Assembly: GCA_947501275.1 (NCBI GenBank)
Contig: CANMVD010000001.1
Coordinates: 1,550,001-1,614,000 of the forward strand
Reading direction: 5' to 3'
From: an uncultured Tateyamaria sp.
GTDB taxonomy: Bacteria; Pseudomonadota; Alphaproteobacteria; Rhodobacterales; Rhodobacteraceae
DNA: 64,000 bases
The notes under the pieces were generated by a model that ran no database searches, had not been told where the DNA came from, and was given only the letters and a program-made list of their open reading frames with translations. The translations under genes and the position numbers were made by a program. Positions 1 through 64,000 of the stretch are shown here, in pieces; positions within the stretch are counted from its first letter, which is position 1; each line of letters starts with the position of its first letter.

Positions 1-2
1 TC

Positions 3-593
3 TACGATCCGGCGGCGCACCGTATCGTCACTGCCGCCAGTTGCACAACGAACTGTCTCGCGCCGGTGGTGAAGGTGCTCCATGAAAACCTACGGATCAA
101 GCATGGGTCAATCACCACGATCCATGATGTGACGAACACACAGACCATCGTAGATCGCCCCGCCAAAGACCTGCGCCGCGCGCGTTCAGCGCTCAACTCT
201 CTGATCCCGACGACGACGGGAAGTGCGACGGCAATTACGTTGATCTACCCCGAGCTAAATGGGCGGTTGAATGGTCATGCGGTACGGGTGCCGCTGCTCA
301 ACGCCTCACTGACCGATTGTGTGTTTGAGGTTGAGCGAGAGACAACAGCAGAAGAGGTGAACGCCTTGTTCCAAGCGGCTTCACAAGGCCCATTGAAAGG
401 CATTCTGGGCTATGAGGAACGTCCGCTGGTCTCAACCGATTACACCAATGACGAACGATCCAGTATCGTCGATGCGCTGTCCACGATGGTGATCAACGGC
501 ACGCAGGTGAAAATTTATGCGTGGTATGACAACGAAATGGGTTATGCCCATCGTCTTGTCGATGTGGCGTTGATGGTCGGGGACAGCTTGTGA
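3..593 (+). CDS. gapdh (ars-linked): ArsJ-associated glyceraldehyde-3-phosphate dehydrogenase, 3' part
   Basis: C-terminal part of a GAPDH, open at the left edge. The catalytic SCTTNC motif lies about 14 codons into the window and is followed by family landmarks ([26 protein letters not shown]). About 197 residues are visible of a normal length near 330. In arsenate-resistance loci a dedicated GAPDH joins arsenate to glyceraldehyde-3-phosphate to make unstable 1-arseno-3-phosphoglycerate, which ArsJ exports. Its TGA overlaps the GTG start of the ArsJ gene, so the two are translationally coupled. That linkage, not the protein itself, separates it from the glycolytic enzyme. The Rossmann half is outside the window. 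Confidence 0.9.
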
Positions 594-1861
594 ACGACAG
601 CGCGACGCGTGCGGAGGGGCTTTCGGCCTATATTGCCGTCACGGCGGCCTATTGGGCGTTCATGCTGACCGACGGCGCGCTGCGGATGCTGGTTCTGTTG
701 CATTTTCATACGCTGGGGTTCAGCCCTGTGCAGCTGGCCTATCTGTTTGTGCTGTACGAGATCGCAGGAATCGTGACGAATCTGTGTGCAGGCTGGATCG
801 CTGCGCGGTTCGGTTTGACGTCGACGCTTTATGCGGGCCTTGGGTTGCAGATTGTCGCTCTCTTGGCGTTGGCGCAGCTTGATCCTGCATGGGCCGTTGG
901 GGCATCGGTGGTGTTTGTGATGCTGGTGCAGGGCGCGAGCGGGGTCGCCAAGGACCTTGCCAAGATGTCGTCCAAATCTGCGGTCAAATTGCTTGCCCCG
1001 ACGAGTGATGCGGGATTGTTCCGATGGGTTGCGTTGCTGACCGGATCCAAGAATATGGTCAAAGGTGTGGGATTTCTGCTGGGTGCCGCGCTCCTGTCGA
1101 CAGTGGGCTTTGTTGGTGCTGTGCTGGGGATGGCGGCGGTTCTAGCGATGATCCTGTTCGCTGTGTTGGCTTTCATGCCAGCGGGTCTTCCCAAAGGCCG
1201 CAAGGACGCAAAATTTTCCGAGATCTTTTCCAAATCGCCAAACGTCAATTGGCTCAGCGCGGCGAGGGTTGTCCTCTTCGGCGCGCGGGATGTGTGGTTC
1301 GTTGTCGGTATCCCGATTTACTTCTACGCGGTCTTGTCGGATGGAACGGCGCAAGGCAATCGCACGGCGTTCTTCTTGATCGGGACGTTCATGGCCGTGT
1401 GGGTCATTCTATACGGGGTGGTCCAAGCAAACGCCCCAAGCATCCTGCGTGCCAAAACGCGCCCCGCGGCTGAATTGCTTGCCGCGGCGCGCAGATGGGC
1501 GTGGGCGCTTGCAATAGTGCCCGCGGTTCTGGCAGTGGCCGCTCTGGTCGCAGATGGTCCGCAAAATTGGCTAACGTTCAGCGTGGTCGCGGGCCTATTG
1601 GTGTTCGGGGCACTGTTTGCCGTGAATTCCTCGCTCCATTCCTTTCTGATCCTGTCATTCACGAAGGCAGAACGCGTTACGATGGATGTGGGGTTCTACT
1701 ACATGGCAAACGCTGCGGGGCGGTTGATTGGGACGCTCGCATCAGGGCTGAGCTATCAGGTCGGGGGGCTCCCCATGATGCTAGGGGTCTCGGCGGGCAT
1801 GGTCGCACTCTCCGCCGTCGCGGTGAGTTTTCTAACAACAGAAGACGGGCAAACGGCATGA
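590..1861 (+). CDS. arsJ: ArsJ organoarsenical efflux permease (MFS)
   Basis: A 423-residue major facilitator protein with about 12 hydrophobic segments. The N-terminus ([20 protein letters not shown]) and the [21 protein letters not shown] segment are typical of ArsJ. It is predicted to export 1-arseno-3-phosphoglycerate across the inner membrane. The start is GTG at 590, overlapping the GAPDH stop by four bases. No arsR, arsC or arsB is visible, but they could lie left of the window. The 3' end overlaps the ATG of a broken aldo/keto reductase. Confidence 0.9.
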
Positions 1862-2094
1862 CAACCTTCAAGACAATTGGCGAGGCGCTATTGTCTCCCT
1901 TGTGTTTTGGCACCATGCAATTTGGCGGCACAGCCGATGAGGGGGCGAGCCCCATTGTTAGTGCTCGAGTAGTTGAACAGCTACGACCATCATTGGCTGC
2001 GGCGCAAACATCGCTGAGTGACGAAGACTACGAACGGATCACTGCCCTCAGCCATGCACCTGCCCCTGCGACAGAGCGCCTTGAGGAGACGTAG
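1858..2094 (+). pseudogene. Aldo/keto reductase with internal deletion
   Basis: A 78-codon open frame whose ATG overlaps the arsJ stop (ATGA). The first 27 residues resemble an aldo/keto reductase N-terminus (LSPLCFGTMQFGGTADE) and the last 40 its C-terminus (RPSLAAAQTSLSDEDYERITALS, then ATERLEE). Nothing between corresponds to the (alpha/beta)8 barrel, so about 230 of the usual roughly 310 residues are missing, including the Asp-Tyr-Lys-His catalytic set. Start and stop are intact and the junction is in frame, so a small non-enzymatic protein could still be made. Confidence 0.75.
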
Positions 2095-2100
2095 CGGCGT

Positions 2101-2394
2101 TTATGCTGGCGCGGGCGTCAAATCTTCCCATTGTTCGCCCATCGCAATGATGCAGGACGTGCCATTGGTGTAGGTCTGCACCAAAGTCCAATCCTGCGTA
2201 CGCGGGTCAATCCAGACCTCAAGCAGTGTCTCTGGCCCCCGCAAGCCGAGGGCGCGGCGTTCAGATTGCATCACAGTGCTGAGCATCCGTTCCAAGCGCG
2301 CGCTGTCATCGCAAATCACGTCCGCCGTTTGCGCCAGGGACATAACGGGAAAGGCCAAGAAGGCCGCCAGGAAAATGAAAAAATAGCGTGTCAT
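2101..2394 (-). CDS. Small secreted hypothetical protein
   Basis: A 97-residue protein with a clear signal peptide (MTRYFFIFLAAFLAFPVMSLAQ, probable cleavage after AQT). The mature part has two cysteines, near residues 28 and 81, that could form a periplasmic disulfide. It contains a WIDPRTQDWTLVQTYTNGTSC segment seen in small uncharacterised Rhodobacterales proteins. It converges on the arsenate cluster and leaves about 220 bases before phnC. Function unknown. Confidence 0.7.
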   Translation of the reverse strand: MTRYFFIFLAAFLAFPVMSLAQTADVICDDSARLERMLSTVMQSERRALGLRGPETLLEVWIDPRTQDWTLVQTYTNGTSCIIAMGEQWEDLTPAPA

Positions 2395-2516
2395 GCGATC
2401 ACATTAGCGGGGGGAGCGTTAATGTAACAAGTATATGACAGAGTTATTTCCATATGTGTTGCAGCAACGATTATGAGGCGCAATTTGAAGTTCGGCACGC
2501 TTCAGCGACCGACTTG

Positions 2517-2534
2517 CTGTCACGTGGCTGTTAA
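2517..2534 (+). promoter_or_regulatory. Pho box upstream of phnC
   Basis: CTGTCAC-gtgg-CTGTTAA matches the PhoB direct repeat (CTGTCAT-N4-CTGTCAT) at about 11 of 14 positions with correct 11-base periodicity. It ends 85 bases before phnC. A second good half-site, CTGTCAC, lies at 2561-2567. This predicts phosphate-starvation control of the transporter genes. Confidence 0.7.
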
Positions 2535-2619
2535 GAAATCATCAAAAATCTGATTCAAAACTGTCACCCAAGTGTTGAATTGCAGGCTTAGCCACTCCGA
2601 GAACGCATCGGGGGATGAC

Positions 2620-3435
2620 ATGCTAAGCATTAGCGGATTGACCAAACGGTTTGGCGATAAGATCGCTGTAGACGCAGCCAATATCCAGATTGATGCACCC
2701 GCCATGATCGGTATCATTGGACGATCTGGTGCTGGCAAATCGACGCTGTTGCGGATGCTTAATCGGCTCAGCGATGTATCGAGCGGGAAGATCCTGTTCG
2801 AGGGCGAAGACGTGACTGCAATGCGCGGTGCCGCGCGGCGCCATTGGCAGTCGCGCTGCGCGATGATCTTCCAACAGTTCAATTTAGTGCCGCGGATGGA
2901 TGTGGTGTCGAATGTATTGCACGGCACGTTGAACCGCCGTTCGACATTCGCGACGATGTTCAACCTTTATCCGCAGTCCGACATTCACAAAGCCATCGAT
3001 ATTCTGGACCGTCTTGGCATCGCCGAACAAGCGCCGAAACGTGCAGAGGCCCTGTCAGGTGGCCAACAACAGCGAGTGGCGATTGCGCGCGCGCTGATGC
3101 AGGACCCCGCAATCATTCTGGCGGACGAACCAATTGCTTCGCTTGATCCAATGAATGCGCAGGTCGTGATGCAATCCTTGCGCGACATTCACGAAGAAGA
3201 CGGCCGCATGGTCATCGCGAACCTGCACACCTTGGTTACCGCGCGGCGTTATTGTGACCGCGTCATTGGTATGCGTGATGGGCGCATCGTCTTCGACGGC
3301 ACGCCCGCACAACTCACAACCGGTGTTGCACGCGACATCTATGGGGCGGGCGCAGATTTTTCCGAGGCTGCCACATCCACCGAAATCGAAACGCTGGACA
3401 GAACCGAGCCGCCTAAAATCGAGGCTTATGCCTGA
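2620..3435 (+). CDS. phnC: Phosphonate ABC transporter ATP-binding protein
   Basis: A 271-residue ABC ATPase that energises phosphonate import through PhnE. Walker [10 protein letters not shown] is at about residues 34-42, the LSGGQQQR signature near 145 and Walker B IILADEP near 166, followed by the switch-region H of ANLHTL. The ATG at 2620 is preferred over the upstream in-frame ATG at 2572 because homology starts at [11 protein letters not shown] and 2572 overlaps a possible Pho half-site. It is the first gene of phnC-phnD-phnE-phnE. Confidence 0.95.
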
Positions 3436-3485
3436 GCCAGTTTATCTGCGCCAACAGGCGCTCAATTACCTCCATGGAGACTCTG

Positions 3486-4391
3486 ATGAAAAAGTTTATC
3501 GCTGCCGCGTTAGCAACTACGGCCTTGGCCACGCCCACCTTTGCACAAGAAATCACCGAGTTCCGCATCGGCATTCTTGGCGGTGAAAACGCACAGGACC
3601 GCATGAACAACTATGCCTGCATGCAGGAATACACCACCGAAGCGCTTGGCGTTGAGACAAAACTGTTTGCGCCAGCTGACTACAACGGCGTTATTCAGGG
3701 CCTGCTGGGTGGCACAATCGACATGGCATGGCTCGGCGCGTCCTCATATGCAGCGACGTATCTGCAGGACCCGGAAGCCGTCGAGCCCGTGCTGGTCAAG
3801 CAGAACCTTGATGGCTCCATCGGTTATCACTCCATCGGTTTCGCGCGTGTTGACAGCGGCATCGAAGCCCTCGAAGACGTTCAGGGCAAGGTATTTGGTT
3901 TCGGTGACCCGAACTCCACGTCCGGCTACCTGATCCCATCCATCGAAATCCCTCAGACAACGGGCGCCACGATGGAATCCGGCGCCTACTTTGGTGAAGT
4001 GAAATTCACTGGCGGCCATGAGCAAACGATCATTGCCGTGGCAAATGGAGACATCGACGCGGGCGTAACTTGGGCTGACGCTCAGGGCGAATGGGAAGAT
4101 GGCTACAACTCCGGTGCACTGCGCCGTGCGGTTGATGCGGGTCTTGTCGATATGAACGACCTTCAGCAGATCTGGATTTCCAACGTGATCCCCGAAGGTC
4201 CGGTTGTGCTGCGCGCCGACCTGCCCGAGGACGTCAAGGCCACGATGACCGAACTGGTCGACACGCTGTATGAGCGCGATCAGGATTGTGCCTACGGTGT
4301 GGCTGCGGGTGAAACGCTTGGCTTTGTGCCGGTGACCCACGAAACATACGAAAGCATTGTTGCGGCCCGTCAGTCTGTGATTGGCAACTAA
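3486..4391 (+). CDS. phnD: Phosphonate ABC transporter substrate-binding protein
   Basis: A 301-residue periplasmic binding protein with an N-terminal signal peptide (MKKFIAAALATTALATPTFA). The mature part has family landmarks (RIGILGGENAQDRM, VTWADAQGEW, NVIPEGPVVLRADLP). It captures phosphonates and delivers them to the two PhnE subunits. The ATG at 3486 follows GGAGA at good spacing, so it is chosen over 3474. A stem-loop follows the gene. Confidence 0.95.
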   Translation: MKKFIAAALATTALATPTFAQEITEFRIGILGGENAQDRMNNYACMQEYTTEALGVETKLFAPADYNGVIQGLLGGTIDMAWLGASSYAATYLQDPEAVEPVLVKQNLDGSIGYHSIGFARVDSGIEALEDVQGKVFGFGDPNSTSGYLIPSIEIPQTTGATMESGAYFGEVKFTGGHEQTIIAVANGDIDAGVTWADAQGEWEDGYNSGALRRAVDAGLVDMNDLQQIWISNVIPEGPVVLRADLPEDVKATMTELVDTLYERDQDCAYGVAAGETLGFVPVTHETYESIVAARQSVIGN

Positions 4392-4409
4392 GATATTTTT
4401 ATGACGACT

Positions 4410-4437
4410 CCGGTCGCTTCGCATGCGGGGCGGCCGG
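4410..4437 (+). terminator. Stem-loop between phnD and phnE
   Basis: CCGGTCGC (4410-4417) pairs with GCGGCCGG (4430-4437) over 8 bp including one G-U, followed by TATTTT. Its position directly after the binding-protein gene suggests a partial terminator or RNA-stabilising hairpin that keeps phnD transcripts above phnE. Confidence 0.5.
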
Positions 4438-4456
4438 TATTTTGTGCGGGGACACC

Positions 4457-5329
4457 ATGACAGCAACAGACACGGCAGGCGCGCCAAACGTCGGTGACAT
4501 TCGCGAAAGCTACCTCGCACAGGTTGGGCGGCGCAGGCTTTACAGCGGTTTGGCTCTGCTGATCTTCGTGATCTTGATGGTATCCGGTTTTAACGTTGCC
4601 GATGAGCGCAATGCAGGTGGTTTCTGGGAAGGGTTGCATCAGATTGGCGACTACCCCGGCGAAGTCCTGGCCGAAGCCTGGGAAAAACGCGCCGACCTGC
4701 CAGGCCTGATTGCCAAGTTTTTCCCGGCCCTTGTCGAGACAATCAATATCGCGGCGATGTCGACGATCATCGGCGCAATTGGTGGCCTGATCCTGTCGCT
4801 GTTGGGGACGCGGGGCCTTGCGAAATGGCCACGCTTGATACCGCTGTTTCGCCGATTTTCCGACATTCTGCGCGCGATCCCCGAGATTGTGATCGCGCTG
4901 GTTCTGATCTTTGTTTTGGGTGGTGGCCCTGTTCCCGCGATGATTGCGATCGCGCTGCACACCGCCGGTGCGCTGGCCAAAATGTTTTCCGAGGTTGCCG
5001 AAAACGCCGACCTCAAACCTGTGGAGGGCCTTGCATCAACCGGGGCCACATGGACACAGCGGATGCTGCTGGGCGTGTTGCCGCAGGTCGCACCAAACTA
5101 CGTAAGCTACACGCTGCTGCGGTTTGAAATCAACATCCGCGCCTCGGCGATCCTCGGCTTTGTCGGCGCTGGCGGCCTTGGATACGAATTGCGCAATGCG
5201 ATGGCATGGGGCCCCGGTCGGTTCGATGAGGCCGCCGCTATCTTTGTTTTGCTGTTCGGCACGATCGTCTTCTTTGATCAGGTTTCAAGCCGCTACCGCA
5301 ACCGTTTGACCGAAGGACAGGCCCAATGA
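4457..5329 (+). CDS. phnE: Phosphonate ABC transporter permease 1
   Basis: A 290-residue inner-membrane permease. After an amphipathic N-terminus and a first TM helix there is a BPD_transp_1 core; the EAA-type loop that contacts PhnC is around KPVEGLASTGATWTQRMLLGV, and it ends in RASAILGFVGAGGLGYEL and a last helix. The ATG at 4457 follows GGGGA and is chosen over 4442. The stop overlaps the start of the second phnE by four bases, supporting a heterodimeric PhnE1/PhnE2 pore. Confidence 0.93.
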   Translation: MTATDTAGAPNVGDIRESYLAQVGRRRLYSGLALLIFVILMVSGFNVADERNAGGFWEGLHQIGDYPGEVLAEAWEKRADLPGLIAKFFPALVETINIAAMSTIIGAIGGLILSLLGTRGLAKWPRLIPLFRRFSDILRAIPEIVIALVLIFVLGGGPVPAMIAIALHTAGALAKMFSEVAENADLKPVEGLASTGATWTQRMLLGVLPQVAPNYVSYTLLRFEINIRASAILGFVGAGGLGYELRNAMAWGPGRFDEAAAIFVLLFGTIVFFDQVSSRYRNRLTEGQAQ

Positions 5330-6642
5330 TCTCCGTAGATATTCAAGCCACTAAGGCGCATGCGGAAGGTCTGTTTCGCCGCAAACGTCTGTTCGCCTTT
5401 GGCCTGCCTGCGCTGATCTTGGTCTATTTCACTTACATCTTCTTTGCGTTTGATGTGCCGGGCTTGGTCCAGCGGGCGAATATGGACAATGCGCGTGCGC
5501 TGACGTCCGATGTGTGGTCACACAAGGTTCACATCACGCGCAATAACCGGAACGGCGAAATCGCCTATGCGGTTGAGGGCGAACGCAAGGGCGCATACCC
5601 CGAAGGCGAGCGTCCCGCATGGGTCAGCGGCACTGATGTGATAATGGTTGATCTGGGCGGTGATACGATTGTGCGTTTTCTGCCCGACAACCGCACAGAG
5701 TTGGACATTCCGGGCTTTGGTCTGATCGAGGCGCAGGCCGAAGGTCGCACGGTCACCACCAATCTACCCGCTGATCTGCCTGATTGGATTAACGCGTCTG
5801 ACCGCCGCGTTGCGATCACCACGCCCGCGGGTCGGATCACGTTGACCGGAAGCCGCACGGAGGTGTTCAACTATTTCGCAGGGTGGGAGTTGTTTTGGTT
5901 CACGCTCGACAGCTCCTATCACGGCGTCGGTATCGGGCAGATCCTATTCGGCGCACAGATTGATCCTGACCGTGGCAATATCAGCGGTGCGGCTGCGGAT
6001 TTTTGGCACAACAAGATGTGGCGTCACAAAGATGTTGCTTGGGCGATTGGAGAGACGATCCTGATGGCGTTCCTCGGCACCATGGGGGCCGCGATCATCG
6101 CGCTGCCACTGGCGTTCATGGCCGCCAAACGATTTACACCAATCCTGTTGTTGCGTGCCGCCACGCGCCGCCTGTTTGATTTCGTGCGCGGCGTGGATGC
6201 GCTGATCTGGACGGTTGTTCTTGCCCGTGCTTTTGGTCCGGGTCCATTGACTGGTGCTTTGGCAATTTTAGTCACCGACACGGGAACATTCGGAAAAACA
6301 TTCTCTGAGGCGCTTGAAAACGTCGACGACAAACAGATCGAAGGTGTGACGTCGACAGGAGCGAGACCGTTGCAACGGTATCGGTTCGGGGTGATCCCGC
6401 AGGTTGTTCCAGTGCTCCTTGCGCAGGTCCTCTATTTTCTTGAATCCAATACTAGGTCCGCAACGATCATCGGCGCGATCACGGGGGGCGGCATTGGCCT
6501 GATGTTGACGCAGGCGATCCAGACCCAAAAAGACTGGGAGGAAGTCGCCTATTACATCATCCTGATCATCATTATGGTCATGCTGATGGACTGGCTGTCG
6601 GGCTGGTTGCGCGGCAAATTGATCGGAACCAAAGACGGATGA
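5326..6642 (+). CDS. phnE: Phosphonate ABC transporter permease 2, long form
   Basis: A 438-residue second permease, about 150 residues longer than PhnE1. The extra length is a hydrophilic, presumably periplasmic insert between the first TM helix and the permease core (roughly residues 45-215), as in many alphaproteobacterial second PhnE proteins. The EAA-like motif is in KQIEGVTSTGARPLQRYRFGV and the C-terminus has RSATIIGAITGGGIG. It starts inside the PhnE1 stop (ATGA) and its own stop overlaps the ATG of an SDR remnant. Confidence 0.92.
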   Translation: MISVDIQATKAHAEGLFRRKRLFAFGLPALILVYFTYIFFAFDVPGLVQRANMDNARALTSDVWSHKVHITRNNRNGEIAYAVEGERKGAYPEGERPAWVSGTDVIMVDLGGDTIVRFLPDNRTELDIPGFGLIEAQAEGRTVTTNLPADLPDWINASDRRVAITTPAGRITLTGSRTEVFNYFAGWELFWFTLDSSYHGVGIGQILFGAQIDPDRGNISGAAADFWHNKMWRHKDVAWAIGETILMAFLGTMGAAIIALPLAFMAAKRFTPILLLRAATRRLFDFVRGVDALIWTVVLARAFGPGPLTGALAILVTDTGTFGKTFSEALENVDDKQIEGVTSTGARPLQRYRFGVIPQVVPVLLAQVLYFLESNTRSATIIGAITGGGIGLMLTQAIQTQKDWEEVAYYIILIIIMVMLMDWLSGWLRGKLIGTKDG

Positions 6643-6782
6643 CGACCTATCTGATTACGGGAGTGAACCGAGGTCTAGGAGCTGCATTGGTCGCGGCTGG
6701 CATCTTTGATATTTTCTCGGGACTGTCGCTTGCAGCGACAGGTAAGTTCTTCCGCTTTTCCGGTAAAGAAATAGAGTTTTGA
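6639..6782 (+). pseudogene. Short-chain dehydrogenase remnant
   Basis: A 47-codon frame coupled to phnE by an ATGA overlap. It begins TTYLITGVNRGLGAALV, the cofactor-binding TGxxxGxG of an SDR. It ends GKFFRFSGKEIEF, which resembles the last residues of an SDR (pattern xFxxxxGxxIPW). The Tyr-xxx-Lys catalytic part and about 190 residues are absent. Like the aldo/keto reductase at 1858 it keeps both ends but not the middle. The C-terminal match is short, so the internal-deletion reading is less certain than the N-terminal call. Confidence 0.55.
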
Positions 6783-6784
6783 TC

Positions 6785-7402
6785 ATGTCCCGACTAAGCG
6801 CGACCGACCCTTTCATCCACCCCGATTGCGACATCACCGACTGCACCCTTGGCGCTTATGTCGAAATCGGGCGCGGCAGCAGGCTGAACAACGCGACCTT
6901 CGGGGATTACTCCTACTGCGACCGTTATGCCGACATCGCAAACGCGCGGGTTGGAAAATTCGCGAATATCGCCGCATTCTGCCGGATCGGTGCAACGGAC
7001 CATCCACTGGACACTGCCGCCTGCCACCATTTCCTCTACCGTTCGGCGGATTACTGGGATGATACGACCCGCGATGAGGCGTTTTTTGCCCATCGCCAGT
7101 CCCGCATCGCCCAAATCGGTCACGACACATGGGTTGGTGCGGGTGCCATGATCAAACCCGAGGTCACATTGGGGGATGGCGCGGTCGTGGCCGCAGGGGC
7201 CGTGGTCACAAAGAATGTCGATCCTTACACGATTGTCGCTGGCACACCTGCCAAACCGTTGCGCCTGCGTCAGCCCCGCGACATCGCGGACCGCCTTATC
7301 GCGCTGGCGTGGTGGGATTGGGATCATCAGGCATTGCGCATGGCATTGGATGATTTTCGAGCAATGACGGCAGAGGCGTTCCTGGAAAAATACGAAGACT
7401 AA
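6785..7402 (+). CDS. Phosphonate-locus hexapeptide-repeat acetyltransferase
   Basis: A 205-residue left-handed beta-helix acyltransferase of the subfamily found in phn operons (TIGR03308 type). Hexapeptide repeats run through CTLGAYVEIGRGSRLNNATFGDYSYC and again through HDTWVGAGAMIKPEVTLGDGAVVAAGAVV; ATDHP and the DTWVGAG catalytic region are typical. Its substrate is unproven; acetylation of an aminophosphonate or a C-P lyase intermediate is a guess. The ATG at 6785 is used; a TTG lies in frame at 6779. Confidence 0.85.
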   Translation: MSRLSATDPFIHPDCDITDCTLGAYVEIGRGSRLNNATFGDYSYCDRYADIANARVGKFANIAAFCRIGATDHPLDTAACHHFLYRSADYWDDTTRDEAFFAHRQSRIAQIGHDTWVGAGAMIKPEVTLGDGAVVAAGAVVTKNVDPYTIVAGTPAKPLRLRQPRDIADRLIALAWWDWDHQALRMALDDFRAMTAEAFLEKYED

Positions 7403-7440
7403 CCTCTTCGGCTCCACCTTTTCATAAACCTTTGACGTCG

Positions 7441-7458
7441 CTGTTATCTGCCAGTCAT
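7441..7458 (+). promoter_or_regulatory. Pho box upstream of the glycerophosphodiesterase gene
   Basis: CTGTTAT-ctgc-CAGTCAT matches the PhoB repeat at 12 of 14 positions. It sits 46 bases before the ATG, so the phosphodiesterase probably has its own phosphate-responsive promoter inside the phn locus. Confidence 0.7.
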
Positions 7459-7504
7459 ACGGGCCGATCACCCTATGCGGACATGAGCACCAAAGGAAAA
7501 CATC

Positions 7505-8719
7505 ATGCTTCGTATCATTGCTCTCACGACAGCGACATTCGCTGTTGCGCCTGCCGTTGCGCAAACGGCTGAACGGGTCGAGTACGGTCCGCGTCCGTTC
7601 TATCTGATTGATCGCATGGAAGACGGGACGCTCAAGGATCAGTTGCAGTCTTGCCGGAACCAAGAGGCATCCATGTCTTCGTTTTCCATCGGGCACCGTG
7701 GCGCGCCGATGCAGTTCCCCGAACACACGGTCGAATCCAACCGAGCCGCGGCCTTGATGGGGGCAGGCATTCTGGAATGCGATGTCACGTTCACCGCAGA
7801 CCTTGAGCTCGTGTGCCGTCACGCCCAGAACGATTTGCACACAACCACCAACATTCTGGCAACACCGCTGGCGTCCACCTGCACAACGCCGTTTACGCCA
7901 GCCAATGGCGATGCAAGTGCTACTGCCGAATGCCGCACATCCGAAATTACGCTGGACGAATACCGCACACTGACGCCCAAGATGGACGCGGCCGACGGAT
8001 CCGCGACGACCGTAGAGGCCTATCTTGGCGGCACAGTTGGCTGGCGTACGGACCTTTACTCTGCCGAACCCGCGATGCTGATGACGCATGCGGAGTCCAT
8101 CGAATTGTTCCGCGACCTGGGTGCGCGGTTTACACCAGAATTGAAGTTGCCCTCGGTCGAGATGCCCTTCAATGGGTTTACGCAAGAAGACTATGCGCAA
8201 AAGCTTGTTGATGAATATGTGGCCGCTGGTGTTCCGGCGTCGGATGTCTGGTTGCAGTCGTTCAACCTCGACGACGTGCTCTATTGGATCAAGGCTGCGC
8301 CGAAGTTTGGCGCCCAGGCCGTCTACCTGATGGATGAATACAATATTGACGGTTATTCACCGATGGACGCGTCGACATGGCCCAACACGATGCACGAGCT
8401 GAAGGCCATGGGCATCAACTACATCGCGCCGCCCACGTGGATGTTGGTGACGCTCGAAAATGGTGAGATTGTCGCGTCCGAACTGGCAATTCAGGCCAAG
8501 GCTGCGGACCTCAAGATCATCACATGGACCATCGAACGCTCTGGCCCACTCGTGAATGGCGGGGGTTGGTATTACCAGTCTATCGCAGATGCGGTGAACA
8601 GCGACGGTGTGATGTATGAGCTGATCGACGTTTTGGCACAGGACGTTGGGGCTGAGGGCATATTTTCGGACTGGCCCGCGACCGTAACCTATTACGCGAA
8701 CTGCATGGGTCTCGAGTAA
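7505..8719 (+). CDS. Secreted glycerophosphodiester phosphodiesterase
   Basis: A 404-residue GDPD-family protein that should hydrolyse glycerophosphodiesters to glycerol-3-phosphate and an alcohol outside the cytoplasm. The signal peptide is [20 protein letters not shown]. The HRGAP motif (His64, Arg65) and EHTVES carry the first catalytic and metal-binding residues; ECDVTF (Glu91, Asp93) and CRHAQND (His106) follow. AAAGGA precedes the ATG. It is longer than GlpQ, with an insert around residues 110-180. Pho box and location suggest it widens phosphorus scavenging beyond phosphonates. Confidence 0.9.
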
Positions 8720-8741
8720 TCGTGCCCATCGGAACGCATCG

Positions 8742-8764
8742 GCCTCGCCGGTTTCGTGCGGGGC
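8742..8764. terminator. Terminator between phosphodiesterase and phnF
   Basis: GCCTCGC (8742-8748) and GCGGGGC (8758-8764) form a 7-bp stem (one G-T) with a 9-base loop, followed on the plus strand by TGTTTTAGTTTT. It separates two convergent genes and may act for both. Confidence 0.65.
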
Positions 8765-8768
8765 TGTT

Positions 8769-9488
8769 TTAGTTTTCCAAGGTGAGTGTGATCCGATCCC
8801 CGACAAACCACGTGCGCCCGTATTCTACCGGATTGCGCTCTTGATCGACATTCACCCCGGACGAGCGCAGCAGCGGGTCACCTTCCGTCACCTGTAAATG
8901 CAGAGCATGTGTCGCGCTGGCGCGCACCGCCGTCAGACGCGTTGACGCACGTGTGTAATCTGCCACACCGACGGTGGCCAAAGCCTCGGTGACACTGCCT
9001 TGCGCGCCAAAGGCTGCTGAAATGCCAGGGGTCCGCGCCAGTGGAAAGACGCTTTCGAACACTGCGATGGGCTGACCGTCGGCCAAGGATAGCCCGTGGT
9101 AGGAACAGACCGGGTCACCCGCATTGATGGCGAGCGCTTTTGCTTCGCCGTCTGTCGCAAACCGGTCTTCGACCAACAGGACGCGCTTTTCCGGCAATCG
9201 TCCTGCTGCGATCAGATTGTCGTGGAACCTGACCTTGCGCCCGATGGGATAATCGGTGGGTGTTGAGGCTACAAAAGCTCCCGCACCGCGCCGGGTGCGG
9301 ATGAGCCCTTCTTCGACCAATGCAGAAATCCCATGGCGCACGGTGTGGCGGTTGACGCCGAACCGTTCAGCCAACGCCGCCTCGGTCGGAATCTTGTCGC
9401 CCGGCGCATAGCGGCCCTCGGCCAGTTCACTGCGCAAGGCTTGCGCGATGGCCTGCCAAATTGGCGTTTTAGAAGATGTGTCACGCAA
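8769..9488 (-). CDS. phnF: GntR/HutC-family phosphonate regulator
   Basis: A 239-residue regulator with an N-terminal winged helix (about residues 8-75; PTEAALAERFGVNRHTVRHGISAL) and a C-terminal UTRA effector domain (about 90-235; SYHGLSLADGQPIAVFESVF). It is divergent from phnG with only 81 bases between the starts. It is therefore the likely repressor of the C-P lyase operon, released by a phosphonate-derived ligand. Confidence 0.92.
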   Translation of the reverse strand: MRDTSSKTPIWQAIAQALRSELAEGRYAPGDKIPTEAALAERFGVNRHTVRHGISALVEEGLIRTRRGAGAFVASTPTDYPIGRKVRFHDNLIAAGRLPEKRVLLVEDRFATDGEAKALAINAGDPVCSYHGLSLADGQPIAVFESVFPLARTPGISAAFGAQGSVTEALATVGVADYTRASTRLTAVRASATHALHLQVTEGDPLLRSSGVNVDQERNPVEYGRTWFVGDRITLTLEN

Positions 9489-9532
9489 AATTCACAAATC
9501 TCCGCTGGGGGAATCGAGGGAATATGTTAATA

Positions 9533-9550
9533 TGTGTCTAGTTGTATAGA
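9533..9550. promoter_or_regulatory. Candidate PhnF operator
   Basis: TGTGTCTAGTTGTATAGA between phnF and phnG has an imperfect dyad, TCTA-gttg-TATAGA, resembling HutC-type GntR sites such as the TGGTATAGACCA element of mycobacterial PhnF. It ends 19 bases before the phnG ATG. No Pho box is obvious here. Confidence 0.4.
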
Positions 9551-9569
9551 ATATCGAGAAGTTGTCGAG

Positions 9570-10025
9570 ATGAAAGATAGCAGCGAAGACCATGCACCAC
9601 GCCAGCATTGGCTCGGTCTTATGGCCAAGGCCCCCAAGGGACGCGTTGCCACCCTGCTGGACCAGACCATGACCCGCCCCGCGTTCACATGGTTGCGAGC
9701 GCCCGAGGTGGGCAGCACCATGGTGCGCGCTCGGGCCGGTGCCACAGGTAGCCCGTTCAATTTGGGCGAAGTCACTGTGACACGCTGTGCGCTGACTCTT
9801 GCGACGGGCGAAGTCGGCCACGCTTACATTCAAGGGCGCAGCAAGGACGATGTAGAGGCCGTGGCCGTGGTGGACGCCCTTATGCAAACCACGGCCGCAA
9901 TGACATTGCAGTTGCAAGTGTTGGACGTGCTCGAGGCAGAACAGACGGCCAAAAGGGACGCGCGCGCCGCCAAAGCTGCCGCCACCAAGGTTGATTTCTT
10001 TACGATGGTAAGAGGAGAAGACTGA
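9570..10025 (+). CDS. phnG: C-P lyase core subunit PhnG
   Basis: A 151-residue PhnG, one of the four subunits (GHIJ) of the carbon-phosphorus lyase core. Family features include RQHWLGLMAKAPKGRVATLL near the start and FNLGEVTVTRCALTLATGEVGHAYIQGRSKDDVEAVAVVDAL in the middle. With PhnH, PhnI and PhnL it attaches phosphonate to the ribose of ATP. The ATG at 9570 is chosen because 9534 lies within the operator region. The stop shares one base with the phnH ATG. Confidence 0.95.
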   Translation: MKDSSEDHAPRQHWLGLMAKAPKGRVATLLDQTMTRPAFTWLRAPEVGSTMVRARAGATGSPFNLGEVTVTRCALTLATGEVGHAYIQGRSKDDVEAVAVVDALMQTTAAMTLQLQVLDVLEAEQTAKRDARAAKAAATKVDFFTMVRGED

Positions 10026-10603
10026 TGCAGGCTGAGACCCTGAGCGGCGGATTCGCTGACCCGGCCATCGCCTCAGCGGCTGCGTTCCGTCAGGTGATGG
10101 AAGCAATGGCGCGGCCCGGCACGATCCACACCCTAACAGGCGCCGCCCCGCCAGCGCCTCTTTCCCCTGCGACCGGCGCTGTCTTACTGACGTTGTGTGA
10201 CCCTGATACTCCTGTGCATCTGGCGGGGGCGCTGGATTGCAATGCGGTGCGCGCCTGGGTCGCTTTTCATACAGGCGCGCCGGTCGTTGGGCCATCTCAT
10301 TGCATGTTTGCAGTGGGGGGCTGGAACGACCTTGCGCCGCTCAGCGCTTATCAAATCGGGACACCGCAATACCCTGACCGGTCTGCTACACTGATCGTTC
10401 AGGTTGAGAAGTTGGAGCCGCATGGTGCCACATTGTCCGGCCCGGGCATCAAGGGCACGCATAGTTTGTCGCTCCCTGAGACACGGGCGTTTCAAAAGAA
10501 TGCAGGGCACTTCCCGCTCGGCCTCGACTTTATCTTTACGTCTGGCGACCACGTGGCGGCCCTGCCGCGCACGACGGTCGTCAACCAGACAGGAGCGATC
10601 TGA
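10025..10603 (+). CDS. phnH: C-P lyase core subunit PhnH
   Basis: A 192-residue PhnH. Recognisable parts are the start (LSGGFADPAIASAAAFRQVMEAMARPG) and GPGIKGTHSLSLP plus FPLGLDFIFTSGDHVAALPRTT at the C-terminus. It is part of the core complex that prepares the 5'-triphosphoribosyl phosphonate. It overlaps phnG by one base and phnI by one base (TGATG). Confidence 0.95.
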   Translation: MQAETLSGGFADPAIASAAAFRQVMEAMARPGTIHTLTGAAPPAPLSPATGAVLLTLCDPDTPVHLAGALDCNAVRAWVAFHTGAPVVGPSHCMFAVGGWNDLAPLSAYQIGTPQYPDRSATLIVQVEKLEPHGATLSGPGIKGTHSLSLPETRAFQKNAGHFPLGLDFIFTSGDHVAALPRTTVVNQTGAI

Positions 10604-11691
10604 TGTATGTTGCCGTCAAAGGCGGAGAGCGGGCGATTGAGAACGCGCATGCTTGGCTTGCCGAAGAACGCCGCGGCGATACGTCCATTGCCGAGCTTAG
10701 CATCGGGCAAATCCGCGAACAGCTGGCATTGGCCGTTAATCGTGTCATGGCCGAAGGGTCGCTTTATGATCCGGACCTTGCAGCACTTGCGATCAAACAG
10801 GCACGCGGCGATCTGATTGAAGCAATCTTTCTCATTCGTGCCTACCGCACCACGCTGCCCCGTTTTGGTGCGTCCTTGCCAGTGGACACCGGCAAAATGG
10901 CCTGTGATCGGCGCATTTCTGCGACATTCAAAGACCTGCCGGGTGGACAAATACTAGGGCCAACGTTTGATTACACGCACCGTCTGCTGGATTTCAAACT
11001 GGCCGCCGAAGGAGAGGTGCCGGAGGCCGCGACACGCGAGGCGACGCCCGGCAATGTCCCCCATGTGACCGATTTCCTTAACCACGAAGGGTTGATCGAA
11101 GAGGCCGCTCATAATGACACGACACCGCCTGACCTGACCCGCGAACCGCTTGAAATGCCTGCAGAGCGCGCGCTGCGCTTGCAGGCACTGACCCGCGCGG
11201 ACGAAGGGTTCACCCTTGGTATGGCCTATTCCACCCAGCGTGGCTATGCGCGCAATCATGCATTTGTGGGTGAATTGCGCATTGGTGCCGTGCCTGTCGA
11301 AATGGACATCCCCGAGCTAGGGTTCAGCATCGAGATTGGCGAGGTCACCTTGACCGAATGCGAAACTGTCAACCAGTTCACTGGATCAAAGTCTGAACCG
11401 CCCCAGTTCACGCGTGGCTACGGGTTGGTCTTCGGCCAAACCGAACGCAAAGCGATTTCAATGGCATTGGTCGATCGGGCGCTGCGTTGGGAAGAACTTG
11501 GCGAAGAAGACGAAGGCGCCCCCGCTCAGGATGCTGAATTCGTGCTGTATCATGCGGACAATATTCAGGCGACAGGGTTCCTGGAGCACATCAAATTGCC
11601 CCACTACGTCGATTTCCAAGCGGAATTGGAACTCGTGCGCAAGCTGCGTGAAGAGGCGGGTGCAAACAGCGTGCCTGAGGCCGCAGAATGA
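10603..11691 (+). CDS. phnI: C-P lyase core subunit PhnI
   Basis: A 362-residue PhnI, the nucleosidase of the core complex that displaces adenine from ATP. Family landmarks are MYVAVKGGERAIENAHAWL at the start, TLGMAYSTQRGYARNHAFVGELR in the middle and YHADNIQATGFLEHIKLPHYVDFQ near the end. The length is normal. Its stop overlaps the start of an inserted HAD-hydrolase gene rather than phnJ. Confidence 0.95.
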   Translation: MYVAVKGGERAIENAHAWLAEERRGDTSIAELSIGQIREQLALAVNRVMAEGSLYDPDLAALAIKQARGDLIEAIFLIRAYRTTLPRFGASLPVDTGKMACDRRISATFKDLPGGQILGPTFDYTHRLLDFKLAAEGEVPEAATREATPGNVPHVTDFLNHEGLIEEAAHNDTTPPDLTREPLEMPAERALRLQALTRADEGFTLGMAYSTQRGYARNHAFVGELRIGAVPVEMDIPELGFSIEIGEVTLTECETVNQFTGSKSEPPQFTRGYGLVFGQTERKAISMALVDRALRWEELGEEDEGAPAQDAEFVLYHADNIQATGFLEHIKLPHYVDFQAELELVRKLREEAGANSVPEAAE

Positions 11692-12287
11692 CCCCTGACG
11701 TTGTGGTTTTTGATATCGGCGGCGTGCTCATCGACTGGCAACCGCATTTAGCTTGGGCCGATGAGATGGACGCGGCCGAAGCGCACGCGTTCATGGATCG
11801 GATCGCCTTCGACAAACTGAACTTTGCCTGTGATGCGGGGGCAACTTTTGCGCTGGCTGCATCCCGGATTGCAAACCCCGAAGATGCGGCACGGCTCGGC
11901 CGATATGTTGAACGGTATCAGTCCACAGTTCCTGCCAAGATCACCGGCACTTGGGATATTTTACATGCTTTGAAAGACGCCGGAACGCCCGTGCATGCGA
12001 TCACCAACTGGTCGGCGGAAACATGGCCCGAAGGCTGCAAGGCGCATCCTGAGTTGTTGGAAGTATTCGACACGACGGTGGTCTCCGGTGAGGTTGGCGT
12101 CATCAAACCCTCAACCGAAATCTATGCCCTTCTGTGCCACCGCGCAGATGTAGCACCAGAACGGTGCGTGTTCATCGACGATGGGCTGCATAACTGTATC
12201 GGTGCACGGGCGGCAGGCATGGACGCGATCCACTTCAAGGATCCGGACGCCTTGCACAATGACCTTAAAGCACGGGGCCTGTTATGA
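11688..12287 (+). CDS. HAD-superfamily hydrolase between phnI and phnJ
   Basis: A 199-residue HAD subfamily IA protein. Motif I is FDIGGVLIDW (Asp9 nucleophile; the usual +2 Asp is Gly, as in YihX-type phosphatases). Motif II is in AITNWSAET, the motif III Lys in GVIKPSTEIY and motif IV in FIDDGLHNC. Four-base ATGA overlaps on both sides couple it to phnI and phnJ, placing it in the core of the C-P lyase transcript. A role in trimming a phosphoribosyl intermediate is possible, since no phnP is visible, but that is inference. Confidence 0.88.
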   Translation: MTPDVVVFDIGGVLIDWQPHLAWADEMDAAEAHAFMDRIAFDKLNFACDAGATFALAASRIANPEDAARLGRYVERYQSTVPAKITGTWDILHALKDAGTPVHAITNWSAETWPEGCKAHPELLEVFDTTVVSGEVGVIKPSTEIYALLCHRADVAPERCVFIDDGLHNCIGARAAGMDAIHFKDPDALHNDLKARGLL

Positions 12288-13147
12288 GCGATTACAACTT
12301 CGCCTATCTGGACGAACAAACAAAACGGATGATCCGGCGTGCGATCCTCAAGGGGTTGGCTATTCCTGGTTATCAGGTGCCATTCGCATCTCGTGAAATG
12401 CCAATGCCGTATGGCTGGGGCACGGGCGGGGTGCAGGTGTCGGCCGCGGTGATGACACCCGATGACCGGTTCAAAGTAATCGACCAAGGGGCCGATGACA
12501 CGACCAATGCCGTATCAATCCGCTCGTTCTTTGAGCGCACGGCGGGCGTCGCCACAACGACGAAAACGTCCGAGGCGAGCGTCATTCAGACCCGCCACCG
12601 CATCCCTGAAGAGCCGCTCAGAGAGGGCCAGATCCTTGTCTACCAAGTGCCGATACCTGAGCCTTTGCGTTTTCTGGAACCCCGCGAGAGTGAAACGCGC
12701 AAGATGCACAGTCTCGAAGAGTACGGGCTGATGCATGTGAAGCTGTACGAAGATATCAGCCGCCACGGCCATATCGCGACGTCATATGATTATCCAGTCA
12801 AGGTTGAAGGGCGCTATGTGATGGACCCATCCCCGATCCCAAAGTTTGACAACCCCAAGCTTGGGGATATGGCGGCGATCCAGTTGTTCGGGGCAGGCCG
12901 CGAACAACGCATCTATGCGCTGCCGCCCTATACCCAGGTGGTGTCGCTTGATTTCGAAGACCATCCTTTTGAGGCCTCTAAACCGGACCATCCTTGTGCC
13001 TTGTGCGGGGCGGAAAACAGTTACCTCGATGAAGTTATTACCGACGATGCAGGCGGGCGAATGTTTGTGTGTTCAGACACCGATTTCTGCGAGGCAAGAC
13101 AGGCCGCAGGTCACACCGGCACGATGAACGGAAAGGATGCGGCATGA
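12284..13147 (+). CDS. phnJ: C-P lyase catalytic subunit (radical SAM)
   Basis: A 287-residue PhnJ that cleaves the C-P bond of ribose-1-phosphonate-5-phosphate using a 4Fe-4S cluster and SAM. Cysteines at about 238, 241, 263 and 269 give C-x2-C-x21-C-x5-C, the exact PhnJ spacing: three cluster ligands plus the thiyl-radical cysteine. The N-terminus (NFAYLDEQTKRMIRRAILK) and MPMPYGWGTGG are also characteristic. It overlaps the HAD gene and phnK by ATGA. The gene should be functional. Confidence 0.97.
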   Translation: MSDYNFAYLDEQTKRMIRRAILKGLAIPGYQVPFASREMPMPYGWGTGGVQVSAAVMTPDDRFKVIDQGADDTTNAVSIRSFFERTAGVATTTKTSEASVIQTRHRIPEEPLREGQILVYQVPIPEPLRFLEPRESETRKMHSLEEYGLMHVKLYEDISRHGHIATSYDYPVKVEGRYVMDPSPIPKFDNPKLGDMAAIQLFGAGREQRIYALPPYTQVVSLDFEDHPFEASKPDHPCALCGAENSYLDEVITDDAGGRMFVCSDTDFCEARQAAGHTGTMNGKDAA

Positions 13148-13914
13148 CACCGTTGCTCTCGGTCCAAGGGGTCACAAAGTTTTACGGCCACCATATCGGC
13201 TGCAAGAATGTGGGGTTTGATCTTTACCCCGGCGAGGTCATGGGGATTGTCGGGGAAAGCGGGTCGGGCAAGTCCACTTTGCTGAACTGTATGGCGGGGC
13301 ATTTGACACCTGACGCAGGCGCGGTCGTGTTTAACACGCGCAGTGATGGTCCGCGAGATACTGTCACGATGTCAGAACCCGAACGCCGCATGTTGTCGCG
13401 GACTGATTGGGCTTTTGTGCATCAGCATGCCCGTGACGGGCTGCGTATGGGCGTCAGTGCGGGCGGCAATGTGGGCGAACGCCTGATGGCCGTGGGCGAC
13501 CGCCACTATGGCGATATCCGGGGTAAGGCGGCCGATTGGCTCGGCCGCGTGGAAATTGATGCGGGCCGCATCGATGATCGTCCCACGACGTTTTCAGGCG
13601 GGATGCAACAGCGCCTTCAAATTGCCCGCAATCTGGTAACAGGGCCAAGGTTGGTCTTCATGGATGAACCCACAGGCGGGCTCGATGTATCTGTTCAGGC
13701 GCGCTTGCTTGATCTGTTGCGCGGATTGGTCCGCGACATGGGACTATCTGCAATCATCGTCACCCATGACCTAGCCGTGGTGCGCCTTCTGGCGGACCGA
13801 TTGATGGTCATGAAAGACGGCCACGTAGTGGAGGCGGGTCTAACCGATCAAGTGCTCGACGATCCTCAGCACGCCTATAGCCAACTCCTCGTCAGTTCTG
13901 TTTTGCAGGTGTGA
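13144..13914 (+). CDS. phnK: C-P lyase-associated ABC protein PhnK
   Basis: A 256-residue ABC ATPase that docks on the C-P lyase core rather than on a permease. Walker [10 protein letters not shown] is at about residues 38-46, the signature [10 protein letters not shown] near 148 and Walker [13 protein letters not shown] near 168. The ATG at 13144 overlaps the phnJ stop (ATGA), so the longer in-frame extension upstream is rejected. Confidence 0.95.
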
Positions 13915-13916
13915 AT

Positions 13917-14600
13917 ATGATTGAACTCAGAAACGTGTCCAAAACCTTTACGCTGCACAATCAAAACAGTGCGGTGATTGAGGTCATCAATGATGTGTCA
14001 TTGTCCGTTGCGGCGGGCGAATGCGTTGCGCTGACCGGAGCATCAGGTGCTGGAAAATCCACCCTGATGCGGATGATCTACGGCAACTATCTCACGCAGG
14101 CCGGGCAAATCCTGATCGACGGCGTTGACCTAGTTCAGGCCGAACCGCGTGATGTGATCGCCTTGCGCCGTGAGACCCTTGGGTATGTCAGCCAGTTTCT
14201 GCGGGTCGTGCCCCGCGTCGCAACGCTGGATGTGGTAGCCGAACCGCTGCGCGCCGTTGGGGGCAGCGCCGAAGATGCGCAGGCCCGTGCCGAAGAGTTG
14301 TTGGCCAAACTCAATATCCCACAGCGACTTTGGTCTCTGTCACCTACAACCTTTTCGGGTGGTGAACAGCAGCGCGTGAACATCGCACGTGGCTTTGCCC
14401 ACCTTTATCCTGCGATGTTACTGGATGAACCGACCGCCAGCCTTGATGCAGAAAATCGCGAAATCGTGTTGTCCCTGATCGAAGAGGCCAAGGCCCGAGG
14501 GGCAGCAATTATCGGTATCTTTCACGACGAAGCCGCGCGCGTCCGCGTCTGTGACCGTGAAATTGACGTGAGCCAGTTCACGCCTGGAATTGCGGCATGA
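13917..14600 (+). CDS. phnL: C-P lyase-associated ABC protein PhnL
   Basis: A 227-residue ABC protein needed with PhnGHI for the first step of phosphonate breakdown. It starts [16 protein letters not shown] like known PhnL proteins. Walker A is GASGAGKST, the signature [14 protein letters not shown] and Walker [13 protein letters not shown]. The ATG at 13917 matches family N-termini; a GTG at 13911 overlapping the phnK stop would add two residues and fits the coupling seen elsewhere in this operon. Confidence 0.94.
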
Positions 14601-15142
14601 AAACTGGACGTCTCATTGCCGTTGTCGGCCCGTCCGGTGTTGGCAAGGACAGCGTCATGGAGGGGCTCGCCGCAGCTTGTCCGACGTTGCATCTGGTGCG
14701 CCGCACGATTACCCGCGCGCCGGAATTGGGTGGTGAAGACTACGATGCCGTCAGCGTGGAAAAGTTTAATGAACTGGCCGCAGCTGGGCATTTTGCCGTT
14801 CGTTGGGGCGCCCATGACTTGCAATATGGCGTTCCGGCGTCTGTCCAGACTGTGCTGGCAAGCGGTCAGGACTGCCTTGCCAATTTTTCACGCTCCGCAT
14901 TGGTCGCAGGTGATGCAGCCTTTGCCCATTTTTATGTCCTTAACATCACCGCTAGGCCCGAGACGCTTGCATCGCGCCTGAAGGCGCGGGGCCGCGAAAG
15001 CGAGGAACAAGTTGCAAAACGTTTGGCGCAAGCGAACAAACCGTTGCCCAGTGGCCTGAACGTCATGACGATCAGTAATGACGGCGCGCTTGAGGACACT
15101 GTCGCATTCGCCCTGTCGCGGCTTCAATCCGTGAGGGTATAG
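14597..15142 (+). CDS. phnN: Ribose 1,5-bisphosphate phosphokinase
   Basis: A 181-residue guanylate-kinase-like P-loop enzyme that phosphorylates ribose 1,5-bisphosphate to PRPP at the end of the C-P lyase pathway. The P-loop GPSGVGKDS is at residues 11-19; [19 protein letters not shown] and [16 protein letters not shown] are PhnN-type. It overlaps phnL by ATGA and is the last plus-strand gene of the phnG operon. Its 3' end overlaps the tail of a minus-strand DUF1045 remnant by about 19 bases. Confidence 0.94.
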
Positions 15143-15379
15143 CGTTGGATCATTTCAATTCGCCCATCGAGACGCTCACCGCACAAGGCAATGCCGCGCA
15201 ACTCATCGCGGTTGGCCAATGGCGCAGATACGCCAGCGAAATGTCATCCAAACCGGGCACACCTGCCGGACGAGTGGCACTGCCTGTCCGCACATCCCAT
15301 CCCAGCCAAGTCGCCCAAAAAAACTGGCCAATGCGTCGTAAATCGGCGCGTCATAAATCGCGAAACGAGTGTATGTCAT
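15124..15379 (-). pseudogene. DUF1045 phosphonate-operon protein, gutted and frameshifted
   Basis: The minus strand reads ATG at 15379 into TYTRFAIYDAPIYDALASFF and GRLGWDGMCGQAV. A second frame gives VPGLDDIS. A third frame gives ELRGIALCGERLDGRIEMIQ plus RYTLTD and a TGA at 15126-15124. Order and flavour match the N- and C-termini of the DUF1045 (TIGR03223) family, about 230 residues long and often beside phnM/phnN. Only about 85 codons remain and two frameshifts are needed. The assignment rests on remembered family features. Confidence 0.55.
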
Positions 15380-16571
15380 GAATTATCCATTTGGGCCTGC
15401 TGATATGGGCCGCTCGGATGACACTACTGTGTCGGACGATCTTTGCCTCGCCAATGCGCAACTGGTCTTGCCGGATCAGGTTCTGACAGGATCCATCGTC
15501 ATTGAACAAGGCGAGATCACCGAAATTGTCGAAGGTGATCATAGACCAAGCGGTAGCTTGGATTGTGCCGGGGACTTCGTCATGCCCGGTCTGGTCGAGT
15601 TGCACACCGACAACCTCGAACGCCATATGGAACCGCGCCCGGAAGTCGACTGGCCGCATTTGCCTGCACTCATCGCTCATGATGCGGAACTGGCATCGGT
15701 CGGGATCACAACCGTATTTGATGCTTTACGCGCGGGATCCATTCATTCCGGCAAAGGGCGCTACATTGATTATGCCCGCGCGGTGGCAGATGAGCTTTTG
15801 GCTGCCCGCGCTCAAGGTGTCTTCAAGATCAGTCATTTCCTGCATCTGCGCGCGGAGATCTGTTCTGAAACCCTGCTCGAAGAACTAGCCCGTTTCACAC
15901 CCGATGACCGTGTCGGCATTGTCAGCCTGATGGATCACACGCCCGGCCAGCGCCAATTCCGCGACCTGACCGCCTTGCGCACCTATGTCGCCAAGAAACG
16001 TGGCATGGATGACAACGACTTCGCTGAACATGTGGCGAACTTGAAAAGGTTGCAGTCTCAGTTTGGCGACGAGCACGAGAAGGGTGCCGTGTTGGAGGCC
16101 CAGAGGCTGGGTGCGGTTCTGGCAAGTCATGATGATACGACGCGCGATCACGTTCTGACGAGCCACAAAAACGGCGTCGGGTTCGCTGAGTTTCCAACCA
16201 CCCGCGAGGCCGCGTCAGCTTGCCGGGACCATGGTATCGCCGTCATGATGGGCGCGCCAAACGTCATCCGCGGGGGATCCCATTCTGGCAACGTCGCCGC
16301 AATGGAACTGGCGCACGCCGATCTGCTGGATATTCTGTCGTCTGACTATGTGCCGGGTGGTTTGTTAATGGCGGCCTTCCGCATCGCCGACCTCTGGAAG
16401 GATCTGCCACGCGCGATTGCGACAGTGACCCGCACACCCGCAATGGCGGCGCGATTGCTGGATCGTGGCAGCCTGCAAACAGGTCTGCGCGGTGATGTGT
16501 TGAGGGTCAAAGATAGCCAAGGCACCCCAGTTCTGCGTGGTGTGTGGGCCAAGGGCGCCCGCATCGCCTGA
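15378..16571 (+). CDS. phnM: Alpha-D-ribose 1-methylphosphonate 5-triphosphate diphosphatase
   Basis: A 397-residue amidohydrolase-fold enzyme that removes pyrophosphate from the triphosphoribosyl phosphonate before PhnJ acts. The metal-site motif VELHTDNLERHMEPRP is at about residues 74-89; SHFLHLRAEI, LASHDDTTRDH, GAPNVIRGGSHSGN and LSSDYVPGG supply later ligands. The ATG at 15378 abuts the ATG of the minus-strand remnant; starts further in are possible because homology begins near LCLANAQLVL. It is separate from the phnG-phnN transcript by 235 bases. Confidence 0.94.
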   Translation: MNYPFGPADMGRSDDTTVSDDLCLANAQLVLPDQVLTGSIVIEQGEITEIVEGDHRPSGSLDCAGDFVMPGLVELHTDNLERHMEPRPEVDWPHLPALIAHDAELASVGITTVFDALRAGSIHSGKGRYIDYARAVADELLAARAQGVFKISHFLHLRAEICSETLLEELARFTPDDRVGIVSLMDHTPGQRQFRDLTALRTYVAKKRGMDDNDFAEHVANLKRLQSQFGDEHEKGAVLEAQRLGAVLASHDDTTRDHVLTSHKNGVGFAEFPTTREAASACRDHGIAVMMGAPNVIRGGSHSGNVAAMELAHADLLDILSSDYVPGGLLMAAFRIADLWKDLPRAIATVTRTPAMAARLLDRGSLQTGLRGDVLRVKDSQGTPVLRGVWAKGARIA

Positions 16572-16595
16572 TGCGCAATGAGAAACCGGTAGCGC

Positions 16596-16624
16596 AGGCG
16601 AATTTGCGGTTTGCGCCTTCGCCT
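16596..16624 (+). terminator. Inverted repeat after phnM
   Basis: AGGCGAA (16596-16602) and TTCGCCT (16618-16624) form a perfect 7-bp stem 25 bases after phnM. There is no strong T-run, so termination is uncertain. Confidence 0.35.
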
Positions 16625-16726
16625 ACCTGTTACAATGTCATGTTTCCGTCGTTCGGGGGGCCTGCATCAAGCGCGCTTTCATCCCCGAATTGATAGGAAA
16701 GAGACAAGACCGTTCGCACGCTACTT

Positions 16727-18847
16727 TTGACGTCTTCACTCGCTTGCTTTGCGCTGCCAGCCTATGCGCAAGACATGAACTTCAACCGGATTGCGTCGTT
16801 TCAAGTCGCTGATAACCTGCCGGAGGCCGAAGAAACCTCGGCTGAGATCATTGCGGCGACTGCCGATGGGATGACGCTGGTCTATACGGACAGCCCCGGG
16901 GCCTCGATTGGCTTTATCGACATCACTGACCCGGTAAATCCGGCCCCACTAGGTGTATTTATGCCGGAGGGAGAGCCGACATCTGTTGCGGTGATCGGGA
17001 ACTATGCACTTGCTGCTGTTAACACGTCCCAAAGCTACACAGAGCCATCGGGCTTTCTGGTTGAGATCGACATAACCACGCGACAGGAAATCGGGCGTTG
17101 CGATTTACCCGGTCAGCCTGACAGCGTCGGCATCGCACCTGACGGGTCTTTCCTTGCTGTCGCGATTGAGAATGAACGTGACGAAGACCTTGGCGATGGC
17201 CGCGTGGGTCAGCTGCCGGCCGGTTCCGTGTTCATGGTTGATCTGACAGCCGAGGGCCTGATCGCGTGTGACACGGCCCGCGTCGTCGATGTGACGGGCC
17301 TTGCCGCTGTCGCGCCCGAAGATCCGGAGCCTGAATTTGTCTCCATCAACGACGAAAACGAAGTTGTGGTCACGATGCAGGAAAATAACCACATCGTTGT
17401 CCTGTCCTCTGCCGGTGAGATCCTCAGCCACTTTTCAGCGGGCGAAGTCACGCTGGAAGGCGTCGACACCAAAGAGGAAGGTGCGCTGAACTTTGATCAA
17501 ACGATCACTGTCCCACGCGAACCTGATAGTATTGCGTGGATCGACAACACGCACTTTGCCATGGCCAACGAAGGCGACATGGATGGCGGTTCGCGCGGCT
17601 GGACGATCTTCAGCCAGGACGGTGACGTTATCTATGACAGCGGCGTCTCGTTTGAACACGCCATCATCTCGGTGGGCCACTACCCCGAAGAACGCTCTGG
17701 CAACAAAGGAGTGGAACCCGAAAGCGTGACGTTTGATGTCTATGGCGGCACACCTTACGTCTTTGTGGGCGCGGAGCGGTCGTCCATTGTGGGTGTGTAT
17801 GACATTACCAATCCTGCAGTCCCTGAATTGACGCAACTTCTGCCGTCCGGCATCGGGCCGGAAGGCTACGTGACAATCCCCGAACGCAACCTGTTGGTCT
17901 CGGCCAACGAAGTCGATGACGCAGGCGCTCGAGCGCATGTCATGCTCTTTGAATACCAAGAGGCCGCAGCGACCTATCCGCACCTGACCTCTGCAGGTAT
18001 GGATGAATTGACAGGATGGGGTGCGATCTCCGGTCAGGTCATGGCCGAGGATGGCACGATCTACGCAGTGTCTGACAGTTTCTACGGTATGCAGCCCACG
18101 ATTTTCCATGTCGACGTGTCAGAGACACCTGCGCAGATCGTGGACGCCATTCGGGTCACGCGCGAAGGCCAACCCGCGCAACTGATGGACATGGAAGGCA
18201 TTGCGCTCGATGGCGACGGCGGCTTCTGGATCGCGTCCGAGGGTCGGTCTGACCGTCTTGTGCCCCACGCGATTTATCACGTCGGCGCAGATGGCGCGAT
18301 TGAGGATTTTATCGCGCTGCCAAATGAACTTCTTGCCGTCGAACGCCGCTTTGGGTTCGAAGGGATCACGCGCGTGGATGACATGCTATATGTCGCCGTG
18401 CAGAGCGAATGGCGCGATGATCCGGAAAACCACGCCAAGGTTTTGGGCTACAATCTGGAAACCGAAAACTGGTCAGTGATCCACTACGCCAAAACCGAGC
18501 CCGCAACCGGTTGGGTCGGCCTGTCGGAAATCGTCGCACATGGCGATTTTATGTACTTCATTGAACGCGACAACCAGCACGACACCCGCGCGGTGACCAA
18601 GATCATCACCCGCGTGCCGATGTCAGCAATGAACAGTATGGTCGCCTTGGGTGAAACACCTGCGGTGCTGGAGCCTGAACTGGTCGTGGATTTGTTGCCC
18701 TATCTGACATCCACAGGCGGTTATGTCCTCGACAAGGTCGAAGGTCTGGCCATTGCAGAAGATGGCACGATGTGGGTTTCTACAGACAACGATGGAGTCG
18801 ACGACCATTCCGGTGAGACGATGTTCTTCCCCATCAGCGTGGAATGA
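16727..18847 (+). CDS. Secreted esterase-like phytase-family protein
   Basis: A protein of about 706 residues. The N-terminal 400 residues form repeats of a beta-propeller-like choice-of-anchor I type (YTDSPGASIGFIDITDP, PDSVGIAPDGSFLAVAIENE). The C-terminal 300 residues match the esterase-like phytase domain (MDMEGIALDGDGGFWIASEG, GFEGITRV). A signal-peptide core precedes AYAQD. The expected start is missing: AGGAAAG lies at the right place (16696), but the next in-frame codon is GAC, and the first start-like codon is TTG at 16727 without a good ribosome site. Next to phn genes, a phosphoester role is plausible. Confidence 0.75.
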   Translation: MTSSLACFALPAYAQDMNFNRIASFQVADNLPEAEETSAEIIAATADGMTLVYTDSPGASIGFIDITDPVNPAPLGVFMPEGEPTSVAVIGNYALAAVNTSQSYTEPSGFLVEIDITTRQEIGRCDLPGQPDSVGIAPDGSFLAVAIENERDEDLGDGRVGQLPAGSVFMVDLTAEGLIACDTARVVDVTGLAAVAPEDPEPEFVSINDENEVVVTMQENNHIVVLSSAGEILSHFSAGEVTLEGVDTKEEGALNFDQTITVPREPDSIAWIDNTHFAMANEGDMDGGSRGWTIFSQDGDVIYDSGVSFEHAIISVGHYPEERSGNKGVEPESVTFDVYGGTPYVFVGAERSSIVGVYDITNPAVPELTQLLPSGIGPEGYVTIPERNLLVSANEVDDAGARAHVMLFEYQEAAATYPHLTSAGMDELTGWGAISGQVMAEDGTIYAVSDSFYGMQPTIFHVDVSETPAQIVDAIRVTREGQPAQLMDMEGIALDGDGGFWIASEGRSDRLVPHAIYHVGADGAIEDFIALPNELLAVERRFGFEGITRVDDMLYVAVQSEWRDDPENHAKVLGYNLETENWSVIHYAKTEPATGWVGLSEIVAHGDFMYFIERDNQHDTRAVTKIITRVPMSAMNSMVALGETPAVLEPELVVDLLPYLTSTGGYVLDKVEGLAIAEDGTMWVSTDNDGVDDHSGETMFFPISVE

Positions 18848-18871
18848 CACATAGCACTACGACGCCAATGG

Positions 18872-18895
18872 GCCCCGCCGCACTTTGCGCGGGGC
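18872..18895 (+). terminator. Terminator after the phytase-like gene
   Basis: GCCCCGC (18872-18878) pairs with GCGGGGC (18889-18895); after a short gap a T-rich TCGTTGTTTTT follows. Strong GC stem 24 bases after the stop. Confidence 0.75.
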
Positions 18896-18899
18896 TCGT

Positions 18900-19528
18900 T
18901 GTTTTTCATTTGAAGGCTCGCACCTCGCTTGGCAAAGGGGACCCCATCTGCTGAACACAGCGCATCTGGTTTCAGGCATTCAACTGCAAGCAATTTCGAC
19001 AGACTAAGATCGGCACTTTTTAGAGCCGCAGCAAACATACTCTATCCGCCAGATACTGCGCTTCGCTGCCGAAACGGCAAAATGAAAGCAGCCGTAGAAT
19101 TGTAAGACTTTGACATCTGCAAAGCTGAGACACAGCAAGATCAGTCAGTTTATTTGAATGGCCGCTTCAGTGAGACTCGCCGCACTTAGAAACGCAATCG
19201 CTGCAGATGCGAGACCTTGCTGCGTTAGCGAAAGCCGAAAATCCAAAGTCTGGTTTGTTTCGCGCTTGGTGAGTTCGACAAGTGTGTGATTTTGCGATCC
19301 TACCGAATGTCGGCAAGGCAGGTTGCGATTGCAGCATCGAGGTAACGTGGCCAAGGGCAGCAAAGGTCCGGGAGAGACAGGAAGACGTTGATGTGGCGTT
19401 CTGGGTTGCGCTGCGGCGACAATCGCCAATCACGGACCAGTCTAACCAAGTGGCGATTTGAATTGACAAAAGTGACGCGCATTACCGATTTCGGTTGGTG
19501 TTGCCGCTGTGACCGGTCATAGAGAACA
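18900..19528. other. Non-coding stretch of degenerate sequence
   Basis: No supportable gene. Short open frames on the minus strand (about 19145-19470) look like chance readings. The composition (ACCTTGCTGCG, CCAAAGTCTGG pieces) resembles the worn repeats seen around 52.9 and 62.8 kb, but no clear copy was aligned. Confidence 0.4.
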
Positions 19529-20404
19529 ATGCTCTCTGCATCCTTGAAATCAGTCCTACAGCACGCAAGATACCTCCCACTGTGGTCGGCTCTGACGGCT
19601 GTTCGATGGCGCTCATTTGACTCTCGTTCCGGTGGATTGGGTACGACGTTCAGAGCCGTCATGCGTTGGTTTCCTCCGGCCAGTCGCCGATTTGACCGCG
19701 AAGCCATACGGGTTTTCCCCGAGATGAAGCGCCGCACCCGGGCTAAGCTCGGCCAAGATATGGGCTGGCATATGGGGCGAACGCTCTTCGAGATCTATCA
19801 CGATGCTGAATTTCAGACTCAACACCACAAGTTCAACGCCTCCGGTCCGGGACTTGTTGCCCTGAAAGAGGCTCAAAGGCTTGGCAAGGGAGCCATCGTT
19901 GTTTCTGGCCATTTCGGACAATGGGAAGCTGTTCGCGCTGTGATCAAAATGAATGGGCTCGAAAGCGGCGCAGTGTATCGACCGAACAAGAACCGCCACT
20001 ACGAGCGTCGCATTCGCGCTGGGATCGAAGCGGGTGGGAAACCGATCTTGGCAACCGGGCACGTAGGAACCAGGGCGCTTGTGCGGCATCTGCGAGATGG
20101 TGGTATCGTTTCAATCCTGTTGGATGAAAAATATTCGGAAGGCGTGAGGATACCGTTTCTTGGCCATGATGCCCTCACATCTCTTTCGGCGGCGCAACTT
20201 GCGCTCAAATACGATCTGCCCATGATTCCTGCATTTGGCACACGACTAGGTGATGGAAATTCTTTCCGCGTAGAGTTCGAAGACCCAATCCCCCATACCA
20301 ACAGCATCGAAATGACGCGTGCCTTTAACGACAGTCTGTCTACGCGGATCATGGCGAACCCAGAACAGTGGTACTGGATGTTGAAACGCTGGGATGGTGC
20401 ATGA
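19529..20404 (+). CDS. LpxL/HtrB-family acyltransferase
   Basis: A 291-residue lysophospholipid/lipid A acyltransferase-type protein. The H-x4-E catalytic pair is in SGHFGQWEAVR (His128, Glu133), followed by GAVYRPNKN (phosphate binding) and the DEK of LLDEKYSEGVRIPF. Near the C-terminus is NPEQWYWMLKRW, typical of the family. It probably adds a secondary acyl chain to lipid A at the inner membrane. The N-terminus is short and lacks a long TM helix. It stands alone between non-coding stretches. Confidence 0.85.
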   Translation: MLSASLKSVLQHARYLPLWSALTAVRWRSFDSRSGGLGTTFRAVMRWFPPASRRFDREAIRVFPEMKRRTRAKLGQDMGWHMGRTLFEIYHDAEFQTQHHKFNASGPGLVALKEAQRLGKGAIVVSGHFGQWEAVRAVIKMNGLESGAVYRPNKNRHYERRIRAGIEAGGKPILATGHVGTRALVRHLRDGGIVSILLDEKYSEGVRIPFLGHDALTSLSAAQLALKYDLPMIPAFGTRLGDGNSFRVEFEDPIPHTNSIEMTRAFNDSLSTRIMANPEQWYWMLKRWDGA

Positions 20405-20805
20405 AGGAATGCGCTTTACCTGCCGCTCACTAAAGTTGCAGAAACGCAGTGCCCTCGACCAATAGCCTGTTTGGCCAGGTTGAGCTAGAGCGACAGGTGG
20501 ACAGCTGAAGGTCCGGATTGCGCCGACCTCTGCGTCGCAACTTGATCAACGGAGTGGGCATTCTGCATCCGATACAACGTCCGCTTCGAACGCAGCTTGT
20601 GCAGCGTCCAGATTGGATGCCCAATGGCGGCAATGGGCCGTAAACATTCACTTCTAGTCAGCTCGCGTCGATAGCATCTGTATTGCTTCGCTGTTTCACC
20701 AAAACGCCTCGGCGTATGGCGAAACGGTTGAGATGACTTTCAGACTGTTGCGTCGATGTACAAATCCGTGAGCCGTTGACGCGTCATGAAATGCGCGCGG
20801 CTGAG
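20405..20805. other. Non-coding stretch
   Basis: About 400 bases without a convincing frame on either strand; probably decayed sequence. The 3' neighbour ends at 20806. Confidence 0.4.
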
Positions 20806-21696
20806 CTACTCGACTGGTGAGATGCGTTTAAGATAAAGCGCGATGGCTCGTCTATCTTCGACCGGCAATTGCGCCAGGTTTTCAATAACATCAGCCATGT
20901 GACCGCCTGCGGTGTCGTATTCTGGGGTGAAGCCCGACGTGAAATACTCAACAGTGTCGCTTAGAGACCAATCGAACTTAGCCGGTGTGACATTGGGGAT
21001 GTTTCCCGAGCCGGTCGGGTTTGGCGCGCCTGCCATCCAACGCGCGTAGTTTAAGCCGCCCAGTACGTTGCGCGACGTATGGCACTCCCCGCAATGCCCA
21101 AGGGCCTCGACCAGGTAGCGCCCCCGAAGCTCTTCCTCCGACAAGTCGCCCTCCAAAACCCATTCCGGGTCATGGAACAGCCATTTCCAAGCACCAAGAC
21201 TGCGCCGGATCGAAAACGGAAAACCGACATCGTGCGGGCGGTTTGGCGCATCAGTTGCCGGCAACGTCATCACGAAAGCATGGAGCGAGACAATATCCTC
21301 AGGCGTAGCACGGGCGTAGGAGGTATAGGGAAACGCTGGAAAGTAGTGCCGACCGTCTGGCGACACGCCATGATGCAGTGCGTTGTAAAAGTCGATTGTG
21401 GACCACCTGCCAATGCCGAAATCGGGGTCCGGCGATATATTTGGTGCGTAGAAGGTTCCAAAGTCGCTTGGAAAGGAACGACCGCCCGCCATAACGAAAC
21501 GCGCGTCGCCTTCGGCACCGTCGGCCGCATGACACGACGCGCACCCCCCTGCATGGAAGACCAGTGCTCCCCGAGCGAGGTCTGGTTCCAACCCGGCAAG
21601 GACCGACGCGTCCGAAGTGACCGGGCGCGTGACCCACCAAAAGACCGCCATCCCGGAAATTGCCAGGACGGCGATGGATTTCAGCACAAGGCGCAC
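20806..21696 (-). CDS. Diheme cytochrome c
   Basis: A 296-residue exported electron-transfer protein. One N-terminal hydrophobic segment (about 5-22) serves as signal or anchor. Two heme-binding CxxCH motifs lie at residues 52-56 (CASCH) and 202-206 (CGECH), each followed by a methionine-containing stretch for axial ligation. The order of motifs resembles the cytochrome subunits of periplasmic dehydrogenases. It is the distal gene of a two-gene unit with a cytochrome c', separated by the stop codon only. Confidence 0.9.
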   Translation of the reverse strand: MRLVLKSIAVLAISGMAVFWWVTRPVTSDASVLAGLEPDLARGALVFHAGGCASCHAADGAEGDARFVMAGGRSFPSDFGTFYAPNISPDPDFGIGRWSTIDFYNALHHGVSPDGRHYFPAFPYTSYARATPEDIVSLHAFVMTLPATDAPNRPHDVGFPFSIRRSLGAWKWLFHDPEWVLEGDLSEEELRGRYLVEALGHCGECHTSRNVLGGLNYARWMAGAPNPTGSGNIPNVTPAKFDWSLSDTVEYFTSGFTPEYDTAGGHMADVIENLAQLPVEDRRAIALYLKRISPVE

Positions 21697-22173
21697 TTAA
21701 TTCATGGGCTGGCGGTACACCTTGTGACAGGCGCCGCATGCGCCACCGACAGCGCCGATGCTTGCCTGAACGCCTTCGAGTGACCCCGCAGCTGCCTGCA
21801 TCGCCGCAGCCGCATCTGTCATGGCTGCAGATTTTGCCATTAGGTCATCCCAGTTGGATGGGTCCCACGCCGCAGGCAACGCACGGGTCTCGTCCCCCAG
21901 CTCATCCGTGGACGTTCCAGACGGCCAGTATGACATTTGTTTCATCGTAGCCAGCATCGCCAGATTGTCGGCGGCAGCCTGTGCTTGGCCGGCGTCATAG
22001 TCCGCTTCGCCTTTCGCCATACCACCCAGAATACCCAGATTGTGTGCGTAAAGTTGCATGTGCGCCTTGCGGGCCTTGACGGCGGGATTGCCGCCATGTC
22101 CGCCTGCGATGGCGATGGTCCCTGCGACAACCGCCCCTGCGACGCCCAATATTACGCCTTTCTTCATAAGCAT
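21697..22173 (-). CDS. Cytochrome c' (c-556 type)
   Basis: A 158-residue four-helix-bundle cytochrome. The signal peptide is MLMKKGVILGVAGAVVAGTIAIAGG. The heme site is at the extreme C-terminus, CGACHKVYR (Cys146, Cys149, His150), diagnostic of cytochrome c'. Such proteins bind NO or CO, or pass electrons. The ATG at 22173 follows GGAGG at 7 bases; the ATG at 22179 is too close to it. It directly precedes the diheme cytochrome and is divergent from a LysR gene. Confidence 0.9.
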   Translation of the reverse strand: MLMKKGVILGVAGAVVAGTIAIAGGHGGNPAVKARKAHMQLYAHNLGILGGMAKGEADYDAGQAQAAADNLAMLATMKQMSYWPSGTSTDELGDETRALPAAWDPSNWDDLMAKSAAMTDAAAAMQAAAGSLEGVQASIGAVGGACGACHKVYRQPMN

Positions 22174-22265
22174 GGTCATGCCTCCATAAAATCCCTTGGT
22201 GCAGTTAGGGTACCTGTGTGAAAATGAATGAACAGTTGTCATTATTGCAGAGGCGCCGTTAGAAA

Positions 22266-23144
22266 ATGCATAAGGAGAACTGGGACGATCTGCGCTTTAT
22301 GCTCGCGGTGGCCGAGAACGGTTCAGTTTCGTCAGCAGCGCGGGTTCTGGGTGTCAACCACGCGACAGTGTTGCGCCGGATTTCCGCCTTTGAGGCCCGT
22401 CATGGCGGCAAAATCTTTGACCGTACTCCGCAAGGCTATGTGATCCCGCCGGATCGAAAAAAGGTGGTGGACGCCGCGCGCGAGGTCGAGGCGGCGGTGC
22501 ATTCGCTTGATCGTTTGATCAAAGGTGCGCAGGCGCCGTTGCGGGGCACCGTCCGTGTCACGTCCACTGACACGCTCTGCCATGGATTGTTGCCCGAAAT
22601 GCTTTCTGGCCTGGCACGGAAGGCTGGTGACCTTCGCTTCGAGTTGATTTGCTCCAATTCGCATCTCGATCTTGGTCGGCTCGACGCTGACATCGCAGTG
22701 AAACCTGCGACCGAACTGCAGGATGGGCTGGTGGGCGCATTGGGCGCAAGGCTGGGTTTTGCTGTTTATGGCCATGCTGACTTGGCGTGGCTTGGTATGA
22801 GCGGTGCGATTGCGCGATCAAAGCCTGCGCAGTGGCTGAGCGAGAAAGTGCGGGAGAAGGATTTTGTATCAAAGGCAGACAGCTTTCTCACACTGCGAGA
22901 AATGGTGGCAGCCGGAGTTGGAAAGTCCGTATTGCCGTGCGTCCTTGGCGATGCTGATCCGCGTATCGATAAAGTCGAGGATGGTATGCCCGACATGTCT
23001 GTCGGGATTTGGGTGGCTTGCCATCCGGATATGGCAGACGTTCCGCGCATTCGCGCGGTGTACAGGCTCTTGCTCGAAGAACTGACGGATAGATCGGACG
23101 TGTTTCTCGGTATGACTCGAGACGCGAACACGGCGCCAAAATGA
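22266..23144 (+). CDS. LysR-family transcriptional regulator
   Basis: A 292-residue regulator. The winged helix is at residues 6-65 (SVSSAARVLGVNHATVLRRISAFE) and the effector domain follows. Its N-terminus (NWDDLRFMLAVAENGSVSSAAR) places it with LysR proteins that have one cytoplasmic sensing domain. It is divergent from the cytochrome pair with 92 bases between, the usual layout for a LysR protein and its target, but the target relation is inference. Confidence 0.88.
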   Translation: MHKENWDDLRFMLAVAENGSVSSAARVLGVNHATVLRRISAFEARHGGKIFDRTPQGYVIPPDRKKVVDAAREVEAAVHSLDRLIKGAQAPLRGTVRVTSTDTLCHGLLPEMLSGLARKAGDLRFELICSNSHLDLGRLDADIAVKPATELQDGLVGALGARLGFAVYGHADLAWLGMSGAIARSKPAQWLSEKVREKDFVSKADSFLTLREMVAAGVGKSVLPCVLGDADPRIDKVEDGMPDMSVGIWVACHPDMADVPRIRAVYRLLLEELTDRSDVFLGMTRDANTAPK

Positions 23145-23604
23145 GCTAACCCGGCAAGCGTTGCCTTACGACAGGCGATCATGGTTCAGCCATTCGCGAC
23201 TTTGCGTTTACGGTGATTGTCCGAGAAGAGGGCTAGGACTGTCGAGTGCCAGTCGAAAGTCGGATTTCGGTGATGCTCAATGAAAAATCACTCGACGCGA
23301 AAGCACTTTTAATCTGCCTTGGCGGTCCGAAACGGGCCCATAGTCCCCTACGCCACGTCTGTCTTTGTGGTGTGTTTGCGAACGGCTTCTTGTGGGTATT
23401 GGCGTCTGTGACGACCGTCAATTGTCTAAAACAGTCGGGCCATAATTCCAAACTTCTCATCAGACGAAAGTCTGAATTGGAATCAGACCAATGCGTGTCG
23501 TCCCTCAGACCCAATCCCGATGTGAGCAGGACAACTACCCGCCAATATCTCCGTATCGAAACCACAGGCGCGTGACATCACGTCCATAAACAACGGAGCC
23601 AAAA
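23145..23604. other. Non-coding stretch before the EF-hand gene
   Basis: About 460 bases with no credible gene. The last 100 bases should hold the promoter and ribosome site of the EF-hand protein (GGAGCC before the ATG). No operator recognised. Confidence 0.4.
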
Positions 23605-24063
23605 ATGAAGTTTTCACACCTCCTTCTTACAACATCACTATGTGCAGCAGCAGCAACCGCATCTGCCCAAAGCCGTCCCTTCAGCGATGTTGACGCCAAC
23701 AACGATGGCGCACTTACGATCGGCGAACTCGTCTCCGTGTTTGGGCAAAGTTCGGCGGAGCGCATTGTCGCGCGGGCAGATCGAAATTCCGATGGCGAAC
23801 TGACCAGATTTGAAATCCGCGCATCCTTTTCTGACGATGAAGACGACGACGAAGAAGATTCCGATGAGTCAAGCGATGAAGAAGACGACGAGTCGGATTC
23901 CGATGAGAGCGATGAAGGGGATGAATCTGATCACGGAGAGTCCGACGAAGGCGAGTCAGATGAGGGGGGATCCGACGAAGGGGACGAATCTGATGACAGC
24001 GAGTCCGACGATGGGGAATCCGATGGCGAAGGCGGAGAGTCAGACGAAGGCGACGATGACTGA
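23605..24063 (+). CDS. Secreted EF-hand protein with acidic tail
   Basis: A 152-residue exported protein. Signal peptide is residues 1-21. Two canonical EF-hand loops follow: Asp30-Asn32-Asp34-Gly35 to Glu41, and Asp59-Asn61-Asp63-Gly64 to Glu70. Residues 75-152 are almost only Asp, Glu, Ser and Gly in SDEG-type repeats. It should bind calcium with high capacity in the periplasm or outside the cell. The coding DNA is itself repetitive. A strong terminator follows, so it is transcribed alone. A second acidic secreted protein lies 1.1 kb downstream. Confidence 0.85.
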   Translation: MKFSHLLLTTSLCAAAATASAQSRPFSDVDANNDGALTIGELVSVFGQSSAERIVARADRNSDGELTRFEIRASFSDDEDDDEEDSDESSDEEDDESDSDESDEGDESDHGESDEGESDEGGSDEGDESDDSESDDGESDGEGGESDEGDDD

Positions 24064-24100
24064 CACAGGTTTCCAAGAGCCTTGAAATCAGAACTCACGA

Positions 24101-24123
24101 GCACCCTTGCATCGCAAGGGTGC
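24101..24123 (+). terminator. Strong intrinsic terminator after the EF-hand gene
   Basis: GCACCCTTGC (24101-24110) and GCAAGGGTGC (24114-24123) form a perfect 10-bp stem with a 3-base loop, followed by TTTTA. It lies 37 bases after the stop and argues that the next gene starts after it. Confidence 0.9.
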
Positions 24124-24150
24124 TTTTACCCGTCAACAGGAACCCAAGTC

Positions 24151-24771
24151 ATGATGCTTGAAGAAACCAAATTTGAGAAACTTTTCTCAACACCGATCTT
24201 GCGCTTTCGCTTGCCAGAGTTCGAAAAGTTAAACGAAGCTCTGCTAAAAGAGGGCGCCGCGCTGCGTGCGCAGTCAGAGGGTGTGGAGAAATCAAACAGA
24301 GGGGGCTGGCACTCAGCTGGCAATCTGTTCGAAAATCAGGCAGCACCCATCAAGATCCTACGCGCGATGGCCCAAGACTGTGTGCTTGCTGGTATGAAAA
24401 GGATTGGTGCCAAGGCAGATCTGAACAAGTTGAACATGAAGCTGTTTGCCTGGATGAACGCCAATCCGTCCATGGGTTACAACGCGCCGCACACGCACCC
24501 CGGCGCGCATTGGTCAGGCGTGTATTATGTCTCGCAGCCAGAGGTAGAAGAGGGCAACTCAGGCATGATTGAGTTCTTGAACCCGCGCACAGATCTTCCG
24601 AATTGGCGGATCTTGGACGCGCCTGCGTTTAGAACCAAAAAGAAGTTCCGACCGATGCCCGGCGATATGATCCTTTTTCCATCGTATCTGGTGCACTGGG
24701 TTTACCCGAACGAGACAGATGAACAGCGTGTCACTGTCGCGTTCAATGCAACTTTTCGGAAAGCGAAATGA
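24151..24771 (+). CDS. 2OG-Fe(II) oxygenase-like protein (TIGR02466 type)
   Basis: A protein of about 206 residues with the double-stranded beta-helix fold of 2-oxoglutarate/iron oxygenases. Candidate iron ligands are in YNAPHTHPGAHWSGVYYV and LVHWVYPN, and the late Arg of EQRVTVAFN would bind 2-oxoglutarate. The substrate is unknown; members occur in marine bacteria and their phages. The start is placed at 24151 (or ATG 24154), because the frame from 24082 would include the terminator hairpin. Confidence 0.8.
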   Translation: MMLEETKFEKLFSTPILRFRLPEFEKLNEALLKEGAALRAQSEGVEKSNRGGWHSAGNLFENQAAPIKILRAMAQDCVLAGMKRIGAKADLNKLNMKLFAWMNANPSMGYNAPHTHPGAHWSGVYYVSQPEVEEGNSGMIEFLNPRTDLPNWRILDAPAFRTKKKFRPMPGDMILFPSYLVHWVYPNETDEQRVTVAFNATFRKAK

Positions 24772-25172
24772 CAGACTGGCCCGATGAACGGAGGACGTTC
24801 TTCAGGCTTCGGTCCGAAGTGGCATAAGATCCAATCGGTGACGTCACAAGATCCATTGCGGAAGAAATTGTTCTTGCGAAACGCAGTCGCAGCGGCACCG
24901 GACTTTAAAGCCGTGATCGCGATCAGGTCCACGATAGTGCCGCGAGTGACCACGGTCGCCCAGACTAAGGTCTGGGGAACAACGAAGACAGCGCTGAAAC
25001 CGGCTGACAACTATGGAACACGCGATCCAAGCAGTGGTGGCCGCTGATTCATCAGTACGTTCGAATTTTGAACGCGGTGCACTACTGGCGACGCGTTTTA
25101 CTTTTTCGGACCTTGGTCGGATGCGTAAGACTGGCGATAGAACTACTTAGATTGAAACAGAAGTACGGTCAC
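24772..25172. other. Non-coding stretch with one perfect hairpin
   Basis: No credible gene. A perfect 7-bp hairpin, CCCAGAC-taag-GTCTGGG, lies at 24959-24976 without a T-run. Its role is unclear. Confidence 0.4.
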
Positions 25173-26018
25173 ATGCTCAAGTTTTCGCAATTTTTGACAG
25201 TCCTATTGCTGGCATTGACAGTCACCATTGCCCCGGTTCGATTTGCCATAAAACCAAATGGTTCACTGACAATTGAGCTACCAATGGCTCTGGCCAAAGA
25301 TGGCGATGACGGTGAGGGAGACGATGGCGAAGGGGATGACGGCGAAGGAGACGATGGCGACGATGGAGATGATAGCGAGGGTGATGACGGCGAAGGGGAT
25401 GATGGAGAAGATAGCGAAGGAGACGATGGCGAGGGCGACGACGGTGACGATGGAGATGATAGCGATGAGGACGATGCGGATGATGATGAAGGCGAAGACG
25501 ACGATGAAGACGATGATGAAGACGGGGAGGTGGACGACGACGATAACGATGAAACAAATAGAGCTTCGCCAAGTAATCGAAGCGTTTCCCCCGACGGAGG
25601 CTCATACAAACCAAGTGGCGCCATTTCCCGAATAGAAGTTTCCAGTTCTGGAATTAAGATCAGATATGCAAATGGTGCACGCGAGGAAATCGAGAATGGC
25701 CGGTACCGTGTTCGTGACGAAAACGGGCGACGCGTGGTGCAGCGTCGTGCAACTGGCCCCGACGTTGTAAGGCTGCGCGCGCTTTCGGAACGCGTCTCGA
25801 TCCAGAGCGTCGTAGGTCGCCGCCAGCCTGGGTCTGCCATCGAAGGTGTGGTCACCCAAAGGAATTCCGTGACCATAACTTATGCAAATGGATGGACGGA
25901 AACACTGCAACGCAATTCATATACGCTCAAAGACCCTTATGGTCGGACAGTTGTGATGCGCCCAGCGACCGGTCAAGACAAACGGCGATTAGGCCGTATT
26001 GCGCAGCAGAACCGATAG
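25173..26018 (+). CDS. Secreted acidic repeat protein with duplicated C-terminal domain
   Basis: A 281-residue protein starting MLKFSQFLTVLLLALTVTIAP, a probable signal sequence or anchor. Residues about 42-126 are a run of GDDGE/GDD repeats, encoded by a degenerate 15-base tandem repeat (about 25306-25550). The C-terminal half holds two copies of a small module: IRYANGAREEIENGRYRVRD with GRRVVQRRATGPDVVRL, then ITYANGWTETLQRNSYTLKD with GRTVVMRPATGQDKRRL. These may bind polyanion or cell wall, and the acidic run cations. It converges on a two-component system 3 bases away. Confidence 0.75.
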   Translation: MLKFSQFLTVLLLALTVTIAPVRFAIKPNGSLTIELPMALAKDGDDGEGDDGEGDDGEGDDGDDGDDSEGDDGEGDDGEDSEGDDGEGDDGDDGDDSDEDDADDDEGEDDDEDDDEDGEVDDDDNDETNRASPSNRSVSPDGGSYKPSGAISRIEVSSSGIKIRYANGAREEIENGRYRVRDENGRRVVQRRATGPDVVRLRALSERVSIQSVVGRRQPGSAIEGVVTQRNSVTITYANGWTETLQRNSYTLKDPYGRTVVMRPATGQDKRRLGRIAQQNR

Positions 26019-26021
26019 ATC

Positions 26022-26669
26022 TCAGACTTTGGTGTCGCGCCACTCATTGTGTGCCATCAGCGCCGCCTCGACACGATTGCGCGCGTGCAACTTGCTCATA
26101 ATTGTCGTCATGTAGTGTTTAACGGTCTTTTCCTGGAGGTCGAGTTCCAGCGCAACTTCCTTATTGCTTTGACCCTTCGCAACCAGCCTCAAAATATCTT
26201 CTTCCCGTTTCGTCAGATCGTCAAAGGGTGACGCATCTTTTTTGGTTGGTTCCTTGGACATAAAAGTCAAAACTTTAGCGGCCAACGATGGCGACACATG
26301 CGCTTCGCCCTCCGCCGCACCCTTCAGGATGCGACGCAACTCGCTGGCGGAAACGCCCTTCAGGATGTACGCTGTCGCGCCCAATCTCAATGCTTCCGCC
26401 ACGTTTTCATCGTCCTCGGAAACTGTGAGCATCGCGACGTGCCTTGCTGTTCTGGCGGCGCCGATCTCTTTAACTGCGGTCAATCCGCCACCCGGCATGG
26501 ATAGATCCAATAGCGCAAGGTCAGGACGCTTCTGAGCGGATAGTTCAATCGCCTCGGATGCATTTGTCGCAATACCTACAACACGAAACTCACCAGTTTC
26601 CTCCAGGCTTTGGATGACACCGTCGCGGAAAATGGGATGATCATCAGCGATGAGAATTCGAATTGTCAT
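26022..26669 (-). CDS. NarL/FixJ-family response regulator
   Basis: A 215-residue DNA-binding response regulator. The receiver domain is residues 1-120, with the acidic pocket at Asp9-Asp10, phospho-acceptor Asp55 (LALLDLSMPGG) and a conserved Lys near 105. The LuxR-type HTH is residues 150-210 (LTKREEDILRLVAKGQSNKEVALELDLQEKTVKHY). Its ATG overlaps the stop of the sensor kinase gene by four bases. The target genes are unknown. Confidence 0.94.
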   Translation of the reverse strand: MTIRILIADDHPIFRDGVIQSLEETGEFRVVGIATNASEAIELSAQKRPDLALLDLSMPGGGLTAVKEIGAARTARHVAMLTVSEDDENVAEALRLGATAYILKGVSASELRRILKGAAEGEAHVSPSLAAKVLTFMSKEPTKKDASPFDDLTKREEDILRLVAKGQSNKEVALELDLQEKTVKHYMTTIMSKLHARNRVEAALMAHNEWRDTKV

Positions 26670-28048
26670 ATACTTCTCTCCGAGAGTGGCAGAGCTAGCA
26701 CAATTTTGCTGCCATTGCCGAGGTCCGAGCTGACCTGCAATTGACCTCCAAGCGTTGCTGCGCGGTCGCGCAAACCCAACAGGCCTTGACCGCCATCCGG
26801 TCGAACAACCATAGCGTTTTGTGGATCAAAACCTGATCCATTGTCCGTTACTTCGCAAGTAAGAGAACCATTCTGGGCTGCGGCAGTGACTGTAACTTTT
26901 GTGGCTTCTGCGTGCCGTGCTGTGTTACCAAGAGCTTCCTGCAGAAACCGATAGGCGCAGAGTTTGATCGAGTAGGGGGCTTCCTGATCGAGCGCGGCGG
27001 TGTGGTTGAATGACACTGTGGCGTTATATGCGTTTTGGTGATCCTGAATGGCACGATCAATTGTTTGGTTTAGGGAAAGGTCATTCAGGTCTGGTAACGC
27101 CAGTCCACGAGAAATGGCGCGCAGCTCTGTCATGGCTGCATCTAAAGCCTGCCGAACAGTTTCCGCTGTCTTTTGTTTTTTTGGTTCCGCTTCCTCAAAT
27201 CGCAAACTGGCAAGTGAGAGATGCTGGGCAACCCCATCGTGCAAGTCTTGCCCAATCCGTTGCATCACTCTGTCCGCCTGCGCTGTCGATCTTTGTGCGG
27301 CCGCTGCAATATTGTCTTTAAGTCTGCTGTTTTGATCCGAGACACGTTGCGTCTCGGCCAGCTGTTGCTTGAGTGCGTTTTGTTGCCGATCAATGAGAAG
27401 ACTGCCAGAACGCACGATCCCGACGAGAAGCAAGCCGCTGAGTGCAAACACCGCGAAAACGATCAGCCAGCTATTTCGCCTTGCATCTGCCAATTCCAGC
27501 GCCAGCATATCGGCGTGTTCATAAAACTCTGCAACAGCAACAATTTCGCCGGTCCAGACTTCGCGAACAGGGCTGTAAACTTCCAGCAGTGGTATTTCCA
27601 AGGCGGCTTCTGCTGCGTCCTCAAGGTCACTCAGATCTTCAAAGCTTGCTGAAATTTGGCCCTCCCAAGCCGCCATTTGATCGGCCGAAGGCGGAAACAC
27701 TTTCCCACGCAGCTCTGGGTTCGACGCTTCGACGATCCGTCCGCCATCCTTCCAAATCTTGTAGGAAACCACACGATCCCCAAGCGCAGTACCGAGAAAA
27801 ATTTCACGAAGTGCAGCACGGGCTGGGTCAGACAAACCATCTTCTGCACTTAAATCCGCGCTGAGTGGAGATATGTAGCTTTCCATGTAAAGAGCAGCAG
27901 ACGTCGCCGAATTTTGAACGACGCCCTGTTCAATTCTGCTGGCAACCCAACTACCCACGAAAACAGCCGCTGCGAGCATTACCAGCCCGCCAGCCAATAC
28001 GAACTGCCGCAGCAAAGACTGTTCAAAAAATGTCCGTATCAACGCCAT
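26666..28048 (-). CDS. NarL-type sensor histidine kinase
   Basis: A 460-residue membrane kinase. TM helices at about residues 15-35 and 193-213 flank a periplasmic sensor domain of roughly 155 residues. A coiled coil (about 220-260) leads to the HisKA_3 dimerisation motif IGQDLHDGVAQHLSL (phospho-His near 268). The HATPase domain includes RFLQEALGNTARHAEA (N box), DNGSGF and GGQGLLGLRDRA. It phosphorylates the adjacent response regulator. No known signal family was recognised in the sensor. Confidence 0.92.
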   Translation of the reverse strand: MALIRTFFEQSLLRQFVLAGGLVMLAAAVFVGSWVASRIEQGVVQNSATSAALYMESYISPLSADLSAEDGLSDPARAALREIFLGTALGDRVVSYKIWKDGGRIVEASNPELRGKVFPPSADQMAAWEGQISASFEDLSDLEDAAEAALEIPLLEVYSPVREVWTGEIVAVAEFYEHADMLALELADARRNSWLIVFAVFALSGLLLVGIVRSGSLLIDRQQNALKQQLAETQRVSDQNSRLKDNIAAAAQRSTAQADRVMQRIGQDLHDGVAQHLSLASLRFEEAEPKKQKTAETVRQALDAAMTELRAISRGLALPDLNDLSLNQTIDRAIQDHQNAYNATVSFNHTAALDQEAPYSIKLCAYRFLQEALGNTARHAEATKVTVTAAAQNGSLTCEVTDNGSGFDPQNAMVVRPDGGQGLLGLRDRAATLGGQLQVSSDLGNGSKIVLALPLSERSI

Positions 28049-28342
28049 GCACTGTCAATAAGCCAAAAATAGCCTGCCTTCCTACCGACTAAGGTCCGAT
28101 TTGAACCCATATCCGAACTCGATGCTTTCTCGCTTCGAAGAAGTCTTCGCCGCGCCCGCTGTTGTTCGCCGCTGTGGCAAAGCGGGCGGTGCGGCCGTTT
28201 GGTTCGGTTTGAGGAGCTGCAACGACGTTTTTTACGAACCACCAACTTGTCTTCGGCCTAGTTTCGTTGTCGTGATGACAGTTTGGTTTGACGGACCACA
28301 ACACAGTTACGGTCCCCACTGATCAAGAGGAACTCATGGCCA

Positions 28343-28840
28343 TCAGCCAGCATTCTTTGATTTCAAAGCAAGGTAAGGTCCAATATCCGGCTGTTCATGT
28401 GTGAAGACCATCGTCCACTTCATGTTATGGTGAGCAACGTAGATGTCGGCTCGTTGTGGAGTTAGGTCAGGATAACTATCTGAAGTGCAAGCATATGCCC
28501 ACGTGTCCTCTTCGTCGAAAACAATGTAAGGCGCCGGCCACATGTTCTTGTAGGCAGTGAGGGCGTCCGATCCCGCTACCGCATCTTGAAAGCCACAGCT
28601 GAAACCGTGCCATCGAAAGCGGTTGTGAATCCAAGCACCAGTTTCTTTCTTCACTCTCGCCGCATAGAGATCTAGCCACCGCTCCCTGATGCTTGCGCTC
28701 TCTTTTTCCGGGATAAAGCTGAAGTCTACATTGTGTTCTGAAAGAACGGTTTCGATTTGAAATTTCTTAAGTCTCATACTTGCGTCGCTCATATGCTGCG
28801 CTTTGGAGTCTTTATGAACATCGCACTTGTTCTTGATCAT
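28343..28840 (-). CDS. DUF4275-like hypothetical protein
   Basis: A protein of up to 165 residues. The pattern RFRWHGFSCG, YIVFDEEDTWAYAC, ADIYVAHHNMKWTMVFTHEQPDIGPY resembles the DUF4275 family, best known from Firmicutes. No signal peptide. The start is uncertain: ATGs at residues 17 and 22 of the longest frame are alternatives. It is isolated, with non-coding DNA on both sides. Function unknown. Confidence 0.65.
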   Translation of the reverse strand: MIKNKCDVHKDSKAQHMSDASMRLKKFQIETVLSEHNVDFSFIPEKESASIRERWLDLYAARVKKETGAWIHNRFRWHGFSCGFQDAVAGSDALTAYKNMWPAPYIVFDEEDTWAYACTSDSYPDLTPQRADIYVAHHNMKWTMVFTHEQPDIGPYLALKSKNAG

Positions 28841-29247
28841 GTCTAACTCGCGTGCAGCGAACCGTCTCTTCCTGCAGTCATGCGGCGCTGTAGAGTATGC
28901 ACGCCCGGTTCACCGTGTCGTGCAGCGACGCCGCCAAGCCAATCGATGCTGGTTATGGGCCGTCCTTGGAAAGAATAGACCGCAGGCATCGGCCAATACT
29001 GTGCTGTTTCAAGGGGTCGGACGGCACGCAGTCCTTCCGGTGCAGTGGTGTGCAGGGATCTGCGAGTTTCGCCTCTAGGGCGGGGTTCGAATTCAGATTT
29101 GGAATTGTCTGGGGAGATCAGAATTCACCAGCTGCGATCCTGTCTGGTGAAACCACTACGAAAGTACACAAGGGAGATACCATTGGAGAACCATGTAACG
29201 AAACGCGTGCGACAAAACCAAACCTTTGCTGTCTAATCGCTTTTTCG
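28841..29247. other. Non-coding stretch
   Basis: About 400 bases with no convincing frame or RNA; probably decayed sequence. Confidence 0.35.
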
Positions 29248-30447
29248 TCACTCATCGGACTTCGCGACGGGGCGTTTCAGTGATTTGGCCAACCAGATGA
29301 TGACCCCGGCCAGGATACTCCAAAAAGCACCACTGATACCCAATAGCGAGACGCCACTGGCAACAATCAGGAATGTGACTGCAGGGCTCTCGAGTTGCTG
29401 GGGCTCATTGAATGCAGCGACCAATGCACTGACCATGGCTGGGATCAGCGCGAGCCCCGCAACTGCAGTAATCAACTCAGCAGGCGCAACGCTCACCGCG
29501 GCAGTAACAAGACCAGCAGCACAAGCAAGAGAGATGTAAACGCCGCCCGATACAACCGCAGCCCAGTACCGCTTTTCCGGGGCAGGGCCTGCGTCTTCGC
29601 CAGCCATCATAGCGGCTGTGATGGCCGACATGTTGACGGGAACCGCGCCAAATGGTGCTGACACCAGACTGATGAGACCGGTGCGCCGCAAAAGCGATTG
29701 TCTTTCCACTGCGTAACCGTGGAGTTCCAACACTGCAAAGCCCGGAACATTCTGACCAGCCATCGTTACGAGGTAAAGTGGGAGCGCAATGGAGATGAAT
29801 GATTGCAGCGTAAAGATCGGCCAAACATATTCGATATCTGGAAATGCCGTGGGAGCTGTGTCTTGCGTTGCGCTGGACGGGTCCACCATTACCAGCAGCA
29901 CCAGCACAAACGCCGCGACTGCCAGTGGCATGGCGGCAAGCCTGTGCCACATCAACCCGAAGATCCACGCGCAAAGAACTGGCATGACCAGCAAAGGAAT
30001 TGCACCCAAAGCCACCGCTGGAGCCAAACAGAGTTTGAGAAGAATGCCAGCCAGCAGTGCATTTGCAATTGGCTTGGGGATCGCGGCGACGACCCGCCCA
30101 AGAAGCGGAACAAAGCCTGTCAATACAATCAAGACGGCACAACTGATCAAAGCGCCAACCGCTTCGTTGAATCCACCGGGAAGGATCGCAGCCGTCGCCA
30201 GAAAGGCGGCGCCCGGTGTTGACCAAGCCACCGCACTGGGGACCCGAGTGGCAAGCGGTAGCCAGATGCTGCACAGCCCCATAGCGATGGTTGCAAAGAA
30301 CAGGCCCGTGGCAGCCTGCGCTTCGGTAGCGCCCATAGAATGAAGTCCGGCAAGAACGATGGCAAACGACGCAGCGTAGCCAACGAAAGCCGCAAGTATT
30401 CCCATGTACAGCGCGGGTGCGGAAAAGTCGCGGATCATCGGGCGCAT
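29248..30447 (-). CDS. BenE-family benzoate/proton symporter
   Basis: A 399-residue inner-membrane protein with about 12 TM segments. BenE features are VPSAVAWSTPGAAFLAT, the LVTMAGQNVPGFAVL stretch and APFGAVPVNMSAITAAMMAGEDAG. Family members move aromatic acids such as benzoate by proton symport, though many are of unknown substrate. No ben catabolic genes are nearby. The ATG at 30447 (MRPMIRDFSAPAL) is chosen over 30501 because homology starts there. Confidence 0.88.
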   Translation of the reverse strand: MRPMIRDFSAPALYMGILAAFVGYAASFAIVLAGLHSMGATEAQAATGLFFATIAMGLCSIWLPLATRVPSAVAWSTPGAAFLATAAILPGGFNEAVGALISCAVLIVLTGFVPLLGRVVAAIPKPIANALLAGILLKLCLAPAVALGAIPLLVMPVLCAWIFGLMWHRLAAMPLAVAAFVLVLLVMVDPSSATQDTAPTAFPDIEYVWPIFTLQSFISIALPLYLVTMAGQNVPGFAVLELHGYAVERQSLLRRTGLISLVSAPFGAVPVNMSAITAAMMAGEDAGPAPEKRYWAAVVSGGVYISLACAAGLVTAAVSVAPAELITAVAGLALIPAMVSALVAAFNEPQQLESPAVTFLIVASGVSLLGISGAFWSILAGVIIWLAKSLKRPVAKSDE

Positions 30448-30688
30448 GCTCTTTGTTGAGTGATTTGATTTCAGATAACGCGCGAGGATAGGGCTTGTCA
30501 CACTCTACCTCGCAGCCATTTGCGACACCATAATTGGCGCGTGAGGTCTGTCGTAGGGCGTGACAACGTCATTCAAGGAAAAGTGCATAGTGATCAACGG
30601 TCGCACTTGGGGCTGGCCTCGCCCGATTTAGGAAAAAGCAGCCCTCATCCTTTTGCTGAGTGCGTCCCCGGTGCCAGAGCGATCAGAA

Positions 30689-31288
30689 TTAGTTTGGGTC
30701 CGTTTTTTCCGATAGCCTTTCGATAAACAGGTGCTGAAGGAGGATGATCGTCTTACCGTCGCAGATTTCGCCATGTTTGATCATTTCCATCGCCTCGGGC
30801 AGGGCGACCTGCATCACTTCGATGTCCTCGCCCTCATCATACGCGCCGCCACCGTCGTTGGTTTGATCGGACGCGGAGTAGGTGCCTTTGAAGAATGACA
30901 GATACTCTGTCACAGAACCCGGGCTCATGTAGACGTCAAAAAGATGAATGAGGGTGTCGACCTCAAAACCAGTTTCTTCGATGAGTTCTGCGCGCATGCG
31001 GTCGTCAGCACATACGCCGTCCAACAATCCCGCTGGCGTCTCGATCAGCGAATGCAGGCCACCGTTCAAGAAAACAGGAAGTCGGAATTGACGGGTCAGC
31101 AACACGCAGTCTGTCTTGGGGTTGTGAAGAATGCAGGTCGCGCCATTACCACGATCGTAGGTCTCACGTGTCTGACTCTGCCATGTGCCGTCGCGCCTGC
31201 GCAGCTCGAATTCATGCTTCGTTAAAATGCCCCAGTTATCAGACAGAATTTCTTTTGAAACCGGGCGGTAGTATTCATTTTGGCTCAT
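30689..31288 (-). CDS. Nudix hydrolase, NudK-like
   Basis: A 199-residue Nudix protein resembling the GDP-mannose/ADP-ribose pyrophosphatase group (GATCILHNPKTDCVLLTRQFRLP, MSPGSVTEYLSFF). The Nudix box reads ETPAGLLDGVCADDRMRAELIEETGF. The usual first Glu of G-x5-E is Cys here, while the metal-binding EExG is intact, as in NudK-type boxes. It hydrolyses a nucleoside diphosphate linked to another group. The ATG at 31288 is divergent from a DeoR regulator 68 bases away. Confidence 0.88.
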   Translation of the reverse strand: MSQNEYYRPVSKEILSDNWGILTKHEFELRRRDGTWQSQTRETYDRGNGATCILHNPKTDCVLLTRQFRLPVFLNGGLHSLIETPAGLLDGVCADDRMRAELIEETGFEVDTLIHLFDVYMSPGSVTEYLSFFKGTYSASDQTNDGGGAYDEGEDIEVMQVALPEAMEMIKHGEICDGKTIILLQHLFIERLSEKTDPN

Positions 31289-31356
31289 GACGTCTTGCTC
31301 CTGCGTCCGGAATGCCATATCGTGCAAAAACGTGCAGAGTCAAGAAAGGTCGTGCA

Positions 31357-32115
31357 ATGCTCAACCACGAACGAAAGACCCACCTTCTGTCCTTGCTTGA
31401 GAAACAAGGCAGTATCGTTGCCAAAGAAGTCAGCCGTAATCTGGGTTTGTCCGAAGACACCATCCGGCGGGATTTACGCGAACTGGCCAAGGTAGGCCGA
31501 CTAAAACGCGTTCACGGCGGTGCGGTGCCTGTCGCCCCGGCCAACGCGGCCTTTCCGTTTAGAACCGGGATTGCGACACCTGAAAAGGTCCAGATCGGCA
31601 AGTATGCTGCCGCTATGGTCGAGCCGGGTCAGGTGGTCTTTTTGGACGGTGGCACCACAGCACTTCAACTCGCCAAACATCTGCCGCAGAGACTGGATGC
31701 AACGATCATCACGCACAGTCCCAACGTTGCTCTGCAACTCTTGAACCACGATAGGCTCGCGGTGGAGATTGTCGGCGGGAGATTGCTGCGCCATTCCATC
31801 GTCACCTGTGGCGCTGCAACAATTGCTTGGCTTGATCGCTATCGCCCGGACATTGCATTTATCGGTGCCACTGGGCTGCACGCCGAGCAGGGGGTCACAA
31901 CTGGCGAAAGTGAAGAGGCGGAAGTCAAACGTGCAGTTATTGCGAAAACGGGCTCAACCCTGATTTTGGCGTCATCAGAAAAGCTTGGCGCGGTGTCTTC
32001 GTTTGAAATTGCACCATGGGCGGAGATTGACGGACTGGTCGTCGCGGAGGCTGCCGCCAAGAAAGCGAAGGATCTGTTCGTTGATCTGAATTGCGACATT
32101 CACGGCGCCAAATAG
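31357..32115 (+). CDS. DeoR/GlpR-family regulator
   Basis: A 252-residue repressor. HTH residues 1-55 (RKTHLLSLLEKQGSIVAKEVSRNLGLSEDTIRRDLRELAKVGRLKRVHGGA). The sugar-phosphate sensor domain includes FLDGGTTALQLAKHL and FIGATGLHAEQGVTTGESEEAEVKRAVI. Such regulators respond to phosphorylated sugars. It is divergent from the Nudix gene, a possible target. The ATG at 31357 is chosen over 31312 by homology. Confidence 0.9.
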   Translation: MLNHERKTHLLSLLEKQGSIVAKEVSRNLGLSEDTIRRDLRELAKVGRLKRVHGGAVPVAPANAAFPFRTGIATPEKVQIGKYAAAMVEPGQVVFLDGGTTALQLAKHLPQRLDATIITHSPNVALQLLNHDRLAVEIVGGRLLRHSIVTCGAATIAWLDRYRPDIAFIGATGLHAEQGVTTGESEEAEVKRAVIAKTGSTLILASSEKLGAVSSFEIAPWAEIDGLVVAEAAAKKAKDLFVDLNCDIHGAK

Positions 32116-32159
32116 ATCAGCATTAAGGGGCTGTTCAAGAAAACTGCAGGTTCATCTGC

Positions 32160-32388
32160 GCAATGAGACCGTCGGAAACGCACCAAACACAGCTACACTC
32201 GTCATCGCGGCCGGTTTGAATCCGTCGATTGTCATGCTGTGCGATCTGGCTTGGGTCTTGTGCACGCGGCGCCTGCTACCCCTCGCGCTCATGCGGATTG
32301 GAGGGCCGCGCAACAGGTTGAGCGGTGGAATGTTTATGGGTGCCGGTGATGGGCTGGCCTTGACGCGCACTCAGACATCACGGTTTTG
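32160..32388 (+). pseudogene. C-terminal remnant of a LysE/RhtB exporter
   Basis: In one frame the reading TATLVIAAGLNPSIVMLCDL, then LAWVLCTRRLLPLALMR, and NRLSGGMFMGAGDGLALTR resembles the last two TM helices of LysE-type exporters (typical end NRLSGGxFxGxGLxLAL). No N-terminal half is present. It lies against the 3' end of the convergent RidA gene. Confidence 0.5.
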
Positions 32389-32395
32389 CAACGGG

Positions 32396-32836
32396 TTAAC
32401 GCTCACGATGCATGTCAACAGCGTCTTTGGGGCACTTGAAGCGGCTAATAGGAATCTCCGCAATACAGGTAATTTCGACAAGTAGTCTCGGATCATAGAG
32501 AGATGAAACCTCCAGAGTTGTCGTGACAGGAAAGGGGGCGTCGAAATAGGTGGCGCGAATGTCTCCGCATTGCATGAAAGCCTGAATATCCGTGGTGAAT
32601 TGCTGGATTGAGACGATATCACTCGTACTCCCGCCTACTGACGCAAGGATGGCCGAGACATTCTTGAGTACTTGCGCCACCTGCGCACGCATATCACCTT
32701 CACCGACCACATTCCCGTCGGGATCAAGCGCGACCTGTCCTTTGAGATACAGAGTTTGTCCTGTCCCTGCGATGACGGCTTGGGAAAATGCACCAAATGG
32801 CTTCCACAAGCCGGGTGGGTTGAAGCTTTTTGCCAT
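32396..32836 (-). CDS. RidA-family protein
   Basis: A 146-residue member of the Rid (YjgF/YER057c/UK114) family, usually trimeric enamine/imine deaminases or relatives. Landmarks are YLKGQVALDPDGNVVGEGDMRAQ, NVSAILASVGGSTSDIVSIQQF and DPRLLVEITCIAEI, whose Arg is the carboxylate-binding residue of active RidA. The tail after EIPIS is longer than usual. It is followed downstream on the same strand by nothing coding and is 62 bases from a LysE gene. Confidence 0.88.
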   Translation of the reverse strand: MAKSFNPPGLWKPFGAFSQAVIAGTGQTLYLKGQVALDPDGNVVGEGDMRAQVAQVLKNVSAILASVGGSTSDIVSIQQFTTDIQAFMQCGDIRATYFDAPFPVTTTLEVSSLYDPRLLVEITCIAEIPISRFKCPKDAVDMHRER

Positions 32837-32898
32837 GCTTTGTTCCTTTTTGCCGAGAATGGATAACGGGCCACTTTGTGTGTGGCTGAGATGCTGGA

Positions 32899-33531
32899 TT
32901 ATCGCTTGAAACGCGGGTCATAATCGGCAGTGGCATCGACCACGATTTTTGCCCCCAAAACGATAAATATAACGCCAATGGCGCGGTTGATCACTAACCC
33001 ATACCGTAAGAAACCGTATCGGATCGCTGGCAGTCCTGTCCAAAACACCACCAAGGCTGTCGCTACAATGAACCCACAGAATGCCGCGATCACCAGAAAG
33101 GTGGCGTTGCCAATCACCAACGTGCCCTCAAACCGGCTGAGCACGGAGGCAAACATCGCTATGGCGAAGGGGTAGGCCTTGGGATTGGTGAGTCCGAAAA
33201 TGAGACCACTGCGCCAGGGATTGACGACCAACGGCGCCGTGGTGGTTTGGGAAGAGATCCACGCCCGTCCACCCAAATAGATCAGGTACATTCCACAGAT
33301 CATACCAAGCGCCTGAAACAATGCAGGGCCCAAATATGAGGTTCCAATGATGGCAGCAATGGCCAGGCTCGCCCAAAACAGATCGCCCAGCAGGTGACCG
33401 ACCAAGAACGTGCAACACGTGCGGCGGCCTTTCGTTGCCGACAGGTTCAGGGCGGCCAATGTCGCAGGGCCAGGGATCAGCACATAGGCCATGCCCGCCA
33501 GGAGGGTTGTGAGGAAGACGTCGATCTGCAT
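32899..33531 (-). CDS. LysE-family amino acid exporter
   Basis: A 210-residue inner-membrane exporter with about six TM helices. The diagnostic AYVLIPGPATLAALNLSATKGRR lies near the N-terminus, and GMYLIYLGGRAW and FGLTNPKAYPFAIAMF are family motifs. Substrates are usually amino acids or homoserine lactone-like compounds. The ATG at 33531 (MQIDVFLTTLLAGM) is chosen over 33579. It is divergent from an HxlR regulator whose paired operator is 61 bases upstream of this start. Confidence 0.88.
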   Translation of the reverse strand: MQIDVFLTTLLAGMAYVLIPGPATLAALNLSATKGRRTCCTFLVGHLLGDLFWASLAIAAIIGTSYLGPALFQALGMICGMYLIYLGGRAWISSQTTTAPLVVNPWRSGLIFGLTNPKAYPFAIAMFASVLSRFEGTLVIGNATFLVIAAFCGFIVATALVVFWTGLPAIRYGFLRYGLVINRAIGVIFIVLGAKIVVDATADYDPRFKR

Positions 33532-33591
33532 GGGGTAAGCACGGCGTTTAAGACGGGAACCTTGGAAGGTGAATGACAACGATGTGTCCAG

Positions 33592-33636
33592 ATGCTACCC
33601 TATGAATAGCGCAGAATGCTACATAAAAGATAGCGC
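33592..33636. promoter_or_regulatory. Paired HxlR-type operators before hxlR and lysE
   Basis: Two copies of ATGCTAC-N7-ATAGCGC at 33592-33612 and 33616-33636, 24 bases apart centre to centre. The core is the dyad GCTAY-N7-RTAGC. The second copy ends at the Shine-Dalgarno of the HxlR gene, so binding should repress it. Confidence 0.75.
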
Positions 33637-33649
33637 AAGGAGGTCTTCT

Positions 33650-34012
33650 TTGACCATCAAAATACCACTGCCCGGCGAACCGGTTCGAGGGTCAAAAACA
33701 GGCAGGCCGGTGATGGCGCTCTTTGATTTGTTGGGGCGTAGTTGGGCCCAAGGTATCATCTGGCAACTTGCCCCTGCGCCATTGACCTTTCGCAAACTGC
33801 AGCAGGCCTGTGATGACGTGTCGCCGACGGTATTAAACAGACGGCTCGGGGAGCTGCGTGAAGCGGGCTTTGTTGAGCACCTCGGCCAAGGTTACGGTCT
33901 GACACCGCTTGGTCAGGACCTGTTTAAACAGATGCAGCCGCTGGATGCGTTTTCGCACCGATGGGCAGACGCAGTTCAGGCAAAAGAGTCTTCCGTCATC
34001 CCGTCAAAATAG
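33650..34012 (+). CDS. HxlR-family transcriptional regulator
   Basis: A 120-residue winged-helix regulator (LFDLLGRSWAQGIIWQLAPAPLTFRKLQQACDDVSPTVLNRRLGELREAGFV). The start is TTG at 33650, because AAGGAGG at 33637-33643 is ideally placed; the ATG at 33602 lies inside the operator repeats. It has no Cys in the DNA-binding part, so redox sensing of the YodB kind is unlikely. Its last 17 bases overlap the end of the convergent EamA gene. The same operator pair occurs in front of the EamA and OsmC genes. Confidence 0.88.
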   Translation: MTIKIPLPGEPVRGSKTGRPVMALFDLLGRSWAQGIIWQLAPAPLTFRKLQQACDDVSPTVLNRRLGELREAGFVEHLGQGYGLTPLGQDLFKQMQPLDAFSHRWADAVQAKESSVIPSK

Positions 34013-34874
34013 TGCCTACACCCAAGAACGAAACGACAGCGCCCAATACGCTGCGGGCACTTGGGCGCCGGCGGTATTTGATCCACAGCACGGGCAATAC
34101 CAGCACTGGTGATAGCGACCCCAAAACGGACGCCACAACAGTTTCCATATGCGCCATCGCATACAGCAACAAGGACGAACACAACACATACCCCAAGAGC
34201 CCGGGAAACGCGGTTTGCCCAATCAATTGAGGGGTGAGTGGTGTCTCCAAGCGAAACCGTGCGCCAATCATGACCCAAGCCAGCGATATAACTGCCGCCG
34301 CCCCTGAAAGACGCAGGGCAGTCAAGGCAAGCGGGGCGGCGCCAGCTTCCAACGCGGGTTTGACCACCAAAAACCCGACGCTTTGGCTGGCCGTGGCTAG
34401 AACGCCAAGCGCGATGACCTGCCACAGTGGCGCGTCATATGCAGTCTCTTGCTGATCAGGTGCGATGGCCAGGATAATTCCTGTCATGACGATCACAGCC
34501 CCGATCGTTTCATTCAGGCTTGGTAATTCTCCGAACCAAAAATAGGCGGCCACTCCGATAGAAAGGGGTTTCAGCGAAAGCAACAACTCAGCGCGGCGCG
34601 GTCCACCAAGGCGCAAGCAGCCCATCATCGCGAGGTTGCCGACCACGATGCCAATGACCGAGCTGATGACATACGCGCGCCATTGTCCGGCGTCGATGCT
34701 GACCCATAAGCCAAACGCACTGCTGAGCGCCATGGCTGTCAACGCACAGATGATCAACTGCACATGCGTGAACCTGAACGCGCCCAAAAGCCGCGCGGGC
34801 CGCTCGGCGAAAACGATCCCAGTAGCCCATCCAAGCGATGCCAGTAGGGCGGCGCTCCCTGCCAATAGCGACAA
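33996..34874 (-). CDS. EamA-family (DMT) transporter
   Basis: A 292-residue protein with about ten TM helices in two EamA halves (residues about 5-138 and 150-290). Features are GNLAMMGCLRLGGPRRAELLLSL in the first half and ETVVASVLGSLSPVLVLPVLW in the second. The start appears to be TTG at 34874, preceded by AAGGGGA. One of the paired operators ends 16 bases upstream of this start. It probably exports a metabolite or toxic compound controlled by the HxlR protein. Confidence 0.88.
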   Translation of the reverse strand: MSLLAGSAALLASLGWATGIVFAERPARLLGAFRFTHVQLIICALTAMALSSAFGLWVSIDAGQWRAYVISSVIGIVVGNLAMMGCLRLGGPRRAELLLSLKPLSIGVAAYFWFGELPSLNETIGAVIVMTGIILAIAPDQQETAYDAPLWQVIALGVLATASQSVGFLVVKPALEAGAAPLALTALRLSGAAAVISLAWVMIGARFRLETPLTPQLIGQTAFPGLLGYVLCSSLLLYAMAHMETVVASVLGSLSPVLVLPVLWIKYRRRPSARSVLGAVVSFLGVGTILTG

Positions 34875-34889
34875 CCTGAATTTCCCCTT

Positions 34890-34935
34890 GCTACTTTTTG
34901 TGTAGCATGTCTATATCTGCTATTGAAAGAGTAGC
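34890..34935. promoter_or_regulatory. Second pair of GCTAY-N7-RTAGC operators
   Basis: GCTAC-N7-GTAGC at 34890-34906 and GCTAT-N7-GTAGC at 34919-34935, in the 85-base divergent promoter between EamA and OsmC. Same half-sites and N7 spacer as the pair at 33592-33636, so the HxlR protein probably controls both. Confidence 0.75.
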
Positions 34936-34959
34936 AAGTGTATTGTCACGGGAGCCAAA

Positions 34960-35424
34960 ATGGCACACGCAACGCATGACGCGACGATCGAATGGTCGTT
35001 GGATGGCGCGGATTTCGCGAAGGGCAAGTACACGCGCATGCATATCTGGAGCTTTGATGGTGGCGCGCGTATCCCGGCCTCTGCCGCACCACAGATCGTG
35101 CCCGTGCCTTATTCAGATCCTGGCTCTGTCGATCCTGAGGAAGCCTTTGTCGCGGCCATTGCGTCATGCCACATGCTTTGGTTTCTCAGCCTTGCGCAAC
35201 AGCAGGGCCTCATTGTCCTCACCTATCTCGACCGGGCTCAGGGACGCATGGAGCGGACAGATGCCGGGGTGTCCTGGGTCAGCACCGTGACCCTACGGCC
35301 CAAGATACAAGTGTCCGGAGACCAGCCCGGCCCTGACGTATTGGCACGACTGCATTCTGCAGCGCACGCACAATGCTACATCGCGAATTCACTCAAGACC
35401 TGCATAGAAATTCTGCCGGAATAA
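34960..35424 (+). CDS. OsmC-family peroxiredoxin
   Basis: A 154-residue OsmC/Ohr-fold protein. The peroxidatic cysteine is in AAIASCHMLWFL (Cys70) and the resolving cysteine in AHAQCYIANSL (Cys139). Arg and Glu of the active site are probably in GGARIPASAAP and DPEEAFVAA. Such proteins reduce organic hydroperoxides. It heads an operon with three exporters, 25 bases before a LysE gene, and sits under the paired operator. Confidence 0.9.
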   Translation: MAHATHDATIEWSLDGADFAKGKYTRMHIWSFDGGARIPASAAPQIVPVPYSDPGSVDPEEAFVAAIASCHMLWFLSLAQQQGLIVLTYLDRAQGRMERTDAGVSWVSTVTLRPKIQVSGDQPGPDVLARLHSAAHAQCYIANSLKTCIEILPE

Positions 35425-35449
35425 GCTATGCGCTGCGGGTCCTTTTCAC

Positions 35450-36058
35450 ATGTTGACTGAGGCAACCTGTAGTCTCCCATTGGCATGGTCAGCCCAGGCT
35501 CTCGGGGCGCTGTCGCCGGAACCAAGTGCAGCTTTAGTATTGGAGCTGGCAACACCGCAGGCGCGCGCGGTGGCATGTGGCTCAGTTGTCCTTGCAAGTG
35601 CAACGGTGTCAGGCGCCACCATAGTTCTCGCACAAAGCGAAGACGTACTGACCGCTTTTCGGCTCATCGGCGCCGGATACCTCTTTTTGTTGTCTTGGAA
35701 AACGCTTCAACCTACGTTCAGCACCCTTTCCGCCTCAGCAAGTATTCAATCACCACATACCTCGTTTGGCACAGTGTCGATCCAGAGCGCGGCTTTGCAA
35801 CTCAGCAATCCCAAGGCAGTCTTGTTCTGGTTGCCCGTTGCAAGCATCAGCGGTGTCGCTGACGCTCCTGCAAACACGGCGTTCCTTTTCGTTCTTGGTG
35901 CGACTCTGGTGTTGTTCCTGTGCCACGAAAGCTATGCAATCGCGGGGCCCAGCAAGCAGATGCGCCGCATGACGGCACGCGTTGAGTGCACTGGTGGCAT
36001 CGTTCTAGCTTTGGCATTTGCCGGGGCAGGGCTTCAGTTGCTGGTGTCTGGCAAATGA
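35450..36058 (+). CDS. Divergent LysE-family exporter
   Basis: A 202-residue membrane protein. LysE landmarks are present but altered: the usual PGP of the N-terminal motif reads SPEPSAALVLELATPQ, then GAGYLFLLSWKTL, LSNPKAVLFWLPV and a final helix. The first TM is short and not very hydrophobic. It sits in the OsmC operon and its stop overlaps the start of the next EamA gene by four bases. Substrate unknown. Confidence 0.78.
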   Translation: MLTEATCSLPLAWSAQALGALSPEPSAALVLELATPQARAVACGSVVLASATVSGATIVLAQSEDVLTAFRLIGAGYLFLLSWKTLQPTFSTLSASASIQSPHTSFGTVSIQSAALQLSNPKAVLFWLPVASISGVADAPANTAFLFVLGATLVLFLCHESYAIAGPSKQMRRMTARVECTGGIVLALAFAGAGLQLLVSGK

Positions 36059-36951
36059 TTTCCCCGGCCATCAAGTTGCGCATAGCGGTTGCGATCGCAC
36101 TCTCGGTCCTGTCCTGGGCCGTGACCTTTCCAATGATTACCTTTGCTGTGGTCTATATCGACCCAATCGCGTTGGCGGCCGTGCGATTTACATTGGCCGG
36201 GATAGTTTGCCTAATCTGGTTGCTTGCGATGCGGGCAAAAGCCCCGCTGCGACAGGATTTTGGCACGCTGCTGATCTTTGGGATCACTGGCACTTTTCTC
36301 TATAACATTCTGCTGAATGCCGGGCAGCGAACGATTTCGCCGGGTGCGGCGAGTTTCATCATTGGGACGGTGCCCGTTCTGACGATGCTGTTGTCGTGGA
36401 TGTTTCGCAAGGAACGCATTGGCAAGCGGGTGTGGTTTGGGGCGGCTGTGTCGCTGTGCGGCGTGGGCTTTATTGCAAGCGGGCAACCGGGTGGATTTTC
36501 GTTTGGCTCGGGGGTCAGTCTGGCCTTTGGGGCCGCAGTGTCATCCGCGGTCTTTTTCATGGTGCAGCAGCCTTTGGTTCGGCGATACGGGGCACTGACC
36601 TGCACGGCCTACGCGGTTATCATCGGAGGTGTTTTGTTGCTGCCGTGGCTGGGAACGGGCCTGCGCCAGATGCTGTCACAACCAACCAGCACCGTGCGTA
36701 TTCTGTTTCCGGTGATAGCGTTTATGGCGTTGTTTTCCGCGTTTTTTGCGCATGCATCCTGGGCTTATGTGGTGAACCAGCTTGGGCCATCGGTTGCCGC
36801 GCGCTTTCTCTACCTGACGCCTCCCACGGCCTTGATCCTCGAGGTGATCTGGACGCGCACGTGGCCGGGGAGCCTGACGGTTATCGGGGGCGCATTGGCC
36901 GTCATCGGTGTCGTACTGGCCACGTTGCCGCAGGGCGTATACTCGAAATGA
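36055..36951 (+). CDS. EamA-family (DMT) transporter
   Basis: A 298-residue ten-TM protein (first half VLSWAVTFPMITFAVVYIDPIALAAVRF; ILLNAGQRTISPGAASFIIGTVPVLTMLLSW; second half LGPSVAARFLYLTPPTALILEV). The ATG at 36055 overlaps the LysE stop (ATGA), so translation is coupled. It is followed 16 bases later by another EamA gene. Probably an exporter of small metabolites. Confidence 0.9.
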   Translation: MISPAIKLRIAVAIALSVLSWAVTFPMITFAVVYIDPIALAAVRFTLAGIVCLIWLLAMRAKAPLRQDFGTLLIFGITGTFLYNILLNAGQRTISPGAASFIIGTVPVLTMLLSWMFRKERIGKRVWFGAAVSLCGVGFIASGQPGGFSFGSGVSLAFGAAVSSAVFFMVQQPLVRRYGALTCTAYAVIIGGVLLLPWLGTGLRQMLSQPTSTVRILFPVIAFMALFSAFFAHASWAYVVNQLGPSVAARFLYLTPPTALILEVIWTRTWPGSLTVIGGALAVIGVVLATLPQGVYSK

Positions 36952-36967
36952 CAATCGGGCAGGTTTC

Positions 36968-37822
36968 ATGACACGGCTTGCCCCATTTTTGTTTGTCGTC
37001 CTCTGGGCGTCCGGCTTTGTCGGCGCACAGGCGGGCATGCCGTACGCAGAACCGGGCACATTCCTGTCGCTCCGGTTTGCTTTGGCCTTTGGGGTGCTTG
37101 CCGCCTTGTCCTGGCTGATGCGCGCGGCACCCTTGTCAAGGCAGCAAGTCCTGTCCTCGGTTCTGGTGGGGATGTTGGTGCACGGTATCTATTTGACCGG
37201 TGTTTTCTGGGCAGTGCGACATGGGATGCCACCCGCAGTCGCCGCAGTGGTCGTCGGGCTTCAGCCGTTGCTGACGGCCCTGCTGGCGGCTTGGTTTTTG
37301 AAAGAGCCGATGACCGTGCGGCACGGTTTCGGGTTTGTTTTGGGCTTTGGGGGCGTTGTGCTTGTACTGGCTCCCAAGCTGGATGTAACGGGCTCCGGGA
37401 TCAATACCGCAACGGTCACGGTGGTCCTGATATCCTGTTTAGCCATCGCATGCGGCACGGTGTTACAGCGTGCTGCGGGGGCGAAGACTGACCTGCGATC
37501 TGGCATGGCAGCCCAGTACCTTGGTGGATTACTTCCGCCCGCGATCCTGATGCTGTTTGAGACCCGCGTGGTGATCTGGAGCGGAGAACTCGTCTTTGCC
37601 TTCGTCTGGCTTGTCTTCGTCCTTTCGATCTTTGCTGTGATGCTCTTGATGTGGTTGATCAATCGCGGCTCTGTCATGCAGGTCGGTGCGCTGTTTTTCA
37701 TGGTACCGGGGGTGGCGGCGGCGATGAGTTGGCTGATATATGGCGATGCGCTCAACGCGGTCCAAGTTTTGGGAATGGCGATGACAGCTGTTGCAATCTG
37801 GCTGGTACAACGCACGGTCTGA
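36968..37822 (+). CDS. EamA-family (DMT) transporter
   Basis: A 284-residue ten-TM protein starting FLFVVLWASGFVGAQAGMPYAEPGTFLSLRF, the classic EamA first helix. Also YLTGVFWAVRHGMPPAVAAVVVGLQPLLTALLA, and MVPGVAAAMSWLIYGDAL in the second half. The ATG at 36968 follows GGGCAGG. Last gene of the OsmC-LysE-EamA-EamA unit. It converges on a YdcZ-type gene with a possible shared terminator between. Confidence 0.9.
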   Translation: MTRLAPFLFVVLWASGFVGAQAGMPYAEPGTFLSLRFALAFGVLAALSWLMRAAPLSRQQVLSSVLVGMLVHGIYLTGVFWAVRHGMPPAVAAVVVGLQPLLTALLAAWFLKEPMTVRHGFGFVLGFGGVVLVLAPKLDVTGSGINTATVTVVLISCLAIACGTVLQRAAGAKTDLRSGMAAQYLGGLLPPAILMLFETRVVIWSGELVFAFVWLVFVLSIFAVMLLMWLINRGSVMQVGALFFMVPGVAAAMSWLIYGDALNAVQVLGMAMTAVAIWLVQRTV

Positions 37823-37844
37823 CGCAAGCCGTATCAGGCGCTTG
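37823..37844. terminator. Inverted repeat between convergent transporter genes
   Basis: GCAAGC (37823-37828) and GCTTGC (37839-37844) flank a 10-base loop exactly between the two stop codons, followed by TTTGC. Weak two-way terminator candidate. Confidence 0.4.
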
Positions 37845-37850
37845 CTTTGC

Positions 37851-38315
37851 TCAGTGGTTTTGCGTTTTTGCCAAGACGGCCACTCCCAGGATCACAAGGC
37901 CCATCCCGAGGCCAGTCGCCAAAGTGAATGGTCGTTCTTTCAGGCCGAACGCCCCAAAATGATCGAAAATCGCGGCGCCGACCAGGTTGCCTGTCACCAC
38001 GAGAACCAGAAATACGGTTACACCCAGAACTGGGATGCTCTGCATTGAAATCACGACATGCATGGCTCCGATCATACCGCCCAGCCAAACCCATCGCGGC
38101 AGTTGTCCTAACGCCTCGAAAGTCAGCGTCCGAAAGCTTCCACTCGCGAGGGTGAGGAGACCCGACACCAATGCCGCGCTGAGAAAAGCGAGGAAAACAG
38201 ACAGCAGATAATCTCGGCCCAGCCCCTCGGCCAATCGGGCGTAAATTGGCCCTTGGGCTGCCACCAGTACGCCACCCAACACGGCAAGTAGGCTATAGAT
38301 CAATACCGTCGGCAT
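37851..38315 (-). CDS. YdcZ/DUF606-type DMT transporter
   Basis: A 154-residue five-TM half-size transporter. Typical stretches are LAVLGGVLVAAQGPIYARLAEGLG, PRWVWLGGMIGAMHVVISMQSIPVLGVTVFLVLVVTGNLVGAAIFDHFGAFGL. Such proteins usually work as dimers. It is the third gene of an XRE-GNAT-YdcZ unit, starting 6 bases after the GNAT stop. Confidence 0.88.
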   Translation of the reverse strand: MPTVLIYSLLAVLGGVLVAAQGPIYARLAEGLGRDYLLSVFLAFLSAALVSGLLTLASGSFRTLTFEALGQLPRWVWLGGMIGAMHVVISMQSIPVLGVTVFLVLVVTGNLVGAAIFDHFGAFGLKERPFTLATGLGMGLVILGVAVLAKTQNH

Positions 38316-38321
38316 CGCGGC

Positions 38322-38855
38322 TCACAGATATCTGTACATGTAGGTGGTCGCGTGCCGTCGACTGCCGTCCGGATCATAGGCAAAGTCGGGAATGACTCCC
38401 GCCTCTTTGAATCCAACGCTGCGGTAAAGCGCTTCGGACACGTCGCCCGTGCGCGTATCCAGTGTGATCAACGTCTTGTCCGCCTTTTTGGCGGCGTCCA
38501 GTGCAGCGTGCATCAACGCTGTTCCTACACCGCGCCGTCTGCCGCGGGGATGTACGATCATCTTTGAAATCTCGGCGCGGTGCCGTTGATTGGGAGGCAT
38601 AGCCAAAACCACCTGAACAGTGCCAATCAAGTCTTCCCCGACAAAGGCACCAAAAAGCTTTTTGTGACCTGTTTCTACTCCGGATTTTACATCTTTTTCC
38701 CAGAATGCTTTGGCCTCGGCGATGTTCAGCGGTGCCATAAAGCTGATCGCGGCGCCGCCCGCGACACTATCAATCAAGATGGCGCACAGCTCGGCAAGAT
38801 GGGAATCCAGATCTTCTGTTCCAAGGCTGGAAATTGTGATGCCGGTCGGGGTCAT
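38322..38855 (-). CDS. GNAT-family N-acetyltransferase
   Basis: A 177-residue acetyltransferase. The acetyl-CoA loop is HRAEISKMIVHPRGRRRGVGTALMHAALDAA (R/Q-x-x-G-x-G/A), followed by LYRSVGFKEAGVIPDFAYDPDG. The last part resembles acetyltransferases with the end HATTYMYRYL. The ATG at 38855 overlaps the stop of the XRE regulator by four bases. It may inactivate a compound exported by the adjacent transporter; the link is inferred from the operon. Confidence 0.88.
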   Translation of the reverse strand: MTPTGITISSLGTEDLDSHLAELCAILIDSVAGGAAISFMAPLNIAEAKAFWEKDVKSGVETGHKKLFGAFVGEDLIGTVQVVLAMPPNQRHRAEISKMIVHPRGRRRGVGTALMHAALDAAKKADKTLITLDTRTGDVSEALYRSVGFKEAGVIPDFAYDPDGSRRHATTYMYRYL

Positions 38856-39412
38856 TTTAGTGCGATCACATAGGTGCATGCGGTGTTGCCCGTTCGAAAA
38901 ACGGTTTCCCCGAACAATACATAACGCAAGCAATCGCCTGCCTGCATCGCATGAACCTTGCCCTCTATTGAAATCTCGATTTGGCCTGACAAGACATAAA
39001 CGTGGTGTTCTTGTCCGGGGATGGCCGGAGCGGTGTACGTGATTTCCTGATGTGGCTCGAATGTGCCCTCAATCAATTCGACGGCAAGTGGCCCGCTGGG
39101 CGGTGATACACTCCGGCGCTGAAAGCCATTCCTTGGATCATGCCAGACCGTTTGATCCGCCCTTGAGATCACGGGTTGAAACACCTGTTCCATCGGCGCC
39201 AAGAGGCGTGAGATCGGCAAGGCGTAGACCGTGGCCAGCCGTCCAAGCGTTTCTGCGGTCGGGCTTACTTCCGCGTTTTCGATGCGCGAGAGGGTTGCCC
39301 GGCTGATCCCACTTTTTTGGGCAAGCAGGGCCAATGTCATCTGATGTTGTGCACGCAGGTCGCATAAATGAGCAGCCAGATGCGTCGAGTTTTGTGTGTC
39401 AGTGATTCCCAT
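38852..39412 (-). CDS. XRE-family regulator with cupin domain
   Basis: A 186-residue regulator. HTH residues about 12-66 (LRAQHQMTLALLAQKSGISRATLSRIENAEVSPTAETLGRLA) and a C-terminal cupin near 110-180 (GQEHHVYVLSGQIEISIEGKVHAMQAGDCLRY). The cupin senses a small ligand. The ATG at 39412 is chosen by homology; a palindrome directly in front suggests autoregulation of the XRE-GNAT-YdcZ operon. Confidence 0.88.
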   Translation of the reverse strand: MGITDTQNSTHLAAHLCDLRAQHQMTLALLAQKSGISRATLSRIENAEVSPTAETLGRLATVYALPISRLLAPMEQVFQPVISRADQTVWHDPRNGFQRRSVSPPSGPLAVELIEGTFEPHQEITYTAPAIPGQEHHVYVLSGQIEISIEGKVHAMQAGDCLRYVLFGETVFRTGNTACTYVIALK

Positions 39413-39413
39413 A

Positions 39414-39431
39414 TACGGAATATTTCCCGTA
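39414..39431. promoter_or_regulatory. Palindrome at the start of the XRE operon
   Basis: TACGGAATATTTCCCGTA, an imperfect palindrome with TACGG/CCGTA arms, ends 2 bases before the XRE start codon (minus strand). This is a likely self-binding site that would block transcription or initiation. Confidence 0.55.
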
Positions 39432-39856
39432 AATGAGTTCCGCGTCAAGGGCCTACGCTCTTGGGCAGGCAACCTGAGCAAAAGGCTTCGTCAGCCCGGT
39501 GATTGGGTTTGATATCCCGAAAGACTTTCTACGAGTGGCGCTTCAGGGCGCGCGCTATTTCCCTAACGGGAATCTGGGGGACCAGATCTCGATCTTATGG
39601 CGTTCTGGCTGCGAATGTCGTTGGGTAGGGGGGCTGTGTTCGCAGCATTCGGACGTCGTAATCAACGTCGAATGCAGACCGCCTTCATCAGGAGGGTCAG
39701 CACCTGCTATCAAGATGCTGAAGTGTCTCCGGTGGCGGCAACGAGCAGGCTCGCTCCGGTCTTTCGTCATGATGCAGCGAACGTATGTCTCCGAGACTTG
39801 TCATTCCTGACATCCTGTGGATTGCTACAAGCCCACGAGTTTTTGGAGACACCAGA
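39432..39856. other. Non-coding stretch before a LysE gene
   Basis: About 425 bases with no credible gene. The last 60 bases carry GGAGACACC before the exporter ATG. Open frames here lack homology. Confidence 0.35.
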
Positions 39857-40483
39857 ATGATCGACCCCGCAGTATTGCTAACCTATTCGTTGATCGTTCT
39901 TGGCTTTGTTTTCATTCCCGGGCCCGCAACTCTTTTAACGGTTGCACGAGCCACAACTTCTGGAACGAAAGTCGGAATTGCGACTGGAGCAGGCATTACC
40001 GCGGGCGACTTTCTGCATACTATCATGGCTGTGGTTGGTATCTCGGCCATCATTGCGGCATCTGCCACACTGTTCACCATCGTGAAATACCTTGGTGCCG
40101 CGTATTTGGTGTATCTTGGTTTGAAGGCGATCTTTGAGAAGACCTCGGTGGATCTTGGCCAGGGTCGCGTCTCGATCACGGCATCTCTCGCCTTCAGGCA
40201 GGCGATCCTTGCCGAAGTTCTAAATCCCAAGACCGCTTTGTTCTTTCTTGCGTTTCTGCCGCAGTTTGTCGTCCCAGAGAAGGGATTTGTGGTCCTACAG
40301 CTTACGACTCTTGGAATCGTATTCGCCCTGATCGGTTTCTTCAGCACAATCGTCTATTCCGTTGCTGCAGGTGGTCTGGGCATCTTTCTGCGCCGTAATC
40401 CGGCTGTCCTGAAATGGCAGGGCAAGGTTGTTGGTAGCATTTATTGCGCTCTGGGAATTCGGCTCGCGCTGCAGGAGAGATAA
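39857..40483 (+). CDS. LysE/RhtB-family exporter
   Basis: A 208-residue six-TM exporter. The diagnostic LGFVFIPGPATLLTVARATTSG is at about residues 14-35; YLGAAYLVYLGLKAIFEK and LNPKTALFFLAFLPQFV are typical RhtB motifs. Probable amino acid or derivative efflux. The ATG at 39857 follows GGAGA; the longer frame from 39785 is rejected. It stands alone. Confidence 0.9.
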   Translation: MIDPAVLLTYSLIVLGFVFIPGPATLLTVARATTSGTKVGIATGAGITAGDFLHTIMAVVGISAIIAASATLFTIVKYLGAAYLVYLGLKAIFEKTSVDLGQGRVSITASLAFRQAILAEVLNPKTALFFLAFLPQFVVPEKGFVVLQLTTLGIVFALIGFFSTIVYSVAAGGLGIFLRRNPAVLKWQGKVVGSIYCALGIRLALQER

Positions 40484-40785
40484 CTGGTCCTCGCGCTATG
40501 GCGGCAGATACATCTCAAGTATCGCTCGAGTAGCTTACTGCTTCGCTCTGTAGCGATCTGTCGAAACCAGCGCCAAATCCGATGACATCTAGGTTGCGAT
40601 ACCGTTGACTCGGATCTGTTGGGTGTCCTATCGCTCTATGTCATGATGAATTCGTTTTTCGCATCTCAGGGCTATTATCCTCGGCTTCTATAGCTGCGGA
40701 CAATTCATCATTGGTTTTCCGCTGCCCCTGACAGCGGTCAACGTACATTCGACCTTGTGCCGGGCGGCAAATTAAAGGTCAAAAA
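40484..40785. other. Non-coding stretch
   Basis: About 300 bases between the LysE and TyrA-like genes. Nothing recognised apart from AAAGGTC before the TyrA start. Confidence 0.35.
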
Positions 40786-41559
40786 ATGATCAACAACGGT
40801 AGAAGTCAAAACAAGTCTCTGGGCATTGTAGGGTTTGGTGCATTTGGACAACTTGCAGCCCTTCATCTTGGTCAGCATTTCGAAATTTCGGTCTTCGATC
40901 CGTCCGACGACGTTGCCAAGGTTGCAAAGCAACTCGGAGTGCGCCGGTCAACATTGCACTCGGTGTCACAGGCTGATGTAATCCTCATTGCAGCACCAGT
41001 GTCCTCATTTGAGCAGATTGTCGGTGAGATCTCAGTCGCTTGTAAACCTGGCGCGCTGATTATCGATGTCGGTTCTGTCAAAGTGGTCCCTTCTGAAATC
41101 ATGCGACGGCTGCTGCCCAACTACGTGGACATCATAGCAACGCATCCCTTGTTCGGCCCTCAGAGCGCAGCGTCAGGTCTTCAAGGCTTAAAGATTGCTG
41201 TCTGCCCCATACGGGGAAGGCAACATGCGAGGCTGGCTGCGTTCTTGCGCAAGGTTCTTGGTCTGACCGTGATCATGACGACACCAGAGGACCACGACCA
41301 AGAAGCCGCCGTTGTTCAGGGGCTCACGCATCTCATCGCCAAGGTACTCCTGAGGATGGGACCGCTGCCAACGCGCATGACAACAAAGAGCTTTGATTTG
41401 TTATGTGAGGCGATTTCCATGGTTCAACATGATGCACCGGAAGTATTCGAAGCGATTGAGAAGGCCAATCCTTACGCTGAGACTGTGCGGCAACAGTTTT
41501 TTGATTTGGCCGCTGGTTTGAGTGTTGAGTTGAACTCAGTCTTGCGGACAAAGCCATAA
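40786..41559 (+). CDS. tyrA-like: Prephenate dehydrogenase-like protein
   Basis: A 257-residue TyrA-family NAD-dependent dehydrogenase. The Rossmann motif is GIVGFGAFGQLAAL (Gly16, Gly18, Gly21), then VILIAAPVSSFEQIV, ALIIDVGSVKV, IIATHPLFGPQSAAS, and the helical domain with EDHDQEAAVVQGLTHLIAKVL. It should oxidise prephenate or a related compound in tyrosine synthesis. It stands alone, as a monofunctional enzyme without chorismate mutase or ACT domain, and may be a specialised paralogue. Confidence 0.85.
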   Translation: MINNGRSQNKSLGIVGFGAFGQLAALHLGQHFEISVFDPSDDVAKVAKQLGVRRSTLHSVSQADVILIAAPVSSFEQIVGEISVACKPGALIIDVGSVKVVPSEIMRRLLPNYVDIIATHPLFGPQSAASGLQGLKIAVCPIRGRQHARLAAFLRKVLGLTVIMTTPEDHDQEAAVVQGLTHLIAKVLLRMGPLPTRMTTKSFDLLCEAISMVQHDAPEVFEAIEKANPYAETVRQQFFDLAAGLSVELNSVLRTKP

Positions 41560-41617
41560 AAGGAGACCGATTTCTGACGCAGAAACATCTATGGGTGACT
41601 TCTCCCTAGGTCTAAGA

Positions 41618-41641
41618 CTCGAGCTATGCTCGGGTTTTTTT
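41618..41641 (+). terminator. Intrinsic terminator after the TyrA-like gene
   Basis: CTCGAGC (41618-41624) and GCTCGGG (41628-41634) form a 7-bp stem with loop TAT, followed by seven Ts (41635-41641). Confidence 0.9.
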
Positions 41642-42019
41642 AGCTTGCAGCGAATGGCGGCAAAACGGTCTGCGTTTGCGACATCTGATCAGAGTACAGA
41701 AAGTTCTGGATGGCTTGACCTTGCCGAGGCAGTTGTACCGTGGTTGCGATTTGCTGCGGTCTATCTGGTAGCTGCAACTAGCCCAGCCTTCCAGAATTCC
41801 GCGTTGCAACGAATGTCCGGTTGGAGCGCTGGCTCCTCTGATCAGCGCGGTGGGTACCGAGACCCTCATTCAAATATCGATGAAGCGGCGCACGCGTGGC
41901 TCCAACAGACGTCTATGTGGATAGAGTGCAAGGACCGGAACCTGACCATTGTCGAGGCGAAGGCGGACTGGGCCCTGAGCGCGGACCCAAGTGCCGTCAT
42001 CTTCTTGCAGATGCCAGCC

Positions 42020-42415
42020 CTGCTTCTCGCTGCGGTTGGCGAACTGAAGCAGGTCTACCTCGATGTGCCGTCCGGTCCGTTCTTCGGCTTTAACCGTGAC
42101 GGCGCCTAGATCGGCCAGGGCCAGATCCGGAATTGGTGGCGGCAAGGGATGATGGGCAGCGCGTCCGCGCACTACCAGTACGTCAAAGTCTATTCAGAGA
42201 CCGACCAGACAGGCGATCTGAAGGCGATCAACGTGCCGGTTCTCATGATGCATGGGTCAGATGACCAGATTGTGCCGAATGCAAACTCAGCTGAGAAGGC
42301 TGTGAAGCTCCTGAAGAACGGCACGCTCAAGGTTTATGATGGCCTGTCCTACGGCTTCTTCGCGACGCATTCTGATATGGTCACCACCGACCTTCTGGCA
42401 TTCGTCAATGCGTAA
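42020..42415 (+). pseudogene. Non-heme chloroperoxidase (alpha/beta hydrolase), broken
   Basis: One frame reads YLDVPSGPFFGFNRDGA, a TAG stop (42107-42109), then IRNWWRQGMMGSASAHYQYV, TGDLKAINVPVLMMHGSDDQ and DLLAFVNA. This is the C-terminal 130 residues of a cofactor-free haloperoxidase, with a stop near the middle. The nucleophile-elbow half is gone; sequence from 41640 to 42020 does not align. The catalytic His region, usually PHGM, reads SYGF, so the active site is also lost. Confidence 0.8.
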
Positions 42416-42424
42416 TCCAAGACG

Positions 42425-42452
42425 GTGACAGGGGTAGACTTGACCCTGTCAC
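42425..42452. terminator. Bidirectional terminator
   Basis: GTGACAGGG (42425-42433) and CCCTGTCAC (42444-42452) form a perfect 9-bp stem with a 10-base loop, between the chloroperoxidase remnant and the convergent Rrf2 gene. Confidence 0.7.
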
Positions 42453-42475
42453 TCTCTTCGTCGTGTTGATGAAAA

Positions 42476-42931
42476 TCATTCTGTTTCGACTGGTGTCCGT
42501 GCCCGGTAAGCTGCAATTTCGTCGCGGGACTGCTTGATCAGGTCGCCGACGCTCTGGGCCGCAAGAGTATCCAGGAATTTCTGTCGAGCCGCATCGAGCG
42601 CCCCTAGGGTCGCGGTATTCGCGGATCGCTCCAACAGGCATGTCGGTGTGTCGCCGGATGCGCCGATTGCAAAGAGTTTCGGCTCGCCCAGTGCTGCATA
42701 GACATCCGCCAAGGACAATTCGGCAAGCTGTTTTTCAAGATACCAACCGCCACCGTGCCCCTTTGTGGAACTAACTATCCCGGCCTGGCGAAGCAGTCCC
42801 ATCGTGCGTCGCACAAGGGAAGGATTGGTGTTCAACATCTTCCCAATCATCTCGGAAGTGATTGGCTTGTCGGTCTCTCCAAGATGCATCAGGACGTGCA
42901 AAATGCGGGATAAGCGGCTGTCAGTTCTCAT
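42476..42931 (-). CDS. Rrf2-family regulator
   Basis: A 151-residue winged-helix regulator (RLSRILHVLMHLGETDKPITSEMIGKMLNTNPSLVRRTMGLLRQAGIVSSTKGHGGGWYL). Only one cysteine (PTCLLERS) lies where iron-sulfur Rrf2 proteins have three, so it probably senses something other than a cluster, like YwnA/CymR types. It is divergent from the MFS exporter with 117 bases between, and likely regulates it. The ATG at 42931 is chosen by homology. Confidence 0.87.
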   Translation of the reverse strand: MRTDSRLSRILHVLMHLGETDKPITSEMIGKMLNTNPSLVRRTMGLLRQAGIVSSTKGHGGGWYLEKQLAELSLADVYAALGEPKLFAIGASGDTPTCLLERSANTATLGALDAARQKFLDTLAAQSVGDLIKQSRDEIAAYRARTPVETE

Positions 42932-43048
42932 CGTCTCCTCCAGTAACACCAGCATACAGGAAAAGCCTTCATGTGACAAATAAAGGCACATGATATTGAC
43001 TCGCCGTATCATGTTACTTAAAAAGTTACGTTAACTGATCACTCGGCG

Positions 43049-44500
43049 ATGGAGCAATCTGCGATGGAACAGTCTTTCACCTACCAATCCCGAGGCCCTG
43101 CAATGTCCCGGCACTGGCTTGCGGCGGCATTTTTGTTCGTGGCTGCTTTTATCAACATGCTGGACACCACGATTATCAATCTCGCCCTTCCAGCGATTCA
43201 GACTGAGTTCACTGCATCACATAACGCCGTGCAATGGACGCTGGTTATCTATGTCCTGACCTTCGCTGCGGGCCTGCTGCCATTTGGCCGCTTCGGCGAC
43301 GCTTTCGGCCGCCGTCGACTGTTCCTCATCGGACTTTTGGGCTTCCTTGTTGCTTCAACTGCCTGTGGCTTTGCCCCTTCGATCAAACTTCTGATCCTCG
43401 CGCGGTTCTTTCATGGCCTGACGGCGGCCGTGATGATGTCACAGGTGCTTGCAATCCTACACGAGAACTTTCCGGAGGAGGGGAAGGCCATAGCCATCGG
43501 GATCTTTGGTATGGTTACGGCCATGGGTGCAATGGCCGGGCCCTTGGTTGGTGGGATTCTGATTTCAGCCGATCTTTGGGGGTTGGGATGGCGCATGATC
43601 TTCCTAATCAATCTGCCATTTGGCCTTATCGCTGTGGCAGGAGCCTATGCCTTCGTTCCGGTGAGCCGTAAGGCCATGCGACAGGCAGTTGACTGGCTTG
43701 GTTCTGTGCTTTTCGCCATTACAGCACTTGGACTGCTTTACCCGGTGATGGAGGGACATACTCTGGGATGGCCAATCTGGCTCGTCGGTCCGCTCGCAGT
43801 GTCGTTCGCCAGCGCCGTCGCTCTGTTGCGGCTGCAGCATCGCCGCGCAGCCTTGGGTCAGCCGCAGCTCCTTCCTGTTACGCTGCTTGGCAACGTCCGA
43901 TTTTTGGCGCGGGTTGCCATTGTTATGCTTATGTTCATCGGAATTGCGGGCCCGATCGTTGTTCTGGCTATGGTTCTGCAATTCGGGCTTCAACTGTCGC
44001 CGGACCGCGCTGGCCTCATTTTGGCCGCGCATCCTCTCAGCATCGTGATCGCGTCTATCCTGTCGAGCCGCATGGGCGCCAAGCATTTGGAGCACCGCGT
44101 CACCGTGGGCATCGTTTCATTGATGATCGGCATGATCGGGCTTCACCTGACTGTGGCCCCTGACGTGCCCCTGCCCGTGATATGGGCGCCGTTGGTTCTG
44201 GTTGGTGCCGGGGTTGGTACGGCCACGGTAGCGATGTACCAGAGGGTCCTGAGTGAGGTGCCGGAGGCAGATGCAGGTGCAGGATCTGGTGCGCTTCAGG
44301 CATTCCAGCAGATCGGAATAGCCCTGGGCATTGCGCTTGTCGGGCAAGTCTTCTTCATGGCTTTGGACGACGCCCCCGATGCCATGTCCTATATCGCTGC
44401 GCTGAAAGTTGCCCTGTGGGTGCCGATCACTCTCTTTGCAAGTCTCAGCCTCCTCTCCTTGAAATTGAACGTGAAGGAAAGCCGGGATGCCGCTGCCTAA
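43049..44500 (+). CDS. MFS multidrug exporter (DHA2, 14-TM type)
   Basis: A 483-residue transporter. DHA2 motifs are AFINMLDTTIINLALPAIQTEF in TM1, LLPFGRFGDAFGRRR (motif A) and AMAGPLVGGILISADLWGLGWRMIFLINLPFGLIA (motif C region). About 14 TM helices. It should expel drugs by proton antiport. An ATG at 43064 or 43103 could be the true start. The 3' end overlaps the methyltransferase gene by 14 bases. Confidence 0.9.
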   Translation: MEQSAMEQSFTYQSRGPAMSRHWLAAAFLFVAAFINMLDTTIINLALPAIQTEFTASHNAVQWTLVIYVLTFAAGLLPFGRFGDAFGRRRLFLIGLLGFLVASTACGFAPSIKLLILARFFHGLTAAVMMSQVLAILHENFPEEGKAIAIGIFGMVTAMGAMAGPLVGGILISADLWGLGWRMIFLINLPFGLIAVAGAYAFVPVSRKAMRQAVDWLGSVLFAITALGLLYPVMEGHTLGWPIWLVGPLAVSFASAVALLRLQHRRAALGQPQLLPVTLLGNVRFLARVAIVMLMFIGIAGPIVVLAMVLQFGLQLSPDRAGLILAAHPLSIVIASILSSRMGAKHLEHRVTVGIVSLMIGMIGLHLTVAPDVPLPVIWAPLVLVGAGVGTATVAMYQRVLSEVPEADAGAGSGALQAFQQIGIALGIALVGQVFFMALDDAPDAMSYIAALKVALWVPITLFASLSLLSLKLNVKESRDAAA

Positions 44501-45122
44501 ATTGAACTCAAAATCGCCCGAAGACTTCTGGGAGGCGCTTTATGGCAAAGCTTCACCCAATACTTCTGGGAATCCATCGGAAATCCTCGTCACTCATGCC
44601 GCTGATCGCGCACCGGGACGTGCGCTTGATCTGGGCTGCGCCAAAGGGGACGACGCTGTGTGGCTTGCCAAGCAGTGTTGGGATGTTCTTGGTGTCGATA
44701 TCTCGAAAGCTGCCTTGAGCATCGCGGCCGGAAACGCAGAACGGAACGGCGTGACGGAACGCGTCACACTGGAACAACACGATTTGACCAAGAGCTTCCC
44801 GAAAGGGGCCTTTGATTTCGTGTCTGCGCTTTTTCTCCAAACGCCATTTGATTTCCCGCGCGCAATGGTCTTGCAGTCCGCAGCGGCGGCTGTGCGGTCA
44901 TCCGGTCTTTTACTCGTCGCCACGCACCAGACCTACGCTTCATGGTCTTGGAGCGCTTCCAGTGAAACCGAAGTAACAGCAGAGATGCGTCTGTCTGAGA
45001 TCGGCCTCAATCTTTCCGAGTGGCACCAAGACTTTGTCGGCCCTTTTGATCGACGGGCGAAAGGACCAGAGGGGCAAGTTGAATCCGTCACCGACGCCGT
45101 CCTTGCCCTGCGACGTCGGTAG
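44487..45122 (+). CDS. Class I SAM-dependent methyltransferase
   Basis: A 211-residue methyltransferase. The SAM-binding motif I is ALDLGCAKGDDAVWLAKQ, then VLGVDISKAAL (acidic end of beta 2), VTLEQHDL and FDFVSALFLQTP. The short form resembles tellurite/thiol-type methyltransferases that detoxify small compounds. It is translationally coupled to the exporter, so the pair probably forms a resistance unit under the Rrf2 regulator. Substrate unknown. Confidence 0.87.
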   Translation: MPLPKLNSKSPEDFWEALYGKASPNTSGNPSEILVTHAADRAPGRALDLGCAKGDDAVWLAKQCWDVLGVDISKAALSIAAGNAERNGVTERVTLEQHDLTKSFPKGAFDFVSALFLQTPFDFPRAMVLQSAAAAVRSSGLLLVATHQTYASWSWSASSETEVTAEMRLSEIGLNLSEWHQDFVGPFDRRAKGPEGQVESVTDAVLALRRR

Positions 45123-45654
45123 TCGCACCTGCGACGCAATCATCACTCAACTCGTCATCTTGACCTGAAAGGGCCACTGGAAATGCGCCCTCAAAACACG
45201 CCGTTCTTCTCAACGTTCTCGCGGCTCGTCTTGGCAGCGCACCTCGGAAACTATCCAGCGACTTTCGGTGGTCATATTGCCGAAAGTGATGCCGCCGCGT
45301 TCACCGTCGGTGACAACTAGCCAGAGCTACTTGGCGTGATTTCGGCGAACGCTTGGAATGATCCCAATATCGACGCAGCAAACCGGGCTCAGCATGGCGG
45401 AGAAACCGGTCACAAGCATAACCAAAGGAGATGCAAAATCGTTAAACTCGGGGAGGACAGTACGATAGCAAGAACTGTCCGCTTCGCGCATCAGACCATC
45501 AAAGCAGTCCTTCAATGAAATTCGTGAACGGCAGCAATGTCCGCATTGCGAGTTCAAATGGTGACGATGCAGGCTAAAGACTTGGTCGTGGCGCAGCTAA
45601 TATTTTGCTCATTTTTGCCAGTGAATAGGCCTTCTCTACGGGATCGGCGAACAA
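45123..45654. other. Non-coding stretch
   Basis: About 530 bases. A 45-codon frame at 45183-45320 and a minus-strand frame at 45327-45557 have no recognisable features. AAAGGAG at 45424 has no following gene. Probably decayed. Confidence 0.35.
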
Positions 45655-46902
45655 TCACGAAGCGGTCGGCCTATAAGCCAAATAGTTTTCTTGAATTGCG
45701 ATTTGGTCGACGATGAACTTTGCATCGTGCCAAACGCCCCAGATGAAGGACGACCCTCGGCGCGATTGCCAAGGCAAGCCAACGAAATAGAGACCGGGAA
45801 CCGGCGAGACGCCTCGTTGATGGATCGGGCGGCCTAAATCATCCAGTGTATCGGCTTCGAGCCATCCATAGTCGAACTTGAAACCGGTGGCCCAAATAAT
45901 CGTTCCGACGTCGTGATCCCTGAGATTGAGGGTACGGATCGGGTTGATGACACAGTCTGGATCGTTTGGAATGGCCCATGCCTCCGGCTCTTCCGGCAGA
46001 TCAATTCCGGTCCGCGCGACGTATGCATCGGCCGCCTCTAGCAAACCCAGCATGTTCGCGTCGCCTGCATCCAGGTTTGTCTTGAGGTCGTCAGCAATCT
46101 GCAGTGCGCCGTCCTCATAACCCGACGACATGCCCAAAAGCGTGATCCCACGGTCTGCAAGGCGTCTGAAGTCGACGGTTTTACCTCCGTGTGCACCGCT
46201 AACAGCAATGGTGACGTGTTCGGTGCCGGGTGCCGGTGTGTCGAGGTTCCAGATGCCCAGCACGCCTAGCCACCACACATTGTCGCGGCCGCGGTACCGG
46301 CGCGGCGGGCGGTCGTGAGGGCCGATGGAAAAGTACACTTTGCGCCCGGCCTCGTGCAGTTCTTCCGCAATCTGAGACCCTGACGACCCGCCGCCGATCA
46401 CCAGAACTGCGCCATCGGGCAAAGCGTCGGGATTGCGGTACGCGGTCGAGTGCATTTGTTTGACGTCCGCGGCCTCAGGAATGATGGGCGGGATTGCAGG
46501 TTTTTGAAACGGGCCCGTGGCGCTGACGAGGTGGCGCGCTTCGATGGGGCCTTGCGTCGTCTCAATCACAAAGCCCGGCCGATCAGCATGGGGGCGGGCG
46601 TGTTCCACCGTGACGCCGGTGCGCACAGGCGCGTCAATCATCTCGGCATAGTTTTCAAAGTAGTGCGCGACGCTTTCCTTGTCGGGAAAACTGTCGTTGT
46701 CGCAGGCAAAGGTCATGCCGGGAAAGCGATCGTGCCAAGCTGGTCCGTTCGCCACAAGCGAATCCCACCGTTCTGACCGCCAGCGTTCTGCGATGCGTCC
46801 GCGCTCCAGAACGACGTGCTCAATATCTTGAGCGCGCAGATGCTCACTGGTTGCGATGCCCGCCTGGCCAGCGCCAATCACCACTGCGTCGAACTTTTCC
46901 AT
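45655..46902 (-). CDS. Flavin-containing monooxygenase-like protein
   Basis: A 415-residue FAD/NADPH enzyme of the FMO / N-hydroxylase group. The FAD motif is VVIGAGQAGIATSEHL (residues 6-21), the NADPH motif AVLVIGGGSSGSQIAEEL; WDSLVANGPAWHDRFPG and IIWATGFKFDYGWL are typical of this bacterial subgroup. It could oxygenate an amine or be a reductase-like partner. Divergent from the two-Rieske operon across 204 bases that hold a LysR-type site, so the two may act together. AAAGGA precedes the ATG. Confidence 0.88.
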   Translation of the reverse strand: MEKFDAVVIGAGQAGIATSEHLRAQDIEHVVLERGRIAERWRSERWDSLVANGPAWHDRFPGMTFACDNDSFPDKESVAHYFENYAEMIDAPVRTGVTVEHARPHADRPGFVIETTQGPIEARHLVSATGPFQKPAIPPIIPEAADVKQMHSTAYRNPDALPDGAVLVIGGGSSGSQIAEELHEAGRKVYFSIGPHDRPPRRYRGRDNVWWLGVLGIWNLDTPAPGTEHVTIAVSGAHGGKTVDFRRLADRGITLLGMSSGYEDGALQIADDLKTNLDAGDANMLGLLEAADAYVARTGIDLPEEPEAWAIPNDPDCVINPIRTLNLRDHDVGTIIWATGFKFDYGWLEADTLDDLGRPIHQRGVSPVPGLYFVGLPWQSRRGSSFIWGVWHDAKFIVDQIAIQENYLAYRPTAS

Positions 46903-46997
46903 GCTACAGATCCTTTGCTCATCGAACACTGTTTCGGGCGCTGACCTTGTCCCGCCTTGCGCCCTGAACAGAGATTGATTTTCTCTTGCCTTATGTC

Positions 46998-47016
46998 GAT
47001 TAGTTTTTGTCTAATC
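46998..47016. promoter_or_regulatory. LysR-type palindrome in the divergent promoter
   Basis: GATTAG-N7-CTAATC, perfect arms, containing the T-N11-A core of LysR sites. It lies between the monooxygenase and first Rieske genes and is probably bound by the LysR protein encoded in the operon. Confidence 0.6.
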
Positions 47017-47106
47017 ATCGGTAAGCTGGACTTGTTCTGTGTTTGCCGTCACAGCCGCTTGAGTATGCGCGTGCGCTGGCCAGCGACTCAGATCAGGAGT
47101 GTGTAC

Positions 47107-48261
47107 ATGCCGAAAGACCATGTGGATCCAATTGATGCCCTGAGGGAAAACACCTCGGTCCCGTTTGAGCGTGCGCGCGCGATGCCGACAGAGGTTTACA
47201 CCCAGCAGAGCTTTGTGGATGCAGAGCTGGAGCATATCTTTCGCAAGGATTGGTATTGCGTGGGACGCGCTGACGCGTTGGCGGCGCCGGGGGATTATGT
47301 AGCGTGCGAGCTGGCGGATCAGCCGATTGTCGTGCTGCGGGACCGCGACGGCGTGTTGCGCGCCATGAGCAATGTCTGCCTGCACCGCATGTCTACGCTT
47401 TTGCACGGGCGCGGCAATGCCAAGACAATCGTGTGCCCCTATCACGCCTGGACATACAATCTTGACGGAAAGCTGCGCGGCGCGCCCGCAATGGCGCAGA
47501 ACGAAGGGTTCTGCAAAGATCACTACGCGCTGCCACAGGTCCGCTGCGAGGAATGGTTGGGGTGGGTGTTTGTCTGCCTTGATCCCGATGCCGCACCGGT
47601 ATCGCAGCAGCTATCCGAAGTCGCCCGGATGATCGAAGGCTACGACATGGCCAATTATTCGGAGTCTTTCTACGAAGAACATGTATGGGACACCAATTGG
47701 AAGGTGCTGGCCGAAAACTTCATGGAAAGCTACCATCTGCCGGTTTGCCATGCCGGAACGATTGGTGGGTTGTCACGCCTAGAGGATATGATTTGTCCGC
47801 CCGGTCATGCGGCGTTCAATTATCATACTATCCTCAAGGATGAATCTCTGCGCATCGCAATGGCGCATCCCGACAACAACCGGCTGCATGGCGATGAACG
47901 GCGCACCACCTATCTTCTGGCGCTCTATCCAAGTTTGATGATCACGCTGACACCGGGCTATTTCTGGTACATCTCGCTTCACCCCAAAGGCCCCGGTCAA
48001 GTGCATATCCGTTTCGGCGGAGGTATGTCGAATGACTTCAAGGATGACCCGGACCTGCAGGACAACTTCACTGCGCTCAAGACTCTGCTCGATGACGTGA
48101 ATGTGGAGGATCGGGGCTGTACCGAGAAGGTCTATCGCGGGCTGTGTTCAACCGCCGCAACACCAGGTCACCTGAGCCATCTGGAGCGTCCCAACTATGA
48201 TTTTGCTCAATACCTGATGGCAAAGATGGATGCAGGGAGCGCGGCACACCATGGCTCATGA
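47107..48261 (+). CDS. Rieske oxygenase, alpha subunit (first)
   Basis: A 384-residue ring-hydroxylating / quaternary-amine type Rieske oxygenase. The 2Fe-2S cluster ligands are Cys91, His93, Cys110 and His113 (CLHRMS...CPYHAW). The mononuclear iron site is in NFMESYHLPVCH (His210, His215) with a late Asp. No reductase or ferredoxin gene is adjacent. The ATG at 47107 follows GGAGTGTGTAC. First gene of the operon; its 3' end overlaps the RidA gene by 11 bases. Its substrate is probably an N-methylated or aromatic compound. Confidence 0.9.
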   Translation: MPKDHVDPIDALRENTSVPFERARAMPTEVYTQQSFVDAELEHIFRKDWYCVGRADALAAPGDYVACELADQPIVVLRDRDGVLRAMSNVCLHRMSTLLHGRGNAKTIVCPYHAWTYNLDGKLRGAPAMAQNEGFCKDHYALPQVRCEEWLGWVFVCLDPDAAPVSQQLSEVARMIEGYDMANYSESFYEEHVWDTNWKVLAENFMESYHLPVCHAGTIGGLSRLEDMICPPGHAAFNYHTILKDESLRIAMAHPDNNRLHGDERRTTYLLALYPSLMITLTPGYFWYISLHPKGPGQVHIRFGGGMSNDFKDDPDLQDNFTALKTLLDDVNVEDRGCTEKVYRGLCSTAATPGHLSHLERPNYDFAQYLMAKMDAGSAAHHGS

Positions 48262-48676
48262 GCGCATCCGGCGTTTCAATACCGCCGATACCTACCCTGA
48301 GCAGTCGCTCGACAACGATCTTTGTCAGGCGGTTGTCACGCGCGGCGGGCGCACCGTCTGGATGCGGGGGCAATGCCCGCAGAATCTCGATGACGCGAAG
48401 AACATCGAGAGCCATGATCCAGCGGAGCAGACCCACAAGGTGATGCAGAACATCCAGCAGTTGATCGAAGAGGCCGGTGGCGAGATGGCGCATCTGGTCA
48501 AGGTTGTCGTCTACATCACCGATGTGCGTCACCGCGAGGCGGTGTACCGGACCATGGGCGAATACATCAAAGGCGTGCATCCGGTGTCCACGGGGTTGGT
48601 GGTGCAGGCGCTTGCACGCCCCGAATGGCTGGTAGAGATCGATGCCACCGCCGTGATCCCGGACGAGGGGCTATGA
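48251..48676 (+). CDS. RidA-family protein in the Rieske operon
   Basis: A 141-residue Rid-family member (RGQCPQNLDDAKNIESHDPAEQTHKVMQNIQQLIEEAGGEMAHLVKVVVYITD; ARPEWLVEIDATAVIP). The Arg of ARPEWLVEI corresponds to the substrate-carboxylate Arg. In a catabolic operon it may deaminate or isomerise an enamine/imine formed by ring opening. Overlaps the first Rieske gene and, by ATGA, the DUF1028 gene. Confidence 0.9.
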   Translation: MAHERIRRFNTADTYPEQSLDNDLCQAVVTRGGRTVWMRGQCPQNLDDAKNIESHDPAEQTHKVMQNIQQLIEEAGGEMAHLVKVVVYITDVRHREAVYRTMGEYIKGVHPVSTGLVVQALARPEWLVEIDATAVIPDEGL

Positions 48677-49347
48677 CCTTTTCGCTTGTGGCTCGCTGTG
48701 CCGAAACCGGGATGTTCGGGATGGCAATATCCTCCTCCTCCCCCGCCGTGGCCGCGCGGTGTTCCTATGCGCGCGCAGGCGTCGGAGCTGTTGCCAGCCA
48801 GAATGTAACCGACCCACGCCTTGGCCCGACGACGCTCGATCTAATGGAACGCGGCATGTCGGCAGCCGATGCTGTACGAACAGTCACAAGCGAAGCTGCG
48901 CATATCGAGTACCGACAGCTCTTGGCGATTGACACAACCGGGAGCACTGCCATTCATTCCGGAAAAAACGTTCTGGGCAACTGGAACGAGGCGCAAGGGA
49001 TCAATGTCGCCTCTGGAGGTAACCTGCTGGCCCATGACGGAGTTCCGGCAGCCATCGTTACAGCGTTTGAGGCGTCGACCGGCCATCTGGGCGATCGTTT
49101 GATTGTCGCGATGCGCGCGGGCCTGAAGGCGGGCGGTGAGGCAGGGCCAGTGCACTCTGCTGGCATGCTGCTGGTCGATCAGGTCGCTTGGCCCGTGGCG
49201 GAGCTGCGCTGCGACTGGTCTGAGAAATGCCCGATCGAAGCCGTGGCCGCCGCTTGGGATGTCTACAAGCCGCAATTGGATGATTACGTGCGGCGCGCAC
49301 TCGATCCCGCTGCAGCGCCATCCTATGGGGTTCCCGGAGACGCATGA
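48673..49347 (+). CDS. DUF1028 (Ntn-hydrolase-like) protein
   Basis: A 224-residue DUF1028 protein. It begins MTFSLVARCAETGMFGMAISSSSPAVAARC and has GVGAVASQNVTDPRLGP and GGNLLAHDGVPAAI. The family has an Ntn-hydrolase-like fold and is suspected of amide or lactam hydrolysis; biochemical function is unproven. Co-occurrence with RidA suggests they act on successive intermediates. ATGA overlap with the gene before; 22 bases to the second Rieske gene. Confidence 0.9.
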   Translation: MTFSLVARCAETGMFGMAISSSSPAVAARCSYARAGVGAVASQNVTDPRLGPTTLDLMERGMSAADAVRTVTSEAAHIEYRQLLAIDTTGSTAIHSGKNVLGNWNEAQGINVASGGNLLAHDGVPAAIVTAFEASTGHLGDRLIVAMRAGLKAGGEAGPVHSAGMLLVDQVAWPVAELRCDWSEKCPIEAVAAAWDVYKPQLDDYVRRALDPAAAPSYGVPGDA

Positions 49348-49369
49348 ACCGCACAAGAAGGAGGCTGGG

Positions 49370-50479
49370 ATGACCAATCTGCGAGACAAACTTCAGACCC
49401 TGGCCGCTTTGCCTGCGGATCGGCCCATGGGAATGCCCGGTGGTTTCTATACCTCACAAGACCAGTTCGAGCATGAGGCGCGCACTGTCTTGCGCAGCGG
49501 CTGGCATTGTCTCGGCCGGGTTGATGAAGTTCCGGAGCCGGGTGATTTCTTTACTGCGCAGCTTTTGAATGAACCGTTACTCGTGGTGCGCGGCGATGAC
49601 GGCACCGTTCGGGTTCTGGCCAATGTGTGCCGCCACCGCGGTATGCCGCTGGCGGAGGGGCGTGGCAGCACGAAGCGGTTTGTCTGCTCGTATCACGCAT
49701 GGGCGTATGGACGGGATGGCGGATTGTTGCGCGCGCCCCGGATGGAAAATGCCGGGTTCGATGCCAAGTCATGCAAGCTGCCGGAACACAAGGTGCAGCT
49801 TTGGAACGGCTTCCTTTATGTGAACCTTGACCCGAGCGCGGGATCCTTTGAACATGCCGCACTCGACGAGATGTTGGCGCCTTATGAGACAGCGGACTTC
49901 AGCATCGTTCATGTGGCCGAAGAAGACTGGCAAACCAACTGGAAATGTCTGGTTGAGAACTTCATGGAGGGCTACCACCTGAGCGTGGTTCATCCGCAGA
50001 CCCTTCATGGCTATACGCCGTCAGGGTTGTCCCGCAAGCTGGTCAACGGGGATGGCTACACGTCTTATGCCGCGAACTACCCCGACAACATCACACCGCG
50101 AGGGGATGGGGCCCCGGGGCTGAGTGAAGCGGAACGCAAAAGGTCTTCCCTTTTTGCCAAATTCCCGACCCAGGTTGCCAGTCAGGCCGCAAGCTTGCTG
50201 GTATCGCTGTCGATCTTCCCGATCCACGCCAGTCTGATCCGTGTCAAATGGACCATGTCGGTATATCGCGACAATCTGGATCACGACACGATCCAGCAGC
50301 GCATCGCGCTTTGGGAAGAGGTCAACCGGGAGGATCGGGAAAAGCTTGAGCGCATGCAGGTCTCGCTGCATTCTGCACACGCAATTGAAGGTCCATTGGC
50401 CGGGGATGATTATGAAGGTACGATCCGGGACTTTCAGGTGTGGCTTGCCCAGCAGGATGCGACCTTCGGCGCGGCTTGA
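49370..50479 (+). CDS. Rieske oxygenase, alpha subunit (second)
   Basis: A 369-residue Rieske oxygenase distinct from the first. Cluster ligands Cys87, His89, Cys106, His109 (CRHRGM...CSYHAW) and the mononuclear site NFMEGYHLSVVH (His203, His208). GGAGG precedes the ATG at 49370. Two different alpha subunits in one operon imply two successive oxygenations or a mixed complex. No reductase is nearby apart from the divergent flavoprotein. Confidence 0.9.
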   Translation: MTNLRDKLQTLAALPADRPMGMPGGFYTSQDQFEHEARTVLRSGWHCLGRVDEVPEPGDFFTAQLLNEPLLVVRGDDGTVRVLANVCRHRGMPLAEGRGSTKRFVCSYHAWAYGRDGGLLRAPRMENAGFDAKSCKLPEHKVQLWNGFLYVNLDPSAGSFEHAALDEMLAPYETADFSIVHVAEEDWQTNWKCLVENFMEGYHLSVVHPQTLHGYTPSGLSRKLVNGDGYTSYAANYPDNITPRGDGAPGLSEAERKRSSLFAKFPTQVASQAASLLVSLSIFPIHASLIRVKWTMSVYRDNLDHDTIQQRIALWEEVNREDREKLERMQVSLHSAHAIEGPLAGDDYEGTIRDFQVWLAQQDATFGAA

Positions 50480-50533
50480 CGGGGGGTGCCGGCTTGTCTC
50501 CCGCGCATCGGTCGATCCTTCAGGAGCGCTGAC

Positions 50534-51469
50534 GTGTCCCGGCTGACCCTCAGGCAGCTGGAGTATCTGGTCGCGGTTGGCGAATCCGGCAGCATTGTGC
50601 GGGCGGCAGACCGGCTGAATGTGTCCCCGCCCTCGATCTCGTCGGCCATCACCCAGCTAGAGGATGAATTGGGCATTTCACTTTTCGTGCGTCAGCACGC
50701 TCAGGGCCTTTCGCTCACCCAAGGCGGACAACGGGTGTCTGAGAAAGCGCGCCAGGTCCTGAACGGCGCGCGCGAGATCGCGACTATTGCTGCCGATATC
50801 TCCGGCACCGCACGCGGCCCTCTGGCAGTGGGGTGCTTGTTGACCTTCGCACAACTCGTCCTGCCACGGCTGCGCCGCGGGTTTGAAAGTGGGTATCCCG
50901 ATGTCAGGATCGTCCAGAGAGAGTTGAACCAGGCAGAGATATTGCTCGCCTTGCAGCGCTCGGAGATCGATATCGCACTAACCTATGACATGGACATCCC
51001 GACGGATCTGAACTTCATCGGGCTTGTGCGTCTTCACCCGTTTGCCTTGTTACATGCCGGGCATGAGTTGGCTGAGCAGACATCGGTGTCGATTGCCGAC
51101 TTGGCGGAACAGCCGATGATCCTGCTCGATCTACCGATCAGCGCAGATTACTTTCTGTCTTTGTTTTCGGCGGCCCCGCAACAGCCCCGCATTGTGGAAC
51201 GGACGCGAGACATGGCCGTGATGCGGTCGATGGTCGGTAACGCCTTTGGCTATTCCATCGCGAACGTCAGACCGCAAAGTGATTTTTCGCCAGACGGTAA
51301 CCCGCTGGTCTGCGTGCCGATTTCGGGACCTGTCCGGTCCCTGCGTATGGGCCTTTTGACCACGCATGGCGCAGAGAAATCTCGCACAGTGCAGGCGTTT
51401 ATCGACTACGCGCGGGAAAAGGTTCGCTCGGGTGCCTTCGACGCAATTGGCGGTGAGGCTTTGACATGA
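50534..51469 (+). CDS. LysR-family regulator of the Rieske operon
   Basis: A 311-residue LysR protein. HTH residues 5-62 (LRQLEYLVAVGESGSIVRAADRLNVSPPSISSAITQLEDELGISLFVR). The effector domain follows. The start is GTG at 50534 after CAGGAGCG. It lies inside the operon between the second Rieske and the M20 peptidase genes (overlapping the latter by four bases), so it is probably the pathway regulator acting at 46998-47016. Confidence 0.9.
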   Translation: MSRLTLRQLEYLVAVGESGSIVRAADRLNVSPPSISSAITQLEDELGISLFVRQHAQGLSLTQGGQRVSEKARQVLNGAREIATIAADISGTARGPLAVGCLLTFAQLVLPRLRRGFESGYPDVRIVQRELNQAEILLALQRSEIDIALTYDMDIPTDLNFIGLVRLHPFALLHAGHELAEQTSVSIADLAEQPMILLDLPISADYFLSLFSAAPQQPRIVERTRDMAVMRSMVGNAFGYSIANVRPQSDFSPDGNPLVCVPISGPVRSLRMGLLTTHGAEKSRTVQAFIDYAREKVRSGAFDAIGGEALT

Positions 51470-52611
51470 CCCTGTCGTTTGAAATTCTGGATCGCTTGGT
51501 GGCGTTTGAAACGGTGAGTGACCGCTCGAACCTCGCCCTGATCACTTACGTTGAGGATTTTCTGCGATCTCGCGGGTTTCGGGTGCAGCGCATCGCCGAC
51601 TCCGAGGAAGACAAAGCAGGCCTTTTCGCCGAGATCGGGCCGTCGGTTGACGGTGGTCTGCTGCTCTCTGCGCATTCTGATGTGGTGCCCGTCGCCGGGC
51701 AAGACTGGAGCGTTCCACCCTTCAAGTTGACCCGCCAGGGCGACCGGCTGTTTGGGCGCGGCACGACCGATATGAAGGGGTTTCTGGCCGAGATGCTGGC
51801 CCTTGCAGATAGCGTGCACACCCGAGACCTGAAAGCACCACTGAAGCTTCTGGTGTCCTACGACGAAGAGATTGGCTGTGTCGGAATATCACGCATGAAG
51901 GACCGCCTGCCGCCGCTGCTGGGACGTCCGAGACTGGCCATCGTAGGTGAGCCGACTGACATGCAGGTGGCCATCGGTCACAAAGGCAAGCGAGCCTACC
52001 GCGCTAACATTCGGGGAGAGGCTGGCCATTCCGCGCTAGCTCCTAATTTTGTCAACGCGCTTCATGTGGCTGTCGATTTTGTCGGCAAGTTGCGAGACAT
52101 GCAAAAGGCCGTGCGCGACGCAGGGGCCCGTAACGCAGCATATGACGTGCCTTACACGACCTTCCATGTCGGTCAGCTTTCGGGCGGTACGGCGCTGAAC
52201 CTCGTCCCCGAAACAGCGACGCTTCTTTATGAGTTCAGGCATCTGGTCGAGGATCACCCGGACGATATCGAAGCGCAGATACGCCGGGTGGCAGAGGACG
52301 TCAGGGCTGCGTTTCCAGACTCCGCGGAGATCTCGCTTCAGGTTTTGGCGGGATATCCCGGCCTTTCTGTTGCGGCGACAGACCCGGTGGTCTCTCTGGC
52401 GCGTTCCTGGTGCGGCGGCGACACAACCCATGTTGCCTTTGGCACCGAGGCCGGTGTGCTTTCCGGACTTGGCGTTCCAACCGTCGTGTGCGGGCCGGGA
52501 TCCATGGTTGGACAGGGCCACAAGCCAGATGAGTTCATTTCCATGCAGCAGTTGAATGCGTGTTCCGTCATGCTTCAAAATGGTGCCAGACGGGCCTTGT
52601 ACAGAAGTTAG
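51466..52611 (+). CDS. M20 peptidase, ArgE/acetylornithine deacetylase-like
   Basis: A 381-residue zinc hydrolase. Metal ligands and catalytic residues are in LLSAHSDVVPV (His70, Asp72), GRGTTDMKGF (Asp102), YDEEIGC (Glu134/135) and GPGSMVGQGHKPDEFI (His near 351). The dimerisation domain is residues about 180-290. ArgE-like members remove acyl groups from amino acids; here the likely role is hydrolysis of an N-acyl or N-formyl pathway intermediate rather than arginine synthesis. Last gene of the operon. Confidence 0.9.
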   Translation: MTLSFEILDRLVAFETVSDRSNLALITYVEDFLRSRGFRVQRIADSEEDKAGLFAEIGPSVDGGLLLSAHSDVVPVAGQDWSVPPFKLTRQGDRLFGRGTTDMKGFLAEMLALADSVHTRDLKAPLKLLVSYDEEIGCVGISRMKDRLPPLLGRPRLAIVGEPTDMQVAIGHKGKRAYRANIRGEAGHSALAPNFVNALHVAVDFVGKLRDMQKAVRDAGARNAAYDVPYTTFHVGQLSGGTALNLVPETATLLYEFRHLVEDHPDDIEAQIRRVAEDVRAAFPDSAEISLQVLAGYPGLSVAATDPVVSLARSWCGGDTTHVAFGTEAGVLSGLGVPTVVCGPGSMVGQGHKPDEFISMQQLNACSVMLQNGARRALYRS

Positions 52612-53190
52612 GGCAGACCAGGTACAACCTCCACAAAACCGTAATTTGCGCCTTAATGGGGTTCAGCGCCATCTTGATACCCTACTTCTATTCACACAGC
52701 GTTAGTACGTGGGGCGCCGATGATCCCAGCAATACAGCTCGAAACACATTTTTTGCGATTGTAACGTTTCACTGAAACGTCTTCGAAACCGCTTTGATGT
52801 ATATGAACACTTGACGCGCGTTGTTGCAGTTCATGATGTTTGCAGCATTTTGTGAGTACAGGCGCACAGCCGACCTCGCAGGCTGTGCAGCGTCAGCCCA
52901 ATGTAAGCCGCCGAGCTAAATCAAAGACGGCCCAAAGCTGCCTTCAGACGCAGTGCAGCATTGCCCCCCTGCAAAACATACTGATATCACGGACGGCGCA
53001 TATGAGACATTTACCGCCCATCAGAAATGCTGCAGTCGCATTCCGCCTTGCTGCCATGCGCACAGAATTTCTTGAGTGTGAAATCGCACTGTTCAGAGCC
53101 AAGTGAAATTTTCCCATGGTCACAACATGATCCGCTCGTAGGGTTCAGTTTGCGAGCAATTCGCGCAGAAGCACGCCTGCGGCGGCCCTG
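52612..53190. repeat. Non-coding stretch with dispersed repeat copy
   Basis: No gene. A perfect palindrome ACGTTTC-act-GAAACGT is at 52764-52780. The segment 52929-52996 is an inverted copy of 62839-62907: about 60 of 68 bases agree, including GCAATGCTGCACTGCGTCTG. It looks like a worn dispersed repeat, perhaps the edge of a former mobile element. Confidence 0.65.
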
Positions 53191-54345
53191 TTAGCTTGCC
53201 GTCGCAAGCGATTTCTTCGGGTCGTAGAATGGCATGGGTACTACTGTGCAAGAGCGCTTGTCGCTCAGCTTGTCGACCTGCAGCACCGTGTCCAATTCCG
53301 CGTGATCCACACTGATCATCGCAAGTGCGATATTCTTTTCCAGTCTTGGAGAATAGATCGCCGATGTGACCGTGCCGACCATCGCGCCATCTTTCACGAC
53401 AGGCCAGAAGAAGTCGTTGGACCCGATAAAGGGATCGCCATCAATTTCGAGGCCGACAAGCCGTTGCGACACGCCCGCGTCCTGAATTTTGGCCAAGGCC
53501 GCCTTGCTGACAAAATCCGCCTCCATGTCCAGATCGACAAGCCGATCCATACCCAGCTCATACGGGTTGTTCGCAAGGGTCATATCCGCGTGATAGGACA
53601 ACATGCCCGCTTCGATCCGCCTGATGCTCGATGTATGGCCGGGCTTCAGACCCAAGGGTGCGCCCACGGACATAAGATGTTCCCAAAGCCGGTCACCTTG
53701 TGGGCCATCGCGCAGGAAAATCTCGTAACCCAATTCGCTGGACCACCCCGTGCGCGAAATGATCAAAGGCACGCCGTCCCAATCAAATTCCATGAACCGG
53801 TAGTATTTGAGTTCTGTCGGCGCATCACCGAAGGCTGCGCGCAGGATGTCGCGTGACTTGGGGCCCTGCAGCTGCAACGGTGACACGTCGGGTTCGGAAA
53901 TCTCGACATCCATGCCTGCGTTCACCGCAATGCCGCGTGCCCAAAGCAACACGTCACTGTCGGCAATGGACAGCCAGAAATGATCTTCGGCCAGTTTCAA
54001 CAGGATAGGATCGTTGATGATCCCGCCGTGCTGGTCGGTGATCAGCACGTATTTGCATTGTCCGATCTGGCATTTGGACAGATCACGGCAGCTCAGGAAC
54101 TGGGTGAATTTCGCCGCGTCCGGCCCTTTGATTTCCACTTGACGCTCGACAGCGACGTCACACAGGATTGCCTCATTAACGAGGTTCCAGAAATTCTGCA
54201 CCGGATCTCCAAAATCGCGCGGGATATACATGTGGTTATAGACCGAGAACCCCTTGGCCCCCCACCGCAATGCGGCGTCGGAATAGGGGGATTTTCGCAC
54301 CTGCGTGCCAAAGCTGAATTGGGCAAAGTTAAGTTCGTGGGCCAT
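53191..54345 (-). CDS. DmdA/GcvT-like tetrahydrofolate-dependent demethylase
   Basis: A 384-residue aminomethyltransferase-fold protein. The N-terminus (KSPYSDAALRWGAKGFSVYNHMYIP) and CDVAVERQVEIKGPDA resemble DmdA (dimethylsulfoniopropionate demethylase) more than glycine-cleavage T protein. Also DHFWLSIADSDVLLWARGIA, SPLQLQGPKSRDIL and RIEAGMLSYHADMT. It should pass a methyl group to tetrahydrofolate. Whether it uses DMSP or another S- or N-methyl compound cannot be told. Last gene of the minus-strand operon, 29 bases after the acyl-CoA ligase. Confidence 0.8.
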   Translation of the reverse strand: MAHELNFAQFSFGTQVRKSPYSDAALRWGAKGFSVYNHMYIPRDFGDPVQNFWNLVNEAILCDVAVERQVEIKGPDAAKFTQFLSCRDLSKCQIGQCKYVLITDQHGGIINDPILLKLAEDHFWLSIADSDVLLWARGIAVNAGMDVEISEPDVSPLQLQGPKSRDILRAAFGDAPTELKYYRFMEFDWDGVPLIISRTGWSSELGYEIFLRDGPQGDRLWEHLMSVGAPLGLKPGHTSSIRRIEAGMLSYHADMTLANNPYELGMDRLVDLDMEADFVSKAALAKIQDAGVSQRLVGLEIDGDPFIGSNDFFWPVVKDGAMVGTVTSAIYSPRLEKNIALAMISVDHAELDTVLQVDKLSDKRSCTVVPMPFYDPKKSLATAS

Positions 54346-54374
54346 GGGTTTTGTCCAGTCGTTAATGTCAGGGG

Positions 54375-55985
54375 TCAGCCTTGTGAGCGGACCAGATCTC
54401 TCAGTTCGTTTTTTCGGATTTTTCCGGTCGTGGTTTTTGGCAGCTCGCCAAAGATCACCCTTTTAGGGCGTTGGTATCCGGCAAGGCGGGTCTTGGCGTG
54501 GGCCAGCAATTCGTCCTCGGTGGCGGCACCGGAAAGCTCAACAAAGGCGCAAGGCACTTCGCCCCATTTCTCATCTGGCATCGCCACAACGGCACAAAGG
54601 CTAACGGCAGGGTGCGAATACAGCGCCTTCTCGACCTCGATGGAGGAGATGTTTTCTCCGCCAGAGATGATGATATCTTTGGACCGGTCGCGGATTTCGA
54701 TATAGCCATCGGAATGCTGCACCGCGATGTCGCCGGACCAGAACCAGCCGTCTTTGAAGGCTTTGGCCGTCTCGTCGGGGGCTTTCAGATAGCCTTTCAT
54801 AACGATGTTGCCGCGGAACACGATTTCGCCCAGCGTCTCGCCGTCCCAAGGCACCGGAGCGCCGGTATCGGGGTTCAGGACAAGCACGTCTTCCTGCAAC
54901 TCATAAGCCACGCCCTGACGGGCTTTCAGGGTTGCTTGTTCTTCCGGTGGCAACTCCGCCCAATCGGGTTTTTCCGCGCAAACAACGGCGGGACCGTAAA
55001 CCTCGGTCAGGCCATAGACGTGGGTGATCGAAATCCCCATCGCCTCCATCCCCGCGATCACGCTGGCAGGCGGAGGGGCGGCGGCGGTCATCATCTTGAT
55101 CTTTTGCGGAAAGTCACGTTTCTCCGTAGCGCCTGAGATCATCGACATGATGATCGGCGCACCGCACAGATGCGTGACACCGTGATCGGCGAAGGCGTCG
55201 TAGATCGCGTCGGCCCTTGGCGCGCGCAGGAACGCATGGGTTCCAGCCAGCATGGTGATGGTCCATGGAAAGCACCAGCCGTTGCAGTGAAACAGCGGCA
55301 GCGTCCAAAGGTAGACCGGATGATGCGGCATTTCCCATGTGACGACATTGTTGACCGCATTGGTCCATGCACCGCGATGAGAATAGACAACACCCTTGGG
55401 CCGCCCTGTGGTGCCTGACGTATAGTTCAGCGCCAGCGCGTCCCACTCATCTTCCGGCAGGGCATAGGCGAAATCCGCGTCGCCCTCGGCCAGCAAGGCA
55501 TCATAGGTCAGTGCGCCGATTTTCTCGCCGCCCGGTCCTTCGCTATCCTCGATATCGACGATTAGCAGGTCACGACCTGACTGCGCGACGGCCTCGGCCG
55601 CGATGCGAGAGAATTCAGTATCGACCAGCATGACACGCGCTTCGCCGTGCTTCAGAATATAGGCGATTGTGCTTGCATCGAGCCGCGTGTTGTTGGCGTT
55701 CAGGACCGCCCCCAACATGGGAACGGCCAACGCGCATTCCAGCGCTTCGGGGATGTTTGGCGCGATCAGGGCAACGGTATCGCCTTTGCTGATACCGCGC
55801 TTGGCCAAGGCAGAGGCCAGCCGTTTGCAGCGTTCCGCGACCTCGCCCCAGTTGCGCCGAATGCGACCATGGATTTGGGCTGGCAACTCCGGATGTACCC
55901 GTTCAACACGTTTCAGGATCGAAACCGGTGAAAGGGCTGTATGATTTGCTGCAGTGCGGGCGAGCTCCGCGCCCGCGTACGTCAT
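54375..55985 (-). CDS. Acyl-CoA ligase, DmdB-like
   Basis: A 536-residue AMP-forming synthetase of the ANL superfamily. P-loop YTSGTTGRPKGVVYSH, then YGLTEVYGP, GWFWSGDIAVQHSDGYIEIRDRSKDIIISGGENISSIEVE and the catalytic Lys near PKTTTGKIRKNEL. It may activate methylmercaptopropionate or another short acid to its CoA ester, as DmdB does. The ATG at 55985 overlaps the crotonase stop (ATGA), so the upstream ATG at 55997 is less likely. Confidence 0.88.
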   Translation of the reverse strand: MTYAGAELARTAANHTALSPVSILKRVERVHPELPAQIHGRIRRNWGEVAERCKRLASALAKRGISKGDTVALIAPNIPEALECALAVPMLGAVLNANNTRLDASTIAYILKHGEARVMLVDTEFSRIAAEAVAQSGRDLLIVDIEDSEGPGGEKIGALTYDALLAEGDADFAYALPEDEWDALALNYTSGTTGRPKGVVYSHRGAWTNAVNNVVTWEMPHHPVYLWTLPLFHCNGWCFPWTITMLAGTHAFLRAPRADAIYDAFADHGVTHLCGAPIIMSMISGATEKRDFPQKIKMMTAAAPPPASVIAGMEAMGISITHVYGLTEVYGPAVVCAEKPDWAELPPEEQATLKARQGVAYELQEDVLVLNPDTGAPVPWDGETLGEIVFRGNIVMKGYLKAPDETAKAFKDGWFWSGDIAVQHSDGYIEIRDRSKDIIISGGENISSIEVEKALYSHPAVSLCAVVAMPDEKWGEVPCAFVELSGAATEDELLAHAKTRLAGYQRPKRVIFGELPKTTTGKIRKNELRDLVRSQG

Positions 55986-56791
55986 TCCCCGGTCCATTCC
56001 GGCATCGGTTCCTTGCGGGTAAAGGCCCCGATCCCGGCTTCGGCATCCCTGGCCATCATGTTTTCAGCCATCGTGCGTCCGGCAAAGGCATAGGCCTCCT
56101 CCAACGGCATCTCGGCCTGCTCATGGAAGGCCCGCTTGCCGATCTTTACGGCGGAGGGGGACTTGTCGGCGATGATACGCGCCATTTCCATGGAAGAGGT
56201 TTCTAGTACAGGCAGCGGGACCACTCGATTGATCAGGCCCATGTCCGCGACACGGGCTGCGGGCAGGAACTCCCCCAACAACAGCATTTCCATCGCCTGC
56301 TTGCGCGGCACATTCCGGGACAACGCGACCATGGGTGTCGAACAAAAGAGGCCGATATTCACGCCCGACGTGGCAAAAGTTGCATCCTCGGCGGCCACGG
56401 CCAGATCACAGGAGGCCACAAGCTGGCAGCCAGCCGCTGTGGCGATGCCCTTGACCTCGGCGATCACCGGTTGCGGCAGGCGCACGACGCGCAGCATCAT
56501 TTCCGAACAGGTCGCAAACAGGTCCTGGAAATACTGGAATCCACCGTCCGCATCCGCGCGGCGTGCCGACATCTCCTTGAGGTTGTGACCGGCACAAAAG
56601 TGGCTTCCGCCACTGCGCAAGATCACCACCTTGACGCTTCGGTCCTCTGCGATCTTGTCGAAAGTATCGGACAGGGCGTGCAACATCGCCTCGGACAGCG
56701 CGTTAATCGTCTTGGGCGCGTTCAGCGTTAGAACGGCCACGCCGTCTACGTCATGGCGCAGAATAAGGTCCGGTTCGATATTCTCAGTCAT
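55982..56791 (-). CDS. Enoyl-CoA hydratase/crotonase-fold protein without catalytic glutamates
   Basis: A 269-residue crotonase-fold protein similar to the ECHDC3 subgroup. The oxyanion-hole SGGSHFCAGHNLKEM and KGIATAAGCQLVASCDLAVA are present. The first catalytic Glu (usually GGGCEL) reads AAGCQL and the second (QPEI) reads TSGVNIG, so classical hydration is unlikely. DmdD-type action is therefore not safe to assume. Sits between the CoA-binding protein and the acyl-CoA ligase genes. Confidence 0.85.
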   Translation of the reverse strand: MTENIEPDLILRHDVDGVAVLTLNAPKTINALSEAMLHALSDTFDKIAEDRSVKVVILRSGGSHFCAGHNLKEMSARRADADGGFQYFQDLFATCSEMMLRVVRLPQPVIAEVKGIATAAGCQLVASCDLAVAAEDATFATSGVNIGLFCSTPMVALSRNVPRKQAMEMLLLGEFLPAARVADMGLINRVVPLPVLETSSMEMARIIADKSPSAVKIGKRAFHEQAEMPLEEAYAFAGRTMAENMMARDAEAGIGAFTRKEPMPEWTGE

Positions 56792-56827
56792 CTAACTATT
56801 TCTCCAACGCGGGATTTTCCACGACCT

Positions 56828-57292
56828 TCAAATCTTCAGATCGAGGCGTGGTTTCCAGAAGGGTCGGAAGAGTTCGATTTTGGGGCAGCGGTTCATGACC
56901 ACCTGCAAACCCGCGTCTTCTGCGAATTTGGCGGCGCGGTCGTCGTATACACCGATCTGGCCCCAGAGCACTTTTGCGCCAATAGCGATGGCTTTTTCGG
57001 CAAAGCCGTACAGCTCTTCCTTGGGACGGAAGACGTCAACCATGTCGACGGGTTTGTCGATCTCTTCCAATGAGCGATAGACTTTGAGCCCGCGGATTTC
57101 TGTCACGTTCGGGTTCGGATTAACGGGAAGGATGTCATAGCCGATCTCGTTAAGCTGGCGCAGCACACCGTAGCTGAACTTGGTCTTGTCTGCGCTGGCG
57201 CCGACCATGGCGATGGTATTCACCGATTTCAGGATATCAGCCAGATATTGCGGGTCATATTCATAGATGTGATCAACGTCTGCTTCGGGCAC
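56828..57292 (-). CDS. CoA-binding (YccU-type) protein
   Basis: A 154-residue Rossmann-like CoA_binding_2 protein (NTIAMVGASADKTKFSYGVLRQLNEIGYDILPVNPN; YRSLEEIDKPVDMVDVFRPKEEL; MNRCPKIELFRPF). Such proteins bind CoA, often with a cysteine that may form a CoA disulfide. Here it is coupled to a ferredoxin 3 bases upstream. A role in protecting or carrying CoA in a thiol-producing pathway is possible. Confidence 0.88.
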   Translation of the reverse strand: MPEADVDHIYEYDPQYLADILKSVNTIAMVGASADKTKFSYGVLRQLNEIGYDILPVNPNPNVTEIRGLKVYRSLEEIDKPVDMVDVFRPKEELYGFAEKAIAIGAKVLWGQIGVYDDRAAKFAEDAGLQVVMNRCPKIELFRPFWKPRLDLKI

Positions 57293-57295
57293 AGG

Positions 57296-57661
57296 TCAAC
57301 CCTCCTTTGAAGTGGCGATATCCGCCTTCAATTCGTGTGGTTGGAGCGGGTCGAGAAACGGGTTCCGATAAAGCCGGTCATGGCTCTCAACCCCAATCTC
57401 CAGTGTGATGTCGGACGTTGCGCGCGCCACGCACAAGATAACATAGCCGTTCTCGATCTGCCGATTGTTCAGCGCGACTTGCCTGCGTTGGTCAATCTCG
57501 CCCGCAGTCAGTTTCGCAGCACAAGTGATGCAGCCGCCATACTCGCATCCATAGGGGAGATCGACGCCTTGGTCGCGCAATTGCTCCAACAACGGGCGGC
57601 GCGCATTGACTGCGTAGGTTGCGCCGTCGCGGTTGGCGATGGTGACAGTATGCGCTGTCAT
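57296..57661 (-). CDS. 2Fe-2S ferredoxin
   Basis: A 121-residue plant-type ferredoxin. Cluster cysteines 39, 44, 47 and 77 fit C-x4-C-x2-C-x29-C (YGCEYGGCITCAAKL...YVILCVA). The C-terminal 40 residues are an extra tail. The ATG at 57661 overlaps the stop of the SBP56 gene (ATGA). It may pass electrons from or to the methanethiol oxidase step, or serve the nearby Rieske oxygenases, which lack their own ferredoxin. Confidence 0.9.
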   Translation of the reverse strand: MTAHTVTIANRDGATYAVNARRPLLEQLRDQGVDLPYGCEYGGCITCAAKLTAGEIDQRRQVALNNRQIENGYVILCVARATSDITLEIGVESHDRLYRNPFLDPLQPHELKADIATSKEG

Positions 57662-59010
57662 AGCCAGATATCGCTTGTGCAATCGCCACCCGGGTAGCGC
57701 GCCTCGTGGCAGCGGGAGGGGCCATTTGGCTCCTTGCCGAAGTCCACGATGAAATCAGGATTAATCGACATGCCGCCATTCACCGGATCACAGTCGATCT
57801 GCACCATGACCCCACCTTTGGTGCGGATCTCTGGATAGAATTGATTGTCCCAGGTCGAGAACAGCGAGGTGGTCACATAAAGGCGTTTGCCGTCGAGCGA
57901 GAGCTGGAACATTTGCGGCCCGCCTGCGACCTCAACCCCGTTGACGACAGGCGCCTTGCCCAGAAGCCCGCCCATGAACACCTGCCCGGTCAGCACCGGA
58001 TTGTGTGGATCGCTGATGTCGTACTGGCGCATATCGCCGTGCAGCCAGTTGTTGAGATAAAGGTATTTGTCATCCATCGAGATCAGGATCGCGGACATCA
58101 CACCGGGCAGCGGGATCGGCCAGTCGGGATGCATCTCGTTGTCAACGTCGATGATCTTTTCCCATTGCCACTTGCCCGCCTCATCTTTCCACCAGTGGAT
58201 CACATTGGTTGAAAGCGCCGCGCCACAGAACCCGTGGGTGCTGTCTGGATCATGGTGGAACTTAACCTCCAGCGGCAGCAAGCCGTCTTCACCAAGGTAG
58301 AAACTCTCGACAGGTTCGCGCGCCTCGAAATCCCAGAAATGAAGCTCGCGCCCATATTTCAGATGGCCCACTTCTTCCAGATCGAACCCCGGCATGAAGG
58401 TATTGGGCGCGGCCCATTCCGATGACACCATCACGTTGTGGCGGGGCTGGTACCAGAAGTCATAACCGAATTTGATCTCGCCCATCGAGCTTTCCCAGCG
58501 GCCCTGAATCTCGAAATCTTTATTGAGATGCAGGTAACCGCCCGGCGCCTCGCCCTTGGCATCGCCCAGCATGGAAATGATGATCTCGGAGCCCAGACAA
58601 TGCACGGTATGCGGCCCGCTGAGGTTGGTCTTCGCCTTGATCTCTGACCCCTCGATGACCTTGTGCAAACGCGGCGCGCGCGGGTCTGTGGCTGTGTCCA
58701 CGATATGTAGGTTGTTGGACCGTACACCCGGCAAGATCAGATACTTGCGCGACATTGACCCGTCATCGAAACACGACGAACAGGCGTTCCACCCCATGTG
58801 GTGCAACTCATCCCCGATGCCCGGCATCTCCAACCGGTGGATCACCTGAGAATAGGTTGGACTGTCAGGATCGACGTCGACCGTGGCGAGGTAATCGGGT
58901 TTCTGAATGCCTGTGCCTGTGTAGATCGCAATCGTATAAAGCAGCTTTTCACGGGGCGCACGGATCGCCTCGGCGGGCGAGGCGTAGCCCGGTCCACAGC
59001 ATTCTGACAT
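57658..59010 (-). CDS. mtoX-like: SBP56 / methanethiol oxidase family protein
   Basis: A 450-residue selenium-binding-protein 56 family member, a group that includes copper-dependent methanethiol oxidase (methanethiol to formaldehyde, sulfide and peroxide). HHMGWNACSSCFDD (His70, His71, Cys77, Cys80), SGPHTVHCLG (His134, His137), STHGFCGAAL and NWLHGDMRQYDISDP are family motifs. No signal peptide is seen, so it appears cytoplasmic. First gene of the operon, starting 68 bases from the divergent IclR gene. No SCO1- or MauG-type gene is next to it. Confidence 0.88.
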   Translation of the reverse strand: MSECCGPGYASPAEAIRAPREKLLYTIAIYTGTGIQKPDYLATVDVDPDSPTYSQVIHRLEMPGIGDELHHMGWNACSSCFDDGSMSRKYLILPGVRSNNLHIVDTATDPRAPRLHKVIEGSEIKAKTNLSGPHTVHCLGSEIIISMLGDAKGEAPGGYLHLNKDFEIQGRWESSMGEIKFGYDFWYQPRHNVMVSSEWAAPNTFMPGFDLEEVGHLKYGRELHFWDFEAREPVESFYLGEDGLLPLEVKFHHDPDSTHGFCGAALSTNVIHWWKDEAGKWQWEKIIDVDNEMHPDWPIPLPGVMSAILISMDDKYLYLNNWLHGDMRQYDISDPHNPVLTGQVFMGGLLGKAPVVNGVEVAGGPQMFQLSLDGKRLYVTTSLFSTWDNQFYPEIRTKGGVMVQIDCDPVNGGMSINPDFIVDFGKEPNGPSRCHEARYPGGDCTSDIWL

Positions 59011-59060
59011 TTTATCCTCCCTTGCGGTCCCCTGAAGATGCTCATATAATGATAATCGAA

Positions 59061-59077
59061 TTCTCGCAAGGTGAGAA
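59061..59077. promoter_or_regulatory. Candidate IclR operator
   Basis: TTCTC-N7-GAGAA lies between the divergent mtoX-like and IclR genes and covers the ribosome site of the IclR gene. Likely self-regulating site also governing the operon. Confidence 0.45.
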
Positions 59078-59078
59078 A

Positions 59079-59840
59079 ATGCACCTCGAACGCCTCACGC
59101 TCATTTTGGAGATCGTCGGTCAAAAGAACGAAGCCACAGTCGCAGATATCTGTGCGCATTCCGACCTGCCCAAGCCAACCGTATACCGGCTGGTTCAAGA
59201 TCTTATCGCTGTCGGATTGCTGGAGCCCGTCGCCCGAGGAACATTCTCAATCGGGCTTCGCCTGAAGCAGATCACCCATAGTGAGCAGTCCGATCGCGCC
59301 TTGCTCGAAATCATCGGACCGGCATTGAGAAAGGCGGCGGACAACTTTGGCTCGGCTTTCTTTCTGTCACGTCTTCGTGGAAAGTCGGTGGAGATCATTC
59401 ACGTCGAAACTCCTGACACAGGTGTTTCATACCTTCACCCCGGTTTGGGCAAACGTCCCTTGCACGCTTGTTCCTGCTCGAAGGCCGTTGCTGCGTTTTC
59501 GCCCGACTTGTTTTTGACCAGCGAAATGGAGGGTCGCCTGCGCGCCTACACCGAATTCACATTAACAAGTGTACAGGACCTGGAAGCCGAGTTCGAAACC
59601 ATCCGCAAGCGCGGCTTCGCTGAATGCGTCGAGGAGATTGAGCGCGGCATGTGTTCGGTAGCAGCGCCGCTCGCGACAAACGGGCCGGGTGCCACGCTGT
59701 CCATCGGCGCGACGGGTTCGGTACGGGTCTTTACCCCAGCCTTCCGCGAAAAGTTGGGGCCCAAGATCACACAGATTGCACGTGAGATGTCTGCAAATCT
59801 AGGGTGGGATGCAGCGCAGGACACCAAGAAATTGGGCTGA
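59079..59840 (+). CDS. IclR-family regulator
   Basis: A 253-residue regulator. HTH residues 1-65 (RLTLILEIVGQKNEATVADICAHSDLPKPTVYRLVQDLIAVGLLE). The effector domain contains LHACSCSKAVAAFSP and ECVEEIERGMCSVAAPL, with several cysteines that might react with thiols (my inference). The ATG at 59079 follows AAGGTGAG; the frame extends far upstream but the divergent mtoX gene starts there. Probable regulator of the minus-strand operon. Confidence 0.9.
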   Translation: MHLERLTLILEIVGQKNEATVADICAHSDLPKPTVYRLVQDLIAVGLLEPVARGTFSIGLRLKQITHSEQSDRALLEIIGPALRKAADNFGSAFFLSRLRGKSVEIIHVETPDTGVSYLHPGLGKRPLHACSCSKAVAAFSPDLFLTSEMEGRLRAYTEFTLTSVQDLEAEFETIRKRGFAECVEEIERGMCSVAAPLATNGPGATLSIGATGSVRVFTPAFREKLGPKITQIAREMSANLGWDAAQDTKKLG

Positions 59841-60355
59841 TCAACGGATGCTCATTGTATGAGGTCTGTTCCATACTCACCATCGATGCAAACCCACAGA
59901 AGTGTCGAGCGGGCTGATTGCTGCCACCATTTGGCGCCGCATGTTGGGTTTCCCAGTTCTTAACGAATGATTGTTTTTGAAAGAACAGTCCTAGACAATT
60001 CGAATACGTCTTTCCCACCCGATGTGTTTTTCGCTGCTTCAGCAATTACGTGCATAGCAGACTGTGCAGATTAGAATTCAGAATGTAGCCTTGTCGCTGA
60101 CTTGATCCTTGCCTCGTACATCTTCGCCGCGCGAGGATTGAATAACAGGTATCGCTGCCACTGCGCTGCGTCATGAACCAAGCAGGTGAGGTAATTTCCA
60201 CGCTCCGAGCGCGTGCAGCATAATGTTACAATGGTCGTATTGGGCTCAAAAGTGACTTTCCACACGAAGTCTCGATTTTTCAGTTGCAACCCGCATGGCG
60301 GACATTGACCGAACCAACCTATCGTTTGCTTTGCGGACAGCTGTTCTCCCAGGTT
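59841..60355. other. Non-coding stretch
   Basis: About 515 bases. A 72-codon minus-strand frame at 60071-60289 shows no family features or ribosome site. Otherwise nothing seen. Confidence 0.35.
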
Positions 60356-60994
60356 TCACACGTCTCTTGACCAAGGGTTCCCCATCACCGGGACAAATAC
60401 CTCGTCATCTATGTAAGAAGCGATCAGTCGGTCGATAGCTTTGCGTGTCAGCAAACTGTGTTCGCGCGCGTACCCCAAGCTGGCAACAAAACTCCAGTGA
60501 GAGTGCATCATCGAAACAAAAAGAAACGATAGTTCTTCACAGGCTTTCCCGTCCAATTCCGGATGCGCAATAGCCAATTCATGGATCATTACCTGGCCAA
60601 GAACACTGTATTGACCACACATATTCTCTCTTAACCGATCCGACCCAACCGAATACGCAATCAAAGTATCATAGACCTCCAGATTGGCTGGCATGGGGTG
60701 TCCGTCTGCCAAATCAAAAAAGAAGTCCAAGAAAAATTGCAGCCTCTCGACCTGGCCGACATTGACCACCCCTGCCACAAGCAGATCACGGTAACCTTTT
60801 GCGAGATAATTGCACAGTTCGACGATGAGATCCTCAAGGTCGGAAAAGTAGTATCTGATCAACTGACGGGATAGATCTGCTTCCTTCGCGATATTCTCAA
60901 ATGAAAGGGCTTGCGCGCCCTGAACTCTCAACAGGTGTGCCGCGGCGTCAAGTATCTGCGTCTTCTTATCGGGGGACTGATCAGCTTGCTTCAA
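60356..60994 (-). CDS. TetR-family regulator
   Basis: A 212-residue TetR protein. HTH residues 10-58 (ILDAAAHLLRVQGAQALSFENIAKEADLSRQLIRYYFSDLEDLI). The ligand domain is all-helical. The start seems to be TTG at 60994 after GTGAGG. No target gene is adjacent. Confidence 0.88.
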   Translation of the reverse strand: MKQADQSPDKKTQILDAAAHLLRVQGAQALSFENIAKEADLSRQLIRYYFSDLEDLIVELCNYLAKGYRDLLVAGVVNVGQVERLQFFLDFFFDLADGHPMPANLEVYDTLIAYSVGSDRLRENMCGQYSVLGQVMIHELAIAHPELDGKACEELSFLFVSMMHSHWSFVASLGYAREHSLLTRKAIDRLIASYIDDEVFVPVMGNPWSRDV

Positions 60995-61421
60995 CTCAAA
61001 ATCCTCACTTCCAGATCAAGCACATGCCAAAAAAATCTTGTAACATCACGCGGTAGCATAATGTTTGCTTGATAAATGGGGCAAGCGGTCAAGGCAGCCG
61101 TTTGATTCGGATCACTGACACTTTGAGATCAAAAACCTCCCCAGACCAAGGAATCCGGCACCACCCGTGTTTTTCGTTTTGAAAAATCCACTGTGATAAA
61201 TCCTAATCAGAACGTGCGGAGACGGCCTAGAACTGCTTTCTTTTGGTCGCCACACAACCCGGCGCGTCCCCGCATCAACGTTGGCATCTCTATTCAGTTG
61301 AAGATGGGATTTTTCGGTCCGAAAACTCGCGGCATTTTCACTTGATAGCTGGGAAAATCGGCATCCAATCTCCTGATACTGCCTTCTGGCATGGATATTG
61401 AAACAATAGATGGATGGTAAA
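60995..61421. other. Non-coding stretch before the VPLPA-CTERM gene
   Basis: About 425 bases. No gene; it should hold the promoter of the surface-protein gene. The minus-strand frame here overlaps that gene and lacks features. Confidence 0.35.
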
Positions 61422-62090
61422 ATGGTATACGCGAAGAAGTTGGGCGCGTGTTTGTACGCAGCAATCACAGCGATCACGATGGCAACAGCATCGGCGTCCT
61501 TTGGCGCAACAGTTGAGCTTGTTTCGAATGGTGGATTTGAGGACGGAAATGTCGGGTTTTCGACGGACTTTGCAAATGCAAATGGCTCAACTCCGGGTCT
61601 CGCCTCAGTCTCTGTCTTCACTGGCAACTATTTTGGGCTCAATGCGAATTCGGGCAACGCTTTCTTGGCTGTCAATGGAGGGAATGTAGTCAATGCGCTG
61701 CCGACAGTTTGGGAACAAGATATCGCAGTCGTCGCAGGTGTGGAATACTCGTTCTCGTTTGAACTGGGTGGTACTTCAACGCAATCGACGCCTGTTGGAC
61801 AACTTTCGGTTCAATTTGATGGAGCCGAAATTCTCAATGCGTCGGCCCCCGCAAGCGCAACATATCTGTCTTATGGGACGTCATTTATCGCATCGACCAC
61901 AGGGACATTCTCCTTGGCATTTGTCGAACAAAGCATCGGTTTTGGCGGTAATGATTACGGCTTGGACGACATTTCGCTGACCTTCGATGATCAGGTGGTA
62001 GCGCCTGTCCCCCTTCCAGCCGGTGGTCTCCTACTGTTTTCCGGATTGGGTTTAGGTGTGCTGTTACGGCGGTCAACCAAAAGCACTTGA
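61422..62090 (+). CDS. VPLPA-CTERM sorted surface protein
   Basis: A 222-residue exported protein. Signal peptide residues about 1-30 (MVYAKKLGACLYAAITAITM...). The body (VELVSNGGFEDGNVGFSTDF, YSFSFELGGTSTQS, YGLDDISLTF) resembles beta-sandwich carbohydrate-binding modules. The C-terminus is a sorting tag: VPLPAGGLLLFSGLG (about residues 196-210), a hydrophobic helix, then LLRRSTKST. Exosortase-type systems of Rhodobacterales process such tags; no sortase is in the window. The ATG at 61422 is preferred, 61410 is possible. Confidence 0.87.
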   Translation: MVYAKKLGACLYAAITAITMATASASFGATVELVSNGGFEDGNVGFSTDFANANGSTPGLASVSVFTGNYFGLNANSGNAFLAVNGGNVVNALPTVWEQDIAVVAGVEYSFSFELGGTSTQSTPVGQLSVQFDGAEILNASAPASATYLSYGTSFIASTTGTFSLAFVEQSIGFGGNDYGLDDISLTFDDQVVAPVPLPAGGLLLFSGLGLGVLLRRSTKST

Positions 62091-62231
62091 GGTCGGTTTG
62101 GAATTCATATTCGCCTTGTCGAGTAACGCATTAAATGGCCAATTTGCGTGGTGAGCAGAACGCGTCCAAGACGAACGGCGTTTTGGCATCGATTGCGAGA
62201 GCGCCTTTCTGATCATGCTTTGCCCGTTTGC

Positions 62232-62503
62232 TGTGGCGTAGAAAAGATCTTGGCCTGTTTCCAGAGGTTCGGAGGGATGGCGATGAGCAAGAATTCGTCA
62301 TTTTCTCCACATGGGACGCGAAATCACAGCCTTACCAAGCCAAGAATGCGCTTGGGGTGCGCGAAGAGTGTCTCGACCTCCGTTAGGAGCCTTACTGAGA
62401 TCTTGTATTGGGCTGACTTGCGGATGTCGCGGGCATTTTCGTGTTCTTCACGGGTGATCTTGCGGCAGTCCACCTTGGGGCAACATTTGGTTTGGTAGGG
62501 CAA
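62232..62503 (-). pseudogene. IS1182-family transposase remnant
   Basis: A minus-strand reading CCPKVDCRKITREEHENARD, then VETLFAHPKRILGLVRL matches the end of IS1182 transposases (typical CPxxDxRKIxRxxHExARD and VEMLFAHLKRIL). After a stop at about 62324 a shifted frame continues DEFLLIAIPPNLWKQAK, matching the final xxDEFLLAAxAQNLRKLAK. Most of the 450-residue enzyme is absent. Dead mobile element. Confidence 0.7.
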
Positions 62504-63198
62504 GCGTGGCAAGATCAGAGAACCATGTGAGCTTGGGCTGCACAGAGGTCGCGGCACAGACGATTGACCAACCCTTCTTCGATGCACCGCGCCACGGCTG
62601 TTTCGAACAAGTGGCGCAGCAGTTCGCTCTCTCGAAAGCACTCATGGCGGTTCATTGAAAAGGTACAGTGTTCCGGAACGCGGTCCGCCAGATCGAGCCA
62701 GCAGAACCAGCGATAGACGGCGTTCCTCTTCGCACTGTTTACGTTCGCTTGACGATGTATTTCGCCCGTGCGGGGAATGTCCGCAAAGCGGGCTGCGGTC
62801 GCAGCATTGCGGAACAGTCTCGAGTGACCGCTTTGAAACCGTCCGTGATGTCAGCATCTTTTGCAGGAGGGGCAATGCTGCACTGCGTCTGAAGGCAGCT
62901 TTGAGCCCAATCTGTGAATTTGGTTTTCCCGCTGCGAGCGCTTGCAGCGAAAAAATTGCTGTTAGTGCTCAATCTACAACGCTGCGCGGCAGCAACGAAA
63001 GTCGCCATTCGTTCGTCGTCAGCCGCTTGGACGTTATTCGTGAAGGTAAGGTCGACTCAAGGCTCTCAACTGCCGAAGCACATGCAGCACCGACGTAGTC
63101 AGTCGGCTCCCGAAAACTACCCTTGCCAAGGACGATACAATTCCACTGCCAGCGCGGTGCTGGTGATTGGGTTTGGAGGGAGGATCGGAGGGCAAATC
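62504..63198. repeat. Degenerate stretch with second copy of the dispersed repeat
   Basis: No gene. 62839-62907 is the inverted partner of 52929-52996. The flanks carry further worn sequence running into the recombinase promoter. Confidence 0.6.
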
Positions 63199-63819
63199 AT
63201 GTCAAGAGTCCAAATTCCAGCAATAACCCCGAAACGCAGAGCCTGGAACAAGGGGCGGATCATCGGTCAAAAACGGCCTTTGCTGCCCAAACAGGTCTGG
63301 GCAATCCGGGCAAGGCTCGAACTCGCGGGTTATCTGCGCGATCTGGTTTTGTTCAACGTCGCCATCGATAGCAAGCTTCGCGGCTGTGATCTCGTCAAAT
63401 TAGCCGTGTCTGACCTGGCAAAAGATGATCGTGTGCGAGAACGCGTTTCGGTGATCCAGAGCAAGACAAAGCGCCCAGTTCAATTTGAGCTGACGGAAAA
63501 CACGCGTGAAACTGTGCTGGCGTGGGTTAAATCACCCGAGATGTTTGCTTGCCGCTTCATGTTCCCGAGCCGGTTCCATGGCAGGCCGCACATCTCCACC
63601 CGCCAGTATGGTCGGCTTGTCCGCGATTGGGTGACTGCGATTGGTCTTGAACCAAGTGGTTATGGCACGCATTCACTTCGTCGTACAAAGGCTGCAGAGA
63701 TTTACCGCAAGACAGGAAACCTCCGCGCGGTGCAACTGCTGCTTGGTCACACGAAGGTCGACAGTACAGTGCGCTACCTTGGCGTTGAACTCGAAGACGC
63801 CCTGAGCATCGCCGAATGA
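63199..63819 (+). CDS. Short tyrosine recombinase
   Basis: A 206-residue site-specific recombinase made of the catalytic core only. Catalytic residues are visible: Arg61 (SKLRGCDLVKL), a Lys near 89, His158-Arg161 (THSLRRTK), His184 (LLGHTKVDST) and Tyr193 (VRYLG). It has a short N-terminal basic region instead of the usual SAM-like arm-binding domain. CGGAGGG precedes the ATG at 63199, so the longer frame from 62914 is rejected. Homologues are common as stand-alone integrase genes in Rhodobacterales. Confidence 0.87.
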   Translation: MSRVQIPAITPKRRAWNKGRIIGQKRPLLPKQVWAIRARLELAGYLRDLVLFNVAIDSKLRGCDLVKLAVSDLAKDDRVRERVSVIQSKTKRPVQFELTENTRETVLAWVKSPEMFACRFMFPSRFHGRPHISTRQYGRLVRDWVTAIGLEPSGYGTHSLRRTKAAEIYRKTGNLRAVQLLLGHTKVDSTVRYLGVELEDALSIAE

Positions 63820-64000
63820 ATCGACCTCTAAGCGATGTCGGCGAACGGTGTCTGCCGTTCGTCGATACAGAAGAGAACTAAGACTACGCAGCGGCGAAAC
63901 CGAAGTGCGAGCCCAACCGATGAATTCATCTATTTCGCTCCATGCGTATGCGACGAGATAAACGTGGCTTTCGTGACAGCTCTCATCCTGTTCCGCAGTG
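63820..64000. other. Non-coding end of the window
   Basis: No gene in the last 180 bases. Confidence 0.35.

Follow-up and report, generated by a model that had tools for sequence, protein, structure and literature searches.

In a 64,000-nt stretch of DNA (hereafter the window), the palindrome GCTAY-N7-RTAGC stands in front of a gene for a small HxlR-type regulator and recurs between two divergent genes of the EamA and OsmC types. This arrangement raises the question of which protein acts on the sites and which genes come under its control. The first-pass annotation of the window had tied all of the sites to the HxlR-type protein and had proposed a regulon of lysE, eamA and an osmC-lysE-eamA-eamA series.

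Exact matches to GCTAY-N7-RTAGC (GCTAYNNNNNNNRTAGC) were found at only four places in the window, which form two pairs at the positions and spacings first described, with start-to-start distances of 24 (pair 1) and 29 (pair 2). Pair 1, made up of putative operators 1 (GCTACCCTATGAATAGC, 33594-33610) and 2 (GCTACATAAAAGATAGC, 33618-33634), lies 16-56 bases ahead of the likely hxlR start, inside the gap between hxlR and the divergent lysE (ATG at 33531). Pair 2, made up of putative operators 3 (GCTACTTTTTGTGTAGC, 34890-34906) and 4 (GCTATTGAAAGAGTAGC, 34919-34935), lies inside the 85-base gap between eamA (start at 34874, minus strand) and osmC (ATG at 34960). No strand is assigned to any of the four palindromes. 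Upon shuffling the window 100 times, we obtained a mean of 0.03 exact matches per shuffle and a maximum of 1. The first-pass annotation had held that a motif frequent across the genome would speak against a regulon; the whole genome (4,608,369 bases in 22 contigs) contains these four exact matches and no others. The pattern read backwards matched 50 times in the same genome, but as it differs in composition, the shuffles are the better control. With up to one mismatch to the refined motif derived below (GCTAYNNWWWNNRTAGC), the genome has 15 sites, namely the four in the window and 11 others that are scattered on three contigs and form no further pair. A loose pattern with up to two mismatches gave 64 matches in the window versus 48.3 ± 6.8 expected, which is no clear excess, and therefore only the exact motif is informative. 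A scan of 33400-35050 for sigma-70-like promoters returned no match. Elsewhere in the window, the same 17 bases (ACGATGGAGATGATAGC) occur at 25360-25376 and 25447-25463, 87 bases apart, probably as parts of a repeated coding unit.

The gene hxlR (33650..34012, plus strand) encodes a 120-residue winged-helix regulator of the HxlR/DUF24 type, and its likely TTG start at 33650 was chosen from the reading frame and the GGAGG immediately 5′ of it. Tail to tail with hxlR runs eamA1 (33996..34874, minus strand; Pfam EamA), encoding a 292-aa EamA/DMT-type exporter, and across pair 2 from eamA1 is osmC (34960..35424, plus strand; Pfam OsmC), encoding a 154-aa OsmC-like protein. Downstream of osmC on the plus strand, a 25-base gap precedes lysE2 (35450..36058; Pfam LysE), which encodes a LysE-type translocator and is probably co-transcribed with osmC. 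The EamA-type transporter genes eamA2 (36055..36951, overlapping the end of lysE2, with its ATG taken from the sequence) and eamA3 (36968..37822) both match Pfam EamA and are likely members of the same operon. A second gene for a LysE-type translocator, lysE (32899..33531, minus strand; Pfam LysE), diverges from hxlR across pair 1. We note that window positions 32396-40483 hold unusually many small-metabolite exporters: LysE-type at 32899, 35450 and 39785 (the last by eye), EamA-type at 33996, 36055 and 36968, and YdcZ at 37851, adjoined by a Rid deaminase (32396), a GNAT protein (38322) and an XRE-cupin-like regulator (38852).

The HxlR protein of the window matches the Pfam HxlR model (PF01638) over residues 27-108 with 28.3 bits against a cut-off of 20.8, while an NCBIfam search returned no match. 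Its predicted structure (mean pLDDT 93.9, pTM 0.83) has helices at residues 20-28, 33-40, 47-53, 59-71 and 86-115. The best structure matches are YodB, a C. difficile HxlR/DUF24 protein, QsrR, HypR and HxlR, placing the protein in the HxlR/DUF24 fold; the PDB matches also include MarR-like chains, T4 MotA among them. In the alignment of its relatives (A2), we observed a conserved N-terminal arm, PGxPVRGSxxGxPIM, in which 77/78 carry R13 and all carry V12, G14, S15, G18, P20 and M22. This arm marks the subfamily because the Pfam HxlR model begins only at residue 27. No Cys occurs within residues 1-31 in 77/78 relatives, the window protein included. The window protein accordingly carries neither the N-terminal reactive Cys of YodB/QsrR/HypR-type sensors nor the Cys-x-Lys of the B. 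subtilis HxlR type in helix alpha-1.

Upon searching 295 genomes of the same family with the HxlR protein, we found matches at E <= 1e-6 in 39 genomes, 12 of them at E <= 7.3e-30; these 12 were taken as orthologues, and matches at E >= 9.8e-11 were treated as paralogues. The paired site (gap 4-24) is present in 11/295 family genomes, all of them orthologue carriers, and the twelfth carrier (G248) has a single exact site in the same place. The backwards control pattern gave scattered matches in the family genomes, in genomes without the regulator gene. Across the class, the regulator occurs in 33/385 genomes and the refined strict pair in 22/385, all within those 33. The hypergeometric probability of this co-occurrence is 4e-19 in the family and 5e-28 in the class, computed over genomes that are not independent. 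Of the 11 class genomes with the regulator and without the strict pair, nine each show one or more exact refined sites (G512 and G571 left out). Where the class genomes do have the strict pair, it is close to the gene for the regulator in 21/22. One genome, G503, has a strict pair in trans, on another contig and directly before an SMP-30-type gene, the type that adjoins hxlR in other loci.

A scan of 84,980 genomes yielded 394 confirmed relatives, of which the best 80, from eight phyla, were kept. Within 400 bases upstream of hxlR, where operator 1 has its equivalents, 72/80 have an exact site and 53/80 an exact pair. The exact-site counts among these best 80 are Pseudomonadota 51/54, Bacteroidota 7/9, Acidobacteriota 4/5, Thermodesulfobacteriota 4/4, Actinomycetota 3/3, Spirochaetota 2/2, Rokuibacteriota 1/1 and Myxococcota 0/2, where many of the relatives are bins and single phylum assignments may be wrong. 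The eight without an exact upstream site comprise two with one-mismatch sites (L108, L126), one with mixed sites (L138), two of a GCTT type (L120, L151), one that is GCTC/GCTT-like (L147), L152, whose contig extends just 91 bases upstream of hxlR, and L077, to which we return below.

We then combined the best 80 of the 394 relatives with six other loci and the window, giving 87 loci, some from close species. This set contains 147 sites in 40.5 kb of upstream sequence versus 5 in 966 kb elsewhere, and four of those five are the second pairs of L077 and the window. Although the search pattern leaves the three central bases free, 141/147 sites have A or T at all three, and we therefore refined the motif to GCTAY-NN-WWW-NN-RTAGC. 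Start-to-start spacing within pairs ranges from 17 to 47; 25 is the commonest (24/64 neighbouring pairs), with 19-20, 23, 26-28, 33, 37 and 45-47 also represented. This variation argues against one fixed dimer-dimer contact. A fixed helical phasing of the pairs was considered and rejected, as the spacings fit no single phase.

The exceptions to the GCTA site lead to a residue of the protein. Within A2, Pro59 is present in all rows but L120, L147 and L151, and these three loci are without GCTA sites; L120 and L151 have GCTT...AAGC instead. Among plasmid relatives (11 of 12 records covered), five Pro59 proteins go with exact GCTA sites and three non-Pro59 proteins with GCTT sites. With the rule already noted, we searched 398 phylum genomes: L218, the sole non-Pro59 protein that this added, goes with a GCTT site, and no new Pro59 locus has a GCTT-GCTT site. 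After removal of near-identical proteins, 148 loci could be counted. The 139 Pro59 loci divide into 128 with a GCTA core, 3 with mixed sites only, 8 without such a site and 0 with a GCTT core, and the 9 non-Pro59 loci into 6 with a GCTT core, 3 with neither type and 0 with a GCTA core. Requiring an A/T centre changes the Pro59 figures to 121 GCTA-core, 3 mixed and 15 none, and the difference between 128 and 121 is one T58-P59 group with C in the centre (e.g., L240-L246). A Fisher test of residue 59 against base 4 gave 2e-10 with kinship ignored; the non-Pro59 cases come from Myxococcota, Streptomycetaceae, Burkholderia and a single further genome and so represent no more than a few events, and the rule, seen in few lineages, was first noticed after the fact. 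Mixed half-sites make up 11/218 sites of Pro59 loci, showing that GCTT is tolerated on one side. The comparison thus shows that base 4 of the site varies with residue 59 of the recognition helix, and the window protein, with Pro59 and four GCTAY-N7-RTAGC sites, fits the proposed subfamily.

Two further arrangements were observed beside these. In a more distant group from the same phylum (L240-L246 and L248, family f193), the regulator carries T58-P59-N and Val54, and the only site upstream is of the GCTAYNAAAC type with C in the centre, a third operator variant. In L147, three overlapping arrays of GCTC/GCTT-type half-sites lie at -105 to -53 before an hxlR with Ala59, perhaps another variant.

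Taken across genomes, the comparison shows that regulator and site belong together and that the site is conserved, and we conclude that the HxlR-type regulator very probably binds the paired sites. The link drawn at first between one small HxlR-type protein and these sites is thereby borne out by co-occurrence, position, conserved sequence and the match of residue 59 with base 4. That the sites belong instead to a different regulator, a mobile repeat or an RNA hairpin is hardly tenable. Some pairs do form almost complete nested palindromes (e.g., G086, G127, G076), but the sites and hxlR co-occur across genomes and residue 59 tracks base 4. Over 58 pairs, moreover, the inner bases compared as inverted copies agree at 4.5 of 9 positions within a locus versus 3.9 between loci, and compared as direct copies they behave alike (4.3 versus 3.6). 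The nested-palindrome or hairpin reading was rejected, given that inverted similarity within loci is only slightly above the cross-locus level.

To which genes the regulator is attached was assessed by homology around the 87 loci. An EamA-type gene is divergent across the site in 47/87, and among the 11 other family genomes examined first, six have the eamA1 orthologue divergent from hxlR across the pair. A NudC-type NUDIX gene is just downstream in 14 loci and a 65-78-residue 4-oxalocrotonate tautomerase upstream in 8; the other partners are SMP-30 (6), DinB (4), DUF1330 (3), YCII (1), CMD (1) and LysE (1). In these counts one locus may appear twice, and five loci are without an assigned partner, including L077, which carries eamA and osmC at its second pair. 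Placed on a tree, the partners give at least 14 label changes, a rough figure that depends on target labels we assigned ourselves and on a poorly resolved tree (11/75 inner branches starred).

Several small genes near these sites deserve mention. The tautomerase gene is found upstream of hxlR in L086 (-302..-105), L095, L132, L138, L141, L144, L155 and L156. Most of these loci have their own sites before the tautomerase gene, spaced 19 (33 in L144), and some have an additional single site between it and hxlR. Between the site and hxlR in L093, ORFs of at least 40 aa were listed for a small gene, with nothing convincing among them.

Two loci are particularly informative for osmC. Ruegeria pomeroyi (L078) has the order eamA1 <- pair -> hxlR-osmC, and the nearest relative, a Sulfitobacter (L077), has hxlR -> <- eamA1 pair -> osmC, the order of the window, with a pair equivalent to operators 3 and 4. 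In L077, hxlR lacks a site in front of it, so that autoregulation is not universal; lysE genes are missing from this locus as well, including upstream of hxlR. We infer that the divergent eamA-hxlR order is the older one and that it was rearranged in the window, with an operator pair retained or acquired on either side. The gene tail that follows osmC in the window is absent from both loci, and the gene after osmC in L077 (1817..2779 relative to hxlR) is not homologous to it. By eye, that gene seems to encode a protein of the metallo-beta-lactamase fold with a twin-arginine-like leader, a further candidate target.

From this comparison, hxlR, eamA and osmC emerge as conserved putative targets, with eamA and osmC recurrent. 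The regulon first proposed therefore stands in part: eamA (divergent in 47/87 loci) and osmC (after hxlR in L078, after the pair in L077) gain support, while lysE and the lysE-eamA-eamA tail are possible targets by their position. As a conserved target, lysE was rejected, being without support outside the window. A narrower regulon, with control limited to hxlR, eamA1 and osmC and with lysE and lysE2-eamA2-eamA3 as chance neighbours, is doubtful in our view. It agrees with the homology test, which found a divergent LysE-type gene at the same place in none of the other 86 loci, and with the missing tail in L077 and L078. However, the gaps after osmC (25 bases, an overlap and 16 bases) suggest co-transcription, and pair 1 sits in the lysE-hxlR gap itself.

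We consider it highly likely that a widespread HxlR subfamily binds each palindrome as a dimer and represses exporters and osmC until an effector releases it; physical binding, dimers, repression over activation and effector release are what we infer. One dimer would bind each 17-base palindrome GCTAY-NN-WWW-NN-RTAGC, giving two dimers per pair, which is suited by the 7-base spacing common to the YodB operator (PMC8063818). Pro59, with which the recognition helix begins, would help set base 4 of each half-site, and the N-terminal arm PGxPVRGSxxG may, as a guess, contact the A/T-rich centre. Bound HxlR would cover the short promoter gaps and repress hxlR itself, eamA1 and osmC, and probably also lysE on the divergent side and the genes that follow osmC. 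HxlR would then be released by a small effector, either a ligand or an electrophile, so that exporters and OsmC are made.

Repression is our reading of the gap geometry, and occlusion of the promoters, none of which was recognised, is putative. The divergent eamA-hxlR gap has a median of 73 bases (46 loci), and where two strict sites lie inside it (33 loci) the share of the gap taken up by the pair has a median of 58%. Promoters clear of the pair would have little space, and occupancy of both sites should leave either promoter barely accessible to RNA polymerase. Repression cannot be taken for granted, because B. subtilis HxlR, the founding member of the family, is an activator, and formaldehyde increases its binding to DNA (PMC7835342). 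A protein that binds the sites and acts mainly as an activator in this manner, the effector increasing its DNA binding, would also account for sites far upstream, near -350 to -430, before the small tautomerase gene. We regard this as improbable: where eamA is divergent, the pair frequently reaches almost to the start codon, a position that, like the share of the gap it fills, suits blocking better, and the sensing Cys-Lys pair of B. subtilis HxlR is absent, with any Cys in residues 1-31 being confined to 1/78 relatives.

Cys54, just before the recognition helix, is present in 78/78 rows of A2 and is the sole Cys in 47. A thiol-based electrophile sensor acting through Cys54 would be in keeping with the detoxification-like partners OsmC, CMD, DinB and YCII, and with the related YodB and QsrR, which sense quinones by cysteines (PMC8063818). 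We nevertheless think it unlikely, since Ala, Ile, Thr or Ser replaces Cys54 in 12/121 loci with a strict GCTA site, and since the aligned position is hydrophobic in YodB and QsrR, so that Cys54 may be no more than a core-packing residue. The reading of Cys54 as an invariant redox sensor was rejected for the absence of this residue from those 12 loci of the wider set.

As to what releases the repressor, the partner genes hint at a small reactive compound that the cell exports and detoxifies. Our guess at the effector, more probably wrong than right, is a reactive carbonyl, a quinone-like compound or an aromatic metabolite subject to both processes. A broader reading, which we advance tentatively and at somewhat less than an even chance, is that the subfamily, across at least eight phyla, kept its paired operator nearly fixed while often exchanging its targets (EamA, LysE, OsmC, NudC-type NUDIX, small tautomerase, SMP-30, DinB, DUF1330, YCII and CMD). 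Pro59 would set base 4, the arm PGxPVRGSxxG would read the A/T centre via the minor groove, and a common signal would be sensed without the usual cysteine; the swapped targets together would therefore point to one shared toxic metabolite.

Relatives of the window gene in plasmid records are annotated merely as helix-turn-helix proteins, and a literature search of open-licence PMC papers, covering titles and the beginnings of abstracts, turned up no description of the subfamily or its operator. To our knowledge, few operators are known in the HxlR/DUF24 family. We propose a distinct HxlR/DUF24 subfamily with its own operator and its own N-terminal arm, lacking the canonical sensor cysteine. An anonymous helix-turn-helix annotation thus becomes a subfamily with a defined operator that any genome can be searched for: in 33/33 genome hits, the strict pair correctly foretold the regulator (11/295 plus 22/385, the window's genome being counted in both). 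The operator would allow direct prediction of regulons, including targets in trans as in G503, and the match of residue 59 with base 4 offers a compact specificity rule. Distant bacteria carry this combination of regulator and site next to other genes, and such repeated exchange of targets behind one operator may provide a route to the common effector of the DUF1330, YCII, DUF1989 and EamA families.

Among characterized systems, YodB of Bacillus subtilis, an HxlR/DUF24 quinone and diamide sensor, is the closest by fold, with a Foldseek TM of 0.91 across the YodB chain and 29% identity in 85 columns, and is also the best PDB match by sequence. YodB binds TACT-N7-AGTA (PMC8063818), a palindrome with the same 7 bases between half-sites, whereas the half-site here is GCTAY. 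The sensing Cys at the N terminus of YodB is absent in 77/78 relatives here, and the PGxPVRGSxxGxPIM arm is a feature of the window subfamily. In the alignment, the stretch between the wing strands is shorter in the window protein than in YodB and QsrR. The B. subtilis HxlR shares the Pfam family and the fold and also uses two neighbouring sites, while its targets are unrelated to those found here. It differs further in being an activator and in its Cys11-Lys13 sensing pair, absent here (PMC7835342). The third comparison is with QsrR of Staphylococcus aureus, a YodB-type quinone-sensing repressor that matches the window protein in fold and sequence. Its targets are other ones, and its sensing cysteine and operator differ from those here. 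In the alignment, QsrR also has a Pro where the window protein has Pro59.
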